Origin: a virus | Length of the DNA stretch: 22,345 nucleotides | Direction: 5' to 3' (one strand) | IMG/VR virus record: IMGVR_UViG_3300025168_014124 | Coordinates: 1-22,345 of that record | Shown: positions 1-22,345 of the stretch, piece after piece | How positions within the stretch are numbered: the first letter of the stretch is position 1 | Layout: every line of letters starts with the position of its first letter | Program-made: the position numbers and the translations under genes | The notes under the pieces: model-generated | The model's database searches: none | What the model saw: the letters and a program-made list of their open reading frames with translations, nothing else | Told to the model about the DNA's origin: nothing

Positions 1-97
1 CTAGGTTTGACCCGCTCCGCGCGCGCGCTCTCGCCAGTAAAGAGGGCACCCCCTTTGATAGTTGACGTTGAACCGTAGGAATGGGAGACACCCAAAA
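1..97. other. Left-edge non-coding stretch
   Basis: No gene start is visible here. Two plus-strand frames are open from the window edge to stops at 63-65 and 76-78, so the tail of an upstream gene could be present, but neither short peptide is convincing. A perfect alternating CG run occupies 18-28. GGGAG at 83-87 is the probable ribosome binding site of the next gene. I see no convincing promoter. Confidence 0.4.
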
Positions 98-448
98 ATG
101 ACCCCAAAGCAACGCGCGAAGAGACTCGCCGAGATCCGCAAGCGCCAAGAAGAGATCAGCCTCGATCAGCACGAAGCCCGCCGCCGCGCGAGCTTCACCG
201 CGGTTTTGAAGGCCCACTCGATGCTGGTCGCTCTTGATGCCGAGGCCGCGAACCTCCAGGCCGCCGCCCCGATCGAGCTGTCCCGAGACGACCGCGAGCG
301 AGTCTGGCGCGAGGCACTCCCCGAGATCCCTGACACCCTCCTGGAGAGCGCTCTCGACGAGTACGCCCGTCGACACTCGGCGACGATCTACCTCAGCCGA
401 GACGGCGACCGAGTCGCCCGGGTTGAGGGTGGATGGTCGTCGTCGTGA
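98..448 (+). CDS. Small hypothetical protein upstream of terminase (possible small terminase subunit)
   Basis: This 116-residue protein is not recognised. The N-terminal third is strongly basic and helical (MTPKQRAKRLAEIRKRQEE). The middle is Ala/Leu-rich helix, and the C-terminal part carries a helical acidic segment (LPEIPDTLLESALDEYARRH). I chose the ATG at 98 because GGGAG sits 10 bases upstream; a TTG at 62 would extend it by 12 residues but has no better ribosome site. Small terminase subunits usually lie just before the large one, have basic DNA-binding N-termini and are of about this size or a little larger, so that role is possible. No helix-turn-helix is clear, and a minus-strand gene separates it from the terminase, so the function is only a guess. 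Codon use matches the late genes. Confidence 0.65.
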   Translation: MTPKQRAKRLAEIRKRQEEISLDQHEARRRASFTAVLKAHSMLVALDAEAANLQAAAPIELSRDDRERVWREALPEIPDTLLESALDEYARRHSATIYLSRDGDRVARVEGGWSSS

Positions 449-465
449 GCTCCAAGACGACGAAA

Positions 466-483
466 GCCCGCCGAGGGGCGGGC
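466..483 (-). terminator. Probable intrinsic terminator of the minus-strand gene
   Basis: Arms GCCCGCC (466-472) and GGCGGGC (477-483) pair perfectly around a 4-base loop. Read on the minus strand, the hairpin lies about 20 bases after the stop at 505 and is followed by TTTCGTCG, a short imperfect U tract. Read on the plus strand it lacks a U tract, so it probably ends leftward transcription from the small gene at 505-675. It could also slow transcripts leaving the gene at 98-448. Confidence 0.55.
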
Positions 484-504
484 CGCGGTCGCCTCGGGTG
501 CGGG

Positions 505-675
505 CTAGGCGAGGCCGTTCTTCCACTGCTCGGCCTTATGGTTAGCCCATTCGTTAGCTTGCTCGGGCGTCAGGTCTCCAGACTCGACGAGGTCGGCGAG
601 GTCCGACTGAAGCTCTCGCATCATGCGCGCGATCTTTCCGTCTTCGATCTTCTGGAGCGTCGTGGCGTTGGTCAT
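505..675 (-). CDS. Small acidic protein, divergent from terminase
   Basis: This is a 56-residue gene, too short for routine ORF calling. The protein begins MTNATTLQKIEDGKIARMM and ends in KAEQWKNGLA. It is mostly helical and mildly acidic, and contains a segment DLTPEQANEWANHKAEQW that looks like a helix-loop-helix. It has no cysteine or membrane segment. AGGGAGAG (679-686 on the plus strand) lies three bases before its ATG, a strong ribosome site. It is the only leftward gene next to the late module, has its own terminator-like hairpin, and shares an AT-rich intergenic region with the terminase. A small regulator or early-expressed inhibitor would fit that position, but nothing in the sequence proves a function. 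Confidence 0.75.
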   Translation of the reverse strand: MTNATTLQKIEDGKIARMMRELQSDLADLVESGDLTPEQANEWANHKAEQWKNGLA

Positions 676-697
676 GTTCTCTCCCTGTTTGATGTTT

Positions 698-711
698 ACA
701 ACATAACGCGA
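698..711 (+). repeat. Direct repeat, copy 1 (possible operator)
   Basis: ACAACATAACGCGA here matches ACAACAAAACGCGA at 727-740 at 13 of 14 positions, with 29 bp from start to start (just under three helical turns). This copy covers the candidate -10 box of the leftward promoter. A protein bound here would block that promoter. Confidence 0.5.
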
Positions 712-727
712 GGAAACACAGCGGCAA
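700..727 (-). promoter_or_regulatory. Candidate sigma70-type promoter for the minus-strand gene
   Basis: On the minus strand, TTGCCG (722-727) and TATGTT (700-705) stand 16 bases apart. Each matches its consensus hexamer at four of six positions. The predicted transcript would start near 693, just upstream of the AGGGAGAG ribosome site. The box is weak, and a host with other sigma preferences would use something else. Confidence 0.35.
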
Positions 728-740
728 CAACAAAACGCGA
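727..740 (+). repeat. Direct repeat, copy 2 (possible operator)
   Basis: This is the second copy of the 14-base repeat. It abuts the candidate -35 box of the leftward promoter and lies 37 bases before the terminase start. Just downstream, GTTGTAAC (745-752) is the partner arm of an inverted repeat with 694-702. Confidence 0.5.
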
Positions 741-776
741 AAAAGTTGTAACCGTAGGACCGACCGGGGCTCTCGC

Positions 777-2192
777 ATGAACTGGGCAGAGGCTACCCGC
801 GACGTCCTCCTCGACTCGCTCTCGTGTCAGCTCTTCAGTTTTCGCCCGACCGGGCCTCAGCTGCACTGGCTCACCGAGACGGCTCCGATCGCCCTCTGGC
901 GCGACGGAAACCAGCTAGGGAAGACGACCGGGAGCCTCGTCGACCTCGTCCACCGATGCCGCGGATCGCACCCCTGGCAGACCGTGCGACGCCCGCCAGT
1001 GTATGCGGTGGTCGTCGGCGTGAGTCTAGAGCAGATGGGGCAACCGGGCGGCATTATGGAGAAGCTGTGGAGCCTGATCCCGACCGAGGAGCTCGACCCG
1101 GCCACCGGCTTTCAACCCGGGCGAGGCATCACCGGCAAGCCGCCTCGGCTCGTGTTCCGGTCCGGCCCGGGCGCCGGTAGTGTGATCTTCTTCGGGACGT
1201 TCAAGCAGGACCCGACGCGCTACGCGGGGTCTACCATTCACCACGTTCTATCAGACGAACCGATGCCCGCGGGTACCTACGAGGAGCTCCGACCGCGCCT
1301 CCTGAAGTACGGCGGGACGATGCGGATCAACTTCACGCCGGTCCCGAATATGCCCGATATGCAGTGGCTCCGCGGGCTGATTGATCGCGGTGTCATCGTC
1401 GAGCATAACTATGGTCTGAACCCTGAAAACTGTCACCCGGAGGGGTCGCCCTTTCCTTACTACTCGGGCGCGATGCTCGATCAGTTCAAAGCGTCGTTAC
1501 CGTTACCGGTCCAGAGGATGCGGATCGAGGGCGCGTGGGACCCGCTCGTCGATGAGCGGTGGATCAGCGCCTACAGCACCGAGACTCACTTTCGAGGGGA
1601 CGAGCCGCCAGCGGGCGCCGTGGTCTTCGTCGGCATCGATCACGGCATCGTCGGAGGCAAACAGGCCGCGATCGTAGGGGCGCTCGTAGGCGCTGACTCC
1701 CTACGCCCTCGGGTGTGGTACCTCGCCGAGCACGTAGGTCACGCGCAGACCTCGCAGGAGGAGGACGCGCGCGCGATCGTGGCCATGCTCCACCGGGCGG
1801 GCCTCGAAGTCGAGGACGTCGACCTCTGGGTCGGCGACCGACCTGCCGACGCTCGGGGCCTCGTCCGAAAGTCGAACAGCATCCTCCGGCGACACCTCGC
1901 CGCCTTGGCCGGCATTCCTTACAATCGCTTCCCGCGGATCACGACTCCGAGGAAGTTCGACGGGTCCGTCGTCGCTGGACTGACGATGCTTAACAGCCTA
2001 GCCGCGACCGACACGAGGGGGACGCCTCACCTCATCGTCTCGCCTCGATGCCCAGAGCTGGACCGGGCTTTTATGACGTTCCAGGGGCACAGGCAGGACC
2101 CTGGTAAGGACATCCTCGATTCTGCGAGGTATCCTGTCGAGAGACTCGTCGGCTCTCAGCGGGCGGTGGCTCTCTCTCTGCGCTACGGGTGA
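777..2192 (+). CDS. terL: Terminase large subunit
   Basis: This is the ATP-driven DNA packaging motor with headful or cos nuclease; it acts at the portal of the procapsid. The protein is 471 residues, normal for the family. The ATPase domain shows a Walker A-type loop GNQLGKT (44-50), a Walker B-type motif VLSDEP with D160/E161, and a coupling motif TMRINFTPVP around 181-190. The C-terminal half carries the RNase H-like nuclease pattern, with VGIDHG (D288) and a later acidic site in DLWVGDRPAD (349-358). The ATG at 777 is the first start after the divergent regulatory region; its ribosome site is weak (a GGGG run 10 bases upstream). The portal follows after only three bases. The assignment is based on motifs and gene order. 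Confidence 0.92.
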   Translation: MNWAEATRDVLLDSLSCQLFSFRPTGPQLHWLTETAPIALWRDGNQLGKTTGSLVDLVHRCRGSHPWQTVRRPPVYAVVVGVSLEQMGQPGGIMEKLWSLIPTEELDPATGFQPGRGITGKPPRLVFRSGPGAGSVIFFGTFKQDPTRYAGSTIHHVLSDEPMPAGTYEELRPRLLKYGGTMRINFTPVPNMPDMQWLRGLIDRGVIVEHNYGLNPENCHPEGSPFPYYSGAMLDQFKASLPLPVQRMRIEGAWDPLVDERWISAYSTETHFRGDEPPAGAVVFVGIDHGIVGGKQAAIVGALVGADSLRPRVWYLAEHVGHAQTSQEEDARAIVAMLHRAGLEVEDVDLWVGDRPADARGLVRKSNSILRRHLAALAGIPYNRFPRITTPRKFDGSVVAGLTMLNSLAATDTRGTPHLIVSPRCPELDRAFMTFQGHRQDPGKDILDSARYPVERLVGSQRAVALSLRYG

Positions 2193-2195
2193 CCC

Positions 2196-4121
2196 ATGCC
2201 GACCTACCACGCCACGATCTACCCGCCGCGCCCCATGATGCCCGATCAGGACCGCGCAGAGCATCAGCGCGCCCGGGCCGCCATCCTCGACGAGGACTTT
2301 GACCAGGTCCTCGATCACTGGCTCCGCGACTACGTCCAACCCGAGATCCTCGACACCTGGGGACAGCCGGACACAGCGAATAACCCGCTCGTCTCCTACG
2401 TCTCGCAGCTCACGACGCCGGGCCGCTACAGTCGACGCCCGATCCTGCATCATGCGAGCGCCGACGCCTCGGGCCTCCTCGCCCCGGGCGGAGCTCTGGA
2501 CGCCGCCGGGTGGTCCACGAAGGCACAGACCTACGAGAGAAAGACGATCGGCCTCGGGGACTATCTCGTCGGTCTCGATGTCCTAGACGGCGGGCTCGTC
2601 CTGTCGCTCGTCGACCCGTGCGACGTCTATCTCGAAGCCGACCCGAGACGCCCCGACCGGGCGCGGGCGCTCTGGCACCTTCGCCTCAGATGGGATCAGG
2701 TGCGCGGGCGCTACAGATGGACCTTTACGATCTACGACATCGGAGACGACTCGGGCCGTCCACCGTCGCTGCGGGTCGTCTCGGCGACCGAGAGGGACGA
2801 CGAAGGAGGCTATCGGGACCTCTCCGACGCCTACCTCGACGGGGGCGCTCTCGTCGGTGAGCTCTACCCATATCGCTTCGAGGACGGTCGCGCGTTTCTC
2901 CCGTGGACGCACTACCGAAGCGCAGATACGGGGAAGCTCTGGCACTGGTCAGAGCTTCGAGGACTGCACCGCGGCACACTGCACACCTGCACCTACAGCA
3001 CCTACACCGGGCGAGCGGCTCTCGATGCGACCGGATCGCACGTTTTGACGTGGAACCTCCAGCTCCCCGGGGCCGATGTCCGGCCGGCGAGCGGTCAGGC
3101 ATACGACGAGGCCGCGGGCTTCGGAGGCATGGGGGCGCCGGTCGAGAGTGTCCCGATCACACCGGGCGCGATCTCCGCCTGTCAGGTCGTCGAGCCTGGA
3201 GTCCAGCCGGGCGTCAGTGTCGTCGGTCCAGGTATCAACCTCGCACCATTGCACGCCTTCACCCGTGGTTATATTCATGACCTGATGCTAAACCGTGGAC
3301 TCGGTCAGGCATCGGTCGAGAAGGTGAGCGCAAACCCTGCCAGCGGGGCCGCGCTGCATATCAGCGACCGGCAGAGGCGCGAGTATCAGGAGAGGGTCGA
3401 GCCGCTGTTCCGGGCCGCAGATCTGGAGCTCATCACCAAGGCCGCAGCAATGCTCAACCGGGCGACGGGTACCCGGTACCCCGAGAGCGGCTATTCGATC
3501 GTCTACCACCGCCCGCCTCGGAGCCCGGGCGAGGAGAAGGACGCCCGAGAGCGCGACGCCTGGCTCGTCGAGAACGGCTACCGCTCCAGGGTCGATGTCT
3601 ACCGGGCGCGCTACCCGGGGCTCTCGACCGACGACGCGGTCGCCGACCTCCGACGCATCCGACGAGACGAGGCCCTCGTCGCCTCGGGCGAGATCGACGA
3701 CGACCGAGACGCAGCCCTCGAAGAGCTCCAGGCCGCCGCCGAGGCTCTGCGCTCGATGCCTATGGAGCACGAGGAGTCCACCGACGCGCTCGCCTCTGTG
3801 GAGGCCGCTCTCGCCGCTCTGGGAGACACCTCGTCACCGCCGCCGCCGGATGATAGCAACCGGCCGAAAGCATACACGGAAGAAGGCCCGCCAGAGTCGG
3901 CGCCGGATCTAGATCCCGGAGCTGAACAGGTCGCCGCTCTAGCGCTTAACGGCGCGCAGGTCACAGCGGCTCAGGGCATCGTCGAGGCTACCGCTACCGG
4001 GCGCCTCCCGAGGTCTAGCGCGCTGGCTATGCTGACGGCCTTCTTCGCAATGCCTGAAGATCAAGCCGACGCGGTCCTCGGGCCAGTCGGCGAGGGCTTT
4101 AAGCCCGAACCGCAGGATTAA
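2196..4121 (+). CDS. Portal protein
   Basis: The portal is the dodecameric ring at one capsid vertex through which DNA enters and to which the tail attaches. At 641 residues it is on the long side for the family. It directly follows the terminase. Residues about 377-425 contain the pattern SANPASGAALHISDRQRRE followed by LFRAADLELITKAAAMLNR, which resembles the clip/stem and long helix of phage portal proteins. After about residue 540 the chain becomes low-complexity and acidic, with SSPPPPDDSNR and several Glu/Pro-rich stretches, then a short helical C-terminus. That tail may be an internal extension facing the capsid lumen. No protease domain is fused. I am confident of the call from position, size and the stem pattern, not from a database match. 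Confidence 0.82.
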   Translation: MPTYHATIYPPRPMMPDQDRAEHQRARAAILDEDFDQVLDHWLRDYVQPEILDTWGQPDTANNPLVSYVSQLTTPGRYSRRPILHHASADASGLLAPGGALDAAGWSTKAQTYERKTIGLGDYLVGLDVLDGGLVLSLVDPCDVYLEADPRRPDRARALWHLRLRWDQVRGRYRWTFTIYDIGDDSGRPPSLRVVSATERDDEGGYRDLSDAYLDGGALVGELYPYRFEDGRAFLPWTHYRSADTGKLWHWSELRGLHRGTLHTCTYSTYTGRAALDATGSHVLTWNLQLPGADVRPASGQAYDEAAGFGGMGAPVESVPITPGAISACQVVEPGVQPGVSVVGPGINLAPLHAFTRGYIHDLMLNRGLGQASVEKVSANPASGAALHISDRQRREYQERVEPLFRAADLELITKAAAMLNRATGTRYPESGYSIVYHRPPRSPGEEKDARERDAWLVENGYRSRVDVYRARYPGLSTDDAVADLRRIRRDEALVASGEIDDDRDAALEELQAAAEALRSMPMEHEESTDALASVEAALAALGDTSSPPPPDDSNRPKAYTEEGPPESAPDLDPGAEQVAALALNGAQVTAAQGIVEATATGRLPRSSALAMLTAFFAMPEDQADAVLGPVGEGFKPEPQD

Positions 4122-4123
4122 CG

Positions 4124-4492
4124 GTGTCGCCGCATCGAGCCCCCAAGGCTGTCAGGCTAGAGGCCCGCCGGGCTCTGGACTGGCGCGCAGAGCTACCGCC
4201 GAGCCGTCGCGCGATGACGCCGGTCGGGGTACGCCGGGCGGTGCAGCTCGCCGAGGGGCAACCCGTGAGCCTGGAGACCGTGCGCCGGATGTGGTCCTAC
4301 TTCCAGCGTCACGAGGTCGACAAGGACGCGCAGGGCTTCCGGCCCGGTGAGGACGGGTACCCGAGCAAAGGTCGGCAAGCGTGGGCCGGTTGGGGCGGTG
4401 ATGCGGGTCGAGCGTGGTCTCGGCGCATCCTTCGAGAGCATGACCGGGAATGGTATCTAGAGCGTCTCACGAGACGCAGGGAGACAAAGTGA
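4124..4492 (+). CDS. Conserved small phage protein with GYPSKGRQAWAGWGGDAG motif
   Basis: This is a 122-residue protein with a GTG start two bases after the portal stop. Its N-terminal half contains TPVGVRRAVQLAEGQPVSLETVRRMWSYF (in two helices), and the second half contains the motif HEVDK...GEDGYPSKGRQAW and WGGDAGRAWSRRIL. From memory, this GYPS-x-GR-x-AW-x-x-WGGDAG pattern recurs in many phages near portal and capsid genes and as part of larger proteins. I do not know its biochemical role. Its place between portal and scaffold, and its overlap with the scaffold start (4489-4492), suggest head assembly. It does not look like a maturation protease, since no Ser/His or Asp/Ser catalytic pattern is visible. 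Confidence 0.78.
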   Translation: MSPHRAPKAVRLEARRALDWRAELPPSRRAMTPVGVRRAVQLAEGQPVSLETVRRMWSYFQRHEVDKDAQGFRPGEDGYPSKGRQAWAGWGGDAGRAWSRRILREHDREWYLERLTRRRETK

Positions 4493-5115
4493 GCGATTTC
4501 ACACAAGCACAGGTCGATCAGATCGTGAAAGAGCGCCTAGACCGTGCAAAGGTAAAGCACGCCGAGCAACTCGACGCAGTCCGGGCAGAGGCGAAGCTCG
4601 CCGGTGGTGAGATCACGAAGCTACGCGAGCGGGTCGCGGCTCTGGAGCCCTTCGAGAGTCAGGTCGGCGAGCTCCGCGGTCAGATCGAGAAGTCGACCCG
4701 ATCCCAGCTCCTCGGCTCTCTCGGGATCCCGGGCGACGCTCTCGCAGACATCGAGGCGATCTACCAGAGCCGGACGACCGGTCTCGACGAGGCGCCCACC
4801 TTCGCCGAGTTCCTCGCCGCCGACGGCCCGGGCCGGTCGGTCCCTTTACTCGCTGGCTACTTCGCGGGCGCTCCATCGGGGGACGGTGACTCCTCTGTCT
4901 CGTCGCCGAGTCCGGTATCGCTCCCGGATCTCTCTCGGGGGGCGCCCGCCTCGGGGCCTCGGTCGTCAGGCACCAGTCAGGCCGACGCGCTCGCGTTCAT
5001 CCAGTCGCCCGAGTTCGGTCGCCTGTCACGCGAGCAGCAAGACGAGGCCCTCCAGGCCGTCGAGACCCAGAGCGGCACGTCTTACGCTTCGCGGTGGTTG
5101 ACTCCACGCGCGTAA
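4489..5115 (+). CDS. Capsid scaffold protein
   Basis: Scaffold proteins guide capsid subunits to the right shell and are then lost. This 208-residue chain has the usual makeup: a long N-terminal coiled-coil (about residues 5-65, rich in Glu, Lys, Arg and Ala, such as RLDRAKVKHAEQLDAVRAEA), a disordered Ser/Pro/Gly-rich middle (about 130-165) and a short helical C-terminal end. It lies immediately before the capsid gene. I chose the GTG at 4489 because AGGGAG (4478-4483) is five bases upstream and the start overlaps the preceding stop (GTGA). An ATG at 4450 would lie deep in the previous gene. The family call rests on composition and position. Confidence 0.75.
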   Translation: MSDFTQAQVDQIVKERLDRAKVKHAEQLDAVRAEAKLAGGEITKLRERVAALEPFESQVGELRGQIEKSTRSQLLGSLGIPGDALADIEAIYQSRTTGLDEAPTFAEFLAADGPGRSVPLLAGYFAGAPSGDGDSSVSSPSPVSLPDLSRGAPASGPRSSGTSQADALAFIQSPEFGRLSREQQDEALQAVETQSGTSYASRWLTPRA

Positions 5116-5116
5116 C

Positions 5117-5130
5117 GGGGCAAGATCCCC
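5117..5130 (+). other. Small GGGG/CCCC hairpin after the scaffold stop
   Basis: GGGG (5117-5120) can pair with CCCC (5127-5130) across six bases, directly after the TAA at 5113-5115. It lacks a U tract and may only be incidental, but it precedes a larger hairpin in the capsid leader. Confidence 0.3.
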
Positions 5131-5160
5131 ACGTAGGCCCTCACGCGGACTCGGCGGTAA

Positions 5161-5193
5161 CAGAGGCAAGGGCGATCGATACCCTTACCTCTG
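5161..5193 (+). promoter_or_regulatory. Hairpin in the capsid gene leader
   Basis: CAGAGG-C-AAGGG (5161-5172) pairs with CCCTT-A-CCTCTG (5182-5193): eleven base pairs with one C/A mismatch and a nine-base loop. It ends five bases before the AGGAG ribosome site (5199-5203) of the major capsid gene. Such a structure can protect the 5' end of a processed transcript or keep the ribosome site open. It has no U tract, so a terminator is less likely. Confidence 0.55.
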
Positions 5194-5211
5194 ACCATAG
5201 GAGCCGCCACA

Positions 5212-6168
5212 ATGGCCGCTATTGCACCTCCTGCGCTCGCTGGCGCGGTAAACACAGAAGTCGGTTTCACCCATACTTTTGCGCAGATCGCGATCCAGCG
5301 CCGTCTCGAAGACGCGCTGAACGTCGAGGCCGCTGGTCTCGTGCGCCTCGTCGGCGACGCTGCGGGCTCTGGCTCCGACGTGATCCGCGTGACCAACATT
5401 GGCGGAATCGGGTTTAATCTGCCGATGTCTGCGCTCGCTTCCGAGACCGCGGCGATCACTCCGAGCCCCTTCGATCTCGGTTACTCGACCGTGACGATCG
5501 CCGACTACGGCCTCGCCTTCGAGGAGTCGTACAAAGCCCAGATCCTCGGGCGTGAGCCCGCGGCTATGCTCGACGCGCTCGTCTCGACGATGCCCGAGAG
5601 CTACCTTCGCACCCTGCGCGATCTGACCGCCACCGTGATCGCGGGCTTCGCGACATCGGTGGGGGCTGCGGGCGCAAAGCTAACGATCGACACCTATCTG
5701 GACCTCCTCGCAGCGTACCGCGAGAACCCCGGTGCAGGTATGCCAGTGATCATGCTGCACCCGAAGCAGGTCTCAGACCTGATCGAGTCCGCACGGGCCG
5801 AGACGACGCTTTCGCTCTCCGTGTCCGAGTTCGGCAGCTTGAACGGCCTCTCGGGCGCGCAGACGATCCCCAACTTCCTGGGCCTCGGCGTCGACATCAA
5901 CATGTCGACCAGCATCACCAACGGTGGCGGAGGCCACATCGGCGGAGCTTACTCCGCTGGTGGTGTCGGCTACGCGGTCGGCTCGACTGCGGGCGTCAGG
6001 GCGCGAGGCATCGACGCGATCCGCATTCCGCAGTTCGGCACAATCGTCACGTTCCCGAGCGGCTCCAGCACCAACGGCAAGGAGACCGCCGAGGCGCGAT
6101 CCTTCGTCGGCGTCGCCGCGGGCAGCTCTGACGTGTTCGTTCAGCGCAAGGTCCTCAGCGTCATCTGA
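5212..6168 (+). CDS. Major capsid protein
   Basis: This 318-residue protein is the probable shell subunit, of HK97 fold by inference. It has no visible protease or delta domain, consistent with the separate scaffold gene. It is the highest-expressed candidate of the head genes: AGGAG lies eight bases before the ATG, behind a hairpin leader, and a strong hairpin follows the stop. The chain alternates short beta segments and helices (for example FDLGYSTVTIADYGLAFEE, about residues 84-102) and has few charged runs. The segment around 245-260 (NGGGGHIGGAYSAGGVG) is very Gly-rich. Size, position after the scaffold and regulatory setting support the call; no signature alone proves it. Confidence 0.82.
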   Translation: MAAIAPPALAGAVNTEVGFTHTFAQIAIQRRLEDALNVEAAGLVRLVGDAAGSGSDVIRVTNIGGIGFNLPMSALASETAAITPSPFDLGYSTVTIADYGLAFEESYKAQILGREPAAMLDALVSTMPESYLRTLRDLTATVIAGFATSVGAAGAKLTIDTYLDLLAAYRENPGAGMPVIMLHPKQVSDLIESARAETTLSLSVSEFGSLNGLSGAQTIPNFLGLGVDINMSTSITNGGGGHIGGAYSAGGVGYAVGSTAGVRARGIDAIRIPQFGTIVTFPSGSSTNGKETAEARSFVGVAAGSSDVFVQRKVLSVI

Positions 6169-6178
6169 TGACCCGACG

Positions 6179-6213
6179 CGCGCCCGGGCCGGCTCCTCGG
6201 CAGTCCGGGCGCG
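6179..6213 (+). terminator. Strong GC hairpin after the capsid gene
   Basis: CGCGCCCGG (6179-6187) pairs perfectly with CCGGGCGCG (6205-6213). Inside the loop, GCCG (6188-6191) can pair with CGGC (6198-6201), leaving a bulge. It starts 11 bases after the capsid stop. There is no U tract (TCTACACC follows), so it may be a partial terminator or a 3' stabiliser that sets capsid mRNA above the downstream genes. Confidence 0.5.
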
Positions 6214-6243
6214 TCTACACCCACCGAGGCAGAGAGACAGCAA

Positions 6244-6990
6244 ATGCCGATCCGAGCGAAGAAGACCGGACGATCCGCACCCGAGGACGCGCTCCTTACT
6301 GGCGACGTGCCCGAGACCGTAGACCCTGGACTCGCCGCACTCCTAGAGGACCCCGTCGATATGGGCCGATCCTCTGGGCTCCCGAAGCTGCACCCACGGG
6401 CGCCGTTTTTGCTGCGTCACTGGCCGATGAATTGGGAGATCGGAGAGGTCGACGGATCGGCTACTTGGTTACCTGCGGTGGACCTCCATTTCCTCGTGAA
6501 GGGCGCCGGAGGCATCCGCACGCCAGGACCTCACGAGCCCGAATCGAACGCCTACGCCGACGCCGTCCTCGAAGCCCGCCGCCGCGGGTGGGTCTACCTG
6601 CCTCTCTCTGCGTCCATTGCGACCGAGCACCTCCCAGCCGGAGTCCCTGCGGGCCGCTACCGTCGACGCATCCGAGGGCAGCACCCGATTACGCGCGTCG
6701 ATGTCGAGGCGTGGGTCACTCCGTGGGAGGTGCCTCAGCCCGGGCTACCCGGTCAGGCTCTCGCCTTCGCTCACGACACCGAGTCCCACAACCGCTGGCG
6801 AGCGTCGCTCGTCTCGTCGGGTCAGATCGCGCCACCGGTTCCGCAGGCTCGCCGCCAGGTGATCAGCACGATCGCGCGCCACCTCGGGCGCGCGCGAAAC
6901 TCGGGCGTATCGCCTGACGTAAAAGCGGTACGAGTCGAGGCTCTGACGGCCCGTCTCGCCGCCGCCAATGCTGCCCAGGTGCCAGCATGA
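6244..6990 (+). CDS. Hypothetical head protein after capsid
   Basis: This 248-residue protein is not recognised. It has an N-terminal basic segment (MPIRAKKTGR), a central region with many Trp, Pro and beta-like stretches (RHWPMNWEIGEVDGSATWLP, about residues 59-78), and a basic helical C-terminus rich in Arg and Ala. The ATG at 6244 has a purine-rich GAGGCAGAGAGA leader; a second long reading frame over the same DNA (6168-6917) is Arg/Pro-rich and is a shadow. Phages often carry a decoration, head-vertex or completion protein in this position. It overlaps the next gene by four bases (ATGA), so the two are probably translated together. Confidence 0.75.
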   Translation: MPIRAKKTGRSAPEDALLTGDVPETVDPGLAALLEDPVDMGRSSGLPKLHPRAPFLLRHWPMNWEIGEVDGSATWLPAVDLHFLVKGAGGIRTPGPHEPESNAYADAVLEARRRGWVYLPLSASIATEHLPAGVPAGRYRRRIRGQHPITRVDVEAWVTPWEVPQPGLPGQALAFAHDTESHNRWRASLVSSGQIAPPVPQARRQVISTIARHLGRARNSGVSPDVKAVRVEALTARLAAANAAQVPA

Positions 6991-7145
6991 GCGCAGACGA
7001 GCGGAAGCGCCGAGAGGCTATCCAGAGCACCGCTCAGACGCTACGACGCGCCTCGGGCGGCAAGCTGACACAGACCCAGGCCGAGGCCCGGGTCCGTCAG
7101 TCGGTCGTCGAGGGCGACCGCATCCGAAAGAACAACGACCGCTAG
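6987..7145 (+). CDS. Small basic helical protein
   Basis: This gene encodes 52 residues, starting MSADERKRREAIQSTAQ and ending RIRKNNDR. It is strongly charged and almost certainly all-helical. Its ATG overlaps the preceding stop (ATGA at 6987-6990), and the next gene starts nine bases after its stop. Codon use matches neighbours. No function is recognised. A small head-assembly helper or internal DNA-binding protein would fit its charge and place. Confidence 0.65.
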   Translation: MSADERKRREAIQSTAQTLRRASGGKLTQTQAEARVRQSVVEGDRIRKNNDR

Positions 7146-7154
7146 GGGTGTCCC

Positions 7155-7514
7155 ATGCCGCTGATCGCCGCTCTCCAGTCTATCGCCGCCGCTGATGCCG
7201 TCGGCGTCGGTACCTTCGACGCCGTCGGGCTCGCGCACAAGCCCGCCGCCCTCTCGGGTGACCTGACTCTGACGGTTGCGCATCCGATGATCGTGTCCCT
7301 CGACTGCGGGGGCGCCGGTCGCACCGTGACGCTCGAAGCCGAGGGCGTGTGTCCTGGCCGCGTGCGCTTCGTCATCAACCACGGCGCCTCCAATGACATC
7401 ACCGTCAAGAACGACGCAGCGGCTACGATCGCTACCGTGACCCAGGACCGCGGCGCCTTGCTCTACTGCGACGGCACCGCCTGGACGTCCCTCGGTATTG
7501 TGACGATCGCCTGA
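7155..7514 (+). CDS. Small beta-rich virion protein (possible head decoration or fibre)
   Basis: This 119-residue protein has an Ala-rich N-terminus followed by alternating beta strands: LTLTVAHPMIVSLDCGG, RTVTLEAEG, RVRFVINHG, ITVKNDAAATIATV. It ends with RGALLYCDGTAWTSLGIVTIA. From memory, a C-terminal Y-x-CDGTAW-type motif occurs in phage head fibre and decoration proteins and in fibre repeats. It has an AGGGGTG ribosome site at the preceding stop. It lies between head and connector genes, which favours a capsid surface role. The next gene starts on the last base of its stop (TGATG). Confidence 0.65.
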   Translation: MPLIAALQSIAAADAVGVGTFDAVGLAHKPAALSGDLTLTVAHPMIVSLDCGGAGRTVTLEAEGVCPGRVRFVINHGASNDITVKNDAAATIATVTQDRGALLYCDGTAWTSLGIVTIA

Positions 7515-8278
7515 TGAGTTCTGGCGAGACCGTCTACACCTACCGCCAGATCGGGCCGGATGTCCTCCAAAGGGCACGAGGCAATACGATCACGCTAGAG
7601 GTCTGGCGCGATGGCGCGAAGGTCGCTCCGACCGCCGCGACGGTCTCGCTTGTCCGGCCTTCGGGGTCCTTTGTTGTGCAGGACGCCGCCGCGTCGATCG
7701 TGAGCTCGGTGTCGACCTACACGATCAGCGCGGGCGACCTACCCGCCACAGAGCCTACCGGCCAGCTCTATCAACTACGGTGGACGCTCACGATCGGCGG
7801 GCTCGCTCGCACGGTCAACCGGGCGTGTACCGTCGCCCGCTACCCGATGGTCCTACCCGTCACCGACGCCGACCTCACCGAGGGCGAATATCCCGACCTC
7901 GTCGATCAGTTGGGCGACTACGGAAGCAACCTGCAAACGTTCCTTGAAGCCGCGAAGCGCGATGTCCTGCGCGAGCTCGAACAGGCTGGGCAGTGGCCCG
8001 ATCTCATCACCGGGCCGTCTGACCTCTTCGAGCCGATCCGCCAGAGCACTTACGTCAAGGTGTTCCGGTTCCTCTTCTCGACAAACGATAGCGAGCGATC
8101 AGAGCGCCTTATGGAGCTTCACCGGGCCGAGTATCAGAAGGTCATGAAGGACCTACGGACCCGCATGGACCGCGACGACGACGGTGTCCCGGACTCCGAG
8201 GGGCGCGAGGCCATGACGCGCACCATCCACCGGAGCGGGGCGCGGTCGCGATACCGCCGCCGCTCTCCGTGGTGGTGA
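7514..8278 (+). CDS. Head-tail connector, two-domain
   Basis: This 254-residue protein appears to have two parts. Residues about 20-112 form a beta-rich, immunoglobulin-like segment (NTITLEVWRDGAKV to RTVNRACTVAR). Residues about 120-215 form a helical connector-like domain: YPDLVDQLGDYGSNL, a long helix ending at QAGQW, then STYVKVFRFLF and a last long helix (HRAEYQKVMKDLRTRM). Helical adaptors with this layout sit below the portal. A calcium-loop-like DRDDDGVPDSEG follows, and the C-terminus is Arg-rich. Its location between head and tail genes fits an adaptor. The N-terminal domain is unusual for a minimal adaptor. Confidence 0.65.
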   Translation: MSSGETVYTYRQIGPDVLQRARGNTITLEVWRDGAKVAPTAATVSLVRPSGSFVVQDAAASIVSSVSTYTISAGDLPATEPTGQLYQLRWTLTIGGLARTVNRACTVARYPMVLPVTDADLTEGEYPDLVDQLGDYGSNLQTFLEAAKRDVLRELEQAGQWPDLITGPSDLFEPIRQSTYVKVFRFLFSTNDSERSERLMELHRAEYQKVMKDLRTRMDRDDDGVPDSEGREAMTRTIHRSGARSRYRRRSPWW

Positions 8279-8282
8279 CCTG

Positions 8283-8759
8283 ATGCCGACGACCGGGTCG
8301 ATCTCCGAGCTCCGTCAGACCTTCGCCGCCCGGATCGCCGCCTCGTCGACGACCGGCCTCGGGCAAGGGTCGATCACCTCGCCGAGCTGGAAAGAGGAGC
8401 GAGCGCCGTTCGCTTTACTCGACGAGAGCAAAGCCCGCGCGCACCTCGCGTTCTCGTGTCAGATCTCCGACGCCAGCGTGACCGACGCGGGCGACGGTTC
8501 TTCGAGCGAGTCCCCATTTCAGATCGCGGCGACGGTCGCGGTCCTGTTTACGTACCGAGTCCGGGCATCGAGGCAAGCAGACCTTGACAAAGCCGCCGAC
8601 GCCGCCGAGGCCGTCGCTCGATCTGTGCTCACGCTCGCCGCCGAGGATGTCCGATACAACATCCTCCCGGATCTGATCTACTCGCCCACCATGACCGACG
8701 ACGGTGAGGCCGTCCAGGTCGAGCAACGCTATCTCGTCCGCTTCGACTCCACGATCTAA
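8283..8759 (+). CDS. Probable tail terminator / tail completion protein
   Basis: This 158-residue protein sits just before the tail tube gene, the usual slot for the protein that caps the tail and joins it to the head. The pattern is right for the family: an N-terminal helix (ISELRQTFAARIAA), a beta strand region (SPFQIAATVAVLFTYRVR, about 78-95), a helix (LDKAADAAEAVARSVLTLA), and a final strand (EAVQVEQRYLVRFDSTI). The call rests on order and secondary-structure pattern. Its stop codon overlaps the strong ribosome site of the next gene. Confidence 0.6.
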   Translation: MPTTGSISELRQTFAARIAASSTTGLGQGSITSPSWKEERAPFALLDESKARAHLAFSCQISDASVTDAGDGSSSESPFQIAATVAVLFTYRVRASRQADLDKAADAAEAVARSVLTLAAEDVRYNILPDLIYSPTMTDDGEAVQVEQRYLVRFDSTI

Positions 8760-8764
8760 GGAGG
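8758..8764 (+). promoter_or_regulatory. Near-perfect Shine-Dalgarno of the tail tube gene
   Basis: AAGGAGG lies seven bases before the ATG at 8772 and overlaps the preceding TAA. It is the strongest ribosome site in the plus-strand module, in line with the large number of tube subunits needed per virion. Confidence 0.8.
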
Positions 8765-8771
8765 CCCAAGA

Positions 8772-9236
8772 ATGGCCCGTTTTACCTCACGTTTGACGAC
8801 TGTTAAGTTCATCGATGCCGCCGCCGACGAGATCGTCGCCGGTCCAGGTCCCGGGGACTTGAGCATCGGTGAAACCAACGCCGAGAACGCAGAGCGGATC
8901 CGCGTGCTTGACCGCGGCAGCTTCGATGGATTTGTCCTCGGCGACTCGCTAGAGCAGGACATATCGATCAGCCTGGAAGTGAAGAACGAGACCCTCACCG
9001 AAGCCAGCGCGGATCGGATCCGTGACTTCGTCATGAAGACCGGCAACTTTGCCGGAACGACCTCGGTAAACTCGACGATCTGGGCCTTCAAGGTCGTGGT
9101 TACTATGACCGACGGAACGAACACCGCAACGATCACGCTCCCCGTGGTTCAGGGCGGGGTCGACTTCACCGAAGGCAAGGAAGGATCTACGATGTCCTTC
9201 AGCGGCACCAACAACGGCACGATCGTCGTGACCTGA
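8772..9236 (+). CDS. Major tail (tube) protein
   Basis: This 154-residue protein is the probable subunit of the tail tube. It alternates beta strands and short helices, with strands such as WAFKVVVTMTDGTNTATITLP (two strands) near 97-117 and a C-terminal Gly/Ser/Thr-rich strand region ending in NNGTIVVT. The strong ribosome site, its place before the frameshifted chaperones and tape measure, and the 154-residue size all support the call. It starts MARFTSRLTTVKFID. Its stop overlaps the start of a 13-codon Lys-rich frame (TGATG). Confidence 0.8.
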   Translation: MARFTSRLTTVKFIDAAADEIVAGPGPGDLSIGETNAENAERIRVLDRGSFDGFVLGDSLEQDISISLEVKNETLTEASADRIRDFVMKTGNFAGTTSVNSTIWAFKVVVTMTDGTNTATITLPVVQGGVDFTEGKEGSTMSFSGTNNGTIVVT

Positions 9237-9277
9237 TGGCCTACAAGAAAAAGACCAAGAAGAAGGGCGGCAAGTAG
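9236..9277 (+). CDS. 13-residue Lys-rich peptide MAYKKKTKKKGGK
   Basis: A complete 14-codon frame starts on the tail tube stop (TGATG at 9234-9238) and ends TAG at 9275-9277. The peptide has seven lysines in 13 residues. It has no own ribosome site, so it would depend on coupling to the highly translated tube gene. From memory, very short Lys-rich frames occur at similar places in other phage late regions, which argues against chance. It may be a real peptide that binds nucleic acid or acidic proteins, or a translational spacer. Expression is unproven. Confidence 0.5.
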   Translation: MAYKKKTKKKGGK

Positions 9278-9295
9278 TCGCCCCAAGGAGACAGC

Positions 9296-9700
9296 ATGAG
9301 CGAGCCGATCCGACTCGGAGGGACCGACCGACGGCCCTCCGTTCTACTCATCCCGATCCGCCTCCGACTGCGGGCCGCCTACGTCGCCGCCGAGGGCTCG
9401 TCAGACGACCTGATCGCCGTCTGTGGGGCCGTCCTCGGTCAGGCCCTACCCGATACCCTCGGGGAGAGTCCGAGCGTCCAGAGGCGAGCCCTACGCGCCG
9501 ACGCGGTCGACTACGGGGAAAGGGTCGTTGATGCCCTCCTCGGTCAGGGCGTCAAGGTGCCCGAGATCATCGAGGTCGGCTCGTCCGTTCTCCTCGAAGC
9601 TCTGCGCCAGCTACCGAAGGACGACGAGATCGAGGACGCCGCGGGAAACTCACCGGCCCGGGCGGAGACCTCCACGGAGTCTTCATCCGTCTCGGGCTGA
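9296..9700 (+). CDS. Tail assembly chaperone, short form
   Basis: This 134-residue protein takes the slot of lambda gpG: between tail tube and tape measure. Tail chaperones bind the tape measure before the tube polymerises and are not in the virion. The chain is helical (ADAVDYGERVVDALLGQGVK, two helices) with a disordered acidic Ser-rich tail (ETSTESSSVSG). AAGGAGA lies upstream of the ATG. The slippery heptamer GGGAAAC occurs 17 codons before the stop in the correct register, so a fraction of ribosomes should move to the -1 frame and make the long form. Confidence 0.8.
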   Translation: MSEPIRLGGTDRRPSVLLIPIRLRLRAAYVAAEGSSDDLIAVCGAVLGQALPDTLGESPSVQRRALRADAVDYGERVVDALLGQGVKVPEIIEVGSSVLLEALRQLPKDDEIEDAAGNSPARAETSTESSSVSG

Positions 9701-9870
9701 CTCACTACGGGGACCCCATGGCTTTGTATAGACTCGGCGAGACTGACCGCGAGGCCCTCGTGGTCCTCCTCGGCTACGAGCTCCACGAGAGCCGTCAGAG
9801 GACGCGCCAGAGCCAGCCGATCAAGCACGCGTCAGGGCGCCTCGAAGCCCTCGACCGGTTCCAGGTCTGA
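9296..9870 (+). CDS. Tail assembly chaperone, -1 frameshift long form (gpG-T type)
   Basis: Slippage at GGGAAAC (9643-9649) joins codons 9296-9649 to the -1 frame from 9649 to the stop at 9868-9870. The product is 191 residues: 118 from the first frame and 73 from the second. The second frame stays open from the slip site onward and reads LTGPGGDLHGVFIRLGLTHY, then GDPMALYRLGETDREAL, with no stop until 9868, which looks like true protein upstream of the ATG at 9718. An independent 50-residue gene from 9718 is possible but lacks a good ribosome site. G/G-T frameshifting is conserved among long-tailed phages. Confidence 0.75.
9643..9649 (+). promoter_or_regulatory. Programmed -1 frameshift slippery site GGGAAAC
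   Basis: In the chaperone frame the bases read GCG GGA AAC, which is X-XXY-YYZ with X=G, Y=A, Z=C. After slipping by one base, the tRNAs pair with GGG and AAA. I see no convincing downstream pseudoknot, only short self-complementary stretches. Confidence 0.8.
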
Positions 9871-9872
9871 TC

Positions 9873-10562
9873 ATGGCCCTCTCGGAGTTCTTCCATCGCC
9901 AGATGCCGAGGTCGCGCCCGAGCCAGAAGGCTGTCAAAAAGATGGGCCGCTGGAGCCGGCGCGGACATCATTACATGAAGTACACCGGAGGGCTCCGAGA
10001 CTCGGATCTCGTTCTCCCGGATCCGCAGCTAGAGAAGAAGATTTTCCAGCTCATCGAGCAAGCCTACCCACTGATCGCGCAGTCCTTCGACCGGCACCTC
10101 GGGCCGATGGCTAATCACATGTTTAAAACTTGGCCATACGAGACCGGCCTCTCGCTCGGGCTCCTCGGCTTCGAGTGGGAGGTCACCGACACGAGCCTCG
10201 GCGGGTCTATCGTCTGCCGGGCGCCCTATGCCTATTTCATCCGAGAGGGCCGCAAAGGCAAAAAGCGAGGCCGCAAGATCGCGCGAGAGCTGACACCGGG
10301 CGAGCTCGCGATCACTGCGAAACCACCGCGCGGCGTGTCTCGCGACGAGTGGCGGCAGGCCATGATCACCGCCTCGCGTCAAGTCGACCTTGTAGACTAC
10401 GCATACGCCAAAGGCGTGCTCAGTAGGATCAAGGGCGCGCAAAAGAAACGGCGCGCGCCTCGCAAGGGGCGCCGAGTCGTCGACGCTCTCGTCTTCGATC
10501 CCGGAAAAGTCGCCGCGGGCGCTATCTATGACGACATTTTGAAGGGTCTGGGGGGCGCGTGA
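9873..10562 (+). CDS. Putative HK97 gp10-like tail completion protein
   Basis: This 229-residue basic protein lies between chaperones and tape measure. The middle (about residues 60-130) shows a helix (QLIEQAYPLIAQSFDRHL), then TWPYETGLSLGLLGFEWEV, and GSIVCRAPYAYFIREGRKGK. A TG-x-S/L...strand...APYAxFIREG order is what I expect of HK97 gp10-like neck proteins, which are usually shorter (about 110-150) and lie earlier in the operon. The extra N-terminal basic region (SRPSQKAVKKMGRWSRRGHH) and the Lys/Arg-rich segment QKKRRAPRKGRR are additions. The start is two bases after the chaperone stop. Confidence 0.55.
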   Translation: MALSEFFHRQMPRSRPSQKAVKKMGRWSRRGHHYMKYTGGLRDSDLVLPDPQLEKKIFQLIEQAYPLIAQSFDRHLGPMANHMFKTWPYETGLSLGLLGFEWEVTDTSLGGSIVCRAPYAYFIREGRKGKKRGRKIARELTPGELAITAKPPRGVSRDEWRQAMITASRQVDLVDYAYAKGVLSRIKGAQKKRRAPRKGRRVVDALVFDPGKVAAGAIYDDILKGLGGA

Positions 10563-12943
10563 GCACTGTTAAGCGTGACATCTCGATGAGCATCATCGCC
10601 GACACTCGGCGATATCAGGCCGAGATGGCCAAGATCCCAGGCATGACCGACAAGGCCGCCGCAAAAGCTGCGGAACGGATGGTCAAACAGGAGCAGAAGC
10701 GGATCTCGACTGAAGAGAAACTTCGGAAGAAGGCCGCAAAAGACCAGGAGACTCTCGCAAAAGACACCGCGAGCAAAACCGCCGCCGCGATGAAGGGCGC
10801 CGCGACTGCGATCGCCGCAGGCTTCACCGCCGCCGCCGCTGCGGGTGTCGGCTTGATCACCCTCGGTCAGGACATTGCCGACACTCGCAACGAACTGACC
10901 GACCTGTCAGTCGAGACGGGCATCAGCGCCGACACTCTCGCCGCTCTGCGCTTCGGAGCTCAGGCCACCGGAAAAGAGCTGGGCGACGTAGCGGGCGCGA
11001 TGGCTGCGTTCTCTCAGCGCATGGTCGCCGCAAATCGCGACGGCGGGACGCTGGCGATGATCTTCGACGGCTTGAACATCGAGCTTGAGAACGTCGACGG
11101 CACGATGAGAGGGACCGACGAGGTATTCCGGGAGACGATCAAGACGCTCTCTTCAGTCGAGAGCAAGACGCTACGCAATGCCGCCGCAGCAGACCTCTTC
11201 GGGGACGCGGGCGGGAAGCTGATCAACATCACCAAGACCCTCGGCGGCGACCTCGACCTCTACGCGGACGCGGTGGACACGGTCGGCCTAAGCATGGACG
11301 AGGGCGCGCAGGAGTCCGAAGACTTTCAACGCGCAATGGCGACCCTCGGTCTGATTATGGACGGCATCAAGGGGACCGTCGGGCCGCTCGCTCTGGCGTT
11401 CTCGAAGGGCCTCGCCGCTTCGCTGATGCTTACGAAAGTGACGGCAATGCTCGCCCATAGCGGACTTGTCGGGTATGCCGCGGTCTTTTTGAAGATTAAA
11501 GACGGCATTGAAAAAGGAGCGATCCCAAGTCTTAAAGAGCTTGAGACCACGATGCGCGAGAGCGTCGAGCACTCCAACAAGGCGATCAAGAAGGAGGTCG
11601 ACGCGTTTCGGGTCTTGATCGGAGCCGTAAAGACCACAGGCGACGAAGTCGGAAACTTAGAGGGGCTCCTCGAACAGCTATCGCGGAGCAAGAACAAGGA
11701 CGCAAAAGCAACCGCCGCCGCCTCTTCCGCCGAGAAGACCGCCGCCGACGTAGCGAAGCAACTCACAAAGGCCCGGCGCGACGCGCTCGATCCACAAGTT
11801 CGATTGGTTCAAGCGTTCACTCAGGAACGACGTCAGCTCCTCGGGCTCGTCGACGCGGGCGCCGACGCTGCACAGGTTCAAGAACTGATCGCGCTGAAGA
11901 GCGCCGCAATGGAAAAGCAGTTCCAAAAAGCAGGGGTCGAGCTAGAGAAAAAGAGACTGGAGGAAATGGCAAAGGCCGGCGAGGTCGCGCAGAAGGTGTC
12001 CGACGAACTGACCCAAGCCAAGATCGACCAGCTAGAGCCGACGGCGCGTCTCACCGCCGAGCATGAGCGCGAGGTAGCCGCGCTAGAGGCCACGATCGCA
12101 AAGGGCGCCGACGCCGCGCAGGTCGCCGAGCTCCAGGCAATTAAGGCCGCGGAGCTACAGAAGGCGATCTCCAACATCGAGTTTGAAGAGTACCAGAAAA
12201 AGCAGGACGAGACGAAAGAGAAGAACAAAGAACTTGCCGTCAGTTTTGCGAACCTGATCGACAACATGGGCCAGAACCTCGGGATCGCTGCGGGCTTCGC
12301 GGAGCTTGCTCTCGACGACTACTCCAACAAGGCGACGAAGGCCGCGAGCCGCTCCGACAAGCTACGGAGCAAGATCAAAGACCTTCGAAAGAGCATGACC
12401 GACGCGAGCAAAGAGGAGCGCGCCGAGATTGCCAGCACGATCGAAGACAAAGAAGACGAACTAGAGCAAGCGGAAAAGCGGAAGAAGAGACAGAGCAAAC
12501 TCGCGCGTCAAGCGTTCCGAGAAGTCAAGGCGCTGCGGATCGCCGAGACGACGATCTCGGGCGCCGCCGCTGCGATCCGGGCGGTCGCCGAACTGGGCTT
12601 TATTGGAGGGGCCGGTCTGATCGCCGCGGGGGGTATCGCTGCGACGACCGCGCTCAATATTGCCACGATCAAGCGGCAGAAGGCGCCGAAATTCCACCAA
12701 GGCGGAATGGTCGAGCCGGACGAGACACCGGCGATCCTCCGACGCGGTGAGGCCGTCCTCTCGGAGCGCGCAACCCAGCGTCTCGGGCGTCAGACGATCG
12801 AGCGGCTCAACCGAGACGAGCCTCTCGGGGCCGTGAATATCTACCTCGGGGACGACCTCCTGCGGTCCCAACGGCTGACACGGGCGCCGCGGGGTGGTAC
12901 TCATACAGCGGTCGGGGCGCGTAGTCCCTACCTCGGGCGCTAG
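10559..12943 (+). CDS. Tape measure protein
   Basis: The tape measure sets tail length and is ejected with the DNA. This 794-residue protein is the standard type: long helical stretches, few aromatics, an Ala-rich hydrophobic segment near 79-102 (AATAIAAGFTAAAAAGVGL), another near 671-705 (AAIRAVAELGFIGGAGLIAA) and a C-terminus with FHQGGMVEPDETPAILR (712-728) and GEAVLS (730-735), typical for tape measures. Residues about 402-455 and 484-537 are an internal repeat with 23 identities in 54 aligned positions. GTG start overlaps the previous stop (GTGA). A ratio of about 0.15 nm per residue predicts a tail near 120 nm. Confidence 0.9.
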   Translation: MSTVKRDISMSIIADTRRYQAEMAKIPGMTDKAAAKAAERMVKQEQKRISTEEKLRKKAAKDQETLAKDTASKTAAAMKGAATAIAAGFTAAAAAGVGLITLGQDIADTRNELTDLSVETGISADTLAALRFGAQATGKELGDVAGAMAAFSQRMVAANRDGGTLAMIFDGLNIELENVDGTMRGTDEVFRETIKTLSSVESKTLRNAAAADLFGDAGGKLINITKTLGGDLDLYADAVDTVGLSMDEGAQESEDFQRAMATLGLIMDGIKGTVGPLALAFSKGLAASLMLTKVTAMLAHSGLVGYAAVFLKIKDGIEKGAIPSLKELETTMRESVEHSNKAIKKEVDAFRVLIGAVKTTGDEVGNLEGLLEQLSRSKNKDAKATAAASSAEKTAADVAKQLTKARRDALDPQVRLVQAFTQERRQLLGLVDAGADAAQVQELIALKSAAMEKQFQKAGVELEKKRLEEMAKAGEVAQKVSDELTQAKIDQLEPTARLTAEHEREVAALEATIAKGADAAQVAELQAIKAAELQKAISNIEFEEYQKKQDETKEKNKELAVSFANLIDNMGQNLGIAAGFAELALDDYSNKATKAASRSDKLRSKIKDLRKSMTDASKEERAEIASTIEDKEDELEQAEKRKKRQSKLARQAFREVKALRIAETTISGAAAAIRAVAELGFIGGAGLIAAGGIAATTALNIATIKRQKAPKFHQGGMVEPDETPAILRRGEAVLSERATQRLGRQTIERLNRDEPLGAVNIYLGDDLLRSQRLTRAPRGGTHTAVGARSPYLGR

Positions 12944-12951
12944 GGGGCCGC

Positions 12952-15900
12952 GTGGCACGAGTAGACCGGACGCCGCAGGGTATCGGACCTGTCGACGCTC
13001 GCTTCGTCGAGGGGGCGCTCTCGTCGACGCTGTCGAGCTACACCGAGTCCGGGCCGCGACCCGGGCCAGCGGTCGCCAGCAACGCGAAACAAAACGCGAG
13101 CCCGGTCCTCTCGGGTGCGCAGTCGGTCGGGGCGGATCTGAAGGTCTCGAAGTCGGGCGATCCGAGCATCGAGCGCCGAGGCGCCGCGTACATGTACAAG
13201 CTCGACACCGACGCCAGTGCCGACGCCTATCGCGGGTGGGCCTCGCCTGTGATGTGCTCCCGGGCCGCGACGGTCCACTTCTCGACGACCGCCGCGATCA
13301 CGAGCCTGGACGCTTGCGTCAGTCGTGACGATCAGTCCCTGACGTGCATCTTCGCCGAGGGCGCGACGACCTCGCTCTCTTGGCGACGCCTCACCGAGTC
13401 GGGGCAGGCCCTGACCAGCGCCGCGACCGTCGACGGTGGCGCCGGGTCGATGAGAGGCCCGGCGACGATCACCGCGCTACCCGACGGGCGGCTCCTGCTC
13501 CTCGACTTTTTCGGACCCGCGAACCTCCAGGGGCCGACCTCCTACGTCCAGACGCCACCGTCGACGCCATGGGCAGAGCTCTCCGACGACCCCTTCCCCG
13601 GTGGTACCTCGTGGGTCTCGGGGGCGGTGTCTAGCCTCTGGATGCGATACGCCCGAGGTCAGGTGATCCTCCTCGCCACCGACACCGGCGGGCGTCTGCA
13701 TCAGTTCGCCTCGGCGGATCTGGGCTCGTCGTTCCGATTCGTCGAGACGATCGCCAACGTGGCGCCGCAGGGTGTCGGGGTCGACGTGTTCCCCGACGGA
13801 TCGATCCTTGTTGCGTACAACAGCACATCAGAGGATACCGTTTACGCTCGGCGGCTTGGGTCTGCCTTCGAGCCGGTGAGCGAGGCCGCATCCGTCGAAC
13901 TCGACCCTGCAACCTCGTCGACCTCTGATGTGGTCCTGACCGCTTCGATCGACGCCGACGGGACCGCCTACGTCGTGAGCTACGACCTAGCCACCCAGGG
14001 CGCCGCGAACAACTACCTTCAAATCTTCGCCAGCTCCGACGGTGGGATCAACTGGACCAAATACACCGACGGCCCGATCGGGTCGCTAGAGCTCGGCAAC
14101 TGGGCGATCCTCCGATCCGCGTGCTCGATGGGCCGGCTCTACGTCTTCGGGGCGCTGGAGAACACGACGAGCGGTGTCACGATGTTCACCCTCAGCGGGT
14201 GGTCAAACGTCACACCGGGACCGACCCACACCTCGGCGAGCCGCAATGGCTACGCGGGCCTCTTCGGAGGGACCGCGGGCGCGGTCGGCATGTGGTGGGC
14301 CGCGGCAGTTCCGGCCGCAGGGAACACCGGCTATCAGCCATTTAGCACGGGCGCCGGAGTTCTCGCCGGGTCGAGCGATGACCAGTATCTCGAAGTCACG
14401 ACGACGAGCGCGGGGCGGTTCTTTCGAGGCAATCAGGCCGCGAGCATCGTCAACGGGGCCGACGCTGCGGTCTCGTGGTCGTGTCAGCTCGTCAGCGGGG
14501 GCGGGCTCTCGGCGATTAACTGCGGGGTCAACCTCCGACACACCGACGCGAGCGGAGACGAGATTAACCTCTCGGTGAGACTGATCACGGGCGCGAGTGA
14601 TCAGGTCCGGCTCACCGACGGGACGACCTCGGTCAACGTGACGACGCCGACGAGCACTCGCCGCGACTGGCTACTAGAGCTCCAGGGGACCGGGGCGACC
14701 GCTCGGCTCTACGTGCGTGACGACCCGTCGGAGGTCTGGACCCTACTGGCCACGATCGCCGGTGTCGCTACGGGTAGCGCCGCGACAGTACACCGCACGA
14801 TCTGGGGACACCTCACCGCATCGTCGACGGTCTCGCGTTGGTGGTGGGTCGCCCACCGTCACTCGGGCATGACGATCCGCAGGTCTCACGGGGCCGGGAT
14901 CTCGGATCAGATCGGCAAGCGCATAGCCGGCACGCCCTACCCGCTCCCCGATGTCGGATCAGCGACCGCGGCATCCTTCGCGCGCCTCGTCGGAGGGCAC
15001 AATAGGCCGATCGGGACGCCCGACTTCAACGCCGATCCGGCCTTCGACTACCCGGTCGGGGCCGTGTTTCCTGGATCGTCGCCGAGTCCGTCGGCAACTT
15101 GGAGAACCAGCGCCGACGGGGTCGACACCGATCTCGTCGTCGAGCTCTCCCCGGGCATCGACACACGCCTGGACGAGGCTCTCCCCGTGGTCGTCGTCCG
15201 AAACGCAAACTTCGACCGCCTCGAAGTCGCGACCGGCGACGCAACGCCGACGTATACAACCGTTGGAACGCTCGATCTCCGCTTCCCGGCGGTCAATTTT
15301 ACGCGGTCGGGTGATGCCGTCTCGATCGCAGGGGCGCCCGGGTCGGTGACTCGATGGCTACACGCGGACGAGATGGTCGGCGGTTACCTCGACTTTGGGA
15401 GCGGGGTCCGGTGTCGGATCCTGTCGCATACTGCCGGATATATGGCAAACACCGCGACGGTGAAGCCGGTGTTCCGGATCGACGACTCGGGGAGCGCGCC
15501 CGCCTCGGGCAGCATGACTCCGATCCATCACTCGGGGATCCTCGTCCTCTCGGGCTACACGCCTGCGTCGGCTCGATACTGGCGTCTTCGGATCCCGAGT
15601 CAGCAGACCGCAGAGAACTACTACGAAGCCGGGACGATCAGCCTCGGGGCGATCCTCGTTCCGGGTAAGCGGTGGGCGGACGGCTTTACCTTCGCGGTCG
15701 AGCCGATCGTCTCCAGCTCTGACAGCCAAAGCGGCACACGGCGCATCGAAGAGCGGGGGACGCCTCGCCGCCGACTGACCGTCTCATGGTCGCACGGGAG
15801 CAAGATCGACCGCCTTCGAGGCAACGCCAGTCAGGTCGATCACCTCTCGGCAGGACCGTCGACGCCAGCGCTTGCGGGTCGCGATGATGTCCTTTGGCAG

Positions 15901-16110
15901 TTGGAAGCTCTCCAGGGTCGAGCGCAGTCCGGGCGGCTACCGGTCGTCGTTGTGCCGCAGATCCCGACGCAGACATCGACGATCACCGATCCGAGTCTCT
16001 ACCTCTTCGGGGTCGTCGAGGGCACAGTCCAGGCCGCGCAGGTGGTCGGGGACGAGGGTGTCGACGAATATGTCCGTGTGGAGTCTCTGACCGTGACGGA
16101 GCTCGTCTGA
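12952..16110 (+). CDS. Large tail protein with Asp-boxes and a lectin-like domain
   Basis: This 1052-residue protein is probably a tail tip or adhesin component. The N-terminal half is beta-rich and holds two Asp-box motifs (S-x-D-x-G-x-x-W/F): SADLGSSF at 254-261 and SSDGGINW at 361-368. Asp-boxes mark beta-propellers of the sialidase/BNR type, which bind or cut glycans. Residues about 475-620 look like a concanavalin-type lectin sandwich (YLEVTTTSAGRFFRG to TVSRWWWVAHRH). The rest is further beta-rich, ending in a compact C-terminal domain (RRLTVSWSHGSKIDRLRG onward). No sialidase catalytic Arg/Tyr set is evident, so binding is likelier than cleavage. GTG start with AGGGGG upstream. Confidence 0.7.
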   Translation: MARVDRTPQGIGPVDARFVEGALSSTLSSYTESGPRPGPAVASNAKQNASPVLSGAQSVGADLKVSKSGDPSIERRGAAYMYKLDTDASADAYRGWASPVMCSRAATVHFSTTAAITSLDACVSRDDQSLTCIFAEGATTSLSWRRLTESGQALTSAATVDGGAGSMRGPATITALPDGRLLLLDFFGPANLQGPTSYVQTPPSTPWAELSDDPFPGGTSWVSGAVSSLWMRYARGQVILLATDTGGRLHQFASADLGSSFRFVETIANVAPQGVGVDVFPDGSILVAYNSTSEDTVYARRLGSAFEPVSEAASVELDPATSSTSDVVLTASIDADGTAYVVSYDLATQGAANNYLQIFASSDGGINWTKYTDGPIGSLELGNWAILRSACSMGRLYVFGALENTTSGVTMFTLSGWSNVTPGPTHTSASRNGYAGLFGGTAGAVGMWWAAAVPAAGNTGYQPFSTGAGVLAGSSDDQYLEVTTTSAGRFFRGNQAASIVNGADAAVSWSCQLVSGGGLSAINCGVNLRHTDASGDEINLSVRLITGASDQVRLTDGTTSVNVTTPTSTRRDWLLELQGTGATARLYVRDDPSEVWTLLATIAGVATGSAATVHRTIWGHLTASSTVSRWWWVAHRHSGMTIRRSHGAGISDQIGKRIAGTPYPLPDVGSATAASFARLVGGHNRPIGTPDFNADPAFDYPVGAVFPGSSPSPSATWRTSADGVDTDLVVELSPGIDTRLDEALPVVVVRNANFDRLEVATGDATPTYTTVGTLDLRFPAVNFTRSGDAVSIAGAPGSVTRWLHADEMVGGYLDFGSGVRCRILSHTAGYMANTATVKPVFRIDDSGSAPASGSMTPIHHSGILVLSGYTPASARYWRLRIPSQQTAENYYEAGTISLGAILVPGKRWADGFTFAVEPIVSSSDSQSGTRRIEERGTPRRRLTVSWSHGSKIDRLRGNASQVDHLSAGPSTPALAGRDDVLWQLEALQGRAQSGRLPVVVVPQIPTQTSTITDPSLYLFGVVEGTVQAAQVVGDEGVDEYVRVESLTVTELV

Positions 16111-17765
16111 TGCCTCTGGCTGCGTCATGGCGAGACCTACTCGGGACTGAGGGGCGATGGGTCCTCGCCGTCGATTGGTACGAGCGGGGGACCGTCTACT
16201 TCTCCGACGTGGGCTTCGACCTCTCGACTGACGCGGGCGACGTGGTCGTCTCGCCCGGACTCGGGCCGATCACCCTCGGGCGGGCCGCTGCGTCGCCCGA
16301 AGTGCGGATCGTGATCGACTCCGACCGGGTCGACTGGCTCGCGTCATGGCGTCGAGGTCTGTTCCTCGGGCGCATCGTCGCCCGGCTCTACCGCTGGCAC
16401 ACCGGCGAGACGCTGGAGCGGTCGCGCCTCGTCGTCGCGGGCTACCTCGGAGACGTGAGCGTCGCCGACCCGAGCGCGCGCGATCGCTTCGCTGCGGTCC
16501 TTCGTCCGCTTGACCTCGTGACGGGCCGCCTCTTGTGCAACGTCACGATCTCGAAGGAGTCGATCAGACAAGCGCCCAACTTGATCAACGCAGGCACCGA
16601 GGACGATAGCCCGAGTCTCGGCGCCTATCGCCCGGAGGTCCTCGGGCGCCCGGGCTACCCGCTGGGCTCTCCTGCGGTCCCGCTGATGGAGCTCACCCTA
16701 ACGGACGACACCCTCGCCGACTCGAAGTCACCAGCCTGGATCCTCTGTGGGCACGGACTACGCGCGGTGGCGTGTAAGATCTGGTCTGATCGAGTCCCGG
16801 GGTCCGAGGGCATCGACCAAGGGCAGGACGAGCAGGGGCGGATCTTCAGCGCGTGCGGTAGCACGGGGAACCCGTTCGGCACGGCACCGCCCACTGTCAA
16901 TACAGGCCGATCGTTCTGGTGGGGTCTGGAGTCGCCGCAGGAGGGCAGGACCAACCCCTACCGACCGGGCGACCTTCGGGGGCTCTCCGATGTCCTGCGG
17001 TATCTCTACGAGCGGATCGGCGGTCGCCAGATCGACGCGGGCAGGATGGAGACCTACGCGGCCGAGCTCAACCGCTACCAGATCGACGCGGTCCTGACCG
17101 AGCCCACCGAGGTCGCCGCCTGGATCGAGGGCGAGATCCTCCGAGTGTACCCGGTCCGCATCATTCAGGGTCCGGGCGGGATCTACTGTCGCCGCCGCAC
17201 GTACCGCGCCACGGAGGCCGACGCGGTCGCCCTACTGTCGACCCGTAGCGGTGGCGGCGGGCTCCTCGTGGCGCCCGCCTCGCCCCTGACACCGGCAGAG
17301 GTCACGCTCGCGTCGAGGGTGCGCGTCTCGTATGGCTTCGAGAGCCTCGCGACCTACTCGGCGACCGTCACCGTCGGAGTGACTCCGGGCGACTCTGCCG
17401 AGACGACCGCCGCGGGTGTCCTCGCCGAGGGTGGGGCGCATTGGGCCGAGATCGTCGAGCCCTACTTCGGGCGGACCGAGGCCGTCCTCGAAGTGCCGAC
17501 CACGTGGGACCGGGCGACAGCCCAGCGTCTCGCCCTCGACTACCTCGACGCGCAGAGCCTACCCCGTCACCGTCGACTTTACGAGGGCGGGGTCGAGCTG
17601 GAGGGTCTCGCCCTGGGCGATGTCGTGCGCCTCGATGACCCCGATCTCAATCCGGCGGAGGCCCTACTCGCGACCGTCGAGGAGATCGAGACCGGCGGGC
17701 CGTCCGTCCGTGTCACTCTGGAGATCCTGCGCGGTCTCCTGCTATATGATGTCCCCACCAGCTAG
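16110..17765 (+). CDS. Tail hub / tip attachment protein
   Basis: This 551-residue protein probably sits at the tail tip. I chose the ATG at 16110 because it overlaps the preceding stop (TGATG); the same frame is open upstream but lies inside the previous gene. The chain begins MPLAASWRDLLGTEGRWVLAV. The C-terminal region (about 497-550) reads YEGGVELEGLALGDVVRLDD, then ATVEEIETGGPSVRVTLEIL, the beta pattern found at the end of many hub proteins. Residues about 300-420 are helical and may form an insertion. The order (tape measure, large tail protein, hub, small tail proteins) fits a siphovirus tip. Confidence 0.6.
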   Translation: MPLAASWRDLLGTEGRWVLAVDWYERGTVYFSDVGFDLSTDAGDVVVSPGLGPITLGRAAASPEVRIVIDSDRVDWLASWRRGLFLGRIVARLYRWHTGETLERSRLVVAGYLGDVSVADPSARDRFAAVLRPLDLVTGRLLCNVTISKESIRQAPNLINAGTEDDSPSLGAYRPEVLGRPGYPLGSPAVPLMELTLTDDTLADSKSPAWILCGHGLRAVACKIWSDRVPGSEGIDQGQDEQGRIFSACGSTGNPFGTAPPTVNTGRSFWWGLESPQEGRTNPYRPGDLRGLSDVLRYLYERIGGRQIDAGRMETYAAELNRYQIDAVLTEPTEVAAWIEGEILRVYPVRIIQGPGGIYCRRRTYRATEADAVALLSTRSGGGGLLVAPASPLTPAEVTLASRVRVSYGFESLATYSATVTVGVTPGDSAETTAAGVLAEGGAHWAEIVEPYFGRTEAVLEVPTTWDRATAQRLALDYLDAQSLPRHRRLYEGGVELEGLALGDVVRLDDPDLNPAEALLATVEEIETGGPSVRVTLEILRGLLLYDVPTS

Positions 17766-17776
17766 GAGCTCGACCC

Positions 17777-18091
17777 ATGGCGACGACACTCACGATCGGA
17801 GAGCCGAAGCGGATCTCTCTCGGCACGACGACCGAGGCCGTCACGATCCCGAGAAACGCGCTCTATCTGCGGATCGAGGCTCTCGCGCATGACGTGGTCT
17901 TTGCCGTTACAGGCTCCGACGGTGGCGCATTAGCGGCGCACTATGAGACGTATCCGCAAAAGGCTATCTATATGCGATCCGTGCCCGGGACCGCTGGCAA
18001 GGCTCGACCCGACGCCGATCAGGTCGTCTTTATTGCGGTCGCTTCGGGCTCTGGCTCTGTCGCCCTGACCGCCATGCACGAGGGCGCCTAA
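17777..18091 (+). CDS. Small beta-rich tail protein
   Basis: This 104-residue protein has an AGGAG ribosome site (the stop codon region of the hub gene) and starts MATTLTIGEPKRISLGTT. It alternates strands throughout: AVTIPRNALYLRIEAL, DVVFAVTGSD, QVVFIAVASGSGSVALTAM. No catalytic motif is seen. It resembles small tail-tip or fibre-attachment proteins in size and makeup. The next gene begins on its stop (TAATG), so the two are coupled and may be partners. Confidence 0.6.
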   Translation: MATTLTIGEPKRISLGTTTEAVTIPRNALYLRIEALAHDVVFAVTGSDGGALAAHYETYPQKAIYMRSVPGTAGKARPDADQVVFIAVASGSGSVALTAMHEGA

Positions 18092-18843
18092 TGCCGGCCC
18101 CGATGTCGAGCGCCGGTCCTGGGACCGGTGGCGGTGGTCCGCAATGGGCGACTCTGGCGACGGTTGACTTTGCCGCCGCGGGCGCTGCTGACTGGACGGG
18201 AAACGGGACTTTTGCCGTCGACGGTGTCGATCACGACGTGACCAACGGCAACAAGTGCTCGACACTCGGGCCGGACGGGTCCACCGGTCTGGTCTGGGTG
18301 CAGACCTCGACCGGCGTGTATCCGACGAGCAGTCCTCCGATCGTGTCGGTAGATTTGGCCGATTTTGCCGCGATCGAAGACGGCGGAGAGATCGCGATCG
18401 ACGTCAGATACACCATGGGCGCGGCGCCGGGAAACAACGCCCGACTCAGCGGGGCGCTTTACTCCTCGAACACCCGGCTTGCCGCGTGCGGTCCTCGGTA
18501 CCAGTCAAGCCCGGGCGCCTGGGAGTATGGCGCCTTTACCGCCGGTAACAAGTTCAGCGACCACGGGACCGCACTTGCGACGACGACCGACGCCGTGATG
18601 ACGTTCATCTTCTCGACGAAGGGGCTCCGGTGGTGGGATCGTGGCGCCTTCGGATCGGGCTACCCCGACGCCCCGGGAGCCGCCGACCTCGACGACGCGG
18701 TCGGGGTCGACATCGGATCGGGGGAGTCGTCAATCATACCGGCGATCTCTTCGGCTCTGTTCCAGCTTTCCACCCAACGAAACAGCGGAACCACGACCTT
18801 AACGGTCCACGGCTACCGTTTGCGATACCGGAGTCCGTCGTGA
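18091..18843 (+). CDS. Putative tail adhesin, lectin-like
   Basis: This 250-residue protein starts with a Pro/Gly/Ser-rich flexible lead (MPAPMSSAGPGTGGGGPQW) and continues as a beta-rich globular domain with many Gly, Ser, Thr, Asp and aromatic residues (VDFAAAGAADWTGNGTFAVD; KGLRWWDRGAFGSGYPD). The makeup and place after the hub suggest a receptor-binding tip or fibre. A jelly-roll or concanavalin-type sandwich is likely but cannot be proven by reading. The next gene's GTG overlaps its stop. Confidence 0.55.
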   Translation: MPAPMSSAGPGTGGGGPQWATLATVDFAAAGAADWTGNGTFAVDGVDHDVTNGNKCSTLGPDGSTGLVWVQTSTGVYPTSSPPIVSVDLADFAAIEDGGEIAIDVRYTMGAAPGNNARLSGALYSSNTRLAACGPRYQSSPGAWEYGAFTAGNKFSDHGTALATTTDAVMTFIFSTKGLRWWDRGAFGSGYPDAPGAADLDDAVGVDIGSGESSIIPAISSALFQLSTQRNSGTTTLTVHGYRLRYRSPS

Positions 18844-19109
18844 GTGCTTACGTCAGAGTCAACGTGGGGTCCGTTGAGGCCCTGATGTCTGTCTTCTCGT
18901 CTCGTGCGTCGGAGCTTGGAGCGACGACGCGCGATCAACGGGTCGCCCTGTACAATCAGGCCGCCCTGACCTCGGCGGTCCTGTCATCCCTAGAGACCGG
19001 CTCTCGTGTACCGACCGAGACCGAGAGGGAGGCGATTTACACCGCGGGCGATGCTCTGGGCTGGGGCATTGCCGACGCGCTCCTCTCTGCGCTCCCGGCT
19101 TCGGGATGA
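18840..19109 (+). CDS. Small hypothetical tail or lysis-linked protein
   Basis: This is an 89-residue protein. I start it at the GTG at 18840 (GTGA overlap with the previous stop) rather than further upstream inside the previous gene. It is helical: VEALMSVFSSRASEL, NQAALTSAVLSSLETG, EREAIYTAGDALGWGIADAL. It has no charged patch, cysteine or clear membrane segment. It lies between the adhesin and the candidate peptidase and overlaps the latter's ATG (ATGA). Function is unknown. Confidence 0.6.
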   Translation: MSAYVRVNVGSVEALMSVFSSRASELGATTRDQRVALYNQAALTSAVLSSLETGSRVPTETEREAIYTAGDALGWGIADALLSALPASG

Positions 19110-19642
19110 GCGCCGTCGAGCTCGCCAAGAGTCGCCCGAGCGGCGACGGGCTCCCGTGCTGCACTTTCGTAGCGCTCGCCCTTCTCGAAGCCGCAGGCCA
19201 TGAGATCGAGACCGTCGAGGACGGGCCTCGGGCCTCCGGGCTGACGTGGTGGAAGATCGCGAATGTCTGGGACGTTGACCGCCCGTGGTCGGCTCTCGAT
19301 GCGGCGCGACAGCTCACCGGGGCAGGCGACTGTCGGATCCTACTTGTCACCGACACCGCTCCGCCGCTGCGTCGTGGTCGCTGGCATGTGATCCAGCGCT
19401 GGAAGAACCTCGCCGACGGTGGCGAGCCTGGACCCGAGGACGACCGGGTCGAGATCGGGTCGTCGACCGGTCACACCTGCCTGGCCTACCTCGACGAGGA
19501 CGGCGAGACGTGCCGGATCGTGCAGACGAGCGCCGCGCGAGGCTACCGGGACACGCTCGGAACGTGGCAGGGGTCCGCCGGTCTGACGGGTTACTCCGTC
19601 GGCGTGGTCTACTTGCCCGCATCCTGGGCGCTGGAGGGCTGA
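19106..19642 (+). CDS. Candidate cysteine peptidase (possible endolysin)
   Basis: This 178-residue protein has a Cys-first pattern: GDGLPCCTFVALALLEAAG (Cys18/Cys19 at the start of a helix), a GRWHVIQRWKNL segment (H94), then TGHTCLAYLDEDGETCRIVQ (H123) leading into strands and a tail GYSVGVVYLP. NlpC/P60 and CHAP-type peptidoglycan peptidases show this Cys-helix then GH-strand order. Its place directly before a cluster of membrane proteins fits an endolysin. There is no separate wall-binding domain. It could instead be a tail-associated peptidase. The fold is inferred only from pattern; no catalytic third residue is certain. Confidence 0.5.
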   Translation: MSAVELAKSRPSGDGLPCCTFVALALLEAAGHEIETVEDGPRASGLTWWKIANVWDVDRPWSALDAARQLTGAGDCRILLVTDTAPPLRRGRWHVIQRWKNLADGGEPGPEDDRVEIGSSTGHTCLAYLDEDGETCRIVQTSAARGYRDTLGTWQGSAGLTGYSVGVVYLPASWALEG

Positions 19643-19815
19643 TGCTACAGACACGGATCATCGTCGCGATCGTTGGAGCTCTCTCGGCGGTTGCCTCGGC
19701 GACGAGGAAGGACAGCGCGGGCGGAGTCAGGATCACGCCTGCAGAGAGGGACGAAATACTCGGGGCCGTCATCGAGGCGATCCTCGGAGTCCTCGACAAG
19801 CGGACCACGTCATGA
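19642..19815 (+). CDS. Small membrane protein, N-terminal anchor
   Basis: This 57-residue protein starts MLQTRIIVAIVGALSAVASA, a hydrophobic stretch of about 16 residues that could be a short membrane anchor or signal. The rest (TRKDSAGGVRITPAERDEIL, then AVIEAILGVLDKR) is soluble and helical. Its ATG overlaps the peptidase stop (TGATG) and its stop overlaps the next ATG (ATGA). It is the first of four consecutive small membrane genes. A role in lysis is inferred from context only. Confidence 0.6.
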   Translation: MLQTRIIVAIVGALSAVASATRKDSAGGVRITPAERDEILGAVIEAILGVLDKRTTS

Positions 19816-20156
19816 GTCAGATCCTCGCGAGTCGTCTACAGCTAGAGAGGACGACGATCCTCGAAGGCATCGACGACGACGCGCGACGGACGCACGCCTC
19901 GACGGTCCTCGACGATGTCGCCTCGACGCTTCAGGACCACGAGTCACGGAGGCCAGTCGCCGACGCTCTCGACGAGGTCGTCCGCACGATGGAGCGGGTC
20001 CGGGCCCACCTCGACGCAGCCGAAGAGGGCGCGTCAGGGGTCGGCGCAGTCCTCGGCAGCATTGACGCGCGAACCTGGATCGGTATCATCCTGGGTATCG
20101 CCGCCGCTCTCGGAGCCGCGACCGGTCTTGACGTTGCGGATATTCTTGGGGAGTAG
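19812..20156 (+). CDS. Membrane protein with C-terminal segment (holin candidate)
   Basis: This 114-residue protein has an acidic helical N-terminus, likely coiled-coil (residues about 30-72: VLDDVASTLQDHES to MERVRAHLDAAEE), and one predicted membrane helix near the C-terminus (residues about 88-106: TWIGIILGIAAALGAATGL). A single C-terminal anchor with a soluble N-terminal part is one holin layout, but could also be an antiholin. It overlaps the preceding gene and lies two bases before the next start. Confidence 0.6.
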   Translation: MSQILASRLQLERTTILEGIDDDARRTHASTVLDDVASTLQDHESRRPVADALDEVVRTMERVRAHLDAAEEGASGVGAVLGSIDARTWIGIILGIAAALGAATGLDVADILGE

Positions 20157-20158
20157 TC

Positions 20159-20362
20159 ATGGGTGAGTGTGATCGGGCTGCGATGTCTCGGGGGGCGATG
20201 ACCGCCGGGATTGACCTGGACCAAGTCAGGGCGGCCCGTGATGCCCTCGCAGCTCTCCGCGAAGACATCCCCGACCCTGCGCCCGCCGCGGAGCCCGTCA
20301 GGGTCTCCACGATGATCCTCGCCGGTCTCCTGATCGGGGCTCTCGTTTGGCTCGTGCGCTGA
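20159..20362 (+). CDS. Small C-terminally anchored membrane protein
   Basis: This 67-residue protein is mostly helical, with a Pro-rich hinge (EDIPDPAPAAEPV, about 35-47) and a C-terminal membrane helix (TMILAGLLIGALVWLV, 51-66) ending in a single Arg. The GGGGAG upstream is a good ribosome site. The next gene's ATG overlaps its stop (TGATG). The form suggests a tail-anchored partner of the neighbouring membrane proteins; an exact role cannot be named. Confidence 0.6.
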   Translation: MGECDRAAMSRGAMTAGIDLDQVRAARDALAALREDIPDPAPAAEPVRVSTMILAGLLIGALVWLVR

Positions 20363-20748
20363 TGGATGAGCCGAGGGTCTGGGCACTTTTACAGACGCTC
20401 TCGCGTGACCTGTCAGAGGTCAGAGCAGAGGTCAGCGGGGTCCGGCGAGAGGTCGCCGAAATGCGAGAGCAGAGGATCAGGCAGGACGCCCGAGAGGAGG
20501 CTCTCGCAGAGCAAGACGCCGCGGTTCGAGCTCTCCCGGGTCGACTTGCAGAGCTAGAGCGAAGCGTCGAGGCTCGACTCCGAGAGGAGCCCGATCACCA
20601 CCGGGCCGCACTTCGCGACCCCGAGGTTCGTTCGTGGGCGTGGCGTCTTTCGGCGATGTTCTGCGCAACGGTCGTGGTCGTTGCTGGGATCATGGCGGGC
20701 ATTGTAACGGCATTACCCGAGGGGACCTTGACTGTATTCGGTAGCTGA
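20362..20748 (+). CDS. XhlA-like coiled-coil membrane protein
   Basis: This 128-residue protein has a long N-terminal coiled-coil (about residues 10-80: TLSRDLSEVRAEVSGVRRE, EMREQRIRQDAREEAL) and one membrane helix near the C-terminus (96-118: CATVVVVAGIMAGIVTAL). XhlA-type haemolysin/holin-associated proteins share this order, though they are usually shorter. I start it at the ATG at 20362, on the preceding stop, not the ATG at 20347 inside the previous gene. It closes the plus-strand module. No terminator is evident after it. Confidence 0.6.
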   Translation: MDEPRVWALLQTLSRDLSEVRAEVSGVRREVAEMREQRIRQDAREEALAEQDAAVRALPGRLAELERSVEARLREEPDHHRAALRDPEVRSWAWRLSAMFCATVVVVAGIMAGIVTALPEGTLTVFGS

Positions 20749-20814
20749 AGACAGTTTAAGCCCTGCAACCGCCCGAAGTCGCCTCAGCGCGGGTACGCTC
20801 CCGAGGGGGGCGCG
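20749..20814. other. Short gap after the lysis cassette
   Basis: This 66-base gap holds only a minor CGGG/CCCG pairing and a GAGGGGGG run that is the probable ribosome site of the next gene. I see no U-tract terminator here, though one would be expected at the end of a late operon. Confidence 0.4.
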
Positions 20815-21009
20815 ATGCACCGAGGCGATCAGATACGAGCCGAGGCCGAGATCGAGGAGGCCGCTCGCCGGGCCGCCTCGGCTCTCCGACTACTCGACGA
20901 GGCCCAGCGTCTCGCCGAGCCTCATCGGTCAGACCGGATCCGGCTCGCGCGACTCGACCTCTCGGCTCTCCAGGGCTGCCACCGTCGAGCGGTCGCCGTC
21001 CTGGCGTAG
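20815..21009 (+). CDS. Small Ala/Glu/Arg-rich helical protein
   Basis: This 64-residue protein starts MHRGDQIRAEAEIEEAARRA and is probably one long helix or coiled-coil. GAGGGGGG lies five bases before the ATG, and codon use (GAG, GCC, CTC, ATC) matches the late genes. It overlaps by 81 bases the 3' end of the minus-strand operon, which makes one of the two calls less sure. The antisense frame over most of it is Arg/Pro/Gly-rich and looks like a shadow. No function is recognised. Confidence 0.5.
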   Translation: MHRGDQIRAEAEIEEAARRAASALRLLDEAQRLAEPHRSDRIRLARLDLSALQGCHRRAVAVLA

Positions 21010-21231
21010 CTTCTCGAAGAGGTCGAGGGCCTCGGACTCTAGGCGGGCAATGCACCAGGTGTGCAGCACGATCGCGCCATTCCAGCCAAGTCGGCTCACG
21101 TCGCCGTTGAAGGCTTGCGCTAGGCTTTTGCGTTGACGCTTTAGGTCGCGGGCAATGCGCGGGTTGCGCGATGCGATGGCGCTAAGAGCATCAGTCCACG
21201 TGGGCTTGGGTGGTAGTTCTTCACTCTTCAC
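20929..21231 (-). CDS. Paralog family A, copy 1 (ARLESEALDLFEK protein)
   Basis: This 100-residue protein is the most diverged of three paralogs. I chose the GTG at 21231 because VKSEELPPKPTWTDAL then aligns residue for residue with MTSEELPPGPTWGDAL of copy 2. The shared core is PPxPTWxDAL at the start and ARLESEALDL-(Y/F)-EKL near the end. Its middle (NPRIARDLKRQRKSL to LHTWC) is only weakly similar. It has a C-terminal extension (TVAALESREVESREPDPV) absent from the others, which overlaps the plus-strand gene. It overlaps the gene upstream by 11 bases. No function is known to me. Confidence 0.75.
   Translation of the reverse strand: MKSEELPPKPTWTDALSAIASRNPRIARDLKRQRKSLAQAFNGDVSRLGWNGAIVLHTWCIARLESEALDLFEKLRQDGDRSTVAALESREVESREPDPV
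21208..21226. repeat. 19-bp repeat shared by copies 1 and 2
   Basis: The same 19 bases (GGGTGGTAGTTCTTCACTC) occur at 21729-21747, at the 5' end of copy 2 of family A. The repeat encodes the SEELPP region. Confidence 0.85.
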
Positions 21232-21496
21232 CGGTCGTCCCCCATGCTGCAGCCGCATCCATGAGCCAGCGCGCTGTCAGTGCGTGGCTGCCCCGCTGAA
21301 CGTCACACTCGAAGTCAATGCAGCCCCAAGACAGCTTTATGCGCTGACCATCTAGCCAAATCAACCAGCCGGGGTTTTCCCCGTCTTCGGGCAAGACTAC
21401 ATCACCGTCCTCGTCTAAGTGCCAATCCTCGGCGGGCGCGATGTGAGCCAGCGCCGCAATAGCCTGACCCTGCCAGCTGCACGAAACATCAGTCAT
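21221..21496 (-). CDS. Small hypothetical protein Y
   Basis: This 91-residue acidic protein starts MTDVSCSWQGQAIAALAHIA. It has an acidic middle (EDWHLDEDGDVVLPEDGENP) and a beta-like stretch rich in Trp (GWLIWLDGQRIKLSWGCIDF), then a helix with SHALTARWLMDAAAAW. Its ATG lies inside the last codons of copy 2, with AGGAG seven bases upstream. Its stop overlaps the start of copy 1. It has no similarity to family A that I can see. Three cysteines are present but widely spaced. Function unknown. Confidence 0.7.
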   Translation of the reverse strand: MTDVSCSWQGQAIAALAHIAPAEDWHLDEDGDVVLPEDGENPGWLIWLDGQRIKLSWGCIDFECDVQRGSHALTARWLMDAAAAWGTTGEE

Positions 21497-21752
21497 TAGT
21501 CGTCTCCTCTTGGCTTAGCTTCTCGTAGAGGTCAAGGGCCTCGGACTCAAGCCGGGCGAGGGCTGTGCTCTGGCTGATTTTTCTATTGGCGTCCGAGTAC
21601 GCGACGCCTAAACGATTGGCCACCGCCCACGCTCGGCTGTACAGTAAATATCGGTGCTTCTCCAGCCGGTTCGCCGCTGCAAAGTCGTGCTGACGGATAA
21701 GCCGCAGAGCATCGCCCCAGGTCGGGCCGGGTGGTAGTTCTTCACTCGTCAT
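21489..21752 (-). CDS. Paralog family A, copy 2
   Basis: This 87-residue protein starts MTSEELPPGPTWGDALRLI. It shares with copy 3 the blocks RHDFAAANRLE-type (QHDFAAANRLEKHRYL here), SRAW, and ISQSTALARLESEALDLYEK. It has about ten residues more than copy 3 in the middle (NRLGVAYSDANRK region). It is helical throughout, without cysteine or membrane segment. Its ATG overlaps the stop of gene X (ATGA), and its 3' end overlaps gene Y by 8 bases, so the operon is tightly coupled. The function is unknown. Confidence 0.8.
   Translation of the reverse strand: MTSEELPPGPTWGDALRLIRQHDFAAANRLEKHRYLLYSRAWAVANRLGVAYSDANRKISQSTALARLESEALDLYEKLSQEETTND
21660..21690. repeat. 31-bp identical block in copy 2 (matches 22179-22209)
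   Basis: Thirty-one bases are identical to 22179-22209 in copy 3, starting CTCCAGCCGGTTCGCCGC. Other perfect blocks shared by copies 2 and 3 are 18 bases (21717-21734 and 22236-22253) and 21 bases (21559-21579 and 22108-22128). Confidence 0.9.
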
Positions 21753-22045
21753 CGGGCGTACGTGAGCAGGTCAAGATCGACATCAGGCGCCCCCTTCATC
21801 GGTCGCACGTCAAGCCACCCCGCCGGAATCCAGCAGCTCTGCACGTACGTCTCGGCGGGGACACAGCCCCTCTGAGTGTACACCCACGCGACGAGCGCCC
21901 ACAGGTCGCCCTCTCTGACCCCCCAAGAGGTGTCCTCAGGCGCCGCCCTGCGTGCCATGATCACAACCTCCTGCCCCTTCCGGGGCTGATTCAGCGCCCT
22001 ACCCCAGCGGGTCACGGTCGCCGTTTCGGGCGCTTTACTCGGCAT
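21749..22045 (-). CDS. Small hypothetical protein X
   Basis: This 98-residue protein starts MPSKAPETATVTRWGRALNQ. I chose the ATG at 22045 because AAGGAGG (22052-22058 on the opposite strand as CCTCCTT) lies six bases upstream; a longer Arg-rich start further upstream lies inside copy 3. The chain has beta-like stretches (GQEVVIMARRA; LWALVAWVYTQRGCVPAE; CWIPAGWLDVRPM), suggesting a small barrel. It ends DVDLDLLTYAR. It is unrelated to family A and to gene Y. It overlaps copy 3 by 11 bases and copy 2 by 4. Function unknown. Confidence 0.75.
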   Translation of the reverse strand: MPSKAPETATVTRWGRALNQPRKGQEVVIMARRAAPEDTSWGVREGDLWALVAWVYTQRGCVPAETYVQSCWIPAGWLDVRPMKGAPDVDLDLLTYAR

Positions 22046-22345
22046 CAGTCGCCTCCTTCTCGCGCATCTTCTCGTACAGGTCGAGCGCTTCGGACTCAAG
22101 GCGTGCAAGGGCTGTGCTCTGGCTGATTGCCCAAGTGGCCGGCGACCACGCGCGGCTGATGACTAGATACCGGCCATGCTCCAGCCGGTTCGCCGCTGCA
22201 AAGTCGTGCCGACGGATGACGGCTATAGCCTCGGACCAGGTCGGGCCGGGTGGCAAATCACACGCTGCACCGTCACAGTTAGCGCACAGTCGGCCGTCAC
22301 TTTCCGGGCCGCCGGGGGGCTGCTTCGGTCGCGCACACTTACAGT
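22035..22345 (-). CDS. Paralog family A, copy 3, with N-terminal Cys cluster (partial)
   Basis: The frame is open to the window edge, giving at least 102 residues; its true start lies outside. A TTG at 22256 could be an internal start, but the upstream 29 codons are clearly protein-like: CKCARPKQPPGG, then DGRLCANCDGAACDLPPGPT. The cysteines fall as C-x-C-(16)-C-x-x-C-(5)-C, a plausible zinc knuckle. The rest is the family A core: PTWSEAIAVIRRHDFAAANR, SRAW, and ISQSTALARLESEALDLYEK. It lacks about ten residues present in copy 2. Its 3' end carries the ribosome site and start of gene X. Confidence 0.78.
   Translation of the reverse strand, partial: CKCARPKQPPGGPESDGRLCANCDGAACDLPPGPTWSEAIAVIRRHDFAAANRLEHGRYLVISRAWSPATWAISQSTALARLESEALDLYEKMREKEATDAE
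22052..22058 (-). promoter_or_regulatory. AAGGAGG Shine-Dalgarno of gene X
   Basis: On the minus strand AAGGAGG lies six bases before the ATG at 22045, inside the 3' end of copy 3. It decides the start of gene X and shows that the operon has efficient internal initiation. Confidence 0.75.
22179..22209. repeat. 31-bp identical block in copy 3 (matches 21660-21690)
   Basis: This is the second copy of the 31-base perfect repeat. The distance between copies is 519 bases, so recombination between them would delete gene X with flanking halves of the paralogs. Confidence 0.9.

Follow-up and report, generated by a model that had tools for sequence, protein, structure and literature searches.

Organisation of the tail module

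The window, by which we mean the whole stretch of DNA analysed here, is a 22,345-base IMG/VR virus record from an uncultured phage. A G-like gene with a slippery heptamer near its 3' end, continued in the -1 frame by a T-like extension, lies between a probable tail tube gene and one intervening gene that precedes the gene for the tape measure protein (Table 1).

Table 1. Features at the G/T locus and its neighbours, in window coordinates
Feature	Position	Strand	Basis
Probable tail tube (major tail) protein gene, 154 aa	8772..9236	+	AF2 model (pLDDT only 61) matches BFVD tail tube proteins
G-like gene, putative tail assembly chaperone, 134-aa short product	9296..9700	+	ORF; relatives in 11 other viral contigs; AF2 model pLDDT 85; weak BFVD match to tail assembly chaperones
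Candidate Shine-Dalgarno-like stimulator (TCGAGGACG), upstream of the slip site	9630..9638	+	Anti-SD duplex -5.9 kcal/mol
Slippery heptamer G_GGA_AAC in X_XXY_YYZ register	9643..9649	+	GGGAAAC in L002, L004 and L005; GGGAAAT in L003
T-like extension in the -1 frame (73 codons past the shift; TGA stop at 9868-9870)	9649..9870	+	Open frame; -1-frame conservation over six lineages
Candidate stimulatory RNA hairpin, beginning 4 nt past the heptamer	9654..9699	+	MFE -30.2 kcal/mol, z -1.99
Intervening gene between T and the tape measure gene	9873..10562	+	Could be aligned across the seven sequences given, at 18-50% identity to that of the window
Tape measure protein gene	10559..12943	+	PHROGs tail length tape measure families, best so named E 2.9e-12

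The model of the tail tube candidate gave 11 BFVD matches at E <= 0.001, including the tail tube protein of Halogranum tailed virus 1 (E 5.2e-4); the same protein had no match in PHROGs, and in Pfam it had only a sub-cut-off match to DUF5006. The protein of the intervening gene, also without a PHROGs match, has a conserved WPxxTGLSxSLL...APYAxFI core, which we take to resemble HK97 gp10-like proteins. The same gene order can be read in two of the related viral contigs described below (L010 and L011), and a further three (L015, L017 and L022) contain the tail tube gene, G, T and the intervening gene. L024 has ORFs at the corresponding places, identified by position with the neighbours unaligned.

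The gap between the tail tube gene and G holds a tiny, very lysine-rich ORF (9236-9277, + strand; MAYKKKTKKKGGK) that overlaps the stop of the tail tube gene. Lysine-rich ORFs occur in this gap elsewhere too, as MAYQKKKTKKKGGK in L002, MPYHKKKTKKKGGK in L003, a version readable from a GTG in L004 and L005, and a 29-aa version in L015, and both position and composition are conserved in these six sequences, the window included. There is no space for such an ORF in L010 and L017, where the tail tube gene overlaps G. Upstream of the module, two ORFs of about 250 codons (6168-6917 and 6244-6990, + strand) overlap in different frames, and the second looks like the real gene.

Slip site and reading frames

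Counted from the ORF start at 9296, the zero-frame codons at the heptamer are GGA (9644-9646) and AAC (9647-9649), and the latter is the 17th codon before the stop of G (TGA, 9698-9700). A preliminary description, made from the letters of the window alone, had placed GGGAAAC in exact register at this distance from the stop of a 134-residue protein and had described the -1 frame as open through 9867, and we find both to be correct, the frame being open from 9532 up to its stop. After a tandem slip at the heptamer, residues 1-118 of G would be followed by 73 residues read in the -1 frame, giving a product of 191 aa with a computed mass of 20.7 kDa beside the unshifted product of 14.0 kDa (also computed), and the predicted junction peptide of the fusion is ...EDAAGNLTGPGG.... 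Within 9532-9720 the -1 frame contains a single ATG, GTG or TTG, namely ATG 9718, which gives a 50-codon ORF ending at 9870. A standard gene caller would therefore report this 50-aa ORF as a separate gene, as the preliminary description had anticipated.

In-register X_XXY_YYZ heptamers (Y = A or T) occur at four places in the 5891 codons of the window's 18 predicted genes, and when the codons of G were shuffled, a canonical heptamer appeared anywhere in the gene in 1.5% of 20,000 shuffles. Two of the other three heptamers are also GGGAAAC. They lie at 18198 and 18429, both in the ORF 18091-18843 (+ strand), and are followed by -1 frames that are open for 116 and 39 codons, to 18545, and that encode arginine-rich sequence; the -1 product there looks like a chance frame. 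Since these two heptamers also have open -1 frames behind them, register and openness alone do not decide whether a frameshift occurs and the heptamer by itself is insufficient. On the sequences at hand, the claim of a frameshift is carried by the comparison with relatives.

Junctions in related contigs

Including the window, 13 distinct contigs were compared, the other 12 being uncultured viral contigs, of which the distant ones were reached through searches with the tape measure, tail tube and G proteins. Relatives of G were present in 11 of the 12, and each of these 11 continues into a T extension in the -1 frame, so that with the window 12 of 13 contigs have the extension. The exception, L021 (3477-4565), is a relative by its tail tube protein and has a 189-aa ORF where G would be expected. 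This ORF has no BLASTP similarity to G, no T is recognisable, and the intervening gene begins at a GTG right behind the ORF's stop; in L021, G and T have either been lost or replaced, or have greatly diverged.

Four contigs (L002-L005) are close relatives, with G proteins 83-84% identical to that of the window. The preliminary description had expected the heptamer to be conserved in relatives, and in this clade the expectation holds, three contigs having GGGAAAC and the fourth GGGAAAT; beyond the clade, the wider family does not keep the heptamer. In all four the -1 frame is free of stops up to the common end of T. Among the five sequences of the clade, both of the variable columns between the zero-frame stop and ATG 9718 are third positions of the -1 frame, which agrees with -1-frame coding on the small number of two columns.

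Outside the close clade the junction reads AAATTTT, GGATTTT, GAATTTTT, AGATTTTTTA or TTTTTTT, and the -1 outcome is unchanged. L010 has the canonical A_AAT_TTT, one codon nearer T. L011 and L017 have G_GAT_TTT and L015 and L016 have G_AAT_TTT followed by T (GAATTTTT), both non-canonical. In L022, A_GAT_TTT followed by TTA contains U_UUU_UUA (TTTTTTA) one codon downstream of the aligned place, and L024 has U_UUU_UUU; these two are canonical. A canonical in-register X_XXY_YYZ heptamer is thus found at 8 of 12 junctions (the five GGGAAAC/T sites, L010, L022 and L024) and is absent from the other four. In L024 the T7 run comes immediately after a -1-frame stop, and codon 68 of 84 is the sole ATG, GTG or TTG in the T frame, so that the slip is tightly bracketed; the extension, only 10% identical to the window's T, is called T by its place and frame.

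In L010, L011, L015 and L017, whose loci are 60-71% G+C, the junction holds the sole in-frame (G/A)AT-TTT pair in the genes counted. Away from the junction such pairs number one in the window, four in L022 (five in all) and one in L024 (two in all). In L011, TTT serves for just 2 of 49 phenylalanine codons, one of them at the junction. In these four GC-rich contigs it looks as if the UUU codon has been retained for slipping. Judged from the aligned sequences, the place and direction of the frame change appear to be conserved more widely than the heptamer, the slippery letters varying by lineage.

Conservation of the -1 frame upstream of ATG 9718

We compared all three frames by sum-of-pairs BLOSUM62 scores in six representatives (the window, L010, L011, L015, L017 and L022), over the span that begins at the slip site and ends with the residue preceding M26 of T, which corresponds to ATG 9718. 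Omitted were L024, for the low identity of its T, L016, whose G and T proteins are identical to those of L015, L002-L005, which belong to the window's clade, and L021, which has no T. Over T residues 3-25 the sum of pairs was 773 in the -1 frame, 130 in the zero frame and 144 in the +1 frame, with 15 of 15 pairs positive in the -1 frame and 9 and 8 of 15 in the other two; the zero and +1 frames also beat nearly all of their own shuffles, and what matters is how large the gap between the frames is. For residues 19-25, which lie past the window's zero-frame stop, the scores were 316 (-1), 18 (0) and -7 (+1), and all 15 pairs were again positive in the -1 frame. The conserved T signature resembles GPGGxLHxxxxRLGLxHYGDP. 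The preliminary description had noted protein-like content in the -1 frame of the window ahead of any start codon, and over the six lineages this frame is by far the best conserved of the three upstream of ATG 9718.

Candidate stimulators

Upstream of the slip site, anti-Shine-Dalgarno complementarity ranks among the strongest 0.3-15.8% of in-gene positions in all of eight sequences (two of them from one clade), a test in which the range of gaps, 4-14 nt, was our own choice and the upstream stretch is rich in Glu and Asp codons. The window's own tract is at the weak end of this range, 15.8% of in-gene positions being at least as strong, and several relatives have stronger tracts. This is only suggestive of a Shine-Dalgarno-like stimulator, and the tract could arise from the acidic stretch that it encodes (DEIEDA and variants), with protein constraint as the explanation.

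Downstream of the slip site, the z-scores of the hairpin ranged from -2.75 to +1.19 in the seven relatives that were folded, L024 not being among them. An alignment-wide helix was paired in 83.8% of cells, a value reached by none of 500 shuffles, the helix having been derived from the same alignment. Two-sided changes were present in three of its nine pairs, a count reached by 11 of 500 shuffles and equalled by a control slid by -1, and the covariation term of the consensus helix was unfavourable. Neither the hairpin nor the Shine-Dalgarno-like candidate is consistently strong across the sequences.

Structure and family of G

An AF2 model of G, built from ten sequences, is mostly helical with a pLDDT of 85.2. 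Block means are at least 82 up to residue 110, 58 over residues 111-120 and below 50 from residue 121, and the last helix spans residues 109-117. As the last helix ends at residue 117 and confidence is very low from 121, the slip at codons 117-118 would come directly behind the folded core, and on the model the end of that core may be a place where an extension can be appended. The top match to G among the viral models of BFVD (Foldseek) was a tail assembly chaperone, a weak match with E 0.14, probability 0.95 and TM 0.43/0.53. Against the PDB there was nothing at E <= 0.001 with Foldseek and nothing at Z 5 or more, and no tail chaperone was among the matches listed.

G had no informative match in Pfam, PHROGs or NCBIfam, the weak ones being phrog_36820, of unknown function (E 0.0096), SecD-TM1 (E 0.16) and, for one member, an NsrR model (E 0.098). 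T had no match in Pfam or PHROGs, and a tblastn search of 50,697 phage records with G and T found nothing at E 1. Profiles of the tail tube and tape measure proteins found no relative among the genome contigs searched, and for this reason we propose no host. The putative identity of G as a tail chaperone draws on synteny, on the tail tube and tape measure neighbours and on the weak fold match, with no family match to add to these.

Interpretation of the locus and alternative explanations

In agreement with the preliminary description, which had proposed a programmed -1 frameshift in tail chaperone genes, the -1 extensions of the relatives, the conservation of the -1 frame and the synteny argue that the locus is very probably a lambda-type G/GT tail assembly chaperone gene with programmed -1 ribosomal frameshifting. 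On this explanation most ribosomes would read 9296-9700 and release the 134-aa G protein, and a minority, with tRNAs on GGA and AAC, would slip back one base to GGG and AAA and go on in the -1 frame to 9867, giving the 191-aa G-T protein. By analogy with phage lambda, the G part would bind the tape measure protein and the T part would recruit the tail tube protein, and a low ratio of GT to G would matter in tail assembly. We infer the ribosomal slippage, its efficiency and the chaperone function. Several observations count against this explanation, namely the lack of a recognisable G and T in L021, the low identity of T in L024, an overlap of start and stop codons in L011, the four non-canonical sites among 12 and the (G/A)AT-TTT pairs away from the junction in the window, L022 and L024. 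The want of informative family matches for G and T and of a PDB match for G, and the uneven strength of the candidate stimulators, also weigh against it.

Another way to view T is as a separate 50-aa gene, translated from ATG 9718 with the aid of the GGGGA found 4 nt upstream of it, and with no frameshift at all. An ATG is present at the homologous place in the five close-clade sequences and in L010, and L017 has a TTG there. In L011 (3340-3382), the G stop and an ATG at T residue 14 share bases as ATGA, and translational coupling or re-initiation could act there in addition to a -1 shift at GGATTTT or in its place. Against a separate gene, L011 and L015 have CTC at the homologous codon, and L022 has TTT. 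With codon 26 so varied, independent initiation at this codon is not generally conserved. Moreover, between the slip site and position 26 the T frames of L015 and L022 contain no ATG, GTG or TTG, L024 has no start before its codon 68, and over the 23 T residues that precede 9718 conservation in the -1 frame far exceeds that in either of the other frames. We rejected a separate gene at 9718 on the three-frame comparison and regard it as improbable; a product starting only at 9718, which the preliminary description had named as an outcome that would speak against a frameshift, is contradicted both by the upstream conservation and by the codons found at position 26 in relatives.

The frame could also change by transcriptional rather than ribosomal slippage, on homopolymer runs such as the T7 of L024 and the T6 of L022 at the junction. 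However, no run is longer than three in the GGGAAAC/T of the window and its clade, and this is a heptamer of the tandem-tRNA ribosomal type in the available part of a review (PMC5009743). Transcriptional slippage is very unlikely as the general explanation, and is possible for L024 and L022 alone. Finally, the heptamer and the open -1 frame might have come together by coincidence, given that non-coding frames are often open in a GC-rich genome and that the two other GGGAAAC sites described above are likewise in register with open -1 frames. The -1 frame is, however, by far the best conserved across six lineages, the extension is present in nearly all of the contigs and most junctions carry a canonical heptamer, and we give coincidence scarcely any credence.

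Programmed frameshifting remains our preferred explanation. We lean towards a single homologous family in which the position and direction of the shift are fixed and the slippery sequence has been repeatedly replaced (G_GGA_AAC/U, A_AAU_UUU, G_GAU_UUU, G_AAU_UUU, U_UUU_UUA and U_UUU_UUU). In some GC-rich lineages the shift would rely on a non-canonical (G/A)AU-UUU, at which only the UUU tRNA re-pairs perfectly, perhaps aided by the Shine-Dalgarno-like tract of the conserved acidic stretch. The differing slippery sites at one junction are a natural experiment on what -1 frameshifting tolerates, and if the junction is indeed fixed and its letters replaced, they would form a series from which one could learn which slippery sites can stand in for one another. 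We consider this combination of a fixed junction and changing slippery letters to be the most useful aspect of the finding.

Comparison with known frameshift systems

In phage lambda the heptamer is G_GGA_AAG, and the tail tube gene is followed by G and, by a -1 slip, T, upstream of the tape measure gene. In the G/GT class, GT is made at a low ratio to G, both proteins bind the tape measure and tail tube proteins, and neither is present in the virion. The window is similar in having the tail tube-G-T order ahead of the tape measure gene, a two-tRNA heptamer near the 3' end of G and a T that has no generally conserved start of its own. It differs in that its heptamer ends in C rather than G, one gene intervenes before the tape measure gene, and its G has no informative Pfam, PHROGs or NCBIfam match. 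In the account of lambda given in the sections available of PMC5009743, a low-level -1 shift yields gpGT beside gpG; the G portion engages the tape measure protein, the T portion the tail tube protein, and the G/GT class of frameshift is described as widely conserved despite low sequence similarity. The mechanism has thus been known since lambda, and what is new here is a member in an uncultured group for which no cultured relative was found. For such a group the better gene model is a 191-aa G-T fusion and not a 50-aa orphan, which helps to annotate the tail module of phages whose G gene the searched family libraries do not recognise.

A further parallel is Burkholderia phage KL1, for whose gp18/gp19 pair the accessible portion of the paper predicts the site GGGAAAC and has one tail gene separating this pair from the tape measure gene, an arrangement that it also gives for HK97, SPP1 and others (PMC3483164). 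The window shares both the heptamer and the single intervening gene, a likeness for which we claim no sequence relation, and differs in that the KL1 site is described there as immediately upstream of the stop whereas that of the window is 17 codons before it. The same site as in the window, G_GGA_AAC, is also given for the g-t shift of the haloarchaeal virus HCTV-1 (PMC5009743) and of Caulobacter phage Colossus (PMC3556154), in the excerpts available of those papers; these belong to other phage lineages, and the window contig has no assigned host. The same excerpts report that related phages differ in the heptamer at the same gene, as among HCTV-1, HCTV-2 and HCTV-5 and between phiCbK and Colossus (PMC5009743, PMC3556154).

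The letters of one of the non-canonical junctions are on record as a slippery site as well. According to the extracts available, G_GA forms the first codon in some umbraviruses and dianthoviruses, in many insect-specific flaviviruses and in mesoniviruses (PMC5009743), and G_GAU_UUU is a frameshift site in a mycovirus (PMC11050907). The latter has the same letters as the GGATTTT of L011 and L017, not those of the window, and in the eukaryotic RNA viruses it serves a viral polymerase, in contrast to the phage tail gene of L011 and L017. In the phage set of PRFect, as far as the available text of that paper describes it, most annotated frameshift overlaps lack the canonical motif, and further motif classes are named, including 'twoonefour' (PMC10885494).

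Follow-up and report, generated by a model that had tools for sequence, protein, structure and literature searches.

Why should a phage carry three related small genes that alternate with two unrelated single genes, and what could such an arrangement do for it? The stretch of DNA analysed here (the window), from an uncultivated phage, comprises a complete IMG/VR virus record (22,345 bases) of the linear class; such records are often fragments. At its end, five small genes follow one another on the minus strand in the order A''-X-A'-Y-A, each gap between the A copies holding a single small unrelated gene. With A' as query, the record returned exactly three copies on the minus strand: A' itself (21492-21752, E 1.5e-56), A'' (22044-22259, E 3.7e-26, 69% protein identity to A') and A (20998-21228, E 3.2e-12, 45% identity to A'). 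Compared by BLASTP, A and A' matched with an E value of 2e-16. At the DNA level, the motif common to the ends of the three proteins was found three times, versus no occurrence expected in shuffled sequence. These results confirm the alternation of three paralogs with two unrelated genes on the minus strand, and the common end motif, both of which had been proposed in a sequence-only reading of this DNA. The same reading had noted overlaps of 4-11 bases between neighbouring genes, and the measured values agree: 11 bases for A''/X, 4 for X/A', 8 for A'/Y and 11 for Y/A.

The first copy, A'' (22035..22343, minus strand, as are the four other genes), has an A-domain at about 22035-22259 and a frame that is open upstream. 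No in-frame ATG or GTG is present in the upstream part, and the frame reads CKCARPKQPPGGPESDGRLCANCDGAACD-LPPGPTW and stays open to the contig end; A'' therefore probably represents the C-terminal portion of a larger protein; at the least, TTG 22256 is no more than a putative start. A CxC...CxxC stretch precedes the A-domain in frame (22260-22343) and runs off the contig; it may be a small zinc-binding domain joined to A and truncated where the contig stops. Because the contig stops there, the array may continue beyond it. X (21749..22045) is a 98-residue orphan that starts within the end of A'' and ends with ATGA into A'. The second copy, A' (21489..21752), encodes 87 residues predicted to form a helical bundle. 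Y (21221..21496) encodes a very acidic protein of 91 residues (pI 4.1, charge about -13) and has a single-gene relative in an unrelated phage. The third copy, A (20929..21231), encodes 100 residues with A-type termini, an unrelated middle and a C-terminus that extends about 20 residues beyond those of the other copies. Its start is the GTG at 21231 (VKSEELPP, homologous to MTSEELPP) and not the ATG at 21258. 

At the DNA level, A'' and A' share two repeats, of 118 and 110 nt, which are 79% and 77% identical. The 3' repeat of A'' (22043..22152) ends exactly on the ATG of X, and that of A' (21494..21603, 77% identical to the A'' copy) ends exactly on the ATG of Y; GGAG stands just before the ATG in both cases, and the repeat thus includes the Shine-Dalgarno sequence of the next gene. 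At the opposite border, the 5' repeat of A' (21706..21759) starts 7 nt before the A' ATG, and that of A (21185..21238, 80% identical to the A' one) starts 7 nt before the A GTG, all on the minus strand. Since the A''/A' repeat ends on the next start codon and the A'/A repeat starts just before A, X and Y lie flush between the A copies. A scan of the array region for promoters and terminators was uninformative, and there was no Rfam match in the window.

The third copy differs from the others in its centre. A resembles A' at both termini, sharing about 18 residues at the start and about 19 at the end of the A-domain (nucleotide identity 0.72 and 0.81), whereas the middle 40 codons include a single identical codon and show a nucleotide identity of 0.33. 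Identical codons amount to 19/37 in the ends versus 1/40 in the central part (Fisher p 6e-7); aligned with each other, the central parts of A and A' scored no better than shuffled sequence. No such drop from ends to middle was observed between A' and A'' (p 0.22), which indicates that the middle is not simply fast-evolving. By this codon pattern, A is a mosaic, with A-type ends around a foreign middle. Codon matches of A' also change partner along the gene: among codons for shared residues, A' agrees with A'' at 7 of 8 in the middle and with A at 9 of 12 near the end. The silent-site version of this comparison gave p 0.04 with small numbers, and the switch hints at exchange among the copies.

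Similarity of the ends is not due to DNA alone. The N-terminal codons GAA GAA CTA CCA CCC are identical in A and A', and the C-terminal silent sites have diverged. In the common C-terminus of A' and A'', pS was 0.64 and pN 0.10, and comparison of A' with A'' gave dN 0.21 and dS 0.47. As synonymous sites diverged in the common C-terminus, part of the conservation is for the protein, and A is thus under protein-level selection. With dN below dS, A and Y are ruled out as chance open reading frames.

The value for Y comes from its one relative (dN 0.17, dS 0.85), which encodes 87 residues in a 66.9-kb phage contig (L059), with 75% identity to Y at the protein level and 82% along 181 nt of DNA. The two phages that share Y differ in GC content, 65% versus 40% (the latter in the stretch of L059 that was read), with a local rise to 0.57-0.59 around the Y relative. 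At 9796-10261 of this contig, the frame of the upstream gene enters the Y relative in another frame and the GC rise starts before Y; apparently, insertion of the Y relative overwrote the 3' end of the upstream gene. A is absent from this record. The presence of the Y relative without A indicates that Y is mobile and does not require A; judged from these two sequences, Y moves as a single gene. Y is absent from seven kin contigs of the window, and its structure model was too poor for use (pLDDT 52). For X, neither viral contigs nor phage records yielded a relative.

The seven kin contigs have terminases 83-93% identical to that of the window and most late genes in common with it; A is absent from all of them. 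Three kin contigs continue beyond the late genes, and in each an operon on the opposite strand terminates at the same convergent position. In one of these (G003), the operon encodes an ERF recombinase (PF04404, E 1.8e-23) together with genes of weak helix-turn-helix likeness; farther out, the other strand carries SSB and DUF927 genes. The kin operon supports the earlier suggestion that the array is expressed early or independently of the late genes. Between G002 and G003, the operon includes a divergent stretch of about 760 nt, flanked by 87% and 92% identical sequences, which holds one 105-nt island that is 86% identical. Two proteins of the accessory stretch in kin (L019 4357-4728 and L021 ~9606-9956) have a common start, MNGTIGHLRNVADLVAAL (105 nt, 86%), and then diverge, which by comparison of the two makes another case in which one end is common and the rest differs. 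In G006, a 70-nt element present three times alternates with unrelated single early genes in the same operon and ends with AAGGAGnCAG 1-2 bases before ATG. These noncoding elements, with a Shine-Dalgarno sequence just before the ATG, lie at 3340-3409, 4847-4916 and 5246-5315 of L025 (IMGVR_UViG_3300025889_018063); one copy contains TCGACA-17-TATATT hexamers, and the element is absent from the window and from the other kin. The divergence between kin and the G006 repeats show that, in kin, genes at this position also turn over and repeats also stand at their starts, but through other sequences.

The end of the late genes in the window (20347-20748) encodes a 133-residue coiled-coil-like protein with a C-terminal hydrophobic segment. 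In kin G002 and G003, the end of the opposite-strand operon lies directly next to the gene that precedes this position; because the kin operon abuts the preceding gene, the 20347-20748 gene looks like a local insertion, maybe of a lysis gene.

The explanation that we favour, with confidence about evenly balanced, is that the array is the mosaic accessory end of an early operon, in which the A copies mark exchangeable gene slots. In an unclassified tailed phage, the array would form the distal part of a leftward early operon (recombination/replication), at a site of accessory-gene turnover, and would be expressed early. A would be a small helical protein under protein-level selection, and its gene would have been multiplied, with a single unrelated gene next to every copy, as is observed. 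The A end carries the Shine-Dalgarno sequence and start codon of the next gene, and translation of any gene placed there would be coupled via this end. Recombination between diverged A copies would duplicate, delete or replace the intervening gene and would also reshuffle the A middle; the recombinase would probably be a phage ERF-type annealing protein, as in kin. Y would be a passenger gene, one that also lives alone in an unrelated phage.

The three copies with their flush junctions, the mosaic A, the partner switch in the codons of A', the mobile Y, the ERF gene of the kin operon, and the divergent stretch and G006 repeats at this place in kin argue for gene slots. In published work, an Erf recombinase worked efficiently on DNA of 78% identity (PMC3945230), and the 77-79% identity of the A'' and A' copies counts in the same direction. 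Four observations argue against gene slots. First, profile and motif searches of viral contigs, genomes, phages and plasmids for recurrence of A returned no second genome, so that no swap between phages was seen, and we infer swapping through A from one contig. Second, the Y relative has no adjacent A in the other phage. Third, the repeats are short, with diverged silent sites in their C-terminal part, and purifying selection explains part of their likeness. Fourth, the window ends before any recombinase gene, and ERF is taken from kin. The proposal that the A copies act as homology islands therefore fits the anatomy of this genome (start-codon boundary, mosaic A, ERF in kin) but is not supported across genomes, as A was found nowhere else in the collections covered. 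A bolder form of the slot reading, which we hold to be improbable, makes A a protein-coding spacer, that is, a working protein with a built-in boundary for recombination and translation coupling, such that single early genes would be shuffled and the A core swapped between fixed ends.

A search for relatives of A bears on what the protein itself might do. None was found in viral contigs, about 85,000 species (one genome each), 50,697 phage records or 72,556 plasmids, and the A pattern was absent from 2.9 million viral contigs and the seven kin fragments, a set from which fragments or close kin may be missing. By these searches, A is an orphan in the collections covered. Motif matches in viral contigs, genomes, phages and plasmids were due to chance only; two families, L028-L030 (LEHEALDLFEK) and L038/L044/L052 (LPPCPTW), are real phage families that carry one of the motifs but have nothing else in common with A, and they were rejected. 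An AlphaFold2 model of A', built from three sequences only, gave a helical bundle (mean pLDDT 87.0, pTM 0.72) with helices predicted at 12-22, 24-48, 52-60 and 63-86. With Foldseek, the best E values for A' were 2.9 (PDB) and 1.2 (viral library), none being below 1; a second fold comparison (VIA) gave Z scores of at most 5.7, a range that the tool deems uninformative for helical bundles. T4 Vs.4 (cGAMP-bound; Z 5.2, rmsd 6.3) stood among unrelated rows and was rejected as a relative, and homeodomain chains (homeodomain-like DNA-binding) gave only noise-level fold matches to A'. The Pfam family PF06720 (Phi29 p16.7-like) matched with E 0.11, under its cut-off. PDC-M05B, a candidate defence protein, matched A'' (E 0.0038, 15.7 bits) but neither A' nor A, and with E up to 10 its model also gave hits in 5 of 14 control genomes; this identity was set aside as weak.

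The A copies could alternatively be diversified small early inhibitors or regulators, each variant binding a different host or defence target, with X and Y as further inhibitors. The protein-level selection on A'/A'', the small size and predicted helices of A', the replacement of the A middle while the frame of both ends was kept, the early-operon position and the strong acidity of Y are all in line with this idea; DNA mimics are strongly acidic proteins, which provides an analogy for Y. Nevertheless, neither Pfam, NCBIfam, PHROGs nor PADLOC provided a trustworthy match to a known inhibitor, no fold match rose above noise, and for the host-takeover or counter-defence role suggested earlier we found no positive evidence beyond location and Y acidity. 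We regard this alternative as tentative and somewhat unlikely; a diversified inhibitor set is nonetheless possible, and it is compatible with exchangeable slots.

X and Y showed no convincing similarity to each other. If they were relatives that diverged almost past recognition, the array would derive from tandem duplication of a two-gene unit made of A and an X/Y ancestor, and local alignment of X with Y and with the Y relative is indeed better than about 98.5% and 99.7% of shuffles, respectively. However, the alignment needs many gaps, profile comparison gave a probability of 0.6% (E 0.09) and the DNA likeness of X and Y is at chance; the gappy alignment and the profile E value do not establish X and Y as relatives, and such an origin seems to us quite doubtful. 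Least probable of all is that A serves as a common adaptor or partner for each neighbouring protein, as the sequence-only reading suggested, or as an antitoxin, with X and Y as toxins. The overlap of genes in each pair is as expected of coupled partners, but the Y relative in L059 stands without A; an antitoxin unrelated to A is still conceivable there.

Single-gene exchange with exact boundaries in phages is debated, with illegitimate recombination opposed to boundary homology. If more phages with A were found, a repeated coding gene whose copies enclose single genes flush between them, in an operon that encodes an ERF recombinase in kin, would make a clear case for the boundary-homology route. 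In addition, the array adds three new small phage proteins, X, Y and A, none of which has a known relative of known function; Y is also mobile.

Three known systems resemble the array in part. Genes 67 and 68 of mycobacteriophage Island3, which are adjacent, unrelated and located in an accessory region, have a common end (last 18 residues, about 50 bp) that was taken as the trace of recombination adding or removing a gene (PMC3029335). Similarly, the three genes studied here have the last 19 or so A-domain residues and 50 nt in common; unlike Island3 67/68, they also have common N-termini, are present in three copies and enclose unrelated genes. The SAS/ESAS of cluster K mycobacteriophages, with the 13-bp noncoding consensus GGGATAGGAGCCC before start codons (PMC3203893), are likewise repeats with ribosome-binding potential just before the starts of genes of different families. 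With up to two mismatches, the SAS consensus had no match in the window or in L025, and the 70-nt repeat of G006 resembles the SAS in idea but not in sequence. Finally, short conserved boundary sequences between phage genes (discussed in PMC3233612) have, like the A''/A' repeat that ends on the X and Y start codons, a position precisely at junctions with unrelated genes between; here, however, the boundary is a whole protein-coding gene, and it was not found in another genome. In conclusion, the array is real and unusual, and it comes close to the short boundary sequences, from which it differs in being protein-coding and triplicated.
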